Shown: positions 1-64,000 of the stretch, in pieces
Position numbering within the stretch: the stretch's first letter is position 1
Layout of the letters: each line of letters opens with the position of its first letter
Source: Olleya sp. Bg11-27
Lineage (GTDB): Bacteria > Bacteroidota > Bacteroidia > Flavobacteriales > Flavobacteriaceae
Length of the DNA stretch: 64,000 nt
Assembly: GCF_002831645.1 (NCBI RefSeq)
Contig: NZ_CP025117.1
Span: 3,859,001 to 3,923,000 of the forward strand
Direction of reading: 5' to 3'
Program-made: the position numbers and the translations under genes
Notes under the pieces: model-generated
The model's input: the letters and a program-made list of their open reading frames with translations, nothing else
What the model was told of the DNA's origin: nothing
Database searches by the model: none

Positions 1-66
1 ATAAAAAAATTAGGCTTGTGTTTAATCCGAAAAAGAACAGCTTATTTTCAGCGCTACTTTTTATAT
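1..66 (+). repeat. Partial cassette-end repeat at window edge
   Basis: This stretch looks like a diverged copy of the last part of the cassette-end repeat at 976-1149. Both have an A-rich run, then a (T)TNGGCT motif, then a TTAATCnGAAA block. Both stand just before the same 150-bp dipeptidase-tail repeat. The match is degenerate and the left part lies outside the window, so this is inference. If correct, another cassette precedes the window. Confidence 0.3.
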
Positions 67-69
67 ACT

Positions 70-219
70 AAACATCAATAAATCGCATAAAAAAAGCACA
101 ATCCTAAGATTGTGCTTTTTCTATTTTATATAATACGACTTAAAAAGATTACTTTTTAGGAATCTCTTTTAATATCTCTAATACAAAGTTCCAGTATTTT
201 TGAGCAGACGATATTTGTG
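70..219 (-). pseudogene. Duplicated 3' end of the dipeptidase gene, with its terminator
   Basis: These 150 bp repeat 1162-1311 with only three mismatches seen (about 98 % identity). The copy holds the last 24 or so codons of pepD (stop codon at 149-151) and the downstream terminator hairpin (90-120). It breaks off inside a codon and continues into unrelated sequence at 220, so it is a remnant and not a working gene. It forms the left bracket of the insertion carrying the 377-958 ORF. A tandem duplication during insertion, or capture of the gene tail by a mobile element, would both give this layout. Confidence 0.85.
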
Positions 220-376
220 TGTATTAATCAACTTTATCCTGACCTTTATTTTGATACAGTATTAACTGCCAATTTGACTTTGTCATTTTTTTCAACTAAC
301 TTCGATTAACTTCGAATATAATTCATTAAAACGGAATCATATTCGCTACACGTTGGCAACAATATAAACCAAATCA

Positions 377-958
377 ATGGAAGTACTTTTTCACTTCATA
401 TTTCAGTTAATTAAAATCGCAATTCTTGCTTCTATTTATGCTTCAATTTTAATTGGAATTATATTAATTATTGGGAAATTCAAACAGACTGAATTTCTAA
501 AAAGAGTAAAATCAGAAAAGAAAAAATATTGGTTTTCGTTTGGGGTTTTAATCTCAATCGGACTTTTTGTTTTCTCTTTTACTTATTGGGGAAATCATGG
601 ACTTGGAGATGGACCTATGATTCCAATTGGACATTGGGAAACGATTGAAAACACGAATTGGACTGAATATGGATATCTAAAAGACAAAAAAACCAAAAAT
701 GGAAATGACATTGAAACGACAAAATTTAAAGTTACGAACCACAAATTATGTGGAAATCTAAAAAGTTCGTTTTATAATTATGAGAACTCATTCTTTGTAT
801 TGGACTTGAAAACTGACAAAATAACTGAATTCAAAACAGAATCTGAATTTAATCAATATGCGGAAAAGAACGAATTACCGAAAGTAAATGAACTTTTGAG
901 CTTTGCAGAGAATTATAGAAATCGCTGGAGTGGAATTAGATTTTTGCTTTTACCATAA
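377..958 (+). CDS. Cassette-borne hypothetical membrane protein
   Basis: A 193-residue protein of unknown function. Residues 5-35 form one hydrophobic segment and about 50-70 a second. The rest is polar and probably lies outside the membrane. A GDGPMIPIGHW stretch near residue 77 is its most distinctive motif. It is alone between the two dipeptidase-tail repeats. A perfect 9-bp inverted repeat flanks it (TTGGCAACA at 353-361, TGTTGCCAA at 964-972), and the long palindromic repeat 976-1149 follows. Such single small ORFs with a fixed end repeat resemble gene cassettes. I do not recognise a function. Confidence 0.65.
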   Translation: MEVLFHFIFQLIKIAILASIYASILIGIILIIGKFKQTEFLKRVKSEKKKYWFSFGVLISIGLFVFSFTYWGNHGLGDGPMIPIGHWETIENTNWTEYGYLKDKKTKNGNDIETTKFKVTNHKLCGNLKSSFYNYENSFFVLDLKTDKITEFKTESEFNQYAEKNELPKVNELLSFAENYRNRWSGIRFLLLP

Positions 959-975
959 AATACTGTTGCCAAAAA

Positions 976-1149
976 GGGCTATAATTAATACGGGTTTTGG
1001 CGCTTAACCTAAAGTTTAGGCATATTTACGAAGTCCGCCAAATCTTTTTGATTTGGCTTTATAAAGAAAAAGATAAAACAAAATAAAAAGTTTTGGCTAA
1101 GTGCTTAATCGGAAATTAATTACTTTTAATTCCCGTACTAACCATAGCC
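976..1149 (+). repeat. Long imperfect palindrome at cassette end (attC-like in shape)
   Basis: The outer arms are GGGCTAT...CGGG (976-994) and CCCGT...ATAGCC (1132-1149), pairing over about 18 bp with a few mismatches. Inside is a perfect hairpin, GCCAAATC-TTTTT-GATTTGGC (1037-1057). A GTTTTGGC motif occurs twice in direct orientation (995-1002 region and about 1090-1097). The folded form would be a long stem of a kind used by structure-specific recombinases. No integrase is in the window, so a link to integrons is shape only. Confidence 0.55.
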
Positions 1150-1182
1150 TAAACGTCAAACAAACATCAATAAATCGTATAA

Positions 1183-1214
1183 AAAAAGCACAATCCTAAG
1201 ATTGTGCTTTTTTT
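1183..1214 (-). terminator. Intrinsic terminator of pepD
   Basis: GCACAATC and GATTGTGC arms around a CTAA loop are flanked by A and T runs, placed about 30 bp past the pepD stop. The same hairpin is present in the duplicated tail at 90-120. Confidence 0.85.
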
Positions 1215-1240
1215 ATTTTATATAATACGACTTAAAAAGA

Positions 1241-2701
1241 TTACTTTTTAGGAATCTCTTTTAATATCTCTAAAACAAAGTTCCAGTATTTTTGAGCAGA
1301 CGATATTTGTGCACGCTCATCAGGACTATGTGCGCCTTTTATGTTTGGTCCAAAACTAATCATTTCCATATCTGGATAGTTTTGCCCTAAAATACCACAT
1401 TCTAAACCAGCGTGACATGCAGCAATATGTGCTTTTTCGCCATTTAACTTTTGGTATAAATTATCTAACACTTTTAATATAGCGCTATCCATGTTTGGTG
1501 TCCATCCTGGATAATCTCCTGACAGCTCAACCTCACAACCTGTAAGCTCAAATGCTGAACGTAACGTGTTTGCTAAGTCCATTTTACTACTTTCTACAGA
1601 GCTACGTGTTAAACACCCTATTTTTACGTGACCATCCTTAACAATTACTCGTGCAATGTTATTAGATGTTTCTACCAATTCTGGAATATCTGCACTCATA
1701 CGGAACACACCGTTTAAAGCAGCGTAAATAGCACGTGTTAATCCTTCTTGAACACCAAGATCCATCATTAGTTCTGGAGTTTCTGTTTTAGAGACTTCAA
1801 TCACTAAATCTGGTTCCATTGTTTTAAGTTCGGTTTTAATGCTATTACCTAACTCCTCCATTTCGCTGATAAAAGCAGCTTCGTGTACAGTGTCTATTGC
1901 AACTACTGCTCTACTTTCTCTTGGAATAGCGTTACGTAAACTTCCTCCATCAATTTCCGAAATACGTAAACCAAAGTTTTCAAAACCATCAAATAATAAA
2001 CGGTTCATTATTTTATTGGCATTACCTAAACCTTCGTGAATTTGCATTCCTGAATGTCCACCTTGTAAGCCTTTTACTTTTACTTCAAATCCTGTTTTAA
2101 ATTCAGGTGTTTCTTCTTGCTCGTAAGTTCTTGTTGCTGTAACATCAATACCTCCTGCACAACCAACACCAATCTCATCATCTTCTTCTGTATCTAAGTT
2201 TAATAAGATTCCGCCAGTTAATAAACCACCTTTTAATCCCATTGCACCTGTCATACCCGTTTCTTCATCAATAGTAAACAAGGCTTCAATTGCTGGATGT
2301 GGTATGTCTGTACTTTCTAAAAGTGCCATAATGGTCGCCACTCCTAATCCGTTATCTGCACCAAGTGTTGTTCCTTTTGCTTTTACCCAGTCACCTTCCA
2401 CTACCATTTGGATCCCTTGTGTGTCAAAATCAAAATCGGTATCTGCATTTTTTTGGTGTACCATATCTAAATGCGATTGCATGACAATAGTCACACGATC
2501 TTCCATACCTGCAGTTGCTGGTTTTTTAATAATCACATTTCCAACCTCATCTTCTATAACTTCTAAACCTAAATTGGTACCAAAGTCTTTCATAAATTTA
2601 ATTACGCGCTCCTCCTTTTTTGAAGGTCTTGGTACTGCGTTTAAATCTGCGAATTTATTCCATAATGCTTTTGGCTCTAAAGCTCTAACGTCTTGACTCA
2701 T
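1241..2701 (-). CDS. pepD: Aminoacyl-histidine dipeptidase (M20 family)
   Basis: A cytosolic zinc dipeptidase of the PepD (carnosinase-like) branch of family M20 that splits Xaa-His and other dipeptides. Motifs seen are SHLDMVHQ (first zinc ligand region), GADNGLGVA (bridging Asp) and DEETGMTGA (catalytic Glu pair). Late in the protein a GLECG segment and GPNIKGAHSPDE supply further ligands. The chosen start gives 486 residues beginning MSQDVRALEPKALW, the usual family N-terminus. An upstream in-frame ATG at 2755 would add 18 atypical residues. The gene is complete, and its last 24 codons are duplicated at 149-219. Confidence 0.93.
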   Translation of the reverse strand: MSQDVRALEPKALWNKFADLNAVPRPSKKEERVIKFMKDFGTNLGLEVIEDEVGNVIIKKPATAGMEDRVTIVMQSHLDMVHQKNADTDFDFDTQGIQMVVEGDWVKAKGTTLGADNGLGVATIMALLESTDIPHPAIEALFTIDEETGMTGAMGLKGGLLTGGILLNLDTEEDDEIGVGCAGGIDVTATRTYEQEETPEFKTGFEVKVKGLQGGHSGMQIHEGLGNANKIMNRLLFDGFENFGLRISEIDGGSLRNAIPRESRAVVAIDTVHEAAFISEMEELGNSIKTELKTMEPDLVIEVSKTETPELMMDLGVQEGLTRAIYAALNGVFRMSADIPELVETSNNIARVIVKDGHVKIGCLTRSSVESSKMDLANTLRSAFELTGCEVELSGDYPGWTPNMDSAILKVLDNLYQKLNGEKAHIAACHAGLECGILGQNYPDMEMISFGPNIKGAHSPDERAQISSAQKYWNFVLEILKEIPKK

Positions 2702-2835
2702 TTGTATAGTTTTTATTGAATTACAAAAGTACAAATTGCATATGCATTTAGACACCTTTTTAAGTTAGAAATAACATTAGGTGGTATAAATGAATTAAGA
2801 TTAAAATAATGATACTGTTTCTTAACTAATACATA

Positions 2836-2973
2836 AAACAACACTACTAATTACGCCATAATGGTTCTTCTTCCCACCTAGGTTTCATAGCTAAACTATT
2901 GGAAAGACCAATATAAAGCAAAAGACACACCCTGGGACGCTATGCTTATGGGTAGCGTGGTGTGTACTGTTGT
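2836..2973 (-). ncRNA. Candidate structured RNA or pepD leader
   Basis: The gap between the PLD gene and pepD can fold into a multi-hairpin structure. An outer stem pairs AACAAC near 2968-2973 with GTTGTT near 2837-2842. One internal hairpin has CACACC/GGTGTG and CGCTA/TAGCG arms (2926-2964). Another is TATTGG-AAAGA-CCAATA (2897-2913). On the minus strand TATGTTTG, a good TAnnTTTG -7 element, lies just upstream at about 2973-2981, so an RNA starting at the outer stem is plausible. It does not match the SRP, RNase P or tmRNA core motifs I know. It could be a free small RNA or the 5' leader of pepD. Confidence 0.35.
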
Positions 2974-3026
2974 TGCAAACATACAACAATTTACTATGTT
3001 TTAAGTCTTTCAATTTACCAATAGTA

Positions 3027-3932
3027 TTATTTATAAATAGTTATACACCCTTTACCGGTAGGTATTTCTTGTTTAATTTTATACTCTGACTCTAAAATCG
3101 CATTAGTTATCAACTTAAAATCGTTAATTAGACCATCAATATCATAGGTAATCTCAGGAGCAAAATAGATATAATAAAACCTACTATGACTTTTAGTAAA
3201 TTGTAAATTAAAATTGTTTTTTAAGTTTAAATTAAGTCCCAAAATTTCCTTGATAAAATCCTCAATATTCTCGTTATTACTTTTCTTAGCTTTAACCGTA
3301 TAAACAGAATCAATCATTATATCTGAAAATGGAATTAAATGTTTACTAAAAACATAAGACTTAGTTGTTACAAACTTAGTATCACTGTAGGTACTATTAA
3401 AACTAAATGATAATTTATCTAATTCATCTGCAGTTAAAAATTTTGTGTCATATTCGATAGTTTCATCAATAATTTTAATAGTTTTTTTAAAACTATCTAA
3501 TATTTTAATAGTCTTCTTTTGCGCCTCTTCTATTTTAACCACATATTTATTAATGAACTCAATTAACTCAAGTCTTTGTTCTGTCTTTTCAGTTTTATAA
3601 GCTATATCTATGGAATTGACGTCCGAGTAATACACAATATTTTGAGAGGTTACAATAGCGTAATTATCATTTAAATACAATTTTGCATGTAGATCATTAA
3701 CCAATATCAAATTGATTTCTGGGCGTTTTAAAAAACTTAAATTCTGTTTTGCATTTTTTCTAGCAATAAAAGTGATTTTTACACCTCTTAGTATTGCACG
3801 ATCTATACATTTTTTCATTTTATTCCAATTTGATAACTCCACGTAAGGCGAAACCAATATTAGTTCTTTTTCTGACTCCTCTATTAAAGTCATAATTTTT
3901 GAGGCAATTTCTAATGGTGGTATAAACTTCAT
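3027..3932 (-). CDS. Phospholipase D-like domain protein
   Basis: A 301-residue protein whose N-terminal half has the PLD/Nuc fold. The HxK(x4)D motif is seen at residues 82-89 (His82, Lys84, Asp89), after a start typical of PLDc_2 proteins. There is one HKD motif, as in nucleases that work as dimers. The C-terminal part (about 150-301) is charged and not recognised. No signal peptide is seen, so it should be cytosolic. Substrate and role are unknown. A nuclease in stress or defence is possible, but no neighbour supports it. It is a single-gene unit upstream of pepD. Confidence 0.65.
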   Translation of the reverse strand: MKFIPPLEIASKIMTLIEESEKELILVSPYVELSNWNKMKKCIDRAILRGVKITFIARKNAKQNLSFLKRPEINLILVNDLHAKLYLNDNYAIVTSQNIVYYSDVNSIDIAYKTEKTEQRLELIEFINKYVVKIEEAQKKTIKILDSFKKTIKIIDETIEYDTKFLTADELDKLSFSFNSTYSDTKFVTTKSYVFSKHLIPFSDIMIDSVYTVKAKKSNNENIEDFIKEILGLNLNLKNNFNLQFTKSHSRFYYIYFAPEITYDIDGLINDFKLITNAILESEYKIKQEIPTGKGCITIYK

Positions 3933-4438
3933 TCTTAACTATTCTCTTCTATTTTAATTATTCTTAAAATTTCTCTACAATCACTATCTCATCCTTAACC
4001 AAACCTTACAAAAGATAACCAATAGCATCTGTTTTGGTAATTGCACCGTTAATTTGGATTTTGCATAATATAATCGAGATTAAAAAATACTTTATATGCT
4101 TTTAGTTTGCTTTGGTTACAACATCTTGGTTCTGTAATTTTAGATGTTTTTTTAATACTGAGGTTTGATATAATTACATTAAAAGCGATTGTTTAATAGA
4201 GTCAATAAATGTAAAAATATAAATTGATTATGCCTTACGGATTACCGTATTATTGAATGATTTTATATAAATAATACCGCACAGTACGTCAAAACCCTTA
4301 AAGACACCCAACTACCTCAGTCCATACTCCTGATGGTAGTGGCATCCTTTTTTGCAAAAAAAGATATAACGGACAGCAGGTAGAAACCTTTTAAATAAAC
4401 CTAAGTGATTGGTCCTAATTTTTAATTATTTTTGAGTC
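3933..4438. other. Intergenic region with no gene
   Basis: I see no coding sequence in these 506 bp between divergent genes. The left part is plain AT-rich sequence. The right part holds the structured element at 4312-4383. Confidence 0.6.
4312..4383. other. Structured intergenic element
   Basis: CTACCT (4312-4317) pairs with AGGTAG (4378-4383), and GTCC (4320-4323) with GGAC (4371-4374). A T6GCA6-type palindrome lies at the tip. The phrases GGCATCC..., AAAGATATAACGGA and CAGCAGG are, from memory, common in flavobacterial intergenic regions, but this was not checked. It has no T-tract terminator form and no coding potential. Confidence 0.3.
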
Positions 4439-5506
4439 ATGCTAAAAAACAAAAAACTGTGGATTGCCCTACTGATTATACCAATGTATATATTGGTTAA
4501 AGTTTCGGCTAAATTCCCGGACACGGTCGAGGTTGTGTATAGTAATGGTTTGTATCCTGTTATTTCTAAATTGTTTAGATATACTTTGGGTTGGTTGCCT
4601 TTTAGTTTTGGCGATTTGTTATATGCTTTTGGGATAATTTTTATCATCCGTTGGTTAATTTTAAACGTAAAACGCATCTGGAAAGATACAATAGGCTGGC
4701 TGATTGATGTGTTTGCGACTGCGAGTGTTATTTTTATGGCGTTTCATTTATTTTGGGGTTTTAATTATTACCGAAATCCTTTACATAAAAATTTAAATTT
4801 AGAGGACGATTACACCACCGAGCAATTAGTTACGGTGACTAAAAACTTGATTAAAAAATCGAATACCATACAACTACAGATTACTAAAAATGATAGCTTA
4901 AAGGTCGAATTACCGTTTACTAAATCCGAAATCCTAGCATTAACGCCTAAAAGTTATGAGGCTTTAAAAACGGATTTTCCGCATTTGGAATACCATCCTA
5001 AAAGTTTAAAAAAATCGTTATTTAGTGTCCCATTAACGTACATGGGTTTTAGCGGTTATCTAAATCCTTTATCAAATGAAGCACAGGTAGATTATATGAT
5101 TCCGGTGTATAAATTTCCGACGACTGCTGCGCATGAAGTGGCACACCAATTGGGTTACGCTAAAGAAAACGAAGCTAATTTTATTGGCTTTTTAGCAACC
5201 ATTAGCAATACTAATATCTACTTTAAATATTCGGGTTACACCTTTGGTTTAAGGCATTGTCTAGGCGAAGTTTTTAGACGTGATCCTGATCTCTATTACC
5301 AATTATTACCAACTATTAATAAAGGGATTTTAAAAAACTATCAAGAGGTTAGAGATTTTTGGGATGACTACCAAAATCCGTTAGAACCTATTTTTAGATC
5401 CACGTACACAACGTATCTAAAAGCTAACAACCAAGCTAAGGGCATGGATAGCTACAGTTACGTGGTTGCTTTACTGGTTAATTATTTGGAAAATAAAACC
5501 TTATAA
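4439..5506 (+). CDS. DUF3810 family membrane metallopeptidase-like protein
   Basis: A 355-residue protein. Three hydrophobic segments in the first 115 residues (about 7-27, 52-75 and 84-110) should anchor it in the inner membrane. A HEVAHQ sequence near residue 228 gives an HExxH zinc motif, followed by a KENEANFIGF segment with a likely third Glu ligand. This order is typical of DUF3810, a Bacteroidetes family with a gluzincin-like core and no firm function. The start has a short upstream AT-rich leader and no alternative nearby. It seems to be a single-gene unit, with 85 bp to the amidohydrolase gene. Confidence 0.8.
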   Translation: MLKNKKLWIALLIIPMYILVKVSAKFPDTVEVVYSNGLYPVISKLFRYTLGWLPFSFGDLLYAFGIIFIIRWLILNVKRIWKDTIGWLIDVFATASVIFMAFHLFWGFNYYRNPLHKNLNLEDDYTTEQLVTVTKNLIKKSNTIQLQITKNDSLKVELPFTKSEILALTPKSYEALKTDFPHLEYHPKSLKKSLFSVPLTYMGFSGYLNPLSNEAQVDYMIPVYKFPTTAAHEVAHQLGYAKENEANFIGFLATISNTNIYFKYSGYTFGLRHCLGEVFRRDPDLYYQLLPTINKGILKNYQEVRDFWDDYQNPLEPIFRSTYTTYLKANNQAKGMDSYSYVVALLVNYLENKTL

Positions 5507-5591
5507 AAACGTTAAAATCCTATTTGAGGTTTGTTTGGCATATTGGCTTATGCTTATATTTAGTTTTTAAACAACCTTAAACTATCAACCA

Positions 5592-8576
5592 ATGATTAAA
5601 AAATGGGCAGCATTAAGCCTGCTGTTGTGCGGTTATTTTTCTTTTGCACAAGAGTACGTTCCAAAAAACGATGGCGTAAAAACCAACACGTCTAATTACA
5701 CAGCTTTAACAAACGCTAAAATTTATGTCACTCCTAATCAAATTATTGAAAAAGGAACCTTGCTTATTAAGGATGGTAAAGTAGTCTCTTCAGGAGCGTC
5801 TGTTACTATTCCAAAAAACGCTGTTGTTATTGATGTGACTGGTAAATCTATTTACCCTTCTTTTATTGATATTTATTCAGATTTTGGTATTAAAAAACCG
5901 AGTGGCGCATCTGGTAATAGAAGAAACCCACAATATGATGCTAGTCGCGAAGGTTTTTACTGGAATGACCATATTAGACCCGACCAAAATGCAATAGACT
6001 TATTTGAGTTTGATAGCAAGAAAGCTCAAGAATTACGTAAAGCTGGTTTTGGTGTTGTAAACTCGCATATTGATGATGGTATTATCCAAGGGACTGGTGT
6101 TTTAGTAACACTAGCAGCTTCTGGTAGTGATGCTACTAGATTATTGGACGACAGGGTTGGTCAGTATTCTGGAACGTCTAAAAGTAAAACCTCTAGACAG
6201 GCTTATCCAACATCCTTAATGGGGACTATGGCGTTATTACGCCAAGTAAACCATGATGCAGATTGGTATGCTAAAGGTAATATTAAAGAAAAAGACCGCG
6301 CTTTAGAAGCGTATATAGCTAACAAAAATCTGGTTCAGTTTTTTGATGCGGGCAAAAAGATAAACGCATTACGTTTTGACAAATTAGGAGATCAATTTGG
6401 TATCCAATATGTATTTGTTGGTGGTGGTGATGAGTATGAGTTGATTAGCGATATTAAAAACACCAACGCTAAATTTATCTTACCATTAGATTTTCCGGAT
6501 GCGTATGATATGGAAGACCCGCTTTTAGCGCAGTCTGTTAGCCTTGAAGATTTAAAAGCTTGGAACCAAAGTCCTGCTAATCCTAAAATTTTAGCCGAAA
6601 ACAATATTCAGTTTGCGTTAACGACTCACAAATTAAAAGATGCTAAAGCGTTAATGCCGAATCTTTTAAAAGCTATTGCATATGGTTTAGATAAAACTAA
6701 AGCTTTAGAAGCATTAACGACTATTCCTGCCGGAATTATTGGAAAATCTTCAGAACTTGGTCATCTAAAATCTGGTGCTTATGCTAACTTTTTAATTACT
6801 TCTGGTGATGTTTTTGATAAAGAAACTACCATTTACGAAAACTGGGTAACTGGTATCAAAGACGAATTAATAGCAATGAATACCCAAGACTTAAGTGGTA
6901 GCTATACTTTTAATTTTGATAATACGGCGTATGAGTTAGAAATTTCTGGTGAGATTGAAAAACTAAAATCTAAGGTTAAAACAAGCACTAAGGAATATGG
7001 TTCTAAAATAAGCTTTAGTGATAATTGGATGCAATTAACGTTTGCTGCTGCAGATAGTACTAAAAAGGACTTTATAAGAGTAGTCACTAACGTTACCAAC
7101 CCGAAAACATTAAGCGGTAAATTATTTTATCCTAATGGTAACGAAGGGACATTTTTTGCAACTAAACAGGCAAAAGATGCTAAAAAGGAAGACAAAAAAG
7201 ACAACGAGGACAAAGACGATAAAACACCAACTATATATCCTGTAACGTATCCAAATATGGCGTATGGTATGGAAAGCCTACCTCAACAAGAAACGTTATT
7301 GTTTAAAAACGTAACGGTTTGGACTAATGAGGAAGATGGTATTATTAAAAATACAGACGTTTTAATTAAAAACGGAAAGATTGCAAAAATCGGAATCAAT
7401 TTAAGTGCTGGTAATGCAACTGTTATTGACGGAACAAACAAACATTTAACGTCAGGAATTATTGACGAGCACTCGCACATTGCAACAGAAAGTGTTAACG
7501 AAGCAGGACACAACAGTACTGCCGAAGTAACTATTGAAGATGTTTTAGATGCTGAAGATGTAGACATTTACCGTAACCTTGCTGGTGGTGTTACTAGTAT
7601 CCAAATATTACATGGATCTGCCAATCCAATTGGAGGGCGATCGGCTATTATTAAATTAAAATGGGGAGAAAAAGCCGATAATCTAGTCTACCAAAACAGT
7701 CCTAAATTCATCAAATTTGCTTTAGGAGAAAATGTAAAACAAGCCAATTGGGGAGACAATGCTAAAACGCGTTTTCCGCAAACCAGAATGGGTGTTGAGC
7801 AAGTGTTTACAGATTACTTCCAACGTGCCCAAGAGTATGATGCTTTAAAGAAAAGTGGCAAACCTTACCGTAAAGATTTAGAGTTAGAAACTATTGCCGA
7901 AATTTTAAATAAAGAACGTTTTGTTTCTTGTCACTCTTACGTGCAAAGTGAGATTAATATGCTAATGAAGGTTGCCGAAAAATTCAATTTTAGAATCAAC
8001 ACATTTACCCATATTTTAGAAGGTTACAAAGTAGCTGACAAAATGGTAGAACACGGTGTTGGAGGCTCTACATTCTCTGACTGGTGGGCTTATAAGTATG
8101 AGGTTAACGATGCTATCCCATTTAACGCACCAATCATGCACAATGCTGGTGTTTTAGTGGCTATTAATAGTGATGATGCAGAGATGTCTAGACGTTTAAA
8201 TCAAGAAGCTGCTAAATCTGTAAAATATGGAGATATTAGCGAAGAAGACGCTTGGAAATTTGTAACATTAAATCCTGCTAAATTATTACATATCGATGAT
8301 CGCGTGGGTAGTATTAAAGTTGGTAAAGATGCAGATGTTGTGTTATGGAGTGATAACCCATTATCTATTTACGCTAAAGCTGAAAAAACAATCATAGAAG
8401 GAACTGTTTATTTTGATTTAGAGCGTGATGCTAAACTAAGAGAGACTCTTAAAAAGGAAAAAAACGAATTAACCATGCTAATGCTGCAGGCTAAAAACAA
8501 AGGGTTAAAAACAAAACCTATTGAGAAAAAAGAAAAAGAGCTATTGCATTGTGATTCTATTGACCACCAACAGTAG
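5592..8576 (+). CDS. Secreted tandem amidohydrolase, 994 aa
   Basis: A signal peptide (about residues 1-19, ending FAQ) is followed by two amidohydrolase-like halves. The C-terminal half has the metal-site motifs: HSHI after IIDE near residue 630, a His in SCHSYVQSE, a His in NTFTHILEG, and an Asp in INSDDAEM. The N-terminal half keeps the flanking SIYPSFIDIYSDFG context but has lost the HxH pair, so it is probably non-catalytic. The family resembles imidazolonepropionase-like periplasmic amidohydrolases. Its substrate is unknown. A highly charged Lys/Asp linker near 530-545 joins the halves. The next gene, 76 bp on, is a related amidohydrolase. Confidence 0.85.
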   Translation: MIKKWAALSLLLCGYFSFAQEYVPKNDGVKTNTSNYTALTNAKIYVTPNQIIEKGTLLIKDGKVVSSGASVTIPKNAVVIDVTGKSIYPSFIDIYSDFGIKKPSGASGNRRNPQYDASREGFYWNDHIRPDQNAIDLFEFDSKKAQELRKAGFGVVNSHIDDGIIQGTGVLVTLAASGSDATRLLDDRVGQYSGTSKSKTSRQAYPTSLMGTMALLRQVNHDADWYAKGNIKEKDRALEAYIANKNLVQFFDAGKKINALRFDKLGDQFGIQYVFVGGGDEYELISDIKNTNAKFILPLDFPDAYDMEDPLLAQSVSLEDLKAWNQSPANPKILAENNIQFALTTHKLKDAKALMPNLLKAIAYGLDKTKALEALTTIPAGIIGKSSELGHLKSGAYANFLITSGDVFDKETTIYENWVTGIKDELIAMNTQDLSGSYTFNFDNTAYELEISGEIEKLKSKVKTSTKEYGSKISFSDNWMQLTFAAADSTKKDFIRVVTNVTNPKTLSGKLFYPNGNEGTFFATKQAKDAKKEDKKDNEDKDDKTPTIYPVTYPNMAYGMESLPQQETLLFKNVTVWTNEEDGIIKNTDVLIKNGKIAKIGINLSAGNATVIDGTNKHLTSGIIDEHSHIATESVNEAGHNSTAEVTIEDVLDAEDVDIYRNLAGGVTSIQILHGSANPIGGRSAIIKLKWGEKADNLVYQNSPKFIKFALGENVKQANWGDNAKTRFPQTRMGVEQVFTDYFQRAQEYDALKKSGKPYRKDLELETIAEILNKERFVSCHSYVQSEINMLMKVAEKFNFRINTFTHILEGYKVADKMVEHGVGGSTFSDWWAYKYEVNDAIPFNAPIMHNAGVLVAINSDDAEMSRRLNQEAAKSVKYGDISEEDAWKFVTLNPAKLLHIDDRVGSIKVGKDADVVLWSDNPLSIYAKAEKTIIEGTVYFDLERDAKLRETLKKEKNELTMLMLQAKNKGLKTKPIEKKEKELLHCDSIDHQQ

Positions 8577-8652
8577 TCAATACCTAAAGTAAAACGTAAA
8601 ATATACACTCATAAAATTTTTCGCTTAAGCGGAAATAAAACGATAATAAATC

Positions 8653-9948
8653 ATGAGAACACTCAAAATATTAATCCTGACGTTATGTGTTTCGGCAATT
8701 AGTTTTGCACAACAAACGCCTGGAGATAAACAAACCCAAGCCATTACTATTGAAGGTGCCACTGCACATTTAGGAAACGGTGATGTTATTGAAAACGCTT
8801 TAATAATGTTTGAAAACGGTACTCTAACTTTTGTTGGTAGTGCTAACACAAAAATTGCAAGACAAGGAACTGTTATTGATGCCAAAGGTAAACACGTGTA
8901 TCCTGGCTTTATTGCACCAAATGCAACTTTAGGTTTAGTTGAAGTCGATGCTGTACGTGCAAGTGATGACGAAGACGAAGTTGGCGCTATGAATCCGCAC
9001 ATCCGTAGTCTTATTGCTTATAATACCGAATCTAAAGTAGTAGAATCTATGAGACCTAACGGTGTTTTAATGGCGCAAATCACACCTCGTGGTGGACGTA
9101 TCTCTGGAACATCAAGTGTTGTACAATTAGATGCTTGGAACTGGGAAGATGCAGCAATTAAGGCTGATGATGCGATTCACTTAAACTGGCCAAGCAACTA
9201 CTCTAGAGGACGCTGGTGGTTAGGAGAATCAAATGTTTTAAAAGAAAACAAAAACTACGCTAAAGAGATTGAAGAATTAACCAACTACTTTGCACAAAGC
9301 AAAGCCTATAACGCTAATAAAACGACACCAAAAGATTTACCTTTTGAAGCGTTAAACGGTTTAATGGATGGTAGTAAAAGACTTTTTGTACATGTAGATT
9401 ATGAAAAAGGAATTACAGATGCAATCAATTTTGCTAAAGCAGAAAACATAAAACACCTTGTTATTGTTGGTGGTTATGAAGCTAATAATGTTGCCGCCCT
9501 ATTAAAGCAAAACAACATCCCAGTATTATTACAACGTACACATTCTAGACCAAAAGGAGACGATCATGATTACGACTTGCCATACAAATTAGCAACGCAA
9601 TTAGTAAATTCAGGTATTTTAGTTGGTTTAGAAAATGCTGGAGATATGGAACGTATGAACACTAGAAATTTACCATTTTTAGCTGGGACAACCGTAGCAC
9701 ACGGATTAACAAAAGCACAAGCACTAAGCTTAATAACATTAAACACTGCTAAAATATTGGGTGTAGATGATACAGTAGGCTCTTTAGAAGTTGGTAAAGA
9801 CGCTACCCTTTTTATTAGCCAAGGTGATGCTTTAGACATGAGAACAAACAAACTGGACCAAGCTTTTATCCAAGGTCGTACTATTAGCTTAGAAACGCAC
9901 CAAACAGAATTATACAAGCGTTATTCTGAGAAGTATAAGAACAAATAA
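8653..9948 (+). CDS. Secreted amidohydrolase-like protein, probably inactive
   Basis: A 431-residue protein with a signal peptide (MRTLKILILTLCVSAISFAQ) and a single amidohydrolase-like domain. The normal HxH metal pair is replaced in YPGFIAPNATLG, and no clear set of metal ligands remains. It aligns by eye with the degenerate N-terminal half of the 994-aa neighbour. The VGSLEVGKDATLF end motif is standard for the family. It is co-directional with that neighbour, so the two may act as a catalytic and scaffold pair. REP-like repeats begin 20 bp after its stop. Confidence 0.8.
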   Translation: MRTLKILILTLCVSAISFAQQTPGDKQTQAITIEGATAHLGNGDVIENALIMFENGTLTFVGSANTKIARQGTVIDAKGKHVYPGFIAPNATLGLVEVDAVRASDDEDEVGAMNPHIRSLIAYNTESKVVESMRPNGVLMAQITPRGGRISGTSSVVQLDAWNWEDAAIKADDAIHLNWPSNYSRGRWWLGESNVLKENKNYAKEIEELTNYFAQSKAYNANKTTPKDLPFEALNGLMDGSKRLFVHVDYEKGITDAINFAKAENIKHLVIVGGYEANNVAALLKQNNIPVLLQRTHSRPKGDDHDYDLPYKLATQLVNSGILVGLENAGDMERMNTRNLPFLAGTTVAHGLTKAQALSLITLNTAKILGVDDTVGSLEVGKDATLFISQGDALDMRTNKLDQAFIQGRTISLETHQTELYKRYSEKYKNK

Positions 9949-9968
9949 ATTTAAAAACTATTAAGACA

Positions 9969-10725
9969 CTTCGACTGCGCTCAGTGTGACAACAACACTA
10001 CTAATTATCATTTTAGCACCAATGTCAGGCTGAGTGCAGTCGAGGACCTTGTAAAACAAAAAACTTAATACTATATAAGCACTTCGACTGCGCTCAGTGT
10101 GACAACAATACTAATAATCATCATACTATCACTAATGTCAGGCTGAGCGCAGTCGAAGACCTTTTAAACATAAAACTTAATACTATATAAGCACTTCGAC
10201 TCCGCTCAGTGTGACAGCAATAGTACTAATTATCATTTTAATACCAATGTCAGTCTGAGCGCAGTCGAAGACCTTGTAAAACAAAAAAAACTTAATACTA
10301 TATAAGCACTTCGACTGCGCTCAGTGTGACAACAACACTACTAATAATCATTTTAGTACCAATGTCAGGCTGAGCGCAGTCGAGGACCTTGTAAAACAAA
10401 AAACTTAATACTATATAAGCACTTCGACTGCGCTCAGTGTGACAACAATACTAATAATCATCATACTATCACTAATGTCAGGCTGAGCGCAGTCGAAGAC
10501 CTTTTAAACATAAAACTTAATACTATATAAGCACTTCGACTCCGCTCAGTGTGACAGCAACATTACTAATTATCATTTTAATACCAATGTCAGTCTGAGC
10601 GCAGTCGAAGACCTTGTAAAACAAAAAAAACTTAATACTATATAAGCACTTCGACTGCGCTCAGTGGGACAACAACACTAATAATCATCATTTTAATACC
10701 AATGTCAGGCTGAGCGCAGTCGAAG
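9969..10725. repeat. REP-like palindrome array, left block (7 units)
   Basis: Seven units start near 9969, 10082, 10194, 10309, 10422, 10534 and 10649. Each has an arm close to CTTCGACTGCGCTCAGTGTG, about 35 bp of AT-rich sequence, and the inverted arm (GTCAGGCTGAGCGCAGTCGA), so each can form a stem of about 20 bp. A link of about 35 bp with an ACTTAATACTATATAAG core joins the units. Units 1-3 recur as units 4-6 at exactly 340 bp. There is no coding sense here: reading frames through it only translate the repeat. Confidence 0.92.
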
Positions 10726-10748
10726 ACCTTAAAACTAAACAAACACAA

Positions 10749-11063
10749 ATGCATTTTTATTTTGTCTACATATTAAAATGCTCAGACAATTCGTTCTACA
10801 CAGGAATAACAAACAACCTCGAAAAACGACTTAATGAGCACCAATCTGGTAAAAACAGAAATAGCTATACTTATAAAAAGAGACCTGTCGATTGCCTATT
10901 TCACCAACAGTTTAATGATGTAATCCAAGCCATTTATTTTGAAAAGAAAATTAAAGGTTGGACAAGAGCCAAAAAAGAAGCTCTAATTAATAAGGACTTT
11001 GATTTACTTAAAATTTTATCTGAATGTAGGAATGCAACACATTATAAATACAATGGTATCTAA
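10749..11063 (+). CDS. GIY-YIG nuclease domain protein inside the REP array
   Basis: A 104-residue single-domain GIY-YIG protein (YhbQ/UPF0213-like branch). The GIY and YIG strands are read as VYI (residues 6-8) and YTG (17-19). Arg27 in LEKRLNEH and Glu65 in YFEKKIKGW sit at the catalytic positions, so it looks active. The family nicks or cuts DNA through a tyrosine/arginine/glutamate centre. It starts 24 bp after the seventh REP unit, and the next unit starts 17 bp after its stop. The gene is thus enclosed by the array. This position suggests a link with repeat spread or processing, which is inference. Confidence 0.88.
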   Translation: MHFYFVYILKCSDNSFYTGITNNLEKRLNEHQSGKNRNSYTYKKRPVDCLFHQQFNDVIQAIYFEKKIKGWTRAKKEALINKDFDLLKILSECRNATHYKYNGI

Positions 11064-11079
11064 GTCAATAAAATAAGCA

Positions 11080-11789
11080 CTTCGACTCCGCTCTGTGTGA
11101 CAGCAACATTACTAATCATCATTTTAGTACCAATGTCAGTCTGAGCCCAGTCCAAGACCTTTTAAACATAAAACATTAACATAATTCAACACTAAATGAG
11201 CACTTCGACTGCGCTCAGTGTGACAGCAATACTACTAATTATCATTTTAATACCAATGTCAGGCTGAGCGGAGTCGAGGACCTTTTAAAACAAAAAACTT
11301 AATACTATATAAACATTTCGACTGCGCTCAGTGTGACAACAACACTACTAATCATCATTTTAGTACCAATGTCAGTCTGAGCGCAGTCGAAGACCTAGTA
11401 AAACAAAAAACTTAATACTATATAAGCACTTCGACTGCGCTAAGTGTGACAACAACACTAATAATCATCATTTTAATACCAATGTCAGGCTGAGCACAGT
11501 GGAAGACCTTGTAAACAAGAAGCATATACTAAATAAGCACTTCGACTGCGCTCAGTGTGACAACAACACTACTAATCATCATTTTAGTACCAATGTCAGT
11601 CTGAGCGCAGTCGAAGACCTTGTAAAACAAAAAAACTTAATACTATATAAGCACTTCGACTGCGCTAAGTGTGACAACAACACTAATAATCATCATTTTA
11701 ATACCAATGTCAGGCTGAGCGCAGTCGAAGACCTTGTAAAACAAAAAAACTTAATACTATATAAGCACTTCGACTGCGCTCAGTGTGAC
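11080..11789. repeat. REP-like palindrome array, right block (6 units plus a half unit)
   Basis: Full units start near 11080, 11203, 11315, 11429, 11540 and 11654. A final left arm without its partner lies at 11768-11789. Units 10-11 recur as units 12-13 at a 225-bp step, which points to recent tandem duplication. Some arms carry changes (for example CTCTGTGTGA in the first unit and a GTGGAAG end in unit 11), so the copies are ageing at different rates. Confidence 0.92.
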
Positions 11790-11816
11790 AATTAAATTAA
11801 CAAAATAACCTTAAAC

Positions 11817-11846
11817 AAAGAAAGCGACCCGATGGGTCGCTTTCTT
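11817..11846 (-). terminator. Intrinsic terminator of the DUF6503 gene
   Basis: AAAGCGACCC and GGGTCGCTTT arms with a GAT loop, then a T run on the minus strand. It lies 20 bp past the stop at 11866. Confidence 0.85.
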
Positions 11847-11865
11847 ATTAAATTTATAACAATAC

Positions 11866-12669
11866 TTACTCCACTACAGTAGCAGCTTCTGGCTTTTCAA
11901 ATGTATTAGCACCTAATGCTTGCTTAGATAAAGTAACATCAGTAAACTGTAAATCGTTACGTTTTTTAACTGGTAAATTCTCTTCAACAATATACCATGT
12001 TAAAGTCTCAGGTAATACAATACCTTCAATTGTATGCCAATTGCTATATTTAATAAATGACCATTTTTCGCTTTTAGCTTTACTATTAAAAGTAACAGTA
12101 TACGCTAACCACTCCATTTTAAATGTTGTTGGGTTATAATAAAGTATGTACTCATCATCAGAAGACTCTCCTACGCCATTATCATAACTAATTTTAATTC
12201 CAGGATACTCTACACCTTCAAAACTTAACGGTTTTGCATCCTCATAATTAATCCCTTTATCTGCTAGCACAAATGGCATTGTATGAAAATAGAACATTAA
12301 ATTGTAATAAAACTTTGGGTTACCTTTATAAACCTCATCACTTTTAGCATCTAACCAAACGGTCTTACCATCATATCCTAAAACGTGATCTGGCATTGTA
12401 ATTATAGACTGTCTAGATTTTAAATTCACAGCAGTTACCTCTTTACCGTTTGGCTTATTCATTGTAAATGAAACAGATTGCATCTGGTTCCAATTATCAA
12501 TACCTCCATGTGCTTCAAATACTTTTGAAATATTTTCAGGATAATTTGACTTAGCAACTACAGGCGTTGCTTTAGGTAGCTCTGAAGCTTTCTCTGTCAT
12601 TGTTTTAGTTTCATTTTTACATGAAATAAAAAGTAAACCAATACATAAAGTATAAAATAAGTGTTTCAT
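11866..12669 (-). CDS. DUF6503 family lipoprotein
   Basis: A 267-residue protein with a lipoprotein signal peptide (LLFISCKN, Cys17). A family-typical body starts with a KVFEAHGGIDNWNQMQSV segment. The YPGIKISYDNGVG and EYILYYNPTTFKMEWL segments are nearly the same in the next gene (12784-13590), so the two are paralogues from tandem duplication. It probably sits on the outer face of a membrane, as LolA/LppX-like folds do, but no ligand is known. Terminators stand after both copies, so each may have its own transcript. Confidence 0.8.
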   Translation of the reverse strand: MKHLFYTLCIGLLFISCKNETKTMTEKASELPKATPVVAKSNYPENISKVFEAHGGIDNWNQMQSVSFTMNKPNGKEVTAVNLKSRQSIITMPDHVLGYDGKTVWLDAKSDEVYKGNPKFYYNLMFYFHTMPFVLADKGINYEDAKPLSFEGVEYPGIKISYDNGVGESSDDEYILYYNPTTFKMEWLAYTVTFNSKAKSEKWSFIKYSNWHTIEGIVLPETLTWYIVEENLPVKKRNDLQFTDVTLSKQALGANTFEKPEAATVVE

Positions 12670-12729
12670 TTAAAATTGTTTTTTTTTTAGAATTCTAACT
12701 TCTGTCGCAAGTAATTAGCTTTACTTACA

Positions 12730-12760
12730 AAAAAAGCTCCAGTAATTAACTGAAGCTTTT
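12730..12760 (-). terminator. Terminator between the DUF6503 paralogues
   Basis: AAAAGCT-C-CAGT and ACTG-A-AGCTTTT arms around AATTA, with A and T runs, 24 bp after the stop of the 12784 gene. Confidence 0.75.
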
Positions 12761-12783
12761 GATATATTATAAGAGTGTGTAAT

Positions 12784-13590
12784 CTACTCTACAAATGTTG
12801 CTTTTTCTGGCTTAACAAATTGTGCAGCCTCAGGTGCCGTTTTTGTGATTTTTACATCTGTAAACGTATTTGGCGCTTTAGGTGTTGTTGGTTTATCATC
12901 TTTAAATCCATAACCTGTAATGGTTTTAGGTAAGATCAATCCATTAACCTCTTGCCAATCACTGTAACGTCTAAAATGTAATTCTTTAGTATCAATTCCT
13001 GGTACAAAATTTACTGTATACCCTAACCATTCCATTTTAAAAGTCTCAGGGTTATAATATAAAATATAAATATCTTCAGGTGTTGCTCCTACTCCATTAT
13101 CATAAGATATTTTAATTCCTGGGTAAGTGACACCTTCAAAAGTAAGTGACTCTGCATCAGAGAATTTAATTCCGTCGTCAGACAAAATAAAAGGCATAGT
13201 GTAAAAGTAGAACATTAAGTTATATCCAAATTTAGGATCATAACCTTTAAACTCTTTACCTGTTTTATTTAAAAACCAAGGTTTCTGTCCATCAAATCCG
13301 ATTGCATAATTTTCAGATTTAAGCAATGCTTTTCTGTTATTTAAATCTGTAATTGTAACTTCTTTTCCATCAGGCTTATCTTGAGTAAACTCTAAAGACT
13401 TCATAGATTTCCAAAGGGCTACACCTCCATGTGCATCAAATACTTTTGTTAATTTTTCTGGGTACGTTTTTGTTTTTACCGCCACCATCTTTTTAGTAGT
13501 ATCGGCTTCAACTTTAGCTTCAGTTTTTGTTTCAGTCTTACAAGAAAACAAAATTAAGGCTAGGGATAATGTGTAAAATAAGTGCTTCAT
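12784..13590 (-). CDS. DUF6503 family lipoprotein, paralogue
   Basis: A 268-residue lipoprotein (LILFSCKT lipobox, Cys17) with the same architecture as the 11866-12669 protein. It starts with a Lys/Thr-rich linker, then KVFDAHGGVALWKSMKSL, and shares the GVTYPGIKISYDNGVG core. Identity is highest in the middle and falls towards the C-terminus, where it has a TPKAPNTF insertion. It lies upstream of its paralogue on the same strand. The function is unknown. Duplication with divergence suggests related ligands. Confidence 0.8.
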   Translation of the reverse strand: MKHLFYTLSLALILFSCKTETKTEAKVEADTTKKMVAVKTKTYPEKLTKVFDAHGGVALWKSMKSLEFTQDKPDGKEVTITDLNNRKALLKSENYAIGFDGQKPWFLNKTGKEFKGYDPKFGYNLMFYFYTMPFILSDDGIKFSDAESLTFEGVTYPGIKISYDNGVGATPEDIYILYYNPETFKMEWLGYTVNFVPGIDTKELHFRRYSDWQEVNGLILPKTITGYGFKDDKPTTPKAPNTFTDVKITKTAPEAAQFVKPEKATFVE

Positions 13591-13800
13591 TTTAAAAAAT
13601 TGGTTTTTAGTATTCTATACTAAGTCGAAAGTAATTATAATTACTTACACAAAAAAGTTACGAAACTTATATTAAAAAATAGCCACCCATTTTTATAGTA
13701 TTAATTATTTTTTAGCATTTAAATTATTGAATTTTCATCTTTTAAACCCAATCTTTTAAAGGACAAACTCCTATAACTATGTATACTGCGAGATTTACCT

Positions 13801-13808
13801 TAAATTTG
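13801..13808 (+). promoter_or_regulatory. -7 promoter element for the SpoU methyltransferase gene
   Basis: TAAATTTG fits the Bacteroidetes TAnnTTTG consensus and lies 23 bp before the start codon. No convincing -33 element was seen. Confidence 0.45.
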
Positions 13809-13830
13809 CAATCTTCATTACAAGATATAA

Positions 13831-14628
13831 ATGGCAAATAAACAGATTAGCAGTACTCAAAATCAATTAATTAAACATATCGTTTTATTAAAAGAGAAAT
13901 CGCGTGAACGAAAAAAAACAGGAACTTTTATTATTGAAGGCGAACGCGAAATACAATTAGCTCTAACTGGTCAGTACGTTATTGAAACCATTTTTTATTT
14001 CCCTGACATTTATGATGTTAGCAAGTTAAATACGTTCCCAGAAGCAATAGACTGTATTGAAGTTTCAAAAGAGGTGTATCAGAAAATTGCTTATCGCGCC
14101 ACTACTGAAGGTATTATAGCTATTGTTAAAAGTAAATCACATCATTTAGAAAGTATTAGTTTTACCAATAAAAACCCGCTAATATTAATTGCTGAAGCGC
14201 CAGAAAAGCCGGGAAACATCGGTGCTATTTTGCGTACAGCTGATGCTGCCAATGTAGATGCCGTAATTATTGCCAATCCTAAAACAGATTTATATAATCC
14301 TAACATTGTACGTTCTAGTGTTGGCTGTGTATTTACCAATCAAATTGCAACAGGGACCACAGATGCTATTATTACTTTTTTAAATAAACACAACGTTGCT
14401 ATTTACAGCGCTATTTTACAAGATGCTGTCGATTACCATAAACAAGATTACAAACAAGCTTCTGCTATTGTTGTCGGCACAGAAGCTGTCGGACTAAGCA
14501 TCGCTTGGCGAGAAGCTTCTAAACAGAATATTAAAATACCCATGCAAGGTGCTATAGACTCAATGAATGTCTCTGTTGCTGCTGGGATTTTAATTTTTGA
14601 AGCTAAACGTCAACGTGATTTTAAATAA
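13831..14628 (+). CDS. SpoU/TrmH family RNA 2'-O-ribose methyltransferase
   Basis: A 265-residue SPOUT methyltransferase that would methylate a ribose in rRNA or tRNA. The N-terminal part (1-100) is the substrate-binding SpoU_sub_bind domain. The C-terminal part carries the three SpoU motifs: APEKPGNIGAILRTADAA, then IVVGTEAVGLS, then KIPMQGAIDSMNVSVAAGI, which make the trefoil knot that binds S-adenosylmethionine. The target nucleotide cannot be told from sequence. It is followed after 5 bp by the M48 protease gene, so the two are probably co-transcribed. Confidence 0.9.
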   Translation: MANKQISSTQNQLIKHIVLLKEKSRERKKTGTFIIEGEREIQLALTGQYVIETIFYFPDIYDVSKLNTFPEAIDCIEVSKEVYQKIAYRATTEGIIAIVKSKSHHLESISFTNKNPLILIAEAPEKPGNIGAILRTADAANVDAVIIANPKTDLYNPNIVRSSVGCVFTNQIATGTTDAIITFLNKHNVAIYSAILQDAVDYHKQDYKQASAIVVGTEAVGLSIAWREASKQNIKIPMQGAIDSMNVSVAAGILIFEAKRQRDFK

Positions 14629-14633
14629 AACTT

Positions 14634-15866
14634 ATGACTGCTAATACTCTTTTTTACATCATTATAGCCATTATAATTATCAGTTTTATAATGGATACTA
14701 TTTTAGATGCGCTTAATGCAAAACATTATAATGATCAATTACCAAAAGACTTACAAGATGTTTATGATGTTGCGGACTATAAAAAATCGCAACATTATAA
14801 GACTACAAACTATAAATTCGGGCTGTTAACTTCTGGTTTTTCTTTAATATTAACCTTAGCTTTTTTCTTTCTAGATGGTTTTGCTTTTATCGATCAAATT
14901 GCTAGACAACTAACGGATAATTCTATTGTAGTAACATTAATCTTCTTTGGGATAATCGTATTGGGTAGTGATATTTTAACCACGCCATTTTCTTATTACA
15001 AAACCTTTGTTATCGAGGAGCAATTTGGATTTAACAAAACATCAAAACAAACCTTTATTTTAGATAAGATAAAAGGTTGGTTTATGACCATTATTGTCGG
15101 AGGCGCCATTCTTGCGGCATTAACTTGGTTTTATCAAACTACTGGATCGCAATTCTGGCTATATGCTTGGTTATTAGTGACGCTATTTACAGTAATTGCA
15201 AACCTATTTTATTCTAGAATTATTGTTCCTATTTTTAACAAACAAAGTCCATTAGAAGACGGCACTTTACGCACCTCAATCTCTGAATATGCTAAAACTG
15301 TAGGTTTTAATTTAGAGAAAATTTTTGTTATTGATGGCTCTAAACGAAGCACAAAAGCTAATGCTTATTTTTCTGGCTTTGGGAGCGAAAAACGGGTCAC
15401 ACTTTACGACACCTTAATAAAAGACTTAGATGAAGACGAAATTGTTGCCGTATTAGCGCACGAGGTTGGTCATTACAAAAAGAAGCATATTGTTTTTAAT
15501 TTAATAACATCTATTTTACTAACAGGGTTAACCTTATTTATTCTATCATTATTAATAGGAAATCCTTTATTAAGTGATGCATTGGGTGTGTCAACGCCTA
15601 GTTTTCATATTGGATTAATTGCTTTCGGAATTTTATATTCGCCTTTATCAGAATTAACAGGTCTATTAATGCATTGGTTTTCGCGTAAATTTGAATACCA
15701 GGCAGATGATTATGCAAAAAAAACATATAAAGCAGAACCTTTGATTACATCGCTTAAAAAATTATCTAAAAATAGTTTAAGCAATTTAACACCACATCCC
15801 GCTTATGTATTTATGCATTATTCACATCCGACTTTATTAGAACGTATTAAAAACCTGAAAGCATAA
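14634..15866 (+). CDS. M48 family zinc endopeptidase (CAAX protease 1-like)
   Basis: A 410-residue integral membrane protease like Ste24/CAAX prenyl protease 1. Several hydrophobic segments lie before the catalytic motif (about 5-25, 65-85, 100-120, 145-165 and 175-195), and two after it. HEVGH at about residues 276-280 holds the zinc His pair and the catalytic Glu. The third ligand is the Glu in FEYQADDYA near 350. Bacteria lack CAAX prenylation, so it probably serves membrane-protein quality control, as HtpX does. It follows the SpoU gene by 5 bp. Confidence 0.88.
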   Translation: MTANTLFYIIIAIIIISFIMDTILDALNAKHYNDQLPKDLQDVYDVADYKKSQHYKTTNYKFGLLTSGFSLILTLAFFFLDGFAFIDQIARQLTDNSIVVTLIFFGIIVLGSDILTTPFSYYKTFVIEEQFGFNKTSKQTFILDKIKGWFMTIIVGGAILAALTWFYQTTGSQFWLYAWLLVTLFTVIANLFYSRIIVPIFNKQSPLEDGTLRTSISEYAKTVGFNLEKIFVIDGSKRSTKANAYFSGFGSEKRVTLYDTLIKDLDEDEIVAVLAHEVGHYKKKHIVFNLITSILLTGLTLFILSLLIGNPLLSDALGVSTPSFHIGLIAFGILYSPLSELTGLLMHWFSRKFEYQADDYAKKTYKAEPLITSLKKLSKNSLSNLTPHPAYVFMHYSHPTLLERIKNLKA

Positions 15867-15960
15867 ATCTGTTTTAGTGATAATGTAATGACTATTTTTA
15901 TATTACTTTATTAGAAAACAACGCCATAAGTAAAGACGCATAAGAGTTTCACCCTAAAAA

Positions 15961-17025
15961 ATGACAAGAGCTACAAAAAAGAATAAAAAATATATTGGGT
16001 TATCTCCTGACGAATTAATTTTTAGAGGACAACAAAAAGGAGACCAAGTCTATTTAAGAATTATAGATTTTGATTCTGAAAATCTAACAGAAAATGATGT
16101 CAAAACAGTTAAAGAAATTAGTGCCTTTCAATACAAAGACACCGTTACTTGGATAAACGTTGACGGGCTTCATAATACTGTAATCATGCAGGAAATAAAT
16201 ACAGCCTTTAACCTTGACACTTTAGTTGTAGCAGAAGTCCTAAATACGGATGCACGTCCAAGACTGATCGAGTACGACAACTGTACATTAATAACAATTA
16301 AAATGCTTAGACTTGATGAAGCTACAGGAAAAACACTTGTGGAAAATCTAAGTTTAATATTAACAAAAACGGTATTAATTTCATTTCAAGAACAAAAAGG
16401 AGATGTTTTTGAACCTGTTAGAGAACGTATCAGAAAACAAAAAAAGAGAATCAGAAATGGAGGTACGGATTATCTAACCTTTGCTTTATTAGACATCGTC
16501 GTCGATAATTATTTATATGTTATTAGCGTTTTAGGAGAAAAGATAGAAACCTTAGAAGAAAACCTACTCCTTAATCCAAAGCAAAATATTATTACCGAAA
16601 TTAATAATTATAAGCGTGAGTTAAACTTTTTGCGAAAATGTATAAAACCGGCTAAAGAAATGATTTTTTCATTAGCAAAAACCGACTCTGATTTTATAAC
16701 AGAAAGTACTTATGTTCATTTTAAAGAGCTTGAAGATAATATCAGTCAAGCCAATGATGCTTCTGACGATTATCGTGAAATCTTATCAGATCAGTTAAAC
16801 ATTTATCATACAACCATTAGCAGTAAGCTTAATGATATAATGAAATTTTTAACTGTATTTTCTGTAATTTTTATACCCTTAACTTTTATTGCTGGTATCT
16901 ATGGTACTAACTTCGAATATGTTCCAGAACTAACCTATAAGTACAGTTATTTTATAATGTGGATCATAATGATAATTGTTGCAGTAGGTATGTTATTATT
17001 TTTTAAAAAGAAAAAATGGTTTTAA
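15961..17025 (+). CDS. corA: CorA family divalent cation transporter with GTN instead of GMN
   Basis: A 354-residue CorA/MIT protein. A long cytosolic alpha/beta plus helical N-terminal domain (1-290) is followed by two transmembrane helices (about 293-313 and 328-348) and a Lys-rich tail. The signature loop between the helices reads YGTNFEYVPEL. The usual YGMNF..MPEL core thus has Thr in place of Met (codons 315-317, at 16903-16911). The loop forms the selectivity filter in CorA, so ion choice could differ. Magnesium is the default guess, cobalt, nickel or zinc the alternatives. It is a single-gene unit. Confidence 0.9.
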   Translation: MTRATKKNKKYIGLSPDELIFRGQQKGDQVYLRIIDFDSENLTENDVKTVKEISAFQYKDTVTWINVDGLHNTVIMQEINTAFNLDTLVVAEVLNTDARPRLIEYDNCTLITIKMLRLDEATGKTLVENLSLILTKTVLISFQEQKGDVFEPVRERIRKQKKRIRNGGTDYLTFALLDIVVDNYLYVISVLGEKIETLEENLLLNPKQNIITEINNYKRELNFLRKCIKPAKEMIFSLAKTDSDFITESTYVHFKELEDNISQANDASDDYREILSDQLNIYHTTISSKLNDIMKFLTVFSVIFIPLTFIAGIYGTNFEYVPELTYKYSYFIMWIIMIIVAVGMLLFFKKKKWF

Positions 17026-17152
17026 TAGCATTGCTAAAACCTTTGGTATTTATTAACTAATTCTTTCTTGATAATAATTAAATTGAATATAAAAATTACG
17101 ACTATAAATATGCTTTGTAAAATTTTATTTTAACTTGTATAAAATTACTATC

Positions 17153-17959
17153 ATGAAAAATATATGTCTTGTTTTAATCCTGTGTGCACTGTTTTTTGGA
17201 TGTAAGGAGCAACCCGTAAATTTAGATCCTGTACCAAAACACGATAACTTTACAATAGTATCAAAAGAGGTTAATGAGACTAGAGTTATTAATGTTTGGA
17301 CTCCAAAAGGATATAATAAGGATAATAGCACTTATCCTGTACTTTATATGCCGGACGGTGGAATTAAAGAAGATTTTCCGCATATCGCGAATACGCTTTC
17401 AAAACTAATAGACTCTAAAAGCATCCCTCCCATTATCCTGGTAGGTATAGAAAACACAGACCGAAGAAAAGATTTGTCTGGTTTTTCTAAAATTAAAGCA
17501 GATGAAGACTATTGTCCACTAACCGATGGTGCTAAAAACTTTAGAGCATTTATAACTAAAGAATTATTTTCAGAAATAAACAAACGCTATCGTACAACTC
17601 CTAAAAAAGGAATTGTGGGTGAGTCTCTAGCTGGTCTTTTTGTTGTGGAAACATTATTATTAGAGCCTAATGCATTTGATTTTTATATTGCAATGGATCC
17701 TTCATTATGGTGGAATGATATGTATTTAGTAAAAAACGCAACATCATATTTACAACCAGTATCAGACAAGGATATTAAATTCTGGTTTGCCGGTTCTAAT
17801 GCTGTAGATATCTCAACAGCTACAAATAAACTTGCTGAAGTATTAAAATCTAATGCACATCAGTATTTGGCTTGGGAATATTCCGACGAACCTAACGAAG
17901 CACATAATACTATTTTTAGAGCAACAAAAGAAAAAGCATTCAAATGGATAATGAATTAA
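17153..17959 (+). CDS. Esterase-family alpha/beta hydrolase, lipoprotein
   Basis: A 268-residue protein of the putative esterase family (PF00756; enterochelin esterase/antigen 85 type). The start at 17153 gives a clean lipoprotein signal (MKNICLVLILCALFFGCKEQ, Cys17). The upstream ATG at 17135 only adds six residues. The nucleophile elbow is GESLAG, the acid is probably in the WFAGSNAVDIS region, and the His is in EAHNTIF near the end. It should be a membrane-anchored periplasmic or surface esterase. The substrate is unknown. It stands 64 bp before the DUF1275 gene on the same strand. Confidence 0.83.
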   Translation: MKNICLVLILCALFFGCKEQPVNLDPVPKHDNFTIVSKEVNETRVINVWTPKGYNKDNSTYPVLYMPDGGIKEDFPHIANTLSKLIDSKSIPPIILVGIENTDRRKDLSGFSKIKADEDYCPLTDGAKNFRAFITKELFSEINKRYRTTPKKGIVGESLAGLFVVETLLLEPNAFDFYIAMDPSLWWNDMYLVKNATSYLQPVSDKDIKFWFAGSNAVDISTATNKLAEVLKSNAHQYLAWEYSDEPNEAHNTIFRATKEKAFKWIMN

Positions 17960-18022
17960 GTAAAACTAAAAACGTATGACAATCTGTACTTTAACTGAAG
18001 TTGAATAATTAAAATAAAAATC

Positions 18023-18769
18023 ATGTTTAGACATCAGGGCAAAAGCAGAACTTTAAAACATAATCTGCGAATTGCTACGATTTTATCTTTTGTTGCCGGT
18101 ATTGTAAATGTTTCCGGATTTTTAGCTTTCAAACAATTGACCACTAATGTTACGGGACATTTTGCATTATTTATTAATGACGTCGCTAACTTAGATTTTT
18201 GGAAAGGCACTATTTTTTTCCTTTATATTTTTTCGTTTCTGTTTGGTTCTTTTGTATCTAGTTTCCTAATTGAAAAATATAGAAAAAACAAAAAACTAAA
18301 TGTCTTCGTTGTACCAACAATAATAGAATGTCTGATCTTAATCACTGTTGGTCTTTTAAGTGATTTTATAGTCATTAAACACCCTAATTTAATTATTTGC
18401 TTACTCCTTTTTGCAATGGGACTTCAAAACTCTTTTGTAACCAAAATATCAAATGCAGTCGTGAGAACAACACACCTTACTGGTCTTTTTACCGACTTAG
18501 GCATTGACTTATCTTTAATACTATTCCCTAAATCAGAGAAACAAAAAGAAAAACTAAAAGCAAATATCAAACTTAGAATTTATATCATTTTATTCTTTTT
18601 TGCAGGAGGATTAATGGCTGGTTTTTTATATTCTAGACTAAATTTTAAATTAAACACTTTAATTGTAGGAGCCTTTATTTTATTAATAAGCATCGTTTAT
18701 GATGATGTTAGGTATAGACTAATAATGGCGCGTAGAAAATATAATCAAAGAAAAACAATTAGCCGATAA
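18023..18769 (+). CDS. DUF1275 (YoaK) family membrane protein
   Basis: A 248-residue inner-membrane protein with six hydrophobic segments. The start pattern (ATILSFVAGIVNVSGFLAF, then NVTGH) and the later VRTTHLTGLFTDLG motif are typical of YoaK/DUF1275. The family is a proposed transporter without known substrate. The tail is basic. It is co-directional with the esterase gene, though a functional link is not evident. Confidence 0.82.
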   Translation: MFRHQGKSRTLKHNLRIATILSFVAGIVNVSGFLAFKQLTTNVTGHFALFINDVANLDFWKGTIFFLYIFSFLFGSFVSSFLIEKYRKNKKLNVFVVPTIIECLILITVGLLSDFIVIKHPNLIICLLLFAMGLQNSFVTKISNAVVRTTHLTGLFTDLGIDLSLILFPKSEKQKEKLKANIKLRIYIILFFFAGGLMAGFLYSRLNFKLNTLIVGAFILLISIVYDDVRYRLIMARRKYNQRKTISR

Positions 18770-18990
18770 GAAATCTAAAAATCAACTTGGTTCTAAAACC
18801 TACAATAGTATAAGTGGTAAAAAAACACTATTACCAATACCGAATGATTTTTAATCCATACTTTCGCGTTCTGTATCCACTATTATTTTAGACTTTTATT
18901 GTTTCATAATAAAACAAAAAGTACTAAAAAAGAGCAATACTTATGTAATAACCACAGCATAAAATATAACCAACAACGCATTTTAACCTA

Positions 18991-21129
18991 ATGAAAAAAG
19001 TAATCTCCCTTATTTTTGTGTTTCTTTTCACCTTAAACACATTTGCAAAGACCAATAAAAACTGTAATTCTCTATTTTCAGAAAATCTACCTACAGAATA
19101 CACACTTACCATTAATGTAACTAATGGCTCTGTTTTAAAACTACTTGAAAATGAAATAATAGATCAAGAAACATTTGAAGAAAACACTACAATTAGACTT
19201 ATTACCCGTCCTGCTGTTGGGTACAAATTTTCGCACTGGACTGGTGATATTACTGGAAACAGACTTATTTCGGATATCACTATGACAGGCAATAAAACAG
19301 TTACCGCTGTTTACGAAGTATGGGAACCTGCTACAGGAATACCGGTTCCGGAATTTGGAGTTTTTGAAAATTATCGTATGTATGATGTTGTCGCTAATCG
19401 TAATCCAGAACTGACCTATAATCAAAATACTGAAGGAGGCTATTATACGCACTATATAGATAATACAGATCCAAATGCAACTAACTCTAATAACAATTAT
19501 GGGTCTTTAGCTGTTCCAAGAACATCATTACCAAGCGCTAGTAATATACCTCCAGGTTCTGTCATAGAATATCATGGTATATCATATCCGAGAGGTTATA
19601 CAGTACTTGCACTAACAGGTACCGTGGAGAGACCAATATTTATCCGTGGAGCATCAGCTGATCAACGTGTCACTTTTTCTGGTAACAGTCCTTTTTACAT
19701 GAATAGCGAATATGTTATTATGGAAAATTTAGAATTTGAAATGAGTCTAACTGTTCGTTCTTATAATACTAAACAGGCACATCACGTAGCTGTTAGAAAC
19801 TGTAATACAAAAGCATTATCTGCACTTTCTTGGGAAGACGGTGAATCGTCTGAAGACATTGTGTTTTACTGCAACTATAACAACTCTAATGCTTTTGATC
19901 CTGCTGATGGAATTTTTTCTGAAGCCGATAGTATGGGAATAGGTATTAATGGTAATTCGAACAGAATATGGATTATTGATAACATAATAACAAGAGCCGG
20001 AGGTGATGCTGTAGGAAATGGGCATGCTGCCAATTATACAGCGAAAAATTATTATGTTGGAAGAAATATAATGTATACCTGCGGAGAGAATGCTATAGAT
20101 ATCAAAGAAGTGGATAAAGTCATTGTTTCCGAAAATGTTATGTTTGACTACAACGGTTGGTCTTCAGGTAGTGATGGTTCTGCGATGGTCATGCATTACG
20201 GTCCAACATTATCTCCTAAAAATGTATGGATTTTAAACAATGAGATATTTGAATGTACTTCCACAGGTATTCAGGTTGGTGGTGATCAAGTACATGATGT
20301 CTATATCATTGGGAATTTAATTCATGATATACATAACGATTCTAATACTGCAAAGGGTTATATATCTTGGTCAAGTCAAATGGTTTATATGATTAATAAC
20401 ACGTTTTTTAATGTCGATAATGGTATAAATTCTAGTATTAGTAATCCAACTGCAACACTATTTGCAGTTAATAATATTGTTTCAAATATAAGTCCTAATG
20501 GTTATCATATGTCCATTGGAGGATCAGCACACATGTCTAATTCTGTTTTTGAGAATAATCTTTTTTACCAACCTGATGGGGTTTCTAATATAGAATGGGG
20601 ATCAAACTCATATACGCTTAGTCAATTTATGACAAATACAAGTAAAGGAGCTGGTAGTATTGAAGCTTACCCTATATTTGAAAATTCTGAAAATATTGAT
20701 TTTAGATTACAATCAAATTCACCTGCAATAGATGCTGGTATAGAACATTCTACTTATCAATTATACGAAACGCTTTACGGATTAAACATAAAAAATGATG
20801 CTAATGGCGTCATTAAACCTAATGGTGATTATTTTGATATTGGTGCTTATGAATTCGATTTCTCTAATGATAATTCGCTATCTAATAGTACTTTTTCGAA
20901 TTCTGATATTTACATGTATCCTAATCCTGTCATTGATATATTAGTATTAGAAAACATGTCCAATGTAAGGGACATTTCGATTTTTAATGTCACAGGTCAA
21001 TTAATTAAAAGTATTTCAAATTTGAATAACACAATAAATTTAGATGTATCCCAGCTGATTACAGGCGTTTATTTTATTAAATTCAATACGGCAAATGGAG
21101 TAAGCACAAAAACTTTGATTAAAAAATAA
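18991..21129 (+). CDS. T9SS-secreted right-handed beta-helix protein
   Basis: A 712-residue secreted protein. It has a signal peptide (about 1-19). A small repeat-type domain follows (residues about 35-110, with TRPAVGYKFSHWTGD, like the bacterial InlB B-like repeats). A long parallel beta-helix spans about 190-600, with repeated ENV/NNx/GNx turns such as VIMENLEFEM and VYIIGNLIHDI. The C-terminal part (about 640-712) has MYPNPVIDIL and ends KTLIKK, a type A sorting signal for the type IX system. The helix resembles polysaccharide lyases and glycoside-binding proteins; no catalytic set is obvious. Expected location is the cell surface or outside. Confidence 0.85.
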   Translation: MKKVISLIFVFLFTLNTFAKTNKNCNSLFSENLPTEYTLTINVTNGSVLKLLENEIIDQETFEENTTIRLITRPAVGYKFSHWTGDITGNRLISDITMTGNKTVTAVYEVWEPATGIPVPEFGVFENYRMYDVVANRNPELTYNQNTEGGYYTHYIDNTDPNATNSNNNYGSLAVPRTSLPSASNIPPGSVIEYHGISYPRGYTVLALTGTVERPIFIRGASADQRVTFSGNSPFYMNSEYVIMENLEFEMSLTVRSYNTKQAHHVAVRNCNTKALSALSWEDGESSEDIVFYCNYNNSNAFDPADGIFSEADSMGIGINGNSNRIWIIDNIITRAGGDAVGNGHAANYTAKNYYVGRNIMYTCGENAIDIKEVDKVIVSENVMFDYNGWSSGSDGSAMVMHYGPTLSPKNVWILNNEIFECTSTGIQVGGDQVHDVYIIGNLIHDIHNDSNTAKGYISWSSQMVYMINNTFFNVDNGINSSISNPTATLFAVNNIVSNISPNGYHMSIGGSAHMSNSVFENNLFYQPDGVSNIEWGSNSYTLSQFMTNTSKGAGSIEAYPIFENSENIDFRLQSNSPAIDAGIEHSTYQLYETLYGLNIKNDANGVIKPNGDYFDIGAYEFDFSNDNSLSNSTFSNSDIYMYPNPVIDILVLENMSNVRDISIFNVTGQLIKSISNLNNTINLDVSQLITGVYFIKFNTANGVSTKTLIKK

Positions 21130-21199
21130 AGCTCAAGCTTACTTGTCTTTTACAAGAATCCATGTCATTTTTTATTCACACTAAATCAGCAGCATAATA

Positions 21200-22102
21200 T
21201 TAATACTCGGTTTGCAAAGCACTATGTAAATTATAATGACTAAAATTAAATCCGGAATCTTCTGTTTTTTGGCAACTGACCCTTTGACTTTCAAACAATA
21301 GAATATGCATTTCTCCTAAAATTAAATTCATTACAAATTCAGGAATATTAGGTAAAAGTAATGGACGCTTTAATTGCTTTGCTATCGCCTTAGTTAAATA
21401 GCTATTGGTTTCTGGATTTGGAGCTACACCATTATAAACACCTTCTAATCGATTAGTTAAAACATGTAAAAACAAATTAGCCAAATCAGTAACATGTATC
21501 CAAGATTGCCATTGCTTTCCAGAACCAAATGCCGCCCCCATACCAAATTTAATTGGTTTGGCCATTTCTGGTAAGGCACCTCCTTTTGAGGATAAGACTA
21601 AACCAATTCTTATTTTAGAAACCATTATGTTTAATGTAGAAAAAGCATCTACCGCTTGCTCCCACTGTTCTACCACTTGGCCTAAAAAAGAGGAACTCAC
21701 CTCCGTTGTGTCTTCTGTATAATAATTAGTTAAGGAATTAGGGTAAATACCTATTGCACTAGCGGAAACGATCTGCTTAACTTGATTAGGAGTGTTTTTA
21801 AGCGTGTCAAATAGTAATTGAGACGTTTGGATACGACTTAACAAGATCGTCTTTTTATACGCTTCTGTCCAACGTTTAGAAATACTTGCTCCTACTAAAT
21901 GAATAATGGCATCCACCTCATCTAAACAGTCTTTATCGATTTGGTTATTTGATGGATTCCAATAAAACCCTTTATAGTTTTCGGAATTAGATACTTTCGA
22001 TTGACTAGTGGTTAAATAATTAACAGCAATATTATTTTCGTGACATTGCTTAACAATTTCAGTTCCAATTAATCCTGTTGCTCCTGTAATTAATATGCGC
22101 AT
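21200..22102 (-). CDS. TIGR01777-type NAD(P)-dependent epimerase/sugar nucleotide reductase-like protein
   Basis: A 300-residue short-chain dehydrogenase of the extended type. The N-terminal ITGATGLIGTEI holds the GxxGxxG dinucleotide site. VSASAIGIYPNS supplies the Ser/Tyr region. WQSWIHVTDLANLFLHVL and VYNGVAPNPETN are typical of the TIGR01777 (YfcH) branch. The C-terminal DUF1731-like segment (about 250-298) includes ILGEMHILLFESQRV. The substrate is unknown. It is a single-gene unit convergent with the beta-helix gene. Confidence 0.85.
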   Translation of the reverse strand: MRILITGATGLIGTEIVKQCHENNIAVNYLTTSQSKVSNSENYKGFYWNPSNNQIDKDCLDEVDAIIHLVGASISKRWTEAYKKTILLSRIQTSQLLFDTLKNTPNQVKQIVSASAIGIYPNSLTNYYTEDTTEVSSSFLGQVVEQWEQAVDAFSTLNIMVSKIRIGLVLSSKGGALPEMAKPIKFGMGAAFGSGKQWQSWIHVTDLANLFLHVLTNRLEGVYNGVAPNPETNSYLTKAIAKQLKRPLLLPNIPEFVMNLILGEMHILLFESQRVSCQKTEDSGFNFSHYNLHSALQTEY

Positions 22103-22254
22103 TGTTTTTTATTTAAAAATACAATTTTAGATAGCGACTAATATCCTGTTTAAGTAAGGTTTAACACTAAATAAAAAGAATCACAAGTCATTGATTAAAA
22201 AAGCGATAATGTTATACCTAAATATTAAATCTTAGTTAAGAAACGGCTAGCTAG

Positions 22255-22941
22255 CTAAACCTTTACTGCTCTTAAAATATGACGCTTATTTGGTGGCCCT
22301 GGTAGTCTTTCGACCTTAAAACCGACACTTATCATAGCACGTCTTGCTGCGCCTTGAGCGCAATAAGTAATTAATACACCATTTTTTTTAAGCGCTTCAA
22401 ACATGATTTCAAAAATAGGCGCTGTCCATAATTCTGGCTGAGCCCCCGGACCAAAAGCGTCGTAATAAATGACATCAAATTGATTGCTTATTTTTAGATT
22501 AAAAATATCATGATTTCGTTTCTCGAAAGTAAACTGACTTGAAAGGTGATGTTTTGTCTCCCAAGACACCTCGTGCATGGTTTTAAAAACGGTCTGCTTA
22601 TCCGTTTTCGAAAACAATTCAGGATAGTTTAGTTTTTCCACAATATCTAGTCCCACTGGAAAGGTTTCAATACCAACATAATTTATATTAACAGGCAATG
22701 CTTCTGTTTTTAAAAACGTATTAAAAGCATTAAGACCTGAGCCAAAACCAACTTCTAAAATAGAACAGGATTGTTCTACATCTTGTTCCGTTTCCGAAGA
22801 CAAAACAGAAAACAATCCTGCATTTATGTAGACAAAATTAGACTCTTCTATTGCGCCGTAAGTAGAATGGTATAAAGCATTATACTTAGTATGCAATAAG
22901 GTAGAAGAGCCGTCTTTTGTTAATTCAATTTGTGGTTCCAC
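22255..22941 (-). CDS. mnmD: tRNA mnm5s2U34 methyltransferase MnmD
   Basis: A 228-residue S-adenosylmethionine enzyme that makes the last step of mnm5s2U at the wobble position of tRNAs. Evidence: ILEVGFGSGLNAFNTF (SAM site, about 62-77), YDAFGPGAQPELW and VLITYCAQGAARRAM, all standard in the MnmD half of MnmC. The oxidase domain (MnmC(o)) is absent, as usual in Bacteroidetes. The start is GTG at 22941. The stop TAG of the upstream DUF4920 gene overlaps it by one base (TAGTG), a sign of coupled translation. Confidence 0.9.
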   Translation of the reverse strand: MEPQIELTKDGSSTLLHTKYNALYHSTYGAIEESNFVYINAGLFSVLSSETEQDVEQSCSILEVGFGSGLNAFNTFLKTEALPVNINYVGIETFPVGLDIVEKLNYPELFSKTDKQTVFKTMHEVSWETKHHLSSQFTFEKRNHDIFNLKISNQFDVIYYDAFGPGAQPELWTAPIFEIMFEALKKNGVLITYCAQGAARRAMISVGFKVERLPGPPNKRHILRAVKV

Positions 22942-23459
22942 TATTTTATATCTACTAATAACACACCATCTGCTTCAAAAGAATACGTACGTTTTGGTTC
23001 TGTAATAGCTTCTATCTCTTCTTTAGACGCGCCTTTATCTTCTGCATAGTGACGTTGCTCCTCTACCGGTACTTCTTTAACATAAGCCATACCATTTACA
23101 ATCACTAACTCACCCGCAATATCTTTAGGCATAAAAAAACCATAATCTTTAAATTTGACCATAACTTCATTACCATCTCCTAAATCTGCCGTCATCCAAC
23201 AACCTTTAGCTTGACACACTTCTTTTACTTTTAAAGTTACTTTTGCAGGTATACTATCTCCTGATTTTAAAGTTCTATATTTAGCAATCATCGATTTAGA
23301 AGCCATAGCATCGTTAGCTATAATCTCTTTTCCAAAAGGTTTATAACTAATCGCTTTTGCTCTTTCTTCCGCTGCTTTAACCGCTTCGTCTTTTTTAACG
23401 TCGTTTTTACATCCCACTATTGTCAACAATAATGCAAATAAGATTAAATAATTTTTCAT
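22941..23459 (-). CDS. DUF4920 domain lipoprotein
   Basis: A 172-residue lipoprotein (LLTIVGCKND lipobox, Cys17). After a charged linker comes a compact beta-rich domain with AKVTLKVKEVCQAKGCWMTA. The two Cys are spaced as in metal- or redox-binding sites. It continues MVKFKDYGFFMPKD, as in DUF4920. The family is found in Bacteroidetes and is of unknown function. The cysteine pair and periplasmic place suggest metal binding, which is inference. Its stop overlaps the start of mnmD. Confidence 0.8.
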   Translation of the reverse strand: MKNYLILFALLLTIVGCKNDVKKDEAVKAAEERAKAISYKPFGKEIIANDAMASKSMIAKYRTLKSGDSIPAKVTLKVKEVCQAKGCWMTADLGDGNEVMVKFKDYGFFMPKDIAGELVIVNGMAYVKEVPVEEQRHYAEDKGASKEEIEAITEPKRTYSFEADGVLLVDIK

Positions 23460-23535
23460 TTTGTGTTCTATTAAATTTTGTGATTCAAAGATAGTATTTT
23501 AAGCGCAATAGTATACTTCCTAACATATTATTCTG

Positions 23536-23543
23536 TATTTTTG
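23536..23543 (+). promoter_or_regulatory. -7 promoter element of ilvE
   Basis: TATTTTTG matches TAnnTTTG and lies 24 bp before the ilvE start codon. Confidence 0.5.
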
Positions 23544-23566
23544 TATCTAAATTTTAACCACAATAT

Positions 23567-24634
23567 ATGGCAACTTTAACCAAAAACGATATAAAAATTA
23601 CAAGAACTGAAACGTCTAAAATAAGTTCTATTGATTTTAACAATTTAGCTTTCGGACAGGTGTTTTCTGATCATATGTTGACGTGTGACTATAAAGATGG
23701 TAAATGGCAAATTCCAGAAATCATTCCTTACAGTCCTATAACTTTAGACCCATCTGCTAAGATTTTTCATTATGGACAATCTATTTTTGAGGGCATGAAA
23801 GCTTACAAGGATACGGACGGAGAAGTCTTTATGTTTAGACCACTTGAAAATGTAAAGCGTTTGAATCTATCCGCAAAACGTTTATCAATTCCTGAGTTAC
23901 CAGAAGATTATTTTTATGAAGGTTTAAAAGCACTTTTAGAAGTAGAAAAAGATTGGATTCCTACAGCTGAAGGAAGTTCATTATATATTAGACCTTTTAT
24001 TTTTGCATCAGGTAATGGGTTTCATGCGTCACCTGCAGATGAATATAAATTTATAATTTGTACTGCCCCTTCTGGAGCTTATTTTTCTGGAAAAGTAAAT
24101 GTATTAATTGAAGAAAAATATTCACGTAGTGCTAACGGTGGTGTTGGTTTCGCAAAAGCTGGAGGTAATTATGCTGGGCAATTTTACCCAACTCAGTTAG
24201 CGAAAGCAAAAGGGTATCAACAAGTCATTTGGACGGATGATACGACTCACGAATTTATAGAAGAAGCTGGAGCAATGAACGTTTTTATACGTATCAATGA
24301 CACCTTATTAACTTCGCCTACTAGCGATCGAATTTTAGATGGTATCACCAGAAAAAGTATTTTACAACTCGCAGAAGCCGAAGGTTTAAAAACTGAAGTA
24401 AGAAAAGTAAAAGTTAGCGAATTGGTGGAAGCTTCTAAAAATGGAAGTTTAAAAGAAATGTTTGGCGCTGGTACTGCTGCCGTAATTTCGCCAATTTCCG
24501 GTTTTGGGTTTAGAGATGAAGATTTTGAAATTCCTGAGCAAGAAAACGCTTTTGCATCACAATTAAAAAATCGTATTGTAGACATACAAACTAATAAAGT
24601 AGAAGATCCTTTTGGATGGCGCGTAAAACTGTAA
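23567..24634 (+). CDS. ilvE: Branched-chain amino acid aminotransferase
   Basis: A 355-residue fold-type IV PLP enzyme that interconverts Val, Leu and Ile with their 2-oxo acids, using glutamate/2-oxoglutarate. Motifs seen are HYGQSIFEGMKAY, RPFIFASGNGFHASP, KAGGNYAGQFYPTQLAKAKG (with the likely PLP lysine), EEAGAMNVFIRI and LLTSPTSDRILDGITRKS. The length fits the BCAT group close to eukaryotic forms. It is monocistronic, with a -7 element upstream and a terminator downstream. Confidence 0.95.
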   Translation: MATLTKNDIKITRTETSKISSIDFNNLAFGQVFSDHMLTCDYKDGKWQIPEIIPYSPITLDPSAKIFHYGQSIFEGMKAYKDTDGEVFMFRPLENVKRLNLSAKRLSIPELPEDYFYEGLKALLEVEKDWIPTAEGSSLYIRPFIFASGNGFHASPADEYKFIICTAPSGAYFSGKVNVLIEEKYSRSANGGVGFAKAGGNYAGQFYPTQLAKAKGYQQVIWTDDTTHEFIEEAGAMNVFIRINDTLLTSPTSDRILDGITRKSILQLAEAEGLKTEVRKVKVSELVEASKNGSLKEMFGAGTAAVISPISGFGFRDEDFEIPEQENAFASQLKNRIVDIQTNKVEDPFGWRVKL

Positions 24635-24667
24635 TTCAAGTGTATCGTTTTGTCTAATTTTAGAGTA

Positions 24668-24698
24668 CAAAAAAAGCAACCTAATGGTTGCTTTTTTT
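24668..24698. terminator. Bidirectional terminator of ilvE and the MazG-like gene
   Basis: AAAAAAGCAACC and GGTTGCTTTTTT arms around TAAT, between two convergent genes and about 20-35 bp from each stop. Confidence 0.85.
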
Positions 24699-24717
24699 GT
24701 ACTTATATATCACTAGA

Positions 24718-25104
24718 CTATTTATCTAATATCCCTTTAATATTCGGTTTAAAGTAATTAGGACCTTTTAATACTTTTCCGTCTTCACGATAAATTGGTT
24801 CACCATCTTCTCCTAATTTACTCATGTTACTACGTTGTATTTCGGCAAAGACTTCTTCAATTTTATACTGCATACCATGTTCGATAATTGTACCACATAA
24901 AATATAAAGCATATCTCCTAAAGCATCTGCAACCTCCACTAAGTCATTATTTTGTGCAGCCTCCAAATATTCGGCATTTTCTTCTCGCATTAACTCGAAA
25001 CGTAATTTGTTTTTTGCGTCACCCAAATCTGCCTTTGGTGCCTCTTTATGTCCTATTTTAAAAGCTGTATGAAAAGCTTTTACTGCTTCAATTTTATCTT
25101 GCAT
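24718..25104 (-). CDS. MazG-like/phosphoribosyl-ATP pyrophosphohydrolase domain protein
   Basis: A 128-residue all-alpha NTP pyrophosphatase. The metal-binding pattern is present: RFELMREENAEYLEA (ExxE-type helix), then EVADALGDMLYILCG (ExxD helix). The family removes pyrophosphate from nucleoside triphosphates, often as house cleaning of non-standard nucleotides. It lacks other domains, so it is not HisE/HisI. The start has no rival nearby. It is a single-gene unit. Confidence 0.83.
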   Translation of the reverse strand: MQDKIEAVKAFHTAFKIGHKEAPKADLGDAKNKLRFELMREENAEYLEAAQNNDLVEVADALGDMLYILCGTIIEHGMQYKIEEVFAEIQRSNMSKLGEDGEPIYREDGKVLKGPNYFKPNIKGILDK

Positions 25105-25146
25105 GTAATTGTTGTTTTATTCCTTGATGTTAGTCTTCAGTTTTAG

Positions 25147-25154
25147 TAATTTTG
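25147..25154 (+). promoter_or_regulatory. -7 promoter element of the 61-aa membrane protein gene
   Basis: TAATTTTG fits TAnnTTTG and lies 15 bp before the start codon. Confidence 0.4.
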
Positions 25155-25168
25155 CTTAAAAATAAATT

Positions 25169-25354
25169 ATGTTTAGTAAAGGACAAATGGTTTTTGGAGT
25201 TTTATTCGCTATTGCTTTTATTTTTGTACTCATTAGAATGTACAGAAAGGATTTAAACTTACATAAAGTCCATTTTAAAGGTGTGCTTTGGGTTCTTTTA
25301 GCTTTTCTTGGTTTTATAGGAATGATTGTAGCGATTAAAGTTATTTTTAAATAA
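25169..25354 (+). CDS. Small two-helix membrane protein
   Basis: A 61-residue protein with two hydrophobic segments (about 6-24 and 39-60) joined by a basic loop (RMYRKDLNLHKVHFKG). This gives a hairpin with the loop in the cytoplasm. Promoter, length and composition look like a real small gene. From memory such proteins are kept in Flavobacteriaceae, but the function is unknown. A gap of 59 bp leads to the DUF5723 gene on the same strand. Confidence 0.65.
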   Translation: MFSKGQMVFGVLFAIAFIFVLIRMYRKDLNLHKVHFKGVLWVLLAFLGFIGMIVAIKVIFK

Positions 25355-25413
25355 TAACGAATCCTATTAAAATAAAATGCTTTTATTTGTGCTTAAACCA
25401 AACCTATTTAAGT

Positions 25414-26736
25414 ATGAAAATTGTAAAACCTACTGCTACCATTGTAGCATTTTTATTGTCTTCTTTTTCTTTCTCACAAAGCTATGTTGGATATGCTTCA
25501 GATAATTATTCTGGTATACACGGTGTAATAGACAACCCTTCAAATATTGTTGATTCTAGATTTAAAACAGATATTAATATAATGTCGGGAAGCGTTTTTG
25601 TTGGTAGTGACTATTATGGTCTTGACTTTAGTAATATTTTTGATGAGGATCTAGACATTGATGATAGTACGAATCTTTTTCCTTCTGATAAGAATAACTT
25701 TTTCTCAAATGTTGAGTTTGTCGGACCGTCTTTTATGTTTAACATCGACGAAAAAAATAGTGTTGGTATTATCACTAGAGTGCGTGCTTTTGCTAATGTA
25801 AATAATATTAATGGAGGGTTATACGAAACCTTAAATGAAGAATTTGATGAGGCGTCAGATTTCAACTTTGATTCCAGCAATTTAATTACCAATACTCATG
25901 CTTGGGCTGAGATTGGTTTTGCATATGGTCGTGTTTTATATGATGACACTGACCACTTTTTAAAAGGAGGTATTACTCTTAAATTATTACAAGGTGCTGG
26001 CGTTAACTATTTTAATAGTCCAGGGTTTTCTGGTAGCTATAATGCATCTACCGAAACCATTTCCACTAATGGTAGTATTAATTATGGAAGTACAATTGGT
26101 ATTAATGATGATGATGATTTCGACTTTAATGATCTACACACAGGATTTGGTGCTGATATTGGAGTAACTTATGAATGGAGAAGAGATAATGGCACGGATA
26201 ATAAGGGCCTTAATAAATATCTTTTAAAAGTTGGACTATCAATTACTGATATTGGATCCATTACTTATGATAATGTTACACAATATAGTTTTGACTTAAA
26301 TAATCAAACAGCAAGCACCGTTGGATATGATGACGCTGAAGAATTTTTAGATAACAATTACACTTCTGTGGAAACAACAAGCAAACAAAAAGTAAATTTA
26401 CCTACAGCCTTACGTTTTTCTGCAGATTACCATATAGACAAATCAATATATTTAAGTCTATTAGGTGCCTTTTCTCTAGTTCAAAACAACACTGAATACA
26501 CTAACAAAATAAATAATGCGGTAACTATAGCACCACGAATAGAAACCAAATGGTTTAGTTTTTATTCTCCTGTTAGTTTTAGACAATATCAAGATTTTGC
26601 TTGGGGAGCAGGTTTTAGATTAGGCCCTTTAACTTTAGGTTCCGGATCTATATTATCAAACATGATATCTAAAGAATCTAAAACGGCTGATTTGTATCTT
26701 GGTTTAAAAATTCCTATTTATCAAAGTAAAAACTAA
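25414..26736 (+). CDS. DUF5723 family outer-membrane protein
   Basis: A 440-residue protein with signal peptide (MKIVKPTATIVAFLLSSFSFSQ). Its body is rich in alternating hydrophobic/polar strands, as in beta-barrels. Sequence blocks like GYASDNYSGIHGVIDNPSN and the closing SKTADLYLGLKIPIY fit DUF5723. The start is set at the ATG at 25414, because the in-frame TTG at 25387 would add nine residues before the signal peptide. An Asp-rich loop near residues 228-240 could bind calcium. The role is unknown. Confidence 0.8.
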   Translation: MKIVKPTATIVAFLLSSFSFSQSYVGYASDNYSGIHGVIDNPSNIVDSRFKTDINIMSGSVFVGSDYYGLDFSNIFDEDLDIDDSTNLFPSDKNNFFSNVEFVGPSFMFNIDEKNSVGIITRVRAFANVNNINGGLYETLNEEFDEASDFNFDSSNLITNTHAWAEIGFAYGRVLYDDTDHFLKGGITLKLLQGAGVNYFNSPGFSGSYNASTETISTNGSINYGSTIGINDDDDFDFNDLHTGFGADIGVTYEWRRDNGTDNKGLNKYLLKVGLSITDIGSITYDNVTQYSFDLNNQTASTVGYDDAEEFLDNNYTSVETTSKQKVNLPTALRFSADYHIDKSIYLSLLGAFSLVQNNTEYTNKINNAVTIAPRIETKWFSFYSPVSFRQYQDFAWGAGFRLGPLTLGSGSILSNMISKESKTADLYLGLKIPIYQSKN

Positions 26737-26748
26737 AAATTTATATCA

Positions 26749-26788
26749 TAAAAAAAGCCTTAATCTAAATTTAGATTAAGGCTTTTTT
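26749..26788. terminator. Bidirectional terminator
   Basis: AAAAAAGCCTTAATCTAAA and its inverse form a long perfect stem with A/T runs, between the convergent DUF5723 and M49 genes. Confidence 0.88.
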
Positions 26789-26825
26789 AGTTTTACACTT
26801 CGTTTATTTTAACTACAAACTTAAA

Positions 26826-28865
26826 TTAGTTTACTTCTGGTAAAAAACTATGGTTTTTACTATAGTCCAACATTTGTCCTTCAAAACTTTCTGGTTGTGT
26901 TACTTTAATTGCAGTAATCTCTCCAGCCGCATTAGTTTCTGGAACTAATACAGGATTTACAAAACCGCTATACGCTGGAGATGTAAATTGCTTATTACGT
27001 TCTAAAACTTCGTTATGAATATCTTTATCTACTTTTACACCATAACCTTCCACTAAATCTTCTACAGCTTTATAATCGCCTTCAGACTTAATACGTTGTG
27101 TTTCTTTTAATAATTGTCCGAAAAGTCCATGTAGTTTTTCGTAGTCGTTGATGTTAAAATATGTTTTTCCATCACGAGTGATTTTTTCGATAACGTTGTC
27201 CGTTTTACCTTTTTCAAAGACCCAAGCACTCACCCATTGTCTGTTACGCATATGCGCTTCTTCCACATCATCACCTAGATTTAATCTAATTAGTTGTGTC
27301 ATTAACCCATTACGGATGTAACCATCATAAGCAGCCATACCTACTTTTTTCCAATCGTCTACCAATCCTAAATCTTGTAATTTCGGGTTGTATAAGTAGT
27401 ATAATCCTACTAAATCTGCACGACCCTCTTCTAAAGTTGAAGCATAATTTTTTAATGTCTCTTTAGTCTCTCCTACTCCCGGATTTAATTGCCCTGAAGC
27501 ATGACCAATAACTTCGTGTAACGCTGTATGTAATTTATCAGCTATTTGTCCGTATTTTTCTTCTAATACATATTCTTCATCATCATTTACAAACTCTTTT
27601 AAGCGACCTGTACTTCCTGCGTTATTATACGCATGAATAATGTTTCCTAAAGACACTGATTTACTTCCAACAGCTGCACGAATCCAGTTTGCGTTTGGTA
27701 AGTTTACACCAATTGGAGTACTAGGTGATGCATCACCTGCTTCTCCAGCAACATTTACTACTTTATAAGTTACTCCTACAACACTTTTCTTTTTGTGCGC
27801 ATCCATTAAAGGTGAGTTATCTTCAAACCATTGTGCATTTTCAGATAATACAGCCATTTTTTCTGACATATCAAAATCATTAATCTGTACAACCGTTTCA
27901 TAAGATCCTCTATATCCTAAAGGGTCATTATAGACTTCGATAAAACTATTAATATAATCTACATTTCCAGCAGTTGCTGCTGTCCAAGCAACGTTATAAT
28001 CGTCCCATGTTTGTAAATCTCCAGTTTTGTAATAATTAACCAAAAGTCCTAAAGCATTTCCTTGTGCTTCATTTTCTGCAACACCTTGTGCTAATTCTAA
28101 CCATTTTACAATTTCATCAATTGCAGTACCATATAAACCACCTGATTTATACACACGCTCTTTTAACACGCCATCTTCTTTAACTAACTGAGAGTTTAAA
28201 CCATATGATAGTGGTTTTTCTGGGTTTGGAGATTTCATTTTTTTATAAAATGATTCCACATCAGCATTAGTGACATTTGGTCCATAAAAATTAACCGCAG
28301 ACAAACCAACGTTATCAACACCTTTAGATAGGTTTACTTTTTTGCTATCCTTATCGTTAAATAAAACATCAAAGGCTTCGCCAACTAAAGTTGTACTGGT
28401 AGCCGTCATAATCTCCTTTAAATACTCTTGAGAGAATTCAGGCTTAAGCTTGTCATTAGAATAATGATGGTGGATTCCATTACTAAACCATACACGCTTT
28501 ACATAGCTTTCAAAAGCAGTCCAGTTATCAGACTTTTTATCACCTTTATAATTAGTATAAACATTTTCTAAAGCTTTTCTAATTTTTAAATTGTGTCTGT
28601 AATTCTGGTCCCACATAATATCGCGACCTGACAATCCTGCTTGTGTTAAATAATAGACTAATTTTTGTTCTTTTAACGTTAGGTTTTCCCATCCTGGAAT
28701 TTGGTAACGTAATATCTTAATGTCAGCAAATTGCTCCACATTAAAGTCAAAAGCAGTTTCTACTTTTGGAGCCTCTTCGGTTTTAGGTTTTTCGGCCTTA
28801 TCATTACCACAAGACACTAATAGTGTTGCAACAAATGCAGCACCTAATATTGATTTTAATTTCAT
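26826..28865 (-). CDS. Dipeptidyl-peptidase III family (M49) zinc lipoprotein
   Basis: A 679-residue peptidase. A lipoprotein signal (FVATLLVSCGND, Cys20) puts it in the periplasm or on the outer membrane. The M49 motif HExxGH is read as HEVIGH near residue 449, followed by TLEEGRADLVGLYYL (EExxAD-like third ligand). The family cuts dipeptides from peptide N-termini. The usual cytosolic DPP III has no lipobox, so a secreted role in peptide use is likely here. It is divergent from the SRPBCC gene. Confidence 0.88.
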   Translation of the reverse strand: MKLKSILGAAFVATLLVSCGNDKAEKPKTEEAPKVETAFDFNVEQFADIKILRYQIPGWENLTLKEQKLVYYLTQAGLSGRDIMWDQNYRHNLKIRKALENVYTNYKGDKKSDNWTAFESYVKRVWFSNGIHHHYSNDKLKPEFSQEYLKEIMTATSTTLVGEAFDVLFNDKDSKKVNLSKGVDNVGLSAVNFYGPNVTNADVESFYKKMKSPNPEKPLSYGLNSQLVKEDGVLKERVYKSGGLYGTAIDEIVKWLELAQGVAENEAQGNALGLLVNYYKTGDLQTWDDYNVAWTAATAGNVDYINSFIEVYNDPLGYRGSYETVVQINDFDMSEKMAVLSENAQWFEDNSPLMDAHKKKSVVGVTYKVVNVAGEAGDASPSTPIGVNLPNANWIRAAVGSKSVSLGNIIHAYNNAGSTGRLKEFVNDDEEYVLEEKYGQIADKLHTALHEVIGHASGQLNPGVGETKETLKNYASTLEEGRADLVGLYYLYNPKLQDLGLVDDWKKVGMAAYDGYIRNGLMTQLIRLNLGDDVEEAHMRNRQWVSAWVFEKGKTDNVIEKITRDGKTYFNINDYEKLHGLFGQLLKETQRIKSEGDYKAVEDLVEGYGVKVDKDIHNEVLERNKQFTSPAYSGFVNPVLVPETNAAGEITAIKVTQPESFEGQMLDYSKNHSFLPEVN

Positions 28866-28923
28866 AATTAAATAGTTTTTTAAAAGTCTTTAAAGATAAG
28901 AATTTAACAAATTCAAAATTGAT

Positions 28924-28931
28924 TATCTTTG
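28924..28931 (+). promoter_or_regulatory. -7 promoter element of the SRPBCC-crcB unit
   Basis: TATCTTTG fits TAnnTTTG and lies 29 bp before the start codon at 28960. Confidence 0.45.
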
Positions 28932-28959
28932 AAATAACTAACTTTTAATTTTCCCTAGA

Positions 28960-30006
28960 ATGAAATATATAAAGTACCTATTATTTCTTTTGTTGATTAC
29001 CTTTATTGCAATAGCTATATATGTTGCAGTACAGCCTAATGATTACACCGTCACTAGAAGTAAAACCATACAAGCGCCTGCTAGTTTAGTTTATAATGAA
29101 GTCATTGATTTTAAAAACTGGAAAGATTGGAATGCTTGGATTGAAGAAAATCCTGAAATGATTATTACGTATCCTGAACAAACAAAAGATATTGATGGCT
29201 CTTATACTTGGTTAAGTAAAGGTGAGACGGGCAGAATGACAACTATTGCCGCCAAACCCAATACAAGCATCACCCAGAATATGCAACTTGGAGACCAGCC
29301 TAGTGCGCAAGTAGATTGGACATTTACACCAAATGAAGATGGTAGTACAGAAGTAACATGGACTATTTCTGGCCATGACTTACCTTTTGGTTTTAAAGCC
29401 TACAGCGCTTATTCTGGAGGTATGGATAAACAAATTGGTCCTTATTATGAACGTAGTTTAGAACTTTTAGACAGAAAAGTTGTAGAAAGCATGAAACAAC
29501 ATAGTACCAAAGTTGATGGTATTACTGAGCATGGTGGTGGCTTTTATCTATACAAAACAACATCGGCATCGGGTAAAAATATCAGCAAAATAATAGCGCG
29601 TCAGCATGAAGAAATTATAAGCTATATGTCAAAAAACACTATTATTCAAGCAGGAATGCCTTTTACTATTTATAATGATATGAATCCAAGCACCGGAAAT
29701 GTTATCATGACGCAAGCAATCCCCGTTATGAATAATGTTATTAATGATAATACTAGTGAAATCCTTTGCGGCTACATGCCAAAAACAACTGCATTAAAAA
29801 CGACTTTAAAAGGAAATTACACGTACCTACCAAAAGCCTGGGAAACAGCTTATAAAGCTATTACAGAATTAAAATTAGAACGATCAGAAGACAAACCTTT
29901 TGAGATTTATATCAATGACTCCAAAAAAGTACCCAACCCTTCACTTTGGAAGACTGAAATTTACATTCCTATTAAATTAAATGACACACTAACCTCTAAC
30001 CTTTAA
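28960..30006 (+). CDS. SRPBCC (START-like) protein with C-terminal GyrI-like half
   Basis: A 348-residue protein with one N-terminal transmembrane helix (about 4-24). An SRPBCC fold of the polyketide cyclase type follows (about 28-165), with WKDWNAWIEENPEM and PSAQVDWTFTPNEDGSTEVTWTI typical. The last part (about 190-345), ending LKLERSEDKPFEIYINDSKK, looks like a GyrI/AraC-effector binding domain. Such proteins probably bind small hydrophobic ligands. The actual ligand is unknown. The crcB start codon follows the stop with no gap. Confidence 0.78.
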   Translation: MKYIKYLLFLLLITFIAIAIYVAVQPNDYTVTRSKTIQAPASLVYNEVIDFKNWKDWNAWIEENPEMIITYPEQTKDIDGSYTWLSKGETGRMTTIAAKPNTSITQNMQLGDQPSAQVDWTFTPNEDGSTEVTWTISGHDLPFGFKAYSAYSGGMDKQIGPYYERSLELLDRKVVESMKQHSTKVDGITEHGGGFYLYKTTSASGKNISKIIARQHEEIISYMSKNTIIQAGMPFTIYNDMNPSTGNVIMTQAIPVMNNVINDNTSEILCGYMPKTTALKTTLKGNYTYLPKAWETAYKAITELKLERSEDKPFEIYINDSKKVPNPSLWKTEIYIPIKLNDTLTSNL

Positions 30007-30378
30007 ATGAAACAACTAATATTAGTTTTTGTAGGTGGTGGTTTTGGAAGTGTGCTTCGTTATATTATTGGAAAAGCACTTAACAATACAGAAAATGGAA
30101 TTCCGTATGGGACCTTTGCGGCCAATATATTAGGTAGTTTGTTAATAGGGATTATTCTAGGCTTAGCTTTAAAAAACGACACGCTTAACAATAATCAAAC
30201 GCTATTATTAGCAACAGGATTTTGTGGTGGTTTTACAACGTTTTCAACCTTTGCTTATGAAAATCATGTGTTTTTAAAAACTGGAGATTTTACTAGTTTT
30301 GCATTATACACTATTACTAGTTTTATACTTGGTTTTTTAGCTGTTTTCTTTGGAATGTGGTTGGCTAAGCAGTTTTAA
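30007..30378 (+). CDS. crcB: Fluoride ion channel CrcB/FluC
   Basis: A 123-residue four-helix membrane protein that exports fluoride as a dual-topology dimer. Family motifs: GGGFGSVLRYIIG, GTFAANILGSLLIG (pore Asn) and GFCGGFTTFSTFAYE (central break and Phe box). It starts right after the stop of the SRPBCC gene, so the two are translated together. It overlaps the convergent DUF1684 gene by four bases at its stop. No fluoride riboswitch is visible upstream. Confidence 0.93.
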   Translation: MKQLILVFVGGGFGSVLRYIIGKALNNTENGIPYGTFAANILGSLLIGIILGLALKNDTLNNNQTLLLATGFCGGFTTFSTFAYENHVFLKTGDFTSFALYTITSFILGFLAVFFGMWLAKQF

Positions 30379-30983
30379 TCCTCCACCTTTTTATACTTTT
30401 TGACTCCGGCTTCAATACGCACATATAAAATATTTTCGTTTGGAACAATGGGACAAGAATACCTTTTGTTATAAGCGCAATACGGATTATAAGCTTTATT
30501 AAAATCTATAACTATTTGATTGTTTTCTGGTAATTTAACTTCAATATAACGCCCACCTTTGTAACTCTCAGCTCCATTTGTGTTATCCATAAATGGCAAA
30601 AACAAAGCTTCCTCCTGACCTACTTCTTTAGCCATTTCTAGATCTTGATACACATTTAACTTTAAAACTTTGTCTTTAATTTTAAAAGTCGCTTCACCAT
30701 ATTTTACGTAATCAACTAATCTATCTGTTGTTGTTTTCATTTTAAAAGACACTTCATTTGGTGTTCTTTTAAAAGAAGCCGTAACAAGATACGTACTATC
30801 AAACTTAAAAAAATCTAAGTTTCTAAACAGCTTACGATCACTGTCTGTCAACGGTGACTTAGCTGCATCTTTAAAATTTGCATTCATTTCGCGTTGGTAT
30901 TCAGTATCCCCTAATAAGGGTAATTTATCTTGCCCACAACTTGAGGTTGTAATTACAATAAAAAGAAAAACAAAATATCTCAT
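30375..30983 (-). CDS. DUF1684 family lipoprotein
   Basis: A 202-residue protein with a lipoprotein-like start (VFLFIVITTSSCGQ, Cys16). The family signature lies near the end: ANPYCAYNKRYSCPIVPNEN in degenerate form, preceded by RYIEVKLPENNQIVIDFNKA. DUF1684 proteins are widespread and uncharacterised. The two Cys in the signature are kept. Its stop shares four bases with that of crcB in convergent orientation. Confidence 0.85.
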   Translation of the reverse strand: MRYFVFLFIVITTSSCGQDKLPLLGDTEYQREMNANFKDAAKSPLTDSDRKLFRNLDFFKFDSTYLVTASFKRTPNEVSFKMKTTTDRLVDYVKYGEATFKIKDKVLKLNVYQDLEMAKEVGQEEALFLPFMDNTNGAESYKGGRYIEVKLPENNQIVIDFNKAYNPYCAYNKRYSCPIVPNENILYVRIEAGVKKYKKVED

Positions 30984-31052
30984 ATGGTATCTAATTTAAT
31001 ATGAATGCTTTAAAAATTCAATTCAAAAATACAACTAATTCAAAATTTTGTT

Positions 31053-31060
31053 TAGCTTTG
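31053..31060 (+). promoter_or_regulatory. -7 promoter element before the MFS leader
   Basis: TAGCTTTG fits TAnnTTTG. It lies 182 bp before the MFS start codon, so transcription from here would make a long leader containing the structure at 31116-31217. Confidence 0.4.
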
Positions 31061-31115
31061 ACCCAAACAAATTAATAAAAAATGAATTTAGTCATTACAT
31101 ATTTAACTAAACAAA

Positions 31116-31217
31116 CCTCTTGTAGACATACGAGTAGTTGGACCTGTTATATGTTATGATGATTTAGATATCAATTTATACAATACAAAAAAGTCCAACC
31201 TAACCGTTGGACTTTTT
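31116..31217 (+). promoter_or_regulatory. Candidate attenuator leader or small RNA before the MFS gene
   Basis: A terminator-like hairpin (31187-31217) has GTCCAAC at 31193-31199 and GTTGGAC at 31206-31212 followed by TTTTT. A second copy of GTTGGAC lies upstream at 31137-31143, so the middle arm could pair with either copy. This is the layout of an antiterminator/terminator switch. A small hairpin (CTC..GTA gaca TACGAG) precedes it. As both flanking genes point away, the hairpin cannot end either. A free small RNA is the alternative. The seven-base match could be chance. Confidence 0.4.
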
Positions 31218-31241
31218 ACATTTATACTAACTACTAAACCA

Positions 31242-32453
31242 ATGAAAAAACTACTCAAAAATTACATAAGCACTTTTGACGGACTGTCAAAAGAAGTATG
31301 GTGGCTGTCTTTAATTACCTTAATAAACAGAGCCGGTACCATGGTTATTCCATTTCTGTCTTTGTATTTAACAGAAGACTTAGGATTTACATTGTCAAAC
31401 GTCGGCACAATAATGACCGCTTTTGGATTAGGTTCTGTCATCGGATCATGGTTAGGCGGAAAATTAACCGATAAGATTGGTTACTATAAAATTATGGTTT
31501 TCAGTTTATTTATATCTGGTTTCATGTTTATTGGTTTACAATACCTAAAAACTATTTACACGTTGTCCTTAGGAATTTTTGCGTTGATGGTTGTTGCAGA
31601 TATGTTCAGACCAGCCATGTTTGTAGCATTAAGCGCCTACAGTAAACCAGAAAACAAAACTAGAAGTGTTACTTTAATTAGGCTAGCTATTAATTTAGGG
31701 TTTTCTGCAGGTCCCGCTGTTGGAGGTTTAATAATTGTAAGCTTAGGTTACGGTGGTCTATTTTGGGTAGATGGTATTACTTGTATTGCTGCTACATTAT
31801 TATTAATAAAAGTATTAAATCCTAAAAAGACACGAGTACAGGATGACATTAAAGTAGACAATCCCTACTCTGCGTATAAAGACAAACCGTTTATACTCTT
31901 TTTATTTGCCTTGTTTTTGTTTGGATTTATATTCTTACAGTACTTTTCTACCATGCCTTTATATTACAGAGAACGACACTTGTTAAGCGAATTAGAAATC
32001 GGTTTACTACTTGGTGCTAATGGCTTTTTTATCTTTTTATTAGAAATGCCATTAATTAAGTATTTAGAAAATACGCGATTTTCAAAAGTAGCATTGATAT
32101 TATTTGGCGCCTTTTTAACCGCTATAAGTTTTCTAATTCTTAATTTTTCTAGTTGGTCAGGAATTTTGATTTTTGCCATGTTTTTAATGACTGTTGGCGA
32201 AATGATAGCCTTTCCATTCGCAAATGCTTTTGCATTGCAGCAAGCAAAAAAAGGAAATCAAGGCGAGTATATGGCGTTATATTCTATAGCCTTTTCTTTT
32301 GCTCACATCTTTGGTCATAAATCAGGAATGGAACTTGTGGAAGGGGTTGGTTATGATAATACGTGGTATATTATGACCCTACTAGGTGGTTTATGTATGT
32401 TACTGTTATACCTCTTGAATCAATTTATGAAAGGAAAAAAATTAGCCAAATGA
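31242..32453 (+). CDS. MFS transporter
   Basis: A 403-residue major facilitator with 12 predicted transmembrane helices. The loop 2-3 motif is read as GSWLGGKLTDKIGYYK near residue 70, and NRAGTMVIPFLSLYLTEDLG at the start is typical of drug-efflux-like MDR proteins. The substrate cannot be told. The stop overlaps the start of the VOC gene (ATGA), and the DJ-1 gene follows 3 bp later, so the three form an operon. A structured leader precedes it. Confidence 0.88.
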   Translation: MKKLLKNYISTFDGLSKEVWWLSLITLINRAGTMVIPFLSLYLTEDLGFTLSNVGTIMTAFGLGSVIGSWLGGKLTDKIGYYKIMVFSLFISGFMFIGLQYLKTIYTLSLGIFALMVVADMFRPAMFVALSAYSKPENKTRSVTLIRLAINLGFSAGPAVGGLIIVSLGYGGLFWVDGITCIAATLLLIKVLNPKKTRVQDDIKVDNPYSAYKDKPFILFLFALFLFGFIFLQYFSTMPLYYRERHLLSELEIGLLLGANGFFIFLLEMPLIKYLENTRFSKVALILFGAFLTAISFLILNFSSWSGILIFAMFLMTVGEMIAFPFANAFALQQAKKGNQGEYMALYSIAFSFAHIFGHKSGMELVEGVGYDNTWYIMTLLGGLCMLLLYLLNQFMKGKKLAK

Positions 32454-32827
32454 ATTTAAACCAAGTTACTATATCATCTGCTGATTTAGAAAAAGCGGTA
32501 GAATTCTACACTCTACTAGGACTCAAACTTATCGTAGATGCTTTACCGCGTTATGCAAGGTTTGAGTGTCCTGATGGAGACGCTACATTTTCTATTCATT
32601 TTAATGAAAATAAACAACAACACAATAACACTTTCGTTTACTTTGAAGATGGAAATTTAGAAGCTTTAGTTTTTCAACTGAAACAAAAAGGTATTACTTT
32701 TATATCAGAACTAGAACACAAGTCTTGGCTTTGGGCCGAAGCCCATCTTTTAGATCCCGACGGAAATAAAATTATACTATTTAAAGCTGGTGAGAATCGG
32801 AAAAATCCACCTTGGCGCATTAACTAA
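32450..32827 (+). CDS. VOC/glyoxalase superfamily protein
   Basis: A 125-residue protein with the vicinal oxygen chelate fold. LNQVTISSADLEKAVEFYTL is the first beta-alpha unit and AHLLDPDGNKIILFKAG the last strand with the likely Glu/Asp metal area. The start at 32450 overlaps the MFS stop as ATGA and begins at the family N-terminus. An upstream in-frame ATG lies inside the MFS gene and would add 29 unrelated residues. It could be a bleomycin-resistance-like binding protein or a small-molecule lyase. Confidence 0.85.
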   Translation: MNLNQVTISSADLEKAVEFYTLLGLKLIVDALPRYARFECPDGDATFSIHFNENKQQHNNTFVYFEDGNLEALVFQLKQKGITFISELEHKSWLWAEAHLLDPDGNKIILFKAGENRKNPPWRIN

Positions 32828-32830
32828 ACT

Positions 32831-33592
32831 ATGAAACACTTACTATACCTTTTTACGATATTACTTGTTGTAAGCTGCAATTCTTCTGGAACTAAAAAAG
32901 AAAATCAGACTAATACCAGTACCGATACAGCAAAAACACAAAAAGCAAAACAATTCCCTGATTTAAAACCTGACCGTTATAATGTCGCGTTTTTAATTAT
33001 GGATGGTACATTTAATACGGAACTAACGGCGCCTTTTGATATTTTTCAACATACTATTTTTAGAGATAGCATCAAAGCCATGAATGTATTTACAGTTGCT
33101 AATACAGACCATCCAATCACTACTTTTGAGGGGATGCGATTACTACCAGATTATAATTATGTTACTGATAGCTTACCTAAAATTGACATTTTAGTTGTCC
33201 CAAGCGCAGAGCACCACTTAGATAGTGATTTAGACGATATGGTAATGCTCAATTTTGTTAAGCAGGTAGCTAAAACTGCAAAATTTGTAACTTCACATTG
33301 TGATGGTGCTTTTGTATTAGCAGAAGCTGGTCTTTTAAACAACAAAGTATCCACGACGTTTCCAAGTGATATAGACACGATGCGTAAACGCTATCCTGAT
33401 TTAGATATTAAAAAAGACGTGCTTTTTGTGCATGATGGTAAATATATTACGTCGGCTGGAGGCGCTAAAAGCTTTGAAGCTGCTTTGTATTTATGTGAGT
33501 ATCTTTACGGAAAAGACGTGGCACAATCTTTAGCTGGAGGTTTGGTTATCGATTGGGATCTTACTACTATACCACATTTAATTGTAGACTAA
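32831..33592 (+). CDS. DJ-1/PfpI family lipoprotein
   Basis: A 253-residue protein. A lipobox (LLVVSCNSSG, Cys16) places it outside the cytoplasm, which is unusual for this fold. The DJ-1/PfpI domain spans about 48-245. The nucleophile elbow carries Cys157 in SHCDGAF, close to the FTSHCxGxF context of AraC-type DJ-1 domains, and a YITSAGGAKSFEAALYL segment follows. No DNA-binding domain is present. It may bind or modify a small molecule. Third gene of the MFS-VOC-DJ-1 operon; its stop abuts the convergent Lrp gene. Confidence 0.82.
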   Translation: MKHLLYLFTILLVVSCNSSGTKKENQTNTSTDTAKTQKAKQFPDLKPDRYNVAFLIMDGTFNTELTAPFDIFQHTIFRDSIKAMNVFTVANTDHPITTFEGMRLLPDYNYVTDSLPKIDILVVPSAEHHLDSDLDDMVMLNFVKQVAKTAKFVTSHCDGAFVLAEAGLLNNKVSTTFPSDIDTMRKRYPDLDIKKDVLFVHDGKYITSAGGAKSFEAALYLCEYLYGKDVAQSLAGGLVIDWDLTTIPHLIVD

Positions 33593-34033
33593 TTAATGCT
33601 TCGTAATCGCATTATTTTTAACCACATGCGATAAAATAATTTGTGTTTTACACTCGCCATAAACAATTAACTGATCTATAAAAGCTTCTAAATGTTTGTG
33701 GTTTTTTAAAATGACTTCCATTACGATATTCTCGTTACCTGTAATTCGGTAACAATTAATGACTTCGTCAAAGGTTTTTACTTTCTCTAAAAAAGGTTTT
33801 AGTTTTCCCATAAACGCTTGTAAAGTAATCAATGCTTTTAATTGATACCCTACTTCATAAGGAGAAATTAGAGTAATATGGTTTTGGATGATTCCTAGGT
33901 CTTCCATTTTTCTGATACGTTCAGAAACGGCTGGTGAGGTGATTCCTACTTGCCTACCAATTTCGGCATTAGATTGTCTTGCATTTTGCTGCAAACACTT
34001 TAAAATTTTCCAATTAAGGGTATCAACGCTCAT
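33593..34033 (-). CDS. Lrp/AsnC family transcription regulator
   Basis: A 146-residue regulator. The N-terminal winged helix has ARQSNAEIGRQVGITSPAVS as recognition helix region. The C-terminal RAM/ACT-type domain (about 65-140) would bind an amino acid. It is convergent with the DJ-1 gene, with no spacer. Two AT-rich dyads upstream (34052-34100) could be its own operator, as Lrp proteins often regulate themselves. Its targets are unknown. Confidence 0.9.
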   Translation of the reverse strand: MSVDTLNWKILKCLQQNARQSNAEIGRQVGITSPAVSERIRKMEDLGIIQNHITLISPYEVGYQLKALITLQAFMGKLKPFLEKVKTFDEVINCYRITGNENIVMEVILKNHKHLEAFIDQLIVYGECKTQIILSHVVKNNAITKH

Positions 34034-34051
34034 ATTAAAGTAAAATTAAAA

Positions 34052-34100
34052 AATAATTTAATTATTAAAGCAAATATAGCTTTTTGATTTAAAATCAAAA
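34052..34100. promoter_or_regulatory. Two dyads upstream of the Lrp gene
   Basis: AATAATT-T-AATTATT (34052-34066) and TTTTGATTT-A-AAATCAAAA (34082-34100) are both perfect odd palindromes. Their centres are 32 bp apart, about three helical turns. They lie between the divergent Lrp gene and the 34149 gene, so they could be operators for both. Confidence 0.4.
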
Positions 34101-34148
34101 GTTAAATATACAGTCTTGTGATTATTTTTGATAAAAAGAAAAATTAAA

Positions 34149-34544
34149 ATGTCTGTACAACCACCTTCTCATCTTTCAGACTTGCCAATATACAAGCAAG
34201 CTATGCAGATTTTCATGTTATCCAGAAGTATCTCTGCCTATTTAAGTCATGATTTATCCTATTTATATGAAGATGGAACGGAAGATGCTAACATTTACTT
34301 TTCTGGCGATCTTGTACAACATTCAGAATCTCTAGCACCTGAAATTATTAATGCAGAACTAGAACACTGTCATCACAAAAGATACAGACATATAGCATCT
34401 GTAAACAGATTAACAAATAGATTGTATAGAAACTGTAGTCGATTAGAATCTTGTAATAGTAATGGTAAAGACTATTTACCAATATTAAAAAGAGAAATCA
34501 GAAAGTTTAGAAAGCTACAAACTACTTGGATGTTAACACTGTAG
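34149..34544 (+). CDS. Conserved-looking hypothetical protein
   Basis: A 131-residue soluble protein, mostly helical by composition. It begins MSVQPPSHLSDLPIYKQAMQ. The region LSRSISAYLSHDLSYLYEDG is followed by a basic C-terminal part with HCHHKRYRHIA and three Cys. The start at 34149 is preferred because the upstream ATG at 34128 only adds seven residues (MIKRKIK). From memory, flavobacterial proteins share the SDLPIYK start, but I cannot name a family or function. It is convergent with the short helicase gene, 3 bp apart. Confidence 0.6.
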   Translation: MSVQPPSHLSDLPIYKQAMQIFMLSRSISAYLSHDLSYLYEDGTEDANIYFSGDLVQHSESLAPEIINAELEHCHHKRYRHIASVNRLTNRLYRNCSRLESCNSNGKDYLPILKREIRKFRKLQTTWMLTL

Positions 34545-34547
34545 ATT

Positions 34548-35162
34548 TTAAGTAAAATCTACTATTCTTGCGTTATACATAAATGAGTCTTGGAACGCTT
34601 TAATTTTAGCATTAAAAGTCTCAGAGTAAATCACAAACTTTGCTTTAGGTGCACTTTCACTTAATCGCAATACGTAATTATGATAATTATTTCTGGCAAT
34701 AAAGTCAGCATCATGTATCATAAACAATTGTAATTCGCCTAAATGTAAACTATTTAAATGATATAATTTACTTAATCGTTTTGGTGTCGTTATTAAAATA
34801 TCAACACCATAATATACCTCTTCACGTTGCTTTTCTAAATCATACTCTTCATAAGCACAATACAAACGTAAATCTGTTCTTTTAGTAAATACCTCAAAAC
34901 GTTCCTTTAAATCTAAAGACGTTTGTTTATCTTTTACTACAATTAATGCTCTTGGAGAATCCTCATAAGCCTCTGCTCCTAATTTTTGAATCGTGCTAAT
35001 AATCATAGCTGTCGTTTTACCACAACCTTTTGGACCGATAGCATATAAATCGCTTCCTCCTTTTATTAAAGGCATTACTTGTTTTTGAAACGCATTAGTA
35101 GTTTCTAAACCTGCTTTTTCAATATTTTCTTTTAATGAAGGATGGTATTTTTTGAACGACAT
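34548..35162 (-). CDS. Short DEAD-box-like ATPase with a single RecA domain
   Basis: A 204-residue protein equal to only the first RecA-like domain of a DEAD/DEAH helicase. Q-motif-like TTNAFQKQVMPLI, Walker A GPKGCGKTT (about 43-51), motif Ib-like ITTPKRLSKLY and motif II read as HDAD in place of DEAD are present. The second RecA domain with motifs IV-VI is missing, so unwinding on its own is doubtful. The reading frame is clean, so it looks like a settled short form. It is last in a leftward group after sigZ (62 bp gap). Confidence 0.78.
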   Translation of the reverse strand: MSFKKYHPSLKENIEKAGLETTNAFQKQVMPLIKGGSDLYAIGPKGCGKTTAMIISTIQKLGAEAYEDSPRALIVVKDKQTSLDLKERFEVFTKRTDLRLYCAYEEYDLEKQREEVYYGVDILITTPKRLSKLYHLNSLHLGELQLFMIHDADFIARNNYHNYVLRLSESAPKAKFVIYSETFNAKIKAFQDSFMYNARIVDFT

Positions 35163-35224
35163 TTATGTATTTAAATAAGATATAATGAGACTACTTGTAA
35201 ACTAGTAGATTGCAAAGATACTAA

Positions 35225-35764
35225 TTAATGACACATTTTACAGTCTGCTTTGTCTTTGATTTCTCCTACCAGAAAACCATCGTCATTTATTATAAAATCA
35301 CAACAATCAACAAAACCTTGAGCAATTAGTTTTCGACCCCGTTGTATTTGCGATTTTATGGTTGGCAAAGGCAAGTTTAACTGTTCCGCTATTTGCTTTT
35401 GTTTCAAGCCTTTTATATCACTTAAAAACAAAGGATCACGATACTTTTTAGGCAAACTTTTAATAATCCCATGCAAACAATCAACTTCTGTATGCTCTAG
35501 TTTTTGTTCTTCAAAAATAAAATCTTCATCCGTAGTTTCATACACTTTTTTTTTACTTCTAAAATAATCTAGAACCGTATATCTTGCTATAGAAAACAAC
35601 CAAGACCTAAGTTTGTCTTGATCCTTTAAAGTATTTAATTTAGTGTGCACTTTTACAAACGTTTCTTGCAATAAATCGTCCGCTACCACAGCATCTTTTA
35701 CTTTACTAAAAATAAAATATTTGATGTCGTCTGCATGTAATTTCCAAATGTCTTGAGTATCCAT
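35225..35764 (-). CDS. sigZ: SigZ-like ECF RNA polymerase sigma factor
   Basis: A 179-residue group 4 sigma factor. Region 2 (about 10-75) has DDLLQETFVKVHTKL and KLRSWLFSIARYTVLDYFR. Region 4 (about 105-155) has KQIAEQLNLPLPTIKSQIQRG. The C-terminus adds about 25 residues with CCDF and a final CKMCH, so a Cys-containing tail could sense metal or redox state. No anti-sigma gene is adjacent. Upstream on the same strand are the Cys-rich peptide and OsmC genes. Confidence 0.85.
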   Translation of the reverse strand: MDTQDIWKLHADDIKYFIFSKVKDAVVADDLLQETFVKVHTKLNTLKDQDKLRSWLFSIARYTVLDYFRSKKKVYETTDEDFIFEEQKLEHTEVDCLHGIIKSLPKKYRDPLFLSDIKGLKQKQIAEQLNLPLPTIKSQIQRGRKLIAQGFVDCCDFIINDDGFLVGEIKDKADCKMCH

Positions 35765-35843
35765 ATCGATGTATTAAAAGAAACGCTAATCTTAGTATAA
35801 AGTTACCAAAACTAGCGTTATTATCATCTCTTTTAAGTGTTGC

Positions 35844-35945
35844 TTAACAGTTGCAATTTGTACAAGTACAAGTATCGCAAGTACAGTTTTGACAATTTCC
35901 TTTTGAGCAACCTTCACAGTTACAAGTACAGTCTTTATTTTTCAT
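35844..35945 (-). CDS. 33-aa cysteine-rich metallothionein-like peptide
   Basis: A short ORF of 33 codons with 11 cysteines in CxC and CxxC spacing: it starts MKNKDCTCNCEGCSKGNC and ends with CTCTNCNC. There is no signal peptide, no aromatic residue and little hydrophobic content, the composition of metallothioneins and other metal-thiolate peptides. It lies between OsmC and sigZ on the same strand (84 and 79 bp spacers). Binding of Cu, Zn or Cd is the obvious hypothesis. Family membership was not tested. Confidence 0.7.
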   Translation of the reverse strand: MKNKDCTCNCEGCSKGNCQNCTCDTCTCTNCNC

Positions 35946-36029
35946 GATATCTATTTTTTTATGTTCATATAATAGACGTGATACCATTAAAAAAGATGCA
36001 AAACATGTGAATTATTTTTTAATACTTGA

Positions 36030-36503
36030 TTATTGGACGACTATAGTAGCCTCATGAACAATTGGAAAATGACATGAATTAGCTATAAAACATAAGCTGT
36101 TTGCCTTTTTATGTAAACTTAACGCTAAGTCTTTTTGACTAGCGTCTTTTATGGTCACTATTGGTTTTAGTCGTACCGTTTTAAAACTACCACTACCTGA
36201 AACATTGACTTCTAAATCACCTTCAGCATTATCTGTATAGCTTAATACTTCTATATTATTTTGAGCACAAACATATAAATAAGACATCATGTGGCATGAT
36301 GTTAAGGCAGATAGCAATAAATCTTCAGGATTGTATAATGCGTCATCACCCCTAAATGGTTTTGCTGCGGATACCAGCAATGGAGTTGCCTTGTTCTCTA
36401 TGACAACTTCATGATTCCGACTGAAGGTTCTTGGGTTTTTCGTGCTTTCGCCTTCATTTATATTCCAATTTATGGTTGCTTTGAAGGTGTGTTTGATACG
36501 CAT
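36030..36503 (-). CDS. OsmC family peroxiredoxin-like protein
   Basis: A 157-residue OsmC/Ohr fold protein. The two redox cysteines are in LLLSALTSCHMMSY (about residue 80) and KKANSLCFIANSCHFP (about 135). The second is followed by a further Cys. The HEATIVVQ end is typical. OsmC proteins reduce organic hydroperoxides. The YhfA-like or Ohr subgroup cannot be settled by eye. It is first in the leftward group OsmC - Cys-rich peptide - SigZ. Confidence 0.88.
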   Translation of the reverse strand: MRIKHTFKATINWNINEGESTKNPRTFSRNHEVVIENKATPLLVSAAKPFRGDDALYNPEDLLLSALTSCHMMSYLYVCAQNNIEVLSYTDNAEGDLEVNVSGSGSFKTVRLKPIVTIKDASQKDLALSLHKKANSLCFIANSCHFPIVHEATIVVQ

Positions 36504-36545
36504 AGATTATGTTGTTTTTGCAATTTACTTTCTTTACTAAAAATT

Positions 36546-37160
36546 TTATTTAAGAGACATCAATGCTTCTAAATCTTTAATCATATTATCAAGCTGGTTC
36601 ATATAATTACCGTAAAGAACTTTAGTTGATACTCTATAAATAAATATAAATAAGAATGCAAACACTATAACCGCACTAAATATCATCATAATCAATTGAA
36701 TACCACTAAATTTATCTAAAACACTTATATAAAATGCTGTGTTTTTATAAAATAACCAATATCCTGGCAATATAAGTAACGGAAATATTAATCCAACAAC
36801 TCTAGTTGTTGATTTTATAGTCCTTTTTATGGTACTTCTATAACTTACTAAGTATTCATAATTTGAATTACTAATTTTAATATCTTCAAATGAGAACAAT
36901 ATTTTTTTATTGTAAAAGAATAAAGTAATCAATAACCCCATTACATATAATCCTAATATTATATGTCCATAAACACTAAGTCCTAATCCTAATACCACTG
37001 CCATTGGAAGTAAGCTTTTATTGTCTAATTGGTAAGTGCGTTGTAATTTTTCGATTAGAAGATTTGATTTCTTCTCATAATAATTAAAGACTTTATCTAC
37101 TTTTAAATCTTCCGGATTTTTAAATCCATTTCCCCAAATATTTTCAATTGATTTTTCCAT
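36546..37160 (-). CDS. Membrane protein encoded with an ECF sigma factor
   Basis: A 204-residue protein with a charged N-terminus (1-50) and four hydrophobic segments (about 52-70, 72-88, 118-138 and 155-180), then a polar tail. Its start overlaps the end of the upstream sigma-factor gene by 17 bases, so the two are coupled. Flavobacterial ECF operons often carry such a membrane partner, which might act as an anti-sigma factor. No zinc-binding anti-sigma motif is seen, so this is inference from position. Confidence 0.65.
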   Translation of the reverse strand: MEKSIENIWGNGFKNPEDLKVDKVFNYYEKKSNLLIEKLQRTYQLDNKSLLPMAVVLGLGLSVYGHIILGLYVMGLLITLFFYNKKILFSFEDIKISNSNYEYLVSYRSTIKRTIKSTTRVVGLIFPLLILPGYWLFYKNTAFYISVLDKFSGIQLIMMIFSAVIVFAFLFIFIYRVSTKVLYGNYMNQLDNMIKDLEALMSLK

Positions 37161-37659
37161 CTAATAATACTTTTAACTGTTGTTTTATTCTTAATATTTT
37201 TACTGAGATATTATTTGGTGTAATTCCCAAAACCTCTGCAATTTCCTTATATGGTTTCTCCTCTAAATACATTAAAATTAAAGCCCTATCTGTTTCTTTT
37301 AGTTTCTTAATAGCATCATACAAAAGGTTTAAAGATTCGTCAGCAAAAGCTGTGTTGTTTATACTTTGGTTATCATATACACCATTTGTTTGCTCTTCTA
37401 CTTTTTTATACTTCTTTTTAGTATGCGTTAAGCAAACATTTAAAGTTATTCTATAAACCCAAGTAGACCATTTAGATTTTTCTTTAAACAAATCTTTACT
37501 CTTCCATATTTGAAGACAAACTTCTTGATAGTAATCCTCAAATTCTTCTTGACTATTTGTATAAGCTCTACAAATTTTAATGATAATGCCCACGTGAGGC
37601 TCTATTGACACTATATAAAAATCTCTACTCAAAATTGTTTTCTTAATTAGTATTAACAA
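37144..37659 (-). CDS. ECF RNA polymerase sigma factor
   Basis: A 171-residue sigma-70 family protein. Region 2 is around residues 22-85 (EDYYQEVCLQIWKSKDLF, KWSTWVYRITLNVCLTHTKK). Region 4 is around 110-165 (YKEIAEVLGITPNNISVKIL). The first 10 or so residues (MLILIKKTIL) are atypical, so the true start may be further in, but no better ATG is near. It is co-transcribed with the membrane protein whose gene overlaps its end. Confidence 0.83.
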   Translation of the reverse strand: MLILIKKTILSRDFYIVSIEPHVGIIIKICRAYTNSQEEFEDYYQEVCLQIWKSKDLFKEKSKWSTWVYRITLNVCLTHTKKKYKKVEEQTNGVYDNQSINNTAFADESLNLLYDAIKKLKETDRALILMYLEEKPYKEIAEVLGITPNNISVKILRIKQQLKVLLDGKIN

Positions 37660-37689
37660 TATAAAATATATTACAAAAATGTATAAAAA

Positions 37690-37729
37690 AAATACACCTC
37701 GAAGGTTTTAAAACCTTCGAGGTGTATTA
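37690..37729 (-). terminator. Strong hairpin terminator after icmF
   Basis: ACACCTCGAAGGTTTT and its inverse make a 16-bp perfect stem with A and T runs on the two sides, 33 bp past the icmF stop. The core is recalled as a frequent flavobacterial repeat, so it may be a dispersed element used as terminator. Confidence 0.8.
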
Positions 37730-37761
37730 AAAAAGATTATGTAATGAACTTAAAAGCCTGC

Positions 37762-40700
37762 TTACATGTTACGACGATATTGTCCCCCTACTTCAAATAA
37801 AGAGGATGTAATTTCTCCTAAACTACAGACTTTACAAACATCCATTAAAGCTTCAAAGATATTTTCGTTATTAATAGCTTTTACTTGAAGTTCTTTTAAT
37901 AATGCTTTAGTATCATTTGCATCATGAAGATTTGCCAAGGTTTTAATTTGAAACTGCTTCTCTTCTTCTGTTGCTCTAATCACTTCCGCAGGAACAACCG
38001 TAGGAGATCCCTTAGAACTTAAGAACGTATTTACCCCAACAATTGGGAACTTCCCGTTATGTTTCAACGTTTCATAGTATAAACTTTCCTCTTGTATTTT
38101 ACTACGTTGGTACATCGTTTCCATTGCACCAAGAACACCTCCTCTTTCTGTAATTCTATCGAATTCTAAAAGCACCGCTTCTTCTACTAAATCTGTTAAT
38201 TCTTCTATAATGAAAGAGCCTTGAATTGGATTTTCGTTTTTATTTAATCCTAATTCTTTATTTATAATTAATTGAATGGCCATCGCACGTCTAACCGATT
38301 CTTCCGTTGGCGTTGTAATAGCCTCATCATACGCATTTGTGTGTAATGAGTTACAGTTATCATAAATAGCGTATAATGCTTGAAGCGTTGTACGAATATC
38401 ATTAAAGTCAATTTCTTGAGCATGTAAACTACGTCCAGACGTTTGAATATGATATTTCAACATTTGTGCTCTTGCATTTGCACCATACTTGTGCTTCATT
38501 GCTTTTGCCCAAATTTTACGTGCCACACGACCAATTACAGCATATTCTGGATCGATTCCGTTTGAGAAAAAGAATGATAAATTTGGACCAAATTTATTGA
38601 TGTCCATACCACGACTTAAATAATATTCCACGTAAGTGAAACCATTAGATAACGTCAACGCTAATTGTGTAATCGGGTTTGCACCTGCTTCTGCAATATG
38701 ATACCCAGAAATTGATACTGAATAAAAGTTACGTACGTTATTCTCGATAAAATACTCTTGAACATCTCCCATTAGTCTTAATGCAAATTCTGTAGAGAAA
38801 ATACAAGTGTTTTGCGCTTGATCTTCTTTTAAAATATCTGCTTGAACCGTCCCTCTTACTTGAGCAATGGTATTCTTTTTAATCTCTGCATAAACATCTG
38901 CTGGTAATACAAGATCTCCTGTAACACCTAAAAGCATTAAACCTAAACCATTATTCCCTTCTGGTAACTCGCCATTATAAGACGGACGTACTTTTCCTTT
39001 ATATAATTTTGCGATTTTAGCTTCTACTTCTTTTTCTAGACCGTTTTCTTTAATGTAAAACTCACATTGTTGGTCGATAGCAGCATTCATAAAAAATCCT
39101 AATAACATTGGCGCAGGACCATTAATTGTCATACTTACCGACGTCATAACATTTGCTAAATCAAAACCAGAATACAGTTTTTTAGCATCGTCTAAACAAC
39201 AAATACTAACTCCTGCATTACCAATTTTACCATAAATATCTGGTCTTAAATCTGGGTCGTTTCCGTAAAGCGTTACACTATCAAAAGCGGTAGACAAGCG
39301 TTTTGCTGGCAAACCTGCACTTACATAGTGAAAACGTCTGTTGGTACGTTCTGGTCCACCTTCTCCTGCAAACATACGTGCTGGATCTTCACCTGTACGT
39401 TTAAAAGGATATAAACCAGATGTATATGGAAATTCTCCTGGTACGTTTTCTTGTAAATTCCAACGTAATAAATCGCCCCAAGCTTGATACTTTGGTAAGG
39501 CTATTCTTGGAATTTGCAAGTGTGATAATGACTCAGAATGAGTTTCAATCTTAATCTCTTTATCTCTTACTTTAAAACTATAAATTGGATTTTTATATTT
39601 GTTCACTTTCTCATCCCAACCTGTAATCACTTCCCAATTGTAAGGATCTAAGTTTAATTTTACACGGTCAAATTCGGCAATAAGCATTTTAATAAAATCC
39701 TTTTTGTCATCCTGAACTAGTTTCAAGATCTCATCCTGATCAAGACCTTGTTTTCCTATAAAAGCCTTTTCGACTCCGCTCAAGGTGACATCTCCTACAG
39801 AACCAATGGTTTTAAAGATACCGTATAATCGTTGCGCTACTTCAACTTGTGTGCTTGCTGTTTTGTCATAGGCACGATTACTTTCTGCAATTTCAGATAA
39901 GTAACGTGTACGTGATGGTGGAATAACGAAAATTTTCTCGCTCATTTCCTGTGAAATTTCAAATGTCGATTTTAAAACCGAATCCGTTTTCTCCACTAAC
40001 TTATCCATGATGGCTTTGTAAAGCGTGTTCATCCCTGGATCGTTAAATTGCGACGCAATAGTCCCATAAACCGGCAAATCATCTTGGTGTACATCCCAAA
40101 GATTATTGTTACGCATGTACTGTTTTTTAACATCACGAAGGGCATCTAGAGACCCACGTTTGTCAAATTTATTGATGGCAACCAAATCTGCAAAATCAAG
40201 CATGTCGATTTTTTCTAATTGTGTTGCTGCACCAAATTCTGGAGTCATAACGTATAAAGCTACGTCAGAATGTTCCATAATCTCTGTATCAGATTGTCCA
40301 ATTCCAGAGGTTTCTAATATAATTAAATCGTATTCCGCAGCTTTTAAAACTTGAACGGCTTCATTTACATATTTAGATAATGCTAAGTTAGATTGGCGTG
40401 TAGCTAAACTACGCATGTATACTCTTGGCGAATTGATAGCATTCATTCTAATTCTATCACCTAAAAGTGCGCCTCCAGTTTTACGCTTAGAAGGATCTAC
40501 AGATACTAAACCAATTGTTTTCTCTGGAAAATCGACCAAAAAACGACGCACTAGCTCGTCTACCAAAGATGATTTACCTGCTCCACCTGTTCCTGTAATT
40601 CCTAAAACTGGTGTTTTAGACGCTTTATTTTTAATATGAATTTTATCTAAAGTCGCTTTAGCAACGTCAGGAAAATTTTCTGCTGAAGAAATAATCCTAG

Positions 40701-41199
40701 CAATTGCTTTAGGGTTTTTAGTAGGTAAAATGTTTAACTCGTTACTTAAAGTATCACCAATAGCAAAATCCGATTGTTCAACCAAGTCATTAATCATACC
40801 TTGTAATCCCATGGCACGTCCATCATCCGGAGAATAGATACGAGAAATACCGTAATCCATTAAATCCTTGATTTCTGAAGGTAAGATTACACCTCCACCA
40901 CCACCAAAAATCTTGATGTGCTCTGCACCTCTTTCTTTTAAAAGATCGTACATATATTTAAAATACTCGTTATGACCTCCTTGATATGAGGTTAAACAAA
41001 TAGCATTTGCATCTTCTTGAATCGCTGTATTTACAACTTCGTCTACACTTCTGTCATGACCTAAATGTATGACCTCTACTCCTGTAGATTGAATAATACG
41101 ACGCATGATATTAATGGATGCATCATGACCATCAAATAAGGCTGCTGCAGTAACAATTCTTACTTTATACTTTGGCTTGTATGGTGTTGCTTGTGTCAT
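37762..41199 (-). CDS. icmF: Fused acyl-CoA mutase IcmF (isobutyryl-CoA mutase type)
   Basis: A 1145-residue coenzyme B12 enzyme that rearranges branched and linear acyl-CoAs. Domain order is that of IcmF. The N-terminal B12-binding domain (about 10-140) has [12 protein letters not shown]. The MeaB-like GTPase chaperone (about 190-450) has a Walker A in [29 protein letters not shown] and NKFDKRG. The large mutase barrel spans about 560-1100 ([35 protein letters not shown]). The linker near residues 471-498 carries two in-frame REP-like sequences (39706-39789). The gene is monocistronic, with a -7 element at 41244-41251 and a terminator behind. The exact acyl substrate is not certain. Confidence 0.92.
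39706..39789. repeat. Two REP-like elements inside the icmF coding sequence
   Basis: 39766-39789 has CTTTTCGACTCCGCTCAAGG then TGAC, nearly the arm of the 10-11.8 kb array. 39706-39730 has GTCATCCTGAACTAGTTTCA then AGATC, close to the inverse of the palindrome in the 44.4-44.9 kb array. Both are in frame and read on the minus strand as [11 protein letters not shown] and ILKLVQDD, in the linker between the GTPase and mutase domains. The reading frame is kept. Confidence 0.75.
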
Positions 41200-41243
41200 T
41201 CTTAGAATATAATCTGTTTTAGACTTGCAATTTACGGAATATT

Positions 41244-41251
41244 CAAAAATA
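41244..41251 (-). promoter_or_regulatory. -7 promoter element of icmF
   Basis: On the minus strand TATTTTTG fits TAnnTTTG and lies 45 bp before the icmF start. Confidence 0.4.
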
Positions 41252-41289
41252 TTGCTATATAATCTGTAATTATATAAAACTTAAAAACA

Positions 41290-41311
41290 AAAAAAGCAAC
41301 CATGCTTTTTT
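41290..41311. terminator. Terminator-like hairpin between divergent genes
   Basis: AAAAAAGCA and TGCTTTTTT form a perfect 9-bp stem around ACCA. It stands between the divergent icmF and purU genes, so no known gene ends here. It could end a short unseen RNA or sit in the purU leader. Confidence 0.5.
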
Positions 41312-41342
41312 AGAGTAATTTAGTAGTCAATACCTATTGTAA

Positions 41343-42197
41343 ATGAAAAAACTAACCATACTTATAAACTGTAATGACCAATCAGGAATTATTGCTAGTG
41401 TTACCAATTTTATAGTCAATAACAAAGGAAACATTGTTTATATAGATCAACATGTCGATAGAGAACAAGACATCTTTTTTATGCGCTTAGAAAGCGAATT
41501 TGAAATTGACACGTTTGAAATCGAAGCCTTTAAAGTCAGCTTCAAATCCAATCTTGCTGACAAGTTTATTATGAAATGGCGTATTTACTCTTCTGCAAGC
41601 AAACCTAAAATGGCCTTATTCGTATCTAAATATGACCATTGTTTATACGATATTTTAGGACGTTATAATTCTGGAGAATTAGAAGTAGACATTCCTTTTA
41701 TTATTAGTAATCACGCGACCTTAAAACCTATTGCAGACAGTTTTAATATTCCATTTTACCACATCCCTGTAACTAAAGACACTAAGGCGCAAGCGGAAGA
41801 CCAACAGTTAGAATTGTGTAAAAAACATGGCATTAATTTTATTGTTTTAGCACGTTACATGCAAATCGTATCTAGTAAAATTATTAGTCAATATCCAAAC
41901 AAGGTTATTAATATACACCACTCCTTTTTACCCGCTTTTGTGGGTGCAAAACCATATCACTCGGCATACAAGCGTGGCGTAAAGATTATCGGGGCAACTA
42001 GTCATTATGTTACAGAAGCATTAGATGCTGGCCCGATTATTGAACAGGATGTAACACGCGTATCGCATACACATGCTATTACCGATTTAATTGCTAAAGG
42101 CCGTGATTTAGAAAAAATAGTATTAGCCAATGCCATAAAACTTCATATTAAACGTAAAGTGATGGTTTTTAATAATAAGACCGTTATTTTCTCTTAA
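41343..42197 (+). CDS. purU: Formyltetrahydrofolate deformylase
   Basis: A 284-residue enzyme that hydrolyses 10-formyl-THF to THF and formate, balancing one-carbon pools. The N-terminal ACT domain (about 3-80) starts LTILINCNDQSGIIASVTNF. The formyltransferase domain (about 85-284) has IPFYHIPVTKDTKAQAE and the catalytic VINIHHSFLPAFVGAKPYH block with Asn and His. The last Asp is in HAITDLIAKGRDLE. The length fits PurU. It is a single-gene unit, divergent from icmF. Confidence 0.95.
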   Translation: MKKLTILINCNDQSGIIASVTNFIVNNKGNIVYIDQHVDREQDIFFMRLESEFEIDTFEIEAFKVSFKSNLADKFIMKWRIYSSASKPKMALFVSKYDHCLYDILGRYNSGELEVDIPFIISNHATLKPIADSFNIPFYHIPVTKDTKAQAEDQQLELCKKHGINFIVLARYMQIVSSKIISQYPNKVINIHHSFLPAFVGAKPYHSAYKRGVKIIGATSHYVTEALDAGPIIEQDVTRVSHTHAITDLIAKGRDLEKIVLANAIKLHIKRKVMVFNNKTVIFS

Positions 42198-42223
42198 TAA
42201 TCATTTTTATAAACCCTTTTAAC

Positions 42224-42257
42224 TCTTGTTTTAAATAGTATTAAAAAGAAAACAAGA
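42224..42257 (+). terminator. Possible purU terminator
   Basis: TCTTGTTTT and AAAACAAGA arms of 9 bp, 27 bp past the purU stop. No T-tract follows, so termination is uncertain. Confidence 0.4.
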
Positions 42258-42300
42258 ATAAAACGCAGTTTTTGAATTAAAAACGCATCTTATTAATAGG

Positions 42301-42308
42301 TATATTTG
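42301..42308 (+). promoter_or_regulatory. -7 promoter element of the DUF4197 gene
   Basis: TATATTTG fits TAnnTTTG and lies 19 bp before the ATG at 42327. It overlaps the alternative upstream start at 42306, which supports the later start. Confidence 0.55.
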
Positions 42309-42326
42309 TACCTTAAATTATACAAC

Positions 42327-43028
42327 ATGAAAAAAATATTAGCCTTACTTATTGTTTTAAATTTTACTGCTTGCGCAGAATTACAGCAAGTTGTTAACCA
42401 ACTACCTCAAGCAGGAGGCATTAGCGATTTAGATATTGCAGGCGGATTACGAGAAGCTTTAGACTTAGGAATTGACAAACAAGTTGCCAAACTGACTCAA
42501 ACAGATGGTTTTTTTAAAAACGATTTAGTTAAAATTTTACTTCCAGAAGAATTACAAAAAGTAGACAAAGCATTACGTGACATTGGTTTAAGTAGTTTAG
42601 CTGATGAAGGTTTGAAAGTTTTAAACAGAGCTGCGGAAGATGCAGTTGGAGAAGCAACACCTATATTTATTAATGCTGTTAAAGACATTACTTTTACAGA
42701 TGCTAAAAATATATTATTAGGTCAAAATGATGCGGCAACACAATACCTAACTAGTAAAACACAAACGGCATTATACGATAAATTTAACCCGGTAATAAAA
42801 AATTCTTTTAGTAAAGTTGGTGCTGACCAAATTTGGGCTAATTTAATCACTAAGTACAATTCAATTCCTTTTACTAGTAATGTTAATCCTGACCTAACAG
42901 ATTACGTGACTGGAGAAGCTTTAAAAGGTGTTTACACTATGATTGCTGTAGAAGAACAAGAAATCAGAACTAAAGTTGGGTCTAGATCTACTGCCTTACT
43001 TCAAAAGGTTTTTGCTTTACAGGATTAA
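42327..43028 (+). CDS. DUF4197 family lipoprotein
   Basis: A 233-residue protein with a lipoprotein-type signal (LLIVLNFTACAEL, Cys16). The body matches DUF4197 in order: ISDLDIAGGLREALDLGIDK, KILLPEELQKVDKALRDIGL, then YFT-like segments and VTGEALKGVYTMIAVEE. It is helical and probably periplasmic; function unknown. The start at 42327 is chosen from the signal peptide and the promoter position. Confidence 0.85.
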   Translation: MKKILALLIVLNFTACAELQQVVNQLPQAGGISDLDIAGGLREALDLGIDKQVAKLTQTDGFFKNDLVKILLPEELQKVDKALRDIGLSSLADEGLKVLNRAAEDAVGEATPIFINAVKDITFTDAKNILLGQNDAATQYLTSKTQTALYDKFNPVIKNSFSKVGADQIWANLITKYNSIPFTSNVNPDLTDYVTGEALKGVYTMIAVEEQEIRTKVGSRSTALLQKVFALQD

Positions 43029-43274
43029 TTTATTTTAGTAAAGTTAGCATAATATTAAATTAACATTTAAACTAAATTAAATTTTGATATTTGCAATGTA
43101 AAATAAGCACTCTTATTTTATTTTACTGAGTTAGTTTAGTTAGTTATCAGAGTCTATTTTTTGTGGTAAAGAATGGGCTCTTTTATTTTTTAGGAATATT
43201 TTATTGCCTTTTTCTTTTTTTATTTAAATAAAAAAAAGTAATTTAAATACCTGAAAACTAACGATATAACAAAA

Positions 43275-43472
43275 ATGAATAACCCAGACCTACTTAAAGC
43301 GCATCAAAACAAGTTAAAAAAACGCTACAAGCAACTTGTGGAGCACTCCTACAATTTACGACAAACAGATCATGAGGCTAGTGACGTCTCTGCATTTAAA
43401 GCCGTCAAACTTTTAGACAAACTTAACAAGCTTAATTATTTAGCTAGAGAAAGTTCGCAATCGCTCTCTTAA
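43275..43472 (+). CDS. Small Lacal_2735-like protein
   Basis: A 65-residue charged helical protein (KLKKRYKQLVEHSYNLRQTD, then SDVSAFKAVKLLDKLNKL). The KKYKQLxEEAYxLSxTxRxxSD pattern recalls the small Lacal_2735 family of Flavobacteriaceae. It is probably a short coiled coil. Its 3' end overlaps the convergent metal-receptor gene by 33 bp. It has no signal peptide. Function unknown. Confidence 0.6.
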   Translation: MNNPDLLKAHQNKLKKRYKQLVEHSYNLRQTDHEASDVSAFKAVKLLDKLNKLNYLARESSQSLS

Positions 43473-44246
43473 ATCTTTAAAATAACTAAACGCATTAATT
43501 AATCTTGAGCCATACCAAGAAAAGTATTCGCCATCTACTAAGATGGCTTTTGCTTGATTTGTAATTTCACCAAACATCAAAGTGTGCTCAATTTTAAATG
43601 GAAAAGGCTCGCTGGATAACAAAACCACCTCTAGATTATCTTCTTGTTGTATTTTAGTAATATCTACTTCTGGATACCGATATTGATTAGCATAGATATT
43701 TTCAAGTTTATTTAATTCTAAAAGATGATTAATAAACGTACCATTAGCAGCAACCATCCAAGGGTCTTTCCAGATAAAATAAGCAACTTTTAAAACTGGC
43801 TGATCCTTTATATATTGTCGGAAATCTTTTAAATTACTATTAATTTCATCTTTAAGATCCTGTGCTTTGTTAGTTACATTAAAGATTTGACCATACTGCA
43901 TTATCAAATCGATACTCTCTTCAATAGTCATAATATCTGACACATGTACCGAACAAATAGTTTGACAAGCAATCACTATAGCTTCCGTATTCTCTTCTTT
44001 ATTACATAAAATAATATCTGGCTGTAAAGCCTTTATTTTTTCGATATTAATCTGCTTGGTCCCTCCTACAACTTGTTTTTTCTTTTTTAAATGAATGGGA
44101 TGGACACAAAATTTAGTAAGCCCGACAATGGCATCTTCTAATCCCAGATCATAAAGCAATTCCGTTTGAGAAGGCACTAATGAGACAATTCGGATTGGTG
44201 TCGAATCAAACTCTAACAGATTACCTATTTGGTCCTTTATTTTCAT
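43440..44246 (-). CDS. Helical-backbone metal receptor (BtuF-like binding protein)
   Basis: A 268-residue protein with the two-lobe fold of cobalamin/iron-siderophore binding proteins. PIRIVSLVPSQTELLYDLGL opens lobe 1, KIKALQPDIILCNKEEN follows, and a helix (about 115-145) links to lobe 2 (KVAYFIWKDPWMVAANGTFI). No signal peptide or lipobox is seen, so it appears cytosolic or secreted by another way, which is unusual for an ABC binding protein. No permease or ATPase is adjacent. The ligand is unknown; B12 is a guess. Confidence 0.8.
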   Translation of the reverse strand: MKIKDQIGNLLEFDSTPIRIVSLVPSQTELLYDLGLEDAIVGLTKFCVHPIHLKKKKQVVGGTKQINIEKIKALQPDIILCNKEENTEAIVIACQTICSVHVSDIMTIEESIDLIMQYGQIFNVTNKAQDLKDEINSNLKDFRQYIKDQPVLKVAYFIWKDPWMVAANGTFINHLLELNKLENIYANQYRYPEVDITKIQQEDNLEVVLLSSEPFPFKIEHTLMFGEITNQAKAILVDGEYFSWYGSRLINAFSYFKDLRERLRTFSS

Positions 44247-44350
44247 TTAATTATTGCTTTAATTGAATGTGATTTTCATAATGTGTTTTCAAAAAACGCT
44301 TTGTTGTTCTTTTAATTATAAAAAGAATGACTCCGTTTAATTATCCTAAT

Positions 44351-44911
44351 AATGTGATGCTTAACTAAATTCAGCATGACGTTACGGTTTTATTTTATCT
44401 CTGAATTGTAATAGTCTGAATATGACAATCCGTTATGGTAATAATTTACTTGTAATAATAATAATGCGATACTGAAACAAGTTCAGCATGACGTTGCGGT
44501 TTTGTTTTATCTCTGAATTGTAATAATCTGAATATGACAATCCGTTATGGTAATAATTTACTTGGTATAATAGTAATAATAATGTGATACTGAAACAAGT
44601 TCAGCATGACGTTACGCAATAACATCATTTTTATATAATAATGTGATGCTGAAATAAATTCAACATGACGTGACGGTTTTGTTTTATCTCCGAATTGCAA
44701 TAGTCTGAATATGACAATCCGTTATGGTAATAATTTACTTGGTATAATAGTCATAATGTGATACTGAAACAAGTTCAGCATGACGTTGCGAAATAACATC
44801 ATTTTTATATAATAATGTGATGCCGAAATAAGTTCTGCATGACGTTATGAAACAACATCATTCTTATATAACAATGCGATGTTGAAACAAGTTCAACATG
44901 ACGTTGCGAAA
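44351..44911. repeat. Second REP-like array (7 palindromes)
   Basis: Seven copies of a palindromic unit near GATACTGAAACAAGTTCAGC then ATGACGTT start near 44351, 44463, 44581, 44640, 44755, 44814 and 44873. Steps are about 60 or 115 bp. The longer steps include a shared spacer with TCTGAATTGTAATAGTCTGA and ATGACAATCCGTTATGG. It fills the gap after pyrF and before the metal-receptor gene. No ORF lies in it. The inverse of the unit is related to the element at 39706-39730 in icmF. Confidence 0.9.
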
Positions 44912-44913
44912 TA

Positions 44914-45732
44914 CTATTTGTTATTTAAAATAACTTCCATTTGTTGTTGTAAGTCTTCTGCTTTAGTCGCTGCTGCTTGCGCAAAATCTTCGTTATTTGA
45001 AGCGTAAATAATACCTCGAGAAGAGTTTATCAATAACCCTACATTTTCACTCATTCCATATTTACACACGTCCTGAAGGTTTCCGCCTTGAGCGCCAACA
45101 CCAGGAACTAATAAAAAACTATTTGGAATAATTTTTCTAATCTCTGTAAAATATTCAGCTTTTGTTGCTCCAACAACGTACATCAAGTTTTCAGAGTTCT
45201 CCCAGTTTTTAGACGTTTCTAAAACTTGTTTGTACAATTCCTTGCCGTCTACTTGCTTGGTCTGAAAATCAAAAGCACCTTGATTAGATGTTAATGCTAG
45301 CATTATAGTATGCTTGTCTTTAAAAGCTAAGAAGGGCTCTACTGAATCCTTTCCCATATATGGAGCCACAGTTACACTATCAAATGCTAAGTCTTCAAAA
45401 AAGGCTTTAGCGTACATTGTACTGGTGTTACCAATATCGCCACGCTTAGCATCTGCTATTGTAAAAATATCCGGATGGTTAGCGTTAAGATAATTAATTG
45501 TTTTCTCTAATGCTTTCCAACCTTTTATACCATATGCTTCATAAAACGCTGTGTTAGGTTTATAAGCGACACATAAATGATGTGTTGCATCAATTATGGC
45601 TTTATTAAACTCGAAAATAGGATCTTCTGTTTCTAATAAATGTTGTGGAATTTTATTTAAATCGACGTCCAGTCCGATACACAGAAAAGACTTCTTTTTA
45701 ATAATTTGTGCTGTTAGTTGTTGTGTTGTCAT
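44914..45732 (-). CDS. pyrF: Orotidine-5'-phosphate decarboxylase
   Basis: A 272-residue TIM-barrel enzyme of the last UMP synthesis step. The catalytic [10 protein letters not shown] (Asp/Lys pair) near residue 95, the [14 protein letters not shown] start and [11 protein letters not shown] towards the end fit the long (type 2) PyrF group. A lipoprotein gene ends 3 bp upstream, so it is probably co-transcribed with it. The second REP array starts just after its stop. Confidence 0.94.
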
Positions 45733-45735
45733 TGT

Positions 45736-46317
45736 TTAATTTAAATAGTAAGAAATACCAAAAACAGTACTTTCTTTTTCTTTTCTATAATCAAAAGTAT
45801 ACATTTCATATATTTTAGAATCCATAAAATTACCATAGAAACCATTATCTGTTTCTGTAAAAGTTAATTTATCTTCTTCAATACAACTTTTAATACTTTC
45901 AAACTCAAATTCTTCTTTCAATAATGAAGTAATCCAAATTATGTTTTCAAAAATCGCTGCTTTATTAGCTTCAAACTCTAGATTTCTATCATATAAAAAT
46001 TCTGCAGATAATAAAAAATGATCACAACCTCCTCTTGTGATAGTCAGAAACCAATGGTCATTTAATACTATTTCAGCAGATTTACTATCATCATCCCAAG
46101 TATAGCCTTCTAGCTCCTTTATTCCTTTTAAAAAGGCATCTGTTTGTGTGCTTTGATCAAAAATACAGTCTTGATTCTGTCGGTTTTTATTTTCTGATTT
46201 TTCAGACTCTAGACTCACCGACTGTTCGACATCTTCAAGTCTAAGACCACTTAAAGTTCTTTCTTTTTTACAAGAGAATAATAAAACTATAATAAAAACA
46301 AAAAAGTGTAGCTTCAT
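45736..46317 (-). CDS. Hypothetical lipoprotein
   Basis: A 193-residue protein with a lipobox (IIVLLFSCKKE, Cys16). After a polar linker (20-55) comes an alpha/beta-looking domain with WDDDSKSAEIVLNDHWFLTI and CDHFLLSAEFL. The four further Cys could pair. I do not recognise the family. It lies between prfA and pyrF, 3 bp from the latter. Confidence 0.65.
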   Translation of the reverse strand: MKLHFFVFIIVLLFSCKKERTLSGLRLEDVEQSVSLESEKSENKNRQNQDCIFDQSTQTDAFLKGIKELEGYTWDDDSKSAEIVLNDHWFLTITRGGCDHFLLSAEFLYDRNLEFEANKAAIFENIIWITSLLKEEFEFESIKSCIEEDKLTFTETDNGFYGNFMDSKIYEMYTFDYRKEKESTVFGISYYLN

Positions 46318-46356
46318 GTAAAATAAATTCTGAATTCTGAATTACATTAGAAATAA

Positions 46357-46380
46357 AAAAAGCCTCAATGAAGAGGCTTG
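46357..46380 (-). terminator. Hairpin after prfA
   Basis: AAGCCTC and GAGGCTT arms around AATGAA with an A run on the plus strand, directly after the prfA stop at 46384 in transcription order. Confidence 0.75.
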
Positions 46381-46383
46381 TTA

Positions 46384-47460
46384 TTAAATATGTTCGTCAC
46401 TAGCTTTCAGTTTTTCTGTATTGTCTGCTAGTTGTAATTCGTCAATAATTTTTTGGATATCTCCATTCACAATATTCTGCAAATCATAAAGCGTTAGCCC
46501 TATTCTGTGATCTGTAACACGTCCTTGAGAATAGTTATACGTTCTAATCTTAGCACTTCTATCTCCAGAGGTTACCATCGTACCACGTAAAGCGGCATCT
46601 TCTTCATTTTTTTTAGCCAGCTCCATGTCGTATAAACGCGAACGTAATACTTTAAAAGCTTTTTCTTTGTTTTTATGCTGCGATTTTTGATCTTGACATT
46701 GCGCTACTAATCCTGTCGGAATGTGCGTTAAACGTACTGCAGAATACGTTGTGTTTACAGATTGACCACCTGGACCTGAAGAACAGAAAAAATCTACTCT
46801 TACTTCTTTTGGGTTAATCTCTACATCAAACTCTTCAGCTTCCGGAAACACCATTACAGTAGCAGCACTTGTATGCACACGACCTTGTGTTTCTGTTTGC
46901 GGTACACGTTGTACACGATGCACACCAGCTTCAAACTTTAAAGTTCCATAAACATCGTTACCAGTAACTTCAAATTGGATTTCTTTAAACCCTCCATTTG
47001 TACCTTCACTATAATCTACCGTATCTACTTTCCATCCTCTAGCTTCACAGTATTTACTGTACATTCTAAATAAATCTCCAGCAAAAATACTAGCTTCATC
47101 TCCTCCTGCTCCTGCACGTAACTCGACAACAGCATTCTTAGAATCTTCAGGATCTTTAGGGATTAAAAGTACACGTATATCATCTTCTAATTTAGGGATT
47201 GCCTCTTTAGCTTCGTCATATTGCATTTTAGCCATTTCGACCATTTCAGCATCACTCCCATCAGCAATAATTTCTTCCGCTTCTTTTAGATTTTGAGTAA
47301 ACTCAAGATATACCTCTCGCTTATCCATTAAAAGGCGTAAATCTTTATATTCTTTATTTAGCGCGACGTAACGTTTTTGATCAGTAATAACATCAGGTTG
47401 GATAATTAAATCACTAACCTCATCAAAACGTTGCTTTACTATTTGTAACTTCTCTAACAT
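46384..47460 (-). CDS. prfA: Peptide chain release factor 1
   Basis: A 358-residue RF1 that ends translation at UAG and UAA. The GGQ motif is in [18 protein letters not shown], and the tripeptide recognition motif reads PQT in [15 protein letters not shown]. The start at 47460 ([19 protein letters not shown]) is the family norm. The ATG at 47484 would add eight residues. It is followed by a hairpin and then the lipoprotein-pyrF pair. Confidence 0.95.
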
Positions 47461-47569
47461 CTTCTTCTTAAAATTGTGAAACAAAAATACGATAATTTAT
47501 GAATTTGCAATACTTTATAGTAGTTTGCTTACAATTAAAATATTAGCGTGTTTTTAACGTTAAATCTAT

Positions 47570-47863
47570 ATGCTAAACCAATTATTCGCTATACTCTACT
47601 ACTATAAAACCTTTGCTTTATGGTCCTTTGCGATTAATATTTTGCTATTAATTACGGGTAACTTCTACATAATAGTCGCACTTATTACAAAATTATTTTT
47701 AGTCATTTTACTCCATTATTTGGTTATTGAAACGGATGCTAAGCAAAAACTAACCTTTTACAAGAACTTAGGACTCTCTGATTTAAAATTATTTGGTATC
47801 TTATACTTTATAGATGCGCTAGTAACTATTGTTTTTTTTATTATAATAAACCAATTTATATAA
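47570..47863 (+). CDS. Small membrane protein, likely partner of the ABC ATPase
   Basis: A 97-residue protein with three hydrophobic segments (about 14-34, 36-55 and 75-95). It stands 7 bp before the ABC ATPase gene on the same strand. It could be a small membrane partner of that ATPase, but it is too short for a normal permease. Function unknown. Confidence 0.6.
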   Translation: MLNQLFAILYYYKTFALWSFAINILLLITGNFYIIVALITKLFLVILLHYLVIETDAKQKLTFYKNLGLSDLKLFGILYFIDALVTIVFFIIINQFI

Positions 47864-47870
47864 CCGAATT

Positions 47871-48530
47871 TTGATTTTTGAAATTGATAATGTAGAACTT
47901 TACTTTAAAAACAAACGTATATTAAATGGTATTTACCTCAAGGCTGAAACAGGTAAAGTAACAAGTCTACTTGGTAGTAATGGCTCTGGAAAAAGCTGTT
48001 TATTAAACATTGCTTTTGGCACGCTTAACGCGAAATACAGCCACATCCGATTGGACAGTAAACCTGTATTAAAACCATTATATCTTACAAAAACTGCTGC
48101 TTTTTTACCACAATATAATTTTACTCCAAATCAAGCTAAAGTTAACGCCTTATTTTTACTATTTGATATTAGTTGGACAACCTTTATTGTGGACTATCCT
48201 GAATTTAAAATACACAAAAACAATACAATAAATAAATTATCCGGAGGAGAACGACGGGTTATTGAAATCTATTTAATACTAAAAAAGAACGCTGAAATTA
48301 TTTTATTAGACGAACCCTTTAATGGCGTTGCTCCTTTGTATATTGAAAAAATACAGACCCTAATTATAGAAGAGAAACAACACAAAGCTATTATATTAAC
48401 AGACCACAGATACACAGAAGTTATTGCTGTTTCTGACACGATATATTTGATAAAAAATGGCTGTTCAAAATTGATCGACAATATAACCGAATTGGAAGAT
48501 TATAGTTACTTAAGTAATGGGAGTTTATAA
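47871..48530 (+). CDS. ABC transporter ATP-binding protein
   Basis: A 219-residue ATPase. Walker A is GSNGSGKSCLL (about 35-45), the signature LSGGERR (about 123), Walker B ILLDEPFNGV, and an H-loop His in ILTDHRYTE. The start is TTG at 47871; no ATG fits the family N-terminus. The only membrane gene nearby is the 97-aa one before it, so the exported substrate is unknown. Its 3' end overlaps the convergent 48525 gene by 6 bp. Confidence 0.85.
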   Translation: MIFEIDNVELYFKNKRILNGIYLKAETGKVTSLLGSNGSGKSCLLNIAFGTLNAKYSHIRLDSKPVLKPLYLTKTAAFLPQYNFTPNQAKVNALFLLFDISWTTFIVDYPEFKIHKNNTINKLSGGERRVIEIYLILKKNAEIILLDEPFNGVAPLYIEKIQTLIIEEKQHKAIILTDHRYTEVIAVSDTIYLIKNGCSKLIDNITELEDYSYLSNGSL

Positions 48531-49226
48531 TGTACTCATTTTTTCTTCACCCTCCTCTTCAGAAAAAAACAGGTAATTTCCTAAATACATAAAACCAATA
48601 GAGTATAAAATTCTTTCGAAATAGAAAAACTCACGAACTACAATAAAATGACCTATAAACCCGCACAAATCTGTAAAAACGAATAAAAAAGTAAAGATTA
48701 TAAAATTGACGGCTTTTTGGGAGTCATTACAAAAATAATATTTTGCTGCTAATGCGGCTGTTATAACACAGACGACCCAGTAAATTTGTATTGAAATTAA
48801 TTGACTTGCATCTACTGCTACTGTTATATCGGTGACTGACTTATAACCGATTAAAAGATTCATTAAGACAACAATTACGAACAATATCTTTAGGTTTCTT
48901 CCTAATTTTTGACGTCTAATTCTACTATAAAGAAATACACTTAATATGGAGAACGCTATAACTTTGACTATCGCATATAGCTCTATCATATAAGGTTGCT
49001 TGTAAAATAAATCAACACTATCTGCGATAATTAACAATCCAATTATGGTAATTATTAATTTATCTTTAATTTTAAAAATAGAAAATAGTACTAAAAACAA
49101 AAGACTTGTTACCAACCTAACTATTTGGCTGTACAAAAAATCCACAAAAAGTATTGAGGCTATATTTATTATAACCACTATAAGAGTAAATACTTTTAGT
49201 GTCCGTTTTGTTTTCAATAATTGCAT
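48525..49226 (-). CDS. Polytopic membrane protein of unknown family
   Basis: A 233-residue protein with about seven to eight hydrophobic segments from residue 10 to 225, and an acidic tail (SEEEGEEKM). The layout is a little like YhhN proteins, but I cannot assign it. It is 6 bp after the DUF3078 gene, so the two are likely co-transcribed. Confidence 0.65.
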   Translation of the reverse strand: MQLLKTKRTLKVFTLIVVIINIASILFVDFLYSQIVRLVTSLLFLVLFSIFKIKDKLIITIIGLLIIADSVDLFYKQPYMIELYAIVKVIAFSILSVFLYSRIRRQKLGRNLKILFVIVVLMNLLIGYKSVTDITVAVDASQLISIQIYWVVCVITAALAAKYYFCNDSQKAVNFIIFTFLFVFTDLCGFIGHFIVVREFFYFERILYSIGFMYLGNYLFFSEEEGEEKMSTL

Positions 49227-49232
49227 TCATTT

Positions 49233-50177
49233 TTAAAAATCTACAACGACCCCAATCCCAAGTAGCTGTTTCCATTGTACAGTAGCACCTCTTTCTACAT
49301 ACTCGTCTTCAACTTCAGTCTCTTCTACAATTTTAATATCATTATCATATCTTAAATGAGAACCTAATGTTGCTTTTACAAAATCATTGACTTTGAAGTC
49401 AAACATAATCTCCCAATCCAAATCTATATTTCCAAAACTATTAAGGTAATCTGTATACAGACTTATTCTGTTTTTGATGTAAATATTTTCTAAAACTTCG
49501 GTTTCATAAGAGTTAGTTACTAATATACCCATTTCTGTCCGTATAGTTTCACCATCTTTAATTTTATTTCCTAGCGCATCATATGTTGCTGGATCAACCC
49601 CAAAGGAACCTTTATCGGCTAATTCATTATCTAAAACAAATGTGGATTTAAAAGTCAAAGGAGACATGTAAAAGGATAACTTCTCAATGTTCTTTCCATA
49701 TTCAACTCCACCTCCAACAAATAAATAACCTGGAGCCATAAATCTAGAAATAGAATTGTCTCTATCTGGATAGTTATAACCATTAGAATATTGGGTTTTA
49801 AAATTGAACCGTCCTGAATAATACCAATTAGTAATGGTATCTTTTCTAAAACCAATAGTAGAAATAAGCTCAAGCTCATCTTCCGTCTTTCTTAACTTTT
49901 GACTTTCTTGCTTATTGACACCGTAACGTGTTCTGATTTCATTAAACCAAATTAAATTATTCTTTTTATAACGTAAACTTGAATTAATAGCTAATAATGC
50001 AGAAATTGAATTTGCTCCACCCGCATTCCAATTCACAAAGGTTACTTCATTAAGATCAACCCCTATCTTATTTTTTTGTTTCCATAAAATGGTATCAACA
50101 ACTTTTACTTCAGTTTCTGGTTGTGCCATTATACTTTGCACACAACACATAAAGCACATTATAAAAATGTATCTCAT
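49233..50177 (-). CDS. DUF3078 outer-membrane protein
   Basis: A 314-residue protein with a signal peptide (MRYIFIMCFMCCVQSIMAQ). The family start is IGVDLNEVTFVNWNAGGANS, followed by alternating strands up to a C-terminal LGIGVVVDF, an aromatic end as in barrel proteins. DUF3078 is a Bacteroidetes beta-barrel family of unknown role. It lies 23 bp after purM on the same strand. Confidence 0.85.
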   Translation of the reverse strand: MRYIFIMCFMCCVQSIMAQPETEVKVVDTILWKQKNKIGVDLNEVTFVNWNAGGANSISALLAINSSLRYKKNNLIWFNEIRTRYGVNKQESQKLRKTEDELELISTIGFRKDTITNWYYSGRFNFKTQYSNGYNYPDRDNSISRFMAPGYLFVGGGVEYGKNIEKLSFYMSPLTFKSTFVLDNELADKGSFGVDPATYDALGNKIKDGETIRTEMGILVTNSYETEVLENIYIKNRISLYTDYLNSFGNIDLDWEIMFDFKVNDFVKATLGSHLRYDNDIKIVEETEVEDEYVERGATVQWKQLLGIGVVVDF

Positions 50178-50200
50178 ATTTAAAAAAATTAGTTTCGTAA

Positions 50201-51379
50201 TTAATACACAAACGTTCCGTACGGGCTTTCTATTGTCAGCTTTTTAGAATCAGATGCTTCTACACGACCAACAATCTGAGCATTAACATTATAAGATTTA
50301 GATATTGCGATAATTTCTTCTGCTTTTTCTGGAGATACGTATAGTTCCATTCTATGACCACAGTTAAACACTTGATACATCTCTTTCCAATCCGTTTTAG
50401 ATTGCTCTTGGATTAATTTAAACAAAGGTGGAATTGGAAATAAATTATCTTTTACAATATGAAGATTATCAATAAAATGAAGAATTTTAGTTTGTGCACC
50501 TCCACTACAATGTACCATTCCATGAATATCCTTATTAGTATACTTAGATAAAATATCCTTTATAATTGGCGCATAAGTCCGTGTTGGTGATAATACTAAT
50601 TGCCCTGCATCTATTGGAGACCCCGCAACACTATCCGTTAATTTTACCTGTCCAGAATACACTAAATCTTCTGGTACAGAGGCATCAAAACTTTCAGGAT
50701 ATTTTTTAGCTAAATAATTATCAAATACATCATGTCGTGCAGAAGTTAGTCCATTACTACCCATCCCTCCATTATAACTTTTCTCGTAAGTGGCCTGTCC
50801 AAAACTTTCCAAACCAACAATAACATCGCCTGCTTTAATATTTGCATTATCTATAACATCACTACGTTTTATTCTAGCAGTTACTGTAGAGTCCACAATA
50901 ATAGTTCTTACTAAATCTCCAACATCAGCTGTTTCTCCTCCTGTACTATGGATTGTAACACCAAAACCTTTAAGGTCTTCAATTAATTCTTCAGTTCCAT
51001 TTATAATAGCAGAAAGAACTTCACCTGGAATACGATTTTTGTTTCTTCCAATAGTTGAAGACAACATAATATTATCCGTTGCTCCAACGCATAACAAATC
51101 GTCAATATTCATTATTAATGCATCTTGAGCAATCCCTTTCCAAACAGAAACATCTCCAGTTTCTTTCCAATACATATAGGCTAAAGACGATTTTGTACCT
51201 GCTCCATCTGCATGCATAATCAGACAATAGTCTTGATCATTAGTTAGATAATCTGGTACAATTTTACAGAATGCTTTAGGAAACAATCCTTTATCTATAT
51301 TTTTTATCGCATTATGCACATCTTCTTTTGATGCAGATACACCTCTTTGACTGTAACGTTTTGAAATTTCTGAGCTCAT
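50201..51379 (-). CDS. purM: Phosphoribosylformylglycinamidine cyclo-ligase
   Basis: A 392-residue PurM (AIR synthetase), which closes the imidazole ring in purine synthesis using ATP. YSQRGVSASKEDVHNAIKNI at the start, ADGAGTKSSLAYMYW, MNIDDLLCVGATDNIML and TGGETADVGDLVRT are motif segments. It is longer than the 345-residue E. coli protein; the Bacteroidetes form, as I recall, is about 390. It is the first gene of a group with the DUF3078 and membrane genes. Confidence 0.9.
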   Translation of the reverse strand: MSSEISKRYSQRGVSASKEDVHNAIKNIDKGLFPKAFCKIVPDYLTNDQDYCLIMHADGAGTKSSLAYMYWKETGDVSVWKGIAQDALIMNIDDLLCVGATDNIMLSSTIGRNKNRIPGEVLSAIINGTEELIEDLKGFGVTIHSTGGETADVGDLVRTIIVDSTVTARIKRSDVIDNANIKAGDVIVGLESFGQATYEKSYNGGMGSNGLTSARHDVFDNYLAKKYPESFDASVPEDLVYSGQVKLTDSVAGSPIDAGQLVLSPTRTYAPIIKDILSKYTNKDIHGMVHCSGGAQTKILHFIDNLHIVKDNLFPIPPLFKLIQEQSKTDWKEMYQVFNCGHRMELYVSPEKAEEIIAISKSYNVNAQIVGRVEASDSKKLTIESPYGTFVY

Positions 51380-51413
51380 TATGTTGTGTTAAGCAACAAA
51401 GATATTTATAAAT

Positions 51414-51445
51414 AAAAAGCACACAAATAATATGTGTGCTTTTAT
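51414..51445 (-). terminator. Terminator of the curli operon
   Basis: AAAAAGCACACA and TGTGTGCTTTT arms around an AATAATA loop, 27 bp after the stop at 51472. Confidence 0.8.
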
Positions 51446-51471
51446 ACTTTAAATTACTACCAAATTGTTAA

Positions 51472-52959
51472 TTACTTCCAATCAGGCATTTTACCATCAC
51501 TAACAAGTAGTGTTCTCGTTTCTTCTAAATCTAAACTCATTTTATAAATATTATTTTGAGAGATACCATCATTAGACGTATTTACAAAGATTACATCTGC
51601 TTCGTTTGGTGCAAAACGTACGTCTAAATCGTTAGTCCCTGCTTGCTTTGATGTTGATAAATCTTGTGACATAGCTGTAGCAATTGTATAAATAAACATG
51701 TGCGTATTGAGTTGCCTGTATTCTGTATTTTGATTTCCAGAAACATCATAGGTATACAACAACTTTAAACCATCAAAACTATAATCTAATCCTCCTGCAG
51801 CTCCGTTTACATTCTGCAAGACATAATCCTGAATCACACCTGTAGTATTAATAGTATAAATCTCCACATTATAACCTACCGCATTATTTGTTTTAACTGC
51901 CATACTTTGTGTACTTTGATTCCAGTCTACTTCCGTAATAAAATTACCATTAAGTGTTTGATGTAGTTGTACTACACCAGAACCATCTGTATAAATTTGG
52001 TATAACTTATCAAAATTAGGATATACAAACGCTGTGCTATTACTTTTCCATTCAAAATCTAACTCTTCTAAATTAGACCCATTTACTGCTATATTACTTG
52101 TTACCTGAGTAATGTTACTCCCATTAAGATCCATGGTATAAATATGAGTTTGTCCACCATTAGATCTTAAAAACGCTAATTTATCAAGACCAATTGCTTT
52201 TCTTGGTCTCCAACTATTACTACTTGATGATGTTAGTTGGTACACGTTACCATCACTATCAACTGAAAAAATAACATTATTCTCATTTATCTTTCTAGTA
52301 AAAAACACCCTATTAGCAGGAAACTCGATGGTTGTAAAATTAAATGTCTCACTTAAAACCAAAGCGTTAATATTATCAGAAGCTGAAACCTGCCAGAAAT
52401 ATTTAGTATTATAATCCAACCCAGAAACTGATAAAGTAGTCTCTATTAAATCTGTATACATAAGCACTTCAGAATTTTGGTCGTTTAAAATTTGAACCTC
52501 GTATACCAAATCATCTTCTTCAGGATCAGAACCTGTCCAAACCAAGTCTAAACTCAATGTTTGCTCTATTGCATTATTAGTAGGTGAAGATAGAACTGGT
52601 GTATTTGGAGCATCATTATTTGCTGTTTCAATATCTAATTCAAAAATTACATTAACAGCATTATCCTCTGTAACAGAAGCAGATTCAAATTTGGATAGAT
52701 AGCCCTCTTTTTGAGCTTGAACTGAGTAAGTCCCTATTGCCGCATTATTAATTGTAAATTCTCCTGAGGCATTTGTAAACACAATACTAGTACTTGGGTT
52801 TGTTGATATTTTTGTGTTTTCTAAAGGTAAATTATCACCTTTTGAAACAACTTTACCTGTCACACTCCCCGTACCTGTAAGCGACACTTTATCTTCACTA
52901 CAACTACATAAAAAAGCTATAATAAAGACTAAACTTATATGTTTTAAGGTTACTTTCAT
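51472..52959 (-). CDS. Curli-operon lipoprotein with CarbopepD, Fn3 and propeller domains
   Basis: A 495-residue lipoprotein (IIAFLCSCSED, Cys20). Domain order: carboxypeptidase-regulatory-like domain (about 28-112; GKVVSKGDNLPLENTKI); fibronectin type III-like domain (about 118-210; KYFWQVSASDN); TolB/PD40-type beta-propeller (about 215-495; repeats such as IYTMDLNGSNITQVT and YQIYTDGSGVVQL). Last gene of the curli operon, 44 bp after csgG. It probably sits on the outer membrane and binds the fibre, the secretion pore or glycans; this is inference from place. Confidence 0.8.
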   Translation of the reverse strand: MKVTLKHISLVFIIAFLCSCSEDKVSLTGTGSVTGKVVSKGDNLPLENTKISTNPSTSIVFTNASGEFTINNAAIGTYSVQAQKEGYLSKFESASVTEDNAVNVIFELDIETANNDAPNTPVLSSPTNNAIEQTLSLDLVWTGSDPEEDDLVYEVQILNDQNSEVLMYTDLIETTLSVSGLDYNTKYFWQVSASDNINALVLSETFNFTTIEFPANRVFFTRKINENNVIFSVDSDGNVYQLTSSSSNSWRPRKAIGLDKLAFLRSNGGQTHIYTMDLNGSNITQVTSNIAVNGSNLEELDFEWKSNSTAFVYPNFDKLYQIYTDGSGVVQLHQTLNGNFITEVDWNQSTQSMAVKTNNAVGYNVEIYTINTTGVIQDYVLQNVNGAAGGLDYSFDGLKLLYTYDVSGNQNTEYRQLNTHMFIYTIATAMSQDLSTSKQAGTNDLDVRFAPNEADVIFVNTSNDGISQNNIYKMSLDLEETRTLLVSDGKMPDWK

Positions 52960-53003
52960 CTGTATTAACTATTTACATGTCAGATAGTAATCTAACAGTT
53001 TGT

Positions 53004-54491
53004 TTAATTATTCTTTTTACTTTGACGTAATGCTTTAATTTTTTCTTGCATCTGTCTACGATTTTCCTTCTTCGTCGCTTTCAACTCGGCTTTTTCAAGT
53101 TTTCTAAATTCTTTCCGTTGATTAAATTTTGTAGCTGGTTTTGACAAATAAATATTAACCCCTACCCCAAAACGGTAAAACATATCGTCAATATCTCCGG
53201 AAACCACTCCATCAACCTCATCAGAAAACACTAAATTATGTTCTCCGTAAGCATATATACCAATACTCTCATTTATTAAATATTCCAAGCCCAAACCAAC
53301 TTGAACTTTAGGATCGATTGCTTTAAAATAGTTAGAAGCATTGGTACCAATACCAAAAAACAAATAAGGTGTTAGTTTATCATAAGGCAATACGCTATAC
53401 TCTAGATTTAAATCAAAAGACATAAATCCTTCGTTTAAAACCTCTTTATTTTCTAAATTGAATTTATTATAAGTAAATCCGAGATTTAAATAAGGATTTA
53501 AAGCACGCTTAACCCCTATTTTACTATTAAATTCTGGCTGAGGGCTTGGCAAATCTCCATTTATCAACGAAGTCCCTAATGCGGCTGTAACAGCGTAATC
53601 ACCTCTTTTTTCTGTTAGAAAACGCTCATACAATTCTGTAGAAATAGCCTCCTCTTTTTCTGCATCAAAATCTTCAATAAGTTTAGCGGTAGACTCTTCA
53701 CTTAATCTAGGCAACCATATTTTATCTTTGATCCCTTCAATAATTAAATTTTCGACTGCTTTCTCAATAGCTTCCTTCATAGCTAATTGTACTGGCTCAT
53801 TTTTAGTGAAGCCTATTTCCGTTTCAAGTAATCGCTGATATTTAACATACTTAAATAGGGTTGCTGATACTGCCTGAGACAAAATAGTTTTTGAGATATA
53901 AACTGTTTTTAAAATTTTACCTGTCGACGTAGATACTGCTCTTAAATACACCGTAATTCGATCTTGTCTATACTGAGTAGAACTTCCAATACCCAAATAT
54001 CTTGCACCCGCTCCTCCTGTAATAATATTTGTATCATAAGATATAACACCACCTTCCAATAGCACGCCTGCATACAAAAGCGCAGGTAAAGTGGGTTCGT
54101 TTGGATTTTTATTTTTCCGATACTCGTCTCTTGTTGATCTAATTATATTTCTTTCGTTAAGTAAATTCCCTAAATTTTCTCTTTCTATTACAGTAAACCA
54201 TTTAGAATCCTCCAAAGCTTTGATTAACATCGTTGTCCCTCCTTGAGATACTGCCGTACTAAAAGTACTCCCATTTTCAACTGCTTTATACTGCCCTGTT
54301 TGGTCTTTAAAATTATAAACACCCGCCACTACCGGTTCTTGAGGCAATGGAAACTCTTTTAACCTATTAGTTACAGGGCTTGCTTCTCCAATTCTTGCTC
54401 GTTCCTGTTCATATGGTTGGTTAAAAAAGGCACCACAACTGGTGAGTAACAAAAATAACACAACTACAAAAGCAGGTCTATAATTTAACAT
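53004..54491 (-). CDS. csgG: CsgG-type curli secretion lipoprotein with C-terminal barrel
   Basis: A 495-residue lipoprotein (LFLLLTSCGAF, Cys19). The CsgG domain spans about 30-275, with the family features PVVAGVYNFKDQTGQYK, KALEDSKWFTVIERENLGNL, GVISYDTNIITGGAGARYLG and YRQDRITVYLRAVSTSTGKI. In E. coli CsgG forms a nine-subunit pore for curlin export. Here about 200 residues follow: strands of an OmpW/OmpA-like barrel (about 300-465; INESIGIYAYGEHNLVF, MFYRFGVGVNIYL), then a very basic tail (466-495). The extension is absent in E. coli (277 aa). Confidence 0.88.
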   Translation of the reverse strand: MLNYRPAFVVVLFLLLTSCGAFFNQPYEQERARIGEASPVTNRLKEFPLPQEPVVAGVYNFKDQTGQYKAVENGSTFSTAVSQGGTTMLIKALEDSKWFTVIERENLGNLLNERNIIRSTRDEYRKNKNPNEPTLPALLYAGVLLEGGVISYDTNIITGGAGARYLGIGSSTQYRQDRITVYLRAVSTSTGKILKTVYISKTILSQAVSATLFKYVKYQRLLETEIGFTKNEPVQLAMKEAIEKAVENLIIEGIKDKIWLPRLSEESTAKLIEDFDAEKEEAISTELYERFLTEKRGDYAVTAALGTSLINGDLPSPQPEFNSKIGVKRALNPYLNLGFTYNKFNLENKEVLNEGFMSFDLNLEYSVLPYDKLTPYLFFGIGTNASNYFKAIDPKVQVGLGLEYLINESIGIYAYGEHNLVFSDEVDGVVSGDIDDMFYRFGVGVNIYLSKPATKFNQRKEFRKLEKAELKATKKENRRQMQEKIKALRQSKKNN

Positions 54492-54508
54492 GATCTATGG
54501 TTAAAGGA

Positions 54509-54907
54509 TTAATTAGGGACTATAATTTGTGTCTGTTCTCCTGTATCTACATCTAGAATATTAACAACTAAACCTTCTGCAGAATCATAAATCTCTAGAG
54601 CTAAACTACCAAAACTAAAACTACCTTCTTGCAGCTCGTCCCCTAATTGTGTTTGAAAAAGAGATCTTGATAATTGACTTAATATTTGTCTATTTAAATT
54701 TTCCGAAAAAGCCGCTAAAGAGCTTTCATCACCCCCTTGATTAGCGTCAGGATCTGTAAACGAATTTTGTGCATTAGCAGAACTTAATAACCACTGATAA
54801 TTAAATGTCTCCCCTCCAAATGCAGGATTAATTGGTTGATAAGATAACTGCTGACCAATGCAAAAGTATCCTGTAAAAAATAATAACAGTACAAGTAGTT
54901 TTTTCAT
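54509..54907 (-). CDS. csgF: CsgF-type curli assembly factor
   Basis: A 132-residue protein with signal peptide (about 1-18). The CsgF start of the mature part is clear: QLSYQPINPAFGGETFNYQW, the segment that in E. coli enters the CsgG pore. The rest (SRSLFQTQLGDELQEGSF...) also follows the family. It lies 17 bp before csgG and 11 bp after csgE. Confidence 0.9.
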   Translation of the reverse strand: MKKLLVLLLFFTGYFCIGQQLSYQPINPAFGGETFNYQWLLSSANAQNSFTDPDANQGGDESSLAAFSENLNRQILSQLSRSLFQTQLGDELQEGSFSFGSLALEIYDSAEGLVVNILDVDTGEQTQIIVPN

Positions 54908-54918
54908 GATAAAAATAA

Positions 54919-56106
54919 TTAATAGCGTTTAATTGTTTTTGATTCTTTTTCCTGTCTTTTAAAATGTTTATAAACACTTACTATGGCGTAATCGTTCATC
55001 TTAGTTAAATACTCTATACTTGGTCTAACAAAAAACGAAAACACCTCATCATCCCCCACTATCACTTCTATTTTGGTATTCCTGCCTAATGCTAAAATCT
55101 CTTTAATAGTAACGACTTTATTTCCGTTTATATTATTTTGCGAATACAACGCATAAAACAGCTTATAAAAGTCCCTTCCTGGTTTCGTTTTTGTATCCTC
55201 TACAACAATACCATTTAATTCAAGACCATCTTTTACCGAAACACTCACATCTTTAGAGTCTTCCTGTTCTTGACGTAATTGTTGTTGTAATTTGTTCTTT
55301 TTTTCTAATCTATCATTAGAATCATCATTAAAAACAATGCGATCTTGACCAATTATATTATGATCTAAATCATAAATTAAAAGCACACATATTTTCTTAT
55401 CCGCTTTATTTAAATTAAATGTGATAGAATACAAATCAACCTTCTGATTAGCTAATAATATAAATCTTTCGTGTTTCTCCTCTTCTATCGTATTCGCGTC
55501 TTCTTCTTTATTAAAAACGACTAGTTTATAGATTAAACTTTTTGTTATTTCTGTTTTATTAAAAGCAGTTCCTTTAATAGTAGTAAAATCATTTTGTTGA
55601 TCTATCTGTATTTTAGCCTCAACTTCATTATTAATGCTCTGTTCTGATACTTTTATAGAGACCTCTTTAATTTTATCTGCGATATCTTTTCTAATATCTA
55701 GACTGTTTTGCCTCTCATCATGTAAAACAATCCTATCTTTTCCAATAAGCGTATTATCGGAATTGTACACTAAAAGTAGAATGATAAGTTTTGCTTTTTT
55801 ATCAAAATTAATTGACAACGTAGACAAATCTTTTTGTTGGTTTGAACTTATATCAAACGAACCACTTTGTTGATTTTTTGACTTATTATTGTTTTGATCT
55901 GTTTTAAATACGAACAACTTATAACTTAATTTTTTACTCCTTTTAGTTTTATTAATTGCAATTCCCTTAATTGTAATGTGTTCGTTATCTTGATTGATAT
56001 GAAGCTTAGCTTCCACTTCCATATTATACACTTGGGAATACACCCCGATTGTAAACAGAAACATAACAACTGATATTGTTATTGATTTTATAGAAAAGAA
56101 AGACAT
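54919..56106 (-). CDS. csgE: CsgE fused to two CsgH-like domains
   Basis: A 395-residue secreted protein. Signal peptide about 1-25. Two homologous beta-rich domains follow: residues 26-131 (EVEAKLHINQDNEHITIKG ... SGSFDISSNQQKDLS) and about 162-262 (VEAKIQIDQQNDFTTIKG ... GQDRIVFNDD). A Gln/Glu-rich coiled linker spans 263-294. CsgE proper covers about 295-395 (LELNGIVVEDTKTKPGRDFY, VIVGDDEVFSFFVRPS). The repeated domains resemble the alphaproteobacterial curli inhibitor CsgH. So secretion adaptor and amyloid inhibitor may be joined. The CsgE call is firm; the CsgH call is tentative. Confidence 0.82.
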   Translation of the reverse strand: MSFFSIKSITISVVMFLFTIGVYSQVYNMEVEAKLHINQDNEHITIKGIAINKTKRSKKLSYKLFVFKTDQNNNKSKNQQSGSFDISSNQQKDLSTLSINFDKKAKLIILLLVYNSDNTLIGKDRIVLHDERQNSLDIRKDIADKIKEVSIKVSEQSINNEVEAKIQIDQQNDFTTIKGTAFNKTEITKSLIYKLVVFNKEEDANTIEEEKHERFILLANQKVDLYSITFNLNKADKKICVLLIYDLDHNIIGQDRIVFNDDSNDRLEKKNKLQQQLRQEQEDSKDVSVSVKDGLELNGIVVEDTKTKPGRDFYKLFYALYSQNNINGNKVVTIKEILALGRNTKIEVIVGDDEVFSFFVRPSIEYLTKMNDYAIVSVYKHFKRQEKESKTIKRY

Positions 56107-56116
56107 ATAATTAGTC

Positions 56117-56632
56117 TTAAAAATTTCTGATAATTATAGATTGGTCCTGCCCTTGCATAGAAATTTTTATTTTTTCGGATAAAGCATTAGTCCCAAACAT
56201 GGTTAAATTCTGATTATCACCCGTTTGATTAATTGTCGCATTTCTAACATCAGATTTAAAAGGACTATAATCTAAAAAAGTGTTATTATCCCCATGCTGT
56301 ATGACGGTTTCTTGTATTTTCTCACTGTTTAAATCCAAAACTGCAAGATTCTCATCTCCATTTTGCACAATAACAATAGTACTTTCTAAAGATTTTGAAT
56401 TACTAATCAAATCATTACCGTCTCCTATTTGTGCAATAAAAATAGACTTATTGGTCGTCGTTAAATTTACCGTAGCAGCACCTTGACTTAATAAGAAATT
56501 CTCCTGAGAAGCTTGGGTTTCAAAACCTGAGATATGATTTGTTGTATCCGTAGTTTCGAATGTTTGAGCTGTGACTAAGTTATTTGAAATTAGTATTGAA
56601 ACAGCTATTAAAAGTTTAAATATAGTTTTCAT
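56117..56632 (-). CDS. Minor curlin-like (CsgB-type) protein
   Basis: A 171-residue secreted protein. Signal peptide MKTIFKLLIAVSILISNNLV then TAQ, which sets the start at 56632; the ATG at 56710 would place 26 residues before it. The mature part holds about five spaced curlin-like repeats with a QxGDxN core (AQIGDGNDLI, VQNGDENLAV, IQHGDNNTFL, NQTGDNQNLT, MQGQDQSIII), spaced about 22-25 residues. The repeats differ more than those of the large curlin, as in a nucleator. It lies 10 bp before csgE. Confidence 0.75.
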   Translation of the reverse strand: MKTIFKLLIAVSILISNNLVTAQTFETTDTTNHISGFETQASQENFLLSQGAATVNLTTTNKSIFIAQIGDGNDLISNSKSLESTIVIVQNGDENLAVLDLNSEKIQETVIQHGDNNTFLDYSPFKSDVRNATINQTGDNQNLTMFGTNALSEKIKISMQGQDQSIIIRNF

Positions 56633-56767
56633 AGTCTTATGTTTTATTAGAGATATTAAACAAGTAATGATTAATATCGATCTGTTATAAAAAGTATAAG
56701 AGCAAATCAATGCTCTTATACCTTATAATTATTTTAATAAAATAATCTATTCTATAATAGCTTAAAC

Positions 56768-58216
56768 TTAGTTACTTTGTGTAACAGTAGACGTGTTACC
56801 ATTTCCAATTTGATCGACATCACTTGTATGAGTAGTACCTGTTTGTGTAACAATACTATTATTAGCATTACCATCTTGAAAAACATCACTAGTATGTGAG
56901 AATCCAGCTTGAGTTACATTACTAATATTACTCATTCCATTTTGTGTAACTGTTGACAAATGTAAGTCACCTGATTGCGCAACTGTACTTGTATTAGCAT
57001 CTCCTGTCTGAGCAACAATTGACGTATTATCATTACCTGCTTGTGCTACAGAAGAACCATTAGAGTTACCTAGTTGATCTACGTCAGACGAGTTATTATC
57101 ACCATTTTGAGCCACCGAACTGTTGTTCAAGTTTCCTACTTGGTCCACATCAGAATCATTTAAATCCCCTACTTGAGCCACAAAAGACCCATTATTATTA
57201 CCAATTTGAGAAACATAAGATTCGTTATCATTTCCTGTTTGAATTTGAGAAGAACCATTTGCATTTCCTATTTGATCAGTAGTCGATAGATTAGAGTTTC
57301 CTGTTTGAAAAACAGCACTGCTGTTAAAGAAACCATCTTGATTAACATTAGAATCGTTCAAGTTACCATCTTGATCTACGTCAGAAGTGTTATTTCCACC
57401 ATCTTGCGACACATAAGATGTATTATCGTCACCAATTTGGTCTACATCACTTGTATTGTAATCTCCAGGATATCCTTGAAAAACATCAGAATCGTTATTA
57501 TTACCATCCTGCTTAACATAACTGTCATTAAAATTTCCCCATTGGTCAACATTAGAATTGTTATTGTCACCATCCTGATCTACGACACTAACATTATCAT
57601 CCCCTGCAAACCCCTGTAATACATCAGAAATATTATTATTCCCATCTTGATCAACACTTGAGTCGTTTCTATCACCACCTTGATCAACATCAGAAATATT
57701 AGAATCTCCATCTTGCCAAACATAGGATCCATTATCGTCTCCTTGCTGATTTACAGTACTAACATGATTATCTCCATTGTATCCTTGATATACATCTGAG
57801 TCATTATTGTCTCCATTTTGAATAACCTCATTATCATTGAAGTCACCCCATTGGTCTACATAAGAATCATTATTTGTACCGTCTTGATCGATTGAAGATA
57901 CATTGTCATCTCCGTCTTGCCAAACAAAAGAATTATTAGCAGTACCATCTTGCTCCACCACACTGTTGTTACGGTTTCTTAATGGTCCATAACCACTTGC
58001 TTGTCTAACTTCAGATAAGTTTGAAGTTCCGTCTTGATCTACAGAAGAATCATTATCATCACCAACTTGATCCACATCGGAATCATTTGTTAGTCCTACT
58101 TGACTAACTGCTGAAGTGTTGTTGTTTCCTACTGAATTTACTGAACTGTTGTTCGATTGTGCAAACATCATTGTTCCACACATTAGCGCAGCTGCGCTGA
58201 AAAATACTTTTTTCAT
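56768..58216 (-). CDS. Major curlin-like amyloid protein (CsgA-type), about 41 repeats
   Basis: A 482-residue secreted protein: signal peptide MKKVFFSAAALMCGTMMFAQ, then about 41 repeats of 11 residues with the consensus xxNxSxVxQxG. The repeats run without linkers, which fits a long beta-solenoid or cross-beta fold. Four units are longer: one with GYGPLRN near residue 76, and three ending QGYNG, QGFAG and QGYPG. Asp and Asn are very frequent in the first two thirds; the last third is richer in Thr/Ala. The start at 58216 is preferred because the upstream ATG at 58243 would lie upstream of the likely transcription start. E. coli CsgA has five longer repeats. Confidence 0.85.
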   Translation of the reverse strand: MKKVFFSAAALMCGTMMFAQSNNSSVNSVGNNNTSAVSQVGLTNDSDVDQVGDDNDSSVDQDGTSNLSEVRQASGYGPLRNRNNSVVEQDGTANNSFVWQDGDDNVSSIDQDGTNNDSYVDQWGDFNDNEVIQNGDNNDSDVYQGYNGDNHVSTVNQQGDDNGSYVWQDGDSNISDVDQGGDRNDSSVDQDGNNNISDVLQGFAGDDNVSVVDQDGDNNNSNVDQWGNFNDSYVKQDGNNNDSDVFQGYPGDYNTSDVDQIGDDNTSYVSQDGGNNTSDVDQDGNLNDSNVNQDGFFNSSAVFQTGNSNLSTTDQIGNANGSSQIQTGNDNESYVSQIGNNNGSFVAQVGDLNDSDVDQVGNLNNSSVAQNGDNNSSDVDQLGNSNGSSVAQAGNDNTSIVAQTGDANTSTVAQSGDLHLSTVTQNGMSNISNVTQAGFSHTSDVFQDGNANNSIVTQTGTTHTSDVDQIGNGNTSTVTQSN

Positions 58217-58245
58217 GTTTAAATATATATTGATTAATAGCACTT

Positions 58246-58275
58246 CAAAGGTATAGAATTTATAAGTTTACAAAA
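58246..58275 (-). promoter_or_regulatory. Promoter of the curli operon
   Basis: On the minus strand TTTTG (58271-58275), a 17-bp spacer and TACCTTTG (58246-58253) fit the Flavobacterium -33/-7 pattern. Transcription would start near 58240, giving a 5' leader of about 25 bases. Confidence 0.6.
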
Positions 58276-58680
58276 TTTGAATCCCCAAAAAAATCACTCG
58301 TTTTAACTATATATTCGTTAACATTTCAATTTTAAACGTTGAAACGCAAAGTTAAATAAGTTTTTTCTTACAATATTTTCACCTTAAAAACTAGAGCTAA
58401 CTCACTGAAACACTTAAACATACGTAGAACTACGTAGAAAAATACAGGGTATAAAGCACAAATACCAACATACTAGAGCCCTTTTTCTGTAACTAAAATC
58501 AGAAAAAGACCTTCACTTATAAATCTTATATAAAAAAAACTAATCTATTTCAGTTTCGACTTAATTTAATACTTGGACTATAATGCCCTAATAATAATTC
58601 CACAATTAAAAATATGAAGCATTAACACAAACCAATCCCCGAGTAAAAAAAGCACATCAAATTAAAGTTTAAAACAAAAA
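58276..58680. other. Intergenic region upstream of the curli operon
   Basis: About 400 bp without a gene between glnN and the curlin gene, both on the minus strand. The region is AT-rich. The only clear pattern is a direct repeat of TACGTAGAA at 58421-58439, in which each copy contains the palindrome TACGTA. Their starts are 10 bp apart, one helical turn, so a regulator could bind there. Confidence 0.45.
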
Positions 58681-58704
58681 AAAGCCCCAACTTAATGAGG
58701 CTAA
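58680..58704 (-). terminator. Weak terminator of glnN
   Basis: AGCCcC and GaGGCT arms around AACTTAAT with an A run on the plus strand, about 20 bp past the glnN stop. One mismatch in the stem. Confidence 0.55.
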
Positions 58705-58721
58705 TTTCTTAATTTATCAGA

Positions 58722-60908
58722 TTATTTTGTAAACAACAACTCTCGATACTTAGTTAAAGGCCACAACTCGTCATCAACTAACAATTCTAATTTATCGCAA
58801 TGGTATCTAATATCTTCAAACAATGGTTTTACCTTACTACAATAGGCTAACGCTTTCTTTTCTATATCCTCGTTCTTATTCGATTTTTTACGTGCCTCAG
58901 TCATTTTAGTAACATCAACGTTAATCGATTCTATATGGGTAGAAATTTCTTCAATTAGATTTAATTGTTCTTTCGCATATTTTTTAAAATCACTACCAAA
59001 AATCTCTTTTAGTCCTTTTACATTTTTTATTAAAACATTTTGATACTTAACAGCTGTCGGAATAATATGATTACGTGCTATATCTCCTAAAACACGACTC
59101 TCTATTTGTATACGAAGGACATAATCCTCCATTTCAATCTCATACCGTGCTTCAGATTCAATTTTATTCATCACCCCCAAACCTTCAAAAAGATCCAATG
59201 TTTTTTTAGAGATTTTTGCTTTTAATGCTTCAGGCGTTGTCTTATTATTGCTCAACCCTCTTTTCTTAGCTTCTTTCTCCCAAGCCTCTCCATAACCATT
59301 ACCTTCAAATAAAATATTTTTAGATTTTTTAATATATTCTCTAAGAACATTAAAGATGGCATCATCTTTTTTCATATCCTTTTTATCTATCAAAGCATCT
59401 ACCTCAACTTTAAAATCAATTAATTGTTTAGCAACAATACTATTTAGCACTGTCATTGGATTAGCACAGTTAGCAGTAGACCCCACCGCTCTAAACTCAA
59501 ATTTATTTCCTGTAAAAGCAAAAGGAGACGTTCTATTACGATCTGTATTATCCAATAGTACATCTGGAATTTTACCAACAACATTAAGTTTTAAATCTGT
59601 TTTTTCTTCTGGAGACAACTTACCATCTGTCACATTCTCCAATTCATTTAAAGTCTTAGTTAATTGCTGTCCGATAAATACCGAAATAATTGCAGGAGGC
59701 GCCTCATTTGCTCCTAATCGATGATCATTACTAGCAGACGCTATTGCAGCACGTAACAATTCCTCATTATCATTGACCGCTTTTATGGTATTTATAAAAA
59801 AGGTCAAAAACTGTAAATTACTCATTGGTGTTTTTCCTGGACCTAATAAATTAACGCCTGTATTCGTACTTAAACTCCAGTTATTATGTTTCCCAGAACC
59901 ATTGACTCCTGCAAAAGGTTTTTCATGAAATAACACTTTAAAATTATGCCTGTCGGAAATCTTATCCATCACATCCATTAATAAAGAGTTATGATCTACT
60001 GCTAAATTAGCTTCGTCATAAATCGGCGCTAATTCAAACTGGTTAGGCGCTACTTCGTTATGCCTAGTTTTTACCGGTATACCCAATAGCATACATTCGG
60101 TTTCCAAATCTCGCATAAACGCCATTGCCCGATTTGGTATAGTCCCAAAATAGTGATCATCCAATTGCTGTCCTTTTGCAGGCGAATGCCCTAGCAACGT
60201 GCGACCTGTCTGAACAATATCAGGTCTAGACATAGCTAAATCGCGATCTATTAAAAAATATTCCTGCTCCCAACCTAGTGATGCGTTTACTTTTTTAACG
60301 TTTTTATCAAAATATTTACATACCGCTACAGCCGCACTATCTACTGCTTGCAATGCTCTTAACAATGGTGTTTTATAATCTAAAGCCTCTCCTGTATAAG
60401 ACACAAAAACAGTTGGAATACACAATGTTGTTCCGTAAATAAATGCTGGCGATGTAGGATCCCAAGCAGTATAACCACGTGCTTCAAATGTATTTCTTAT
60501 TCCCCCATTAGGAAAACTAGAAGCATCAGGCTCTTGTTGCACCAATTGCCCACCTCCAAATCTTTCTATAGCCAATCCAGCACCAATAGTTTCAAAAAAA
60601 GCATCGTGTTTTTCTGCTGTCGCCCCTGTTAATGGTTGAAACCAATGCGTATAATGCGTTGCTCCTTTTGAGATAGCCCATTCCTTCATTCCTGTAGAAA
60701 TATGATCTGCCACAATTCTGTCAATCTTTTTACCTAATTGTATGGCATCTCTAACACTTTCAAAACCTTCTTTTGTTAAATACTGGCGCATGGTAGATTC
60801 ATTAAAAACATGATTTCCAAAAATTTCAGAACGACGTTGTTTTTCTTCAATAACAATCGGTTTACGTTTTAAGGATTCTTTTATGGCATGAAATCTTAAT
60901 GTTGACAT
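58722..60908 (-). CDS. glnN: Glutamine synthetase type III
   Basis: A 728-residue GSIII, the large ATP-dependent glutamine synthetase of Bacteroidetes and cyanobacteria that assimilates ammonia. Motifs: GGIRNTFEARGYTAWDP, GWEQEYFLIDR (catalytic core), RHNEVAPNQFELAPIYDEAN, FHEKPFAGVNGSGKHNNWSL and EFRAVGSTANCANPMTVLN. The length is normal. It is divergent from a type II glnA 190 bp away, and a -7 element TATTTTTG is read at 60943-60950. Confidence 0.95.
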   Translation of the reverse strand: MSTLRFHAIKESLKRKPIVIEEKQRRSEIFGNHVFNESTMRQYLTKEGFESVRDAIQLGKKIDRIVADHISTGMKEWAISKGATHYTHWFQPLTGATAEKHDAFFETIGAGLAIERFGGGQLVQQEPDASSFPNGGIRNTFEARGYTAWDPTSPAFIYGTTLCIPTVFVSYTGEALDYKTPLLRALQAVDSAAVAVCKYFDKNVKKVNASLGWEQEYFLIDRDLAMSRPDIVQTGRTLLGHSPAKGQQLDDHYFGTIPNRAMAFMRDLETECMLLGIPVKTRHNEVAPNQFELAPIYDEANLAVDHNSLLMDVMDKISDRHNFKVLFHEKPFAGVNGSGKHNNWSLSTNTGVNLLGPGKTPMSNLQFLTFFINTIKAVNDNEELLRAAIASASNDHRLGANEAPPAIISVFIGQQLTKTLNELENVTDGKLSPEEKTDLKLNVVGKIPDVLLDNTDRNRTSPFAFTGNKFEFRAVGSTANCANPMTVLNSIVAKQLIDFKVEVDALIDKKDMKKDDAIFNVLREYIKKSKNILFEGNGYGEAWEKEAKKRGLSNNKTTPEALKAKISKKTLDLFEGLGVMNKIESEARYEIEMEDYVLRIQIESRVLGDIARNHIIPTAVKYQNVLIKNVKGLKEIFGSDFKKYAKEQLNLIEEISTHIESINVDVTKMTEARKKSNKNEDIEKKALAYCSKVKPLFEDIRYHCDKLELLVDDELWPLTKYRELLFTK

Positions 60909-60942
60909 ATCTTCTTTTTAATTAAATTATTTTACGAATTTA

Positions 60943-60950
60943 CAAAAATA
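60943..60950 (-). promoter_or_regulatory. -7 promoter element of glnN
   Basis: On the minus strand TATTTTTG fits TAnnTTTG, 34 bp before the glnN start. Confidence 0.45.
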
Positions 60951-61057
60951 GACACTAACAAAATATGATACCCTAAAAAAAACAGGGTTATTAACATGAT
61001 TTTAATAAATATTTGATTTATACCCTTCTTTTTTTATGGGTAAAATCATTTTTACTT

Positions 61058-61065
61058 TATATTTG
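61058..61065 (+). promoter_or_regulatory. -7 promoter element of the type II glnA
   Basis: TATATTTG then C fits TAnnTTTGC, 33 bp before the start codon. Confidence 0.55.
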
Positions 61066-61098
61066 CTATAACATATAACTAAAAAAGAATTTTTTATC

Positions 61099-62118
61099 AT
61101 GAGTAAATCTAAATTAGAATATATCTGGCTGGATGGGTATTTCCCAACACAAAATATGAGAAGTAAAACTAAAGTTGAAAATGATTTTAGTGGAAAATTA
61201 GAAGACTGCCCGGTTTGGTCTTTTGACGGTTCTTCTACAAAACAAGCTTCAGGAGGTGCTTCTGATTGTTTATTAAAACCTGTTGCTATTTATCCAGATC
61301 CTGCAAGAAGAGATGGCTATTTAGTAATGACTGAGGTTTTAAATGCTGATGGTACACCACACGTATCTAACGGTAGAGCTACTATTGAAGATGAAGATAA
61401 TGATTTCTGGTTTGGTTTTGAACAAGAGTATTTTATCATGGATACTAAAACACAAAAACCTTTAGGATTCCCTATTGGTGGATACCCTGCGCCACAAGGG
61501 ATGTACTACTGCTCAGTTGGTGGTTTACATACTCATGGTAGAGCATTAGTCGAAGAGCATGCTGATTTATGTATTGACGCTGGTTTAAATTTTGAAGGAA
61601 TCAACCAAGAGGTTGCTTCTGGACAATGGGAATACCAATTATTTGCACAAGGCGCTAAAAAAGCAGGAGACGAAATTTGGGTATCAAGATACCTTTTAGA
61701 TAGATTAACAGAACAGTACGGTTATTATATAGAGTACCACCCAAAACCATTAGGAAAAGATATGGATTGGAATGGTTCTGGAATGCATGCTAATTTTTCT
61801 AACACGGTTTTAAGAACATGTGGATCTCAAGAAACATACGAGAAAATTTGCGAAGCTTTTAGACCAGTAGTTAAAGAACACATTGCGGTTTACGGAGAGT
61901 TTAACGACCAACGTTTAACTGGTGATCACGAAACAGCATCTATCCATGACTTTAGTTATGGTATTTCTGATAGAGGAGCATCAATTCGTATTCCAATTAT
62001 CACAGTAGAGAAAGGATGGAAAGGTTGGTTAGAAGACCGTCGTCCAGCATCAAATGGTGATCCATACAAAATAGCAGGTCGTATTATTAAGACAGTAAAA
62101 TCTGCTAATATTAGCTAA
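61099..62118 (+). CDS. glnA: Glutamine synthetase type II (eukaryote-like)
   Basis: A 339-residue GS with beta-grasp and catalytic domains like GSII of eukaryotes. LEYIWLDGYFPTQNMRSKTK at the start, CPVWSFDGSSTKQA, FGFEQEYFIMD, GMHANFSNT and IPIITVEKGWKGWLEDRRP at the end are all typical. It lacks the adenylylation region of type I enzymes. It is divergent from glnN, so the organism carries two unlike glutamine synthetases under facing promoters. Confidence 0.95.
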   Translation: MSKSKLEYIWLDGYFPTQNMRSKTKVENDFSGKLEDCPVWSFDGSSTKQASGGASDCLLKPVAIYPDPARRDGYLVMTEVLNADGTPHVSNGRATIEDEDNDFWFGFEQEYFIMDTKTQKPLGFPIGGYPAPQGMYYCSVGGLHTHGRALVEEHADLCIDAGLNFEGINQEVASGQWEYQLFAQGAKKAGDEIWVSRYLLDRLTEQYGYYIEYHPKPLGKDMDWNGSGMHANFSNTVLRTCGSQETYEKICEAFRPVVKEHIAVYGEFNDQRLTGDHETASIHDFSYGISDRGASIRIPIITVEKGWKGWLEDRRPASNGDPYKIAGRIIKTVKSANIS

Positions 62119-62144
62119 TAGCTGATTACTAGTTAAATCCAATA

Positions 62145-62180
62145 AAAAACGCTTTCTATAAATTAGAAAGCGTTTTTTTT
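62145..62180. terminator. Bidirectional terminator
   Basis: AAAAAACGCTTTCTA and TAGAAAGCGTTTTTT arms around a TAAAT loop, between glnA and the convergent antiporter gene. Confidence 0.88.
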
Positions 62181-62198
62181 ATGCTCGATTAGTTTTTA

Positions 62199-63140
62199 TT
62201 ATCCTTTAAAAACTAAAAAGATAAACGTACCGTACAACGCTACTAAAGCAAAACCTTTATACTTATTTATTTCATTACGCTTTGGTAACAATCCCAACAC
62301 TAACACTAGTGCTGCAAAAATTAACATCCAAAAAATATCTCTCGATAATATTAGAGACTCTGTTACAGGAATAGTCTTAATCATTGAGGTTAATCCTAGA
62401 ACAGACCCTATATTAAAAATATTAGACCCAATTAAATTCCCTAAAGAAATAGCTTTCTCTTTTTTAGCAGCAGCAATAACAGATGCAGCCAATTCCGGCA
62501 CACTTGTACCAATAGCAATCATCGTTACACCAATAACAGCCTCACTAACCCCTAAGCTAGTCGCTATTGACGTTGCTCCTTTAACCAACCACTCACTACC
62601 AAAATATAAAGCTGCAGCACCAATTAACAACCAAATTCCGATTTTAAAATTAGAAACAACAGCTAACGCATCATCCACCTCCTCTAAATCTTCAGTAGAT
62701 TTTTGACTTCTTATTAAGTATATTATAAACACAATTAAACTAACAAACAAAACCAAACCTTCAAGTGCCGTTAATTGGTTATCGTTCCATAAAAAATAAT
62801 ATAACGCTATAGAAAATAACATCATAACAGGCCATGTTAATCTATAAAAGGATTTATCTATACCAATAGCTCCAACGATAGCAGTAATCCCCAATACCAA
62901 GCCTATATTAGCTATATTAGATCCTACTACATTATTAATAGCAATAGCAGGAGACCCTTTTAAGGCTGCTTGTAAACTGACTAATAACTCTGGTGCAGAT
63001 GTCGCAAAAGACACCACCGTCATACCTATTACTATTTTAGAAATATTTAGCTTAAAGGATAAAGCCACAGAAGATCGCACTAAAAACTCTCCACCTACTA
63101 CTAATAATATAAACCCTAAAATAAGATATGCTACACTCAT
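62199..63140 (-). CDS. Calcium/sodium antiporter (CaCA family, YrbG-like)
   Basis: A 313-residue membrane protein with 10 helices in two inverted halves. The alpha-repeats are visible: GMTVVSFATSAPELLVSL with NVVGSNIANIGLVLG, and GVTMIAIGTSVPELAASV with NLIGSNIFNIGSVLG. These hold the Glu/Asp ion sites. The loop between the halves (about 140-160) is acidic and short. It should export calcium in exchange for sodium. It is a single-gene unit. Confidence 0.92.
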   Translation of the reverse strand: MSVAYLILGFILLVVGGEFLVRSSVALSFKLNISKIVIGMTVVSFATSAPELLVSLQAALKGSPAIAINNVVGSNIANIGLVLGITAIVGAIGIDKSFYRLTWPVMMLFSIALYYFLWNDNQLTALEGLVLFVSLIVFIIYLIRSQKSTEDLEEVDDALAVVSNFKIGIWLLIGAAALYFGSEWLVKGATSIATSLGVSEAVIGVTMIAIGTSVPELAASVIAAAKKEKAISLGNLIGSNIFNIGSVLGLTSMIKTIPVTESLILSRDIFWMLIFAALVLVLGLLPKRNEINKYKGFALVALYGTFIFLVFKG

Positions 63141-63244
63141 AAAAAATATATTTTTTGCGAAGATACATTTTGAAATCCTAAATAAGAATTAGCACCTCTG
63201 TTTTTTACAATATCATGGAATGCTTTTTATAAAAACTACAAAAA

Positions 63245-63296
63245 TAGTTAAAAAACTAAAAAAGTAGTTATATAACTGTTTTTTTAGTTATGTTTG
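63245..63296 (+). promoter_or_regulatory. Operator-promoter of the BlaI/M56 pair
   Basis: TAGTT-AAAA-AACTA (63245-63258) and the perfect palindrome AGTTATATAACT (63266-63277) have centres exactly 20 bp apart. A further half site AGTTA (63286-63290) runs into TATGTTTG, a TAnnTTTG -7 element (63289-63296). This fits repeated BlaI-type dimer sites covering the promoter, with autorepression. Confidence 0.6.
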
Positions 63297-63323
63297 CTTC
63301 AGACAATTAATAACACTTTGATT

Positions 63324-63683
63324 ATGCAAAAATTAACAAACAAAGAAGAAGAAATAATGCACATTTTATGGAAGCTTGAAAACGCTTTTGTCAAAGATGT
63401 TATGGCAGCAATCAAAGAAGACAAGCCACACTATAACACATTATCGACAATGATCAGGAATCTTGAAGAAAAAGGATATGTCAGTTATGAGGCTTTCGGA
63501 AAAACACACCGCTACTTCCCTATTGTTGCCAAAGAAGACTATCGCAATAAGTTTATGAATACCGCCATAGACAACTACTTTAACAGTTCTTACAAAAATG
63601 TAGTGTCGTTTTTTGCTAAAGAAGAAAAGATTAGTATTGACGAGCTAAAAGAGATTATTCGTTTAATAGAAAACCAAGACTAA
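63324..63683 (+). CDS. BlaI/MecI family transcription repressor
   Basis: A 119-residue winged-helix repressor. MQKLTNKEEEIMHILWKLEN and HYNTLSTMIRNLEEKGYVSYE hold the HTH and wing; the C-terminal half mediates dimers. The start at 63324 begins at the family N-terminus; the ATG-like upstream start would run through the promoter. Partners of this family are M56 peptidases that cleave the repressor on signal. Here the M56 gene starts 2 bp after the stop. Confidence 0.9.
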   Translation: MQKLTNKEEEIMHILWKLENAFVKDVMAAIKEDKPHYNTLSTMIRNLEEKGYVSYEAFGKTHRYFPIVAKEDYRNKFMNTAIDNYFNSSYKNVVSFFAKEEKISIDELKEIIRLIENQD

Positions 63684-63685
63684 CC

Positions 63686-64000
63686 ATGGACTACTTTTTA
63701 AAAGCTTCGGCAATTATCATACTATTTTACGCGTGCTACAAGTTATTTTTACAACGTGACACTTTTTTTCAAGCCAATCGTTGGTTTCTTCTAATAGGTT
63801 TGTTTGCTTCCATCCTACTACCTTTAATTATTATTCCTATTTATATAGAATACACACCAACACCAGTACAATTCTTTGAAACTACAATAACCACAAATCA
63901 ACAAACCACAGAACAATCTAGCTTTGATTATTGGCAACTACTACCTTTTCTATATGCAACAGGAGCACTATTTGTTTTAACACAAGTGACACTTCAATTT
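63686..64000 (+). CDS. M56 family (BlaR1-like) membrane peptidase, 5' part only
   Basis: The first 105 codons are present, and the window ends inside the gene. MDYFLKASAIIILFYACYKL opens the first transmembrane helix, then LQRDTFFQANRWFLL and a second helix (about 34-55), with a third near 90. This is the usual start of Bacteroidetes BlaR1-like proteins. The HExxH motif would lie beyond the window. It begins 2 bp after the BlaI stop, so the two are translated as a unit. Confidence 0.85.
   Translation, partial: MDYFLKASAIIILFYACYKLFLQRDTFFQANRWFLLIGLFASILLPLIIIPIYIEYTPTPVQFFETTITTNQQTTEQSSFDYWQLLPFLYATGALFVLTQVTLQF

Follow-up and report, generated by a model that had tools for sequence, protein, structure and literature searches.

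Short GIY-YIG nuclease genes paired with tagged palindromes suggest an enzyme family that spreads a class of bacterial repeats previously without a known driver

REP palindromes are repeats that occur commonly in bacterial genomes, and a locus of Olleya sp. Bg11-27, in which a gene for a small GIY-YIG nuclease lies inside an array of palindromic repeats, raises the question of whether such a nuclease can be the partner of a REP family. Di Nocera 2013 (PMC3733652) divided REPs into a GTAG class that is partnered with RAYT proteins and a CGTC class whose members "apparently lack a dedicated transposase", and RAYT is the known REP partner (PMC2817692; PMC8266576). The initial annotation of the locus had proposed that a nuclease of another fold stands here in the place of RAYT. 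We analyzed the locus within a window of 64,000 nt, the whole stretch of DNA under study (G000:C1:3859001-3923000), which is part of a 4.31-Mb single-contig genome, and compared it with relatives in the genus, in the Flavobacteriaceae, and in other phyla.

The GIY-YIG gene, assigned on the basis of its open reading frame, a Pfam match, and conserved residues, occupies positions 10749-11063 of the window on the plus strand and encodes 104 aa. Upstream of it, at 9969-10731 (no strand assigned), are seven repeat units of ~113 bp, which are inverted TGTC-tagged arm pairs CTTCGACTGCGCTCAGTGTGACA ... TGTCAGGCTGAGCGCAGTCGAAGACC with variants and with their tags facing inward; downstream, at 11079-11790 (again without strand), are 6.5 units of the same family. 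A repeat search recovered a 125-nt unit in 14 register copies, spaced 111-123 bp apart with a single interruption, a 431-bp step containing the GIY-YIG gene; the final register copy is half a unit, giving 7 units upstream and 6.5 downstream, and the enclosure of the gene by 13.5 units that had been described initially therefore stands. The gaps between gene and repeats, previously given as 24 and 17 bp, came to ~20 and ~15 bp by eye, the definition of the unit end deciding the value. The array also includes a higher-order duplication (9940-10579, no strand) in which a 300-nt block occurs again after 340 bp, that is, after three units, with 95% identity. An amidohydrolase-like gene that ends at 9948 precedes the upstream repeats and a lipoprotein-sorting-like gene (11866-12669, minus strand) follows the downstream repeats, both named from their translations; the latter is one of two adjacent paralogous lipoprotein-like genes (11866-12669 and 12784-13590) that adjoin the array.

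The window protein matches the Pfam GIY-YIG model (PF01541) with an E value of 1.9e-18, and Tyr7, Tyr17, Arg27, His31, and Glu65 are all present. Y7, Y17, R27, and E65 are invariant in 16 of the 16 aligned clade members, in agreement with the earlier description of a 104-aa GIY-YIG protein with Arg27 and Glu65 in place. The significant PF01541 match together with Tyr, Tyr, Arg, and Glu, which we take to be the catalytic residues of GIY-YIG nucleases, places the protein in this superfamily. The gene is under purifying selection, with dN 0.032, dS 0.293, and a dN/dS of ~0.11 relative to its orthologue in the congener G065. A structure model of the protein has a mean pLDDT of 84.8, and Foldseek places two uncharacterised UPF0213 proteins nearest to it, followed at weak E-values (0.03-0.27) by the branched-DNA nuclease Slx1, which is the nearest solved structure of known substrate. 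The UPF0213 GIY-YIG proteins (PDB 1zg2 and 1ywl; E 4.2e-11 and 3.1e-10) agree with the window protein in domain and size.

Each repeat unit consists of an arm like CTTCGACTGCGCTCAGTGTGACA and its reverse partner TGTCAGGCTGAGCGCAGTCGAAGACC across ~30-40 bp, and the repeat search listed 25 of 101 inverted pairs. The units had been called long palindromes, which is correct for the inverted arm pair but not for the single arm: as single-stranded DNA the paired unit folds at -23.5 kcal/mol (z -8.05, with 0 of 200 shuffles as good), whereas a single window arm has a 4-5-bp stem and folds no better than its shuffles. The arms carry TGTCAG or TGTCAC. Because the TGTC tags face inward within each unit and the gene lies between two units, the tags of the nearest arms point away from the gene, both upstream and downstream. 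The exact pattern CTTCGACTNCGCTCAG occurs 49 times in the genome versus 0 times for the reversed pattern, and 76 times versus once if up to one mismatch is allowed. In PMC3733652, CGTC REPs are characterized by a CGTC or TGTC tag, an 8-9-bp stem mostly beginning with AT, a 4-5-nt loop, a CCA-like tail, and the formation of dimers. The window arms have a tag of this superfamily (CGTC, TGTC, or CCTC at one end) and the full units are dimers in inverted orientation, but the window arm lacks an 8-9-bp stem directly after the tag with a 4-5-nt loop. Because the repeat keeps the tag and the dimers yet fails on the stem, we file it as a divergent relative and not as a strict CGTC REP; the window repeats represent a divergent branch with a TGTC tag, weak single-arm hairpins, and strong paired hairpins. 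A second array of the same repeat, with a ~105-bp step and no GIY-YIG match, is located at G000:C1:2267095-2268052, and G065 contains an array that resembles this gene-less one (C1:19524-20795).

Nine PF01541 matches were found in the genome, three of them in long frames (609, 482, and 458 aa) and six in short genes, L001 (the window gene) to L006. All six short genes have mutually matching flanks, with scores of 436, 196, 241, 168, 41, and 339, and each has a repeat of its own: CTTCGACTGCGCTCAG (L001), CTTCGACAAGCTCAG (L002), GTCATGCTGAACTTGTTTCAG (L003), GTCATTGCGAGGGAAGC (L004), GTCTGGTCGAGCGCAGTCGAGACC (L005), and GTCAGTTCGAGTG...TATCGAGAAC (L006), with CGTC or TGTC as the tag. Flanking inverted pairs were computed for L001-L003, and the palindromes of L004-L006 were read by eye; the genome-wide copy counts cover the window (L001) family, one of the six in this genome. 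The same genome contains five tandem cold-shock genes with nearly equal scores (G000:C1:2989154-2991105), a recent-looking amplification.

For the family-wide comparison we used 60 Flavobacteriaceae genomes, one per genus, all 60 of which contain PF01541. The set of 75 loci comprised the six of Olleya, 29 others with a single locus for each genome, and 40 additional short matches that stood highest in the list. Nine short or odd matches listed before the last locus used were skipped: one lay at the edge of a contig, six were tandem partners of genes in the set, one had a stop, and one was in an 874-aa frame. The flanks were compared at the 73 loci that have at least 150 bp on both sides (L082 and L095 were left out), with an SW score of at least 30 counted as a match. 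Mutually matching flanks were found at 55 of the 73 short GIY-YIG genes at this threshold and at 49 of 73 at a score of at least 36; among cross-locus flank pairs the corresponding proportions were 4.9% and 2.6%. The value of 55 is low by one, because L048 was mislocated (to a 5-aa frame) and scored as unmatched although its flanks match at 488; as scored, matching flanks were absent at 18 of the 73 genes. Cold-shock genes of the same genome set gave 1 of 30 and 0 of 30 at the two thresholds, and uvrC, which shares its domain with the GIY-YIG genes, gave 0 of 20 at both. Y1_Tnp loci matched in 7 of 12 and 4 of 12 cases (12 used of 20 fetched), so the test also detects this known REP-linked kind. 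One branch, which is associated with tRNA genes and gene starts and is described below, had matching flanks at 13 of 19 loci; outside it the counts were 42 of 54 (at least 30) and 37 of 54 (at least 36), or 41 of 52 at the lower threshold if tandem loci and L048 are removed as well. A strict test for YGTC hairpins, defined as YGTC followed by an 8-10-bp stem with a 3-6-nt loop within 300 bp of the gene, was passed by 16 of the 75 loci. Repeats are thus strongly enriched at homologous GIY-YIG genes, as the initial annotation had anticipated, and not at cold-shock or uvrC genes. Tandem GIY-YIG pairs with equal scores and starts ~300-1000 bp apart occur at G053:C13:365450-365976, G057:C3:111158-111733, G010:C15:34612-35866, and elsewhere, and some of the matches are decayed GIY-YIG copies with stops.

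The repeats differ between GIY-YIG genes in a way that follows the proteins. Among cross-genome pairs of 72 loci, the proportion with similar flanks rises from 0.5% at a protein similarity below 0.3 to 76% at 0.7 or more. In a permutation that shuffled flanks among the genes of one genome, and so kept genome and phylogeny, 0 of 2000 runs reached the observed values. The permutation was repeated after 21 of the 72 loci had been dropped (the tRNA/gene-start branch with L053, and two syntenic loci), leaving 51 loci and 1235 pairs, with 32 loci in 11 genomes that could be shuffled; 0 of 5000 runs reached the observed values. On a tree of 150 proteins the flank classes cluster, requiring 36 changes versus 67.6 in shuffles with 0 of 200 as low, this being a quick tree in which 71 of 147 inner branches are open. 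Relatedness among genomes is partly controlled across these comparisons, and the within-genome permutation and the dropping of 21 of 72 loci lower the weight of shared ancestry of the flanks as the cause. Repeat sequence is predicted by protein kinship. The initial annotation had a single case, and the cognate pairing of gene and repeat across genera is general and involves several repeat families.

Beyond the family, we scanned GTDB genomes with a query alignment of ten Flavobacteriaceae proteins and used the best 80 of 551 confirmed stretches, which by their record titles come from Bacteroidota, Ignavibacteria, several Proteobacteria classes, Nitrospirae, Chloroflexi, Planctomycetes, Omnitrophota, candidate phyla, and others. 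A YGTC hairpin is present near the gene in 58 of these best 80 relatives and on both sides in 35. The same test was positive in 7 of 287 distal segments of these loci, 0 of 30 cold-shock genes, 1 of 20 uvrC genes, and 0 of 12 Y1_Tnp loci (12 used of 20 fetched). Flanking is tight: in the best 80 of 551, the median distance from the gene to the nearest hairpin repeat is 22 bp on the upstream side and 12 bp on the downstream side. The tag of the nearest repeat points outward on 69 of 93 sides (two-sided binomial p 3e-6), and both tags do so in 24 of the 35 loci with hairpins on both sides; outward orientation is a tendency with exceptions. Scrambled tags gave 0, 2, and 3 of the 80 loci for three tags and 16 of 80 for CTGY, matches that may overlap YGTC hairpins. 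Flanks matched each other at a score of at least 30 in 52 of 76 distant loci, yet so did 17.4% of cross-locus pairs; the flank-to-flank test is less sharp among the 80 distant loci because many of them have one repeat kind in common. L177 shows the textbook arrangement of CGTCATTCCCGCGTAGGCGGGAATCCAG, gene, and CTGGATTCCCGCCTTCGCGGGAATGACG, and YGTCATNCCNGCNNNNGCNGGNATC occurs in 39 of the 47 gene-carrying genomes obtained from the first 50 loci, 452 times in total versus 0 for the reversed pattern. Chance clustering, considered as an explanation of the pattern, is opposed by the cold-shock, uvrC, distal-segment, and cross-locus controls.

A plasmid collection gave 35 hits, of which we examined 12 records. 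A hairpin is present beside the gene in 9 of the 12, and in 7 of the 12 it occurs on both sides; the positive records include Azospirillum lipoferum, Novosphingobium aromaticivorans, Shinella, Sphingobium, and Neisseria gonorrhoeae. The strict hairpin test was negative for Sinorhizobium meliloti, Rhizobium tumorigenes, and Planktothrix, and the flanks of S. meliloti contain CCTC-type palindromes by eye. On a Planktothrix agardhii plasmid (L259) a GIY-YIG family gene has an MmeI-type restriction gene on one side and a DISARM helicase gene on the other. The GIY-YIG gene of the Neisseria gonorrhoeae record is flanked by dRS3-type repeats, the sequence being presumably the dRS3 of PMC3733652. The flanking hairpins of many relatives fit the description of the CGTC REP superfamily, including neisserial dRS3, in PMC3733652; that paper reports no dedicated transposase for the superfamily, whereas here a GIY-YIG gene is the recurrent partner.

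If the nuclease drives the repeats, genomes without the gene should have fewer of them, and the initial annotation had named equal numbers as a reason to abandon the idea. Across the 60 genera CTTCGACTNCGCTCAG occurs on average 6.9 times in the 26 genomes with a related gene versus 0.7 times in the 34 without (Mann-Whitney p 1.3e-4), a related gene being one of at least 65 bits in this set and of at least 70% identity within the genus, with both cut-offs set after the lists had been seen. There are exceptions in both directions: 9 of the 26 genomes with the gene have no motif, and 9 of the 34 without it have 1-6 copies. Within the genus, the three genomes whose gene reaches 70% identity have 49, 56, and 27 repeats, and the seven others have 18, 12, 4, 4, 3, 2, and 0, one of the two genomes with 4 repeats being 75% complete; the counts separate completely, which has a chance of 1 in 120 if the genomes are independent. 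G062 has 18 repeats without a gene of the window clade, and its upstream gene is 97% identical to that of Olleya sp. Bg11-27. Repeats are therefore fewer where the cognate gene is lacking, though not absent, in the genus as well as over the 60 genera.

Gene and repeats also co-occur at the window locus, where both are present in 3 of the 10 genomes of the genus and both are absent in 7. Olleya sp. Bg11-27 and G065 have the gene with an array, in G060 the gene has a single arm on either side, and G062 has neither gene nor array; the gene-free alleles of the 7 genomes are without a clean insertion boundary. Clean insertion with target-site duplication was found in none of the empty-site comparisons in the genus or on Shinella plasmids, where the gaps held unrelated DNA, and for Sinorhizobium and Rhizobium CIAT894 the query record alone covered at least 80% of the locus. 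Of the repeat sites outside the genome of Olleya sp. Bg11-27 (154 counted, 113 listed), 14 of those listed have a GIY-YIG match within 500 bp, by eye. One dispersed site of the Olleya genome is a leuS-like gene (our name; G000:C1:1138049-1138408) with an in-frame arm of the window family. In relatives (L309-L327) this site has an insert of 24 or 69 nt: the window family in Olleya sp. Bg11-27 and G062, another single-arm kind in G060, G063, G064, and G067, and a CGTC dimer in G061, G065, and G071, while it is empty in G068, G005, and others. Repeats are thus gained or exchanged at one fixed site, which is what cutting of palindromes by a nuclease, with others copied in by repair, would lead one to expect.

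We consider it probable that gene and repeats form a REPtron-like selfish unit in which the nuclease cuts its own palindromes and repair spreads the copies. The window protein would be a small, stand-alone GIY-YIG endonuclease, and the YGTC-tagged palindrome that flanks its gene would be its cognate substrate; it would recognize this palindrome when extruded as a hairpin or cruciform, or when single-stranded at replication, and nick or cut it. Through repair from another copy, palindrome pairs could then arise at new sites, sites already occupied could switch to a different repeat family, and arrays could grow in tandem; the gene between two palindromes might occasionally move along. We infer binding, cutting, and copying through repair, and with them the nuclease as driver of repeat spread, for the window protein. 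A nuclease of another fold would thus occupy the RAYT position, with dispersed palindromes as non-autonomous derivatives; the initial proposal is supported, with the nuclease as the putative driver of the spread. An extension that we regard as evenly balanced is that stand-alone GIY-YIG nucleases are the missing enzymes of CGTC/TGTC palindromes across bacteria, with a minimal element of ~350-400 bp (palindrome, gene, palindrome), hairpin cutting and repair copying, dispersed palindromes as non-autonomous progeny, and related branches that target tRNA genes or gene starts.

A rather unlikely alternative is that the nuclease only homes, settling beside pre-existing palindromes that another agent spreads. 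The persistence of repeats without the gene in G062 agrees with it, as does another branch that sits in other fixed targets. Many 80-93-aa GIY-YIG genes of Flavobacteriaceae sit at tRNA genes, and 13 of 37 loci scanned, which were chosen and not a random draw, contain a tRNA (L041, L059, L063, L072, L085, L086, L088, L095, L096, L098, L100, L101, and L102, in or near the tRNA gene). The tRNA-associated genes are mostly 80-93 aa and mostly of one branch, with Arg, Asp, Val, Met, Leu, Ala, and Asn tRNAs. At several loci a decayed 5' piece of a tRNA stands on one side of the GIY-YIG gene and a complete tRNA on the other; in the Arg type the decayed piece is upstream and has a GC-rich hairpin, and the complete tRNA is downstream, which gives the impression that the element rebuilds its target. 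A duplicated protein-gene start fragment lies beside the GIY-YIG gene in L062 and L065 (nucleotide-sugar epimerase-like) and in L049 (another gene), and in L083, of the target-fragment duplication group, the gene lies inside a small gene. Target choice therefore differs by branch, in line with homing-like ancestry. Against homing alone, repeat numbers increase with the cognate gene, repeat sequence follows the protein branch, and Y1_Tnp, the sole other driver looked for, is missing in 33 of the 60 genomes.

It is improbable that the protein is a domesticated hairpin-processing or regulatory partner that trims or uses the palindromes in genome maintenance or at transcript ends, the clustering being a linkage of nuclease and substrate. 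Purifying selection and the weak structural similarity to Slx1 would suit such a role, but patchiness within the genus, unlinked paralogues with their own repeat families, and decayed copies with stops indicate mobile behavior rather than a house-keeping gene. Spreading by a RAYT elsewhere in the genome is very improbable: although RAYT is the known REP partner and Y1_Tnp loci do score in the flank test, Olleya sp. Bg11-27 has two weak Y1_Tnp matches, both more than 100 kb from any listed CTTCGACTNCGCTCAG site, the 33 of 60 genomes without a match speak against it, and the tag is YGTC, not GTAG, with no YGTC hairpin near the 12 Y1_Tnp loci used, so that RAYT as the driver is unsupported. That the locus is a matter of chance or artefact, with slippage enlarging a tandem array around a gene that has nothing to do with it, or with an error of assembly, is scarcely credible, since gene and array recur in G065, a single pair in G060, and the pattern in many phyla, even though arrays do expand, as the duplicated 300-nt block shows.

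The selfish unit that we favor resembles the REPtron (RAYT/TnpA-REP) in that a small DNA-processing gene lies between cognate palindromes, which are paired, carry a tag, and occur scattered over the genome as well, and in having several repeat-specific paralogues per genome. Unlike in the REPtron, the enzyme is GIY-YIG and not an HuH Y1 transposase, and the tag is TGTC in the window and CGTC or TGTC in relatives; no PF01797 match lies near the listed window-family repeats, and the GTAG tag is absent from them. Free-standing GIY-YIG homing endonucleases have their gene at the target, a patchy distribution, and branch-specific targets. The genes described here share the location at a presumed target, the patchiness, and the branch-specific targets, but their target is a multicopy palindrome instead of a single conserved gene, there is no intron, and cutting is putative. 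Open-access full-text searches, with subscription papers and preprints outside their scope, returned no GIY-YIG-REP link among the matches listed; a RAYT and a GIY-YIG gene are named in one table of PMC9465073.

With a GIY-YIG partner, the CGTC REPs that the 2013 paper (PMC3733652) presents as apparently without a dedicated transposase gain a named candidate. Such a partner would imply a second, independent route of REP spreading that uses an unrelated nuclease fold. It would also account for the frequent position of short "GIY-YIG nuclease family" genes beside intergenic palindromes, and would offer natural protein-palindrome pairs, six in this genome, for the study of target choice by a ~100-aa nuclease.

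Rickettsia RPE palindromes occur inside genes. One RPE case is quoted in PMC3733652, and the in-frame REPs in leuS-like and hsdM-like genes of Olleya sp. Bg11-27 are similar in this respect, although they belong to other repeat families and another phylum. Both gene names are from our own reading of the frames, and in the hsdM-like frame near 2414670 (L038) the translated in-frame REPs read VTLSAVEG and RHSELVSES.
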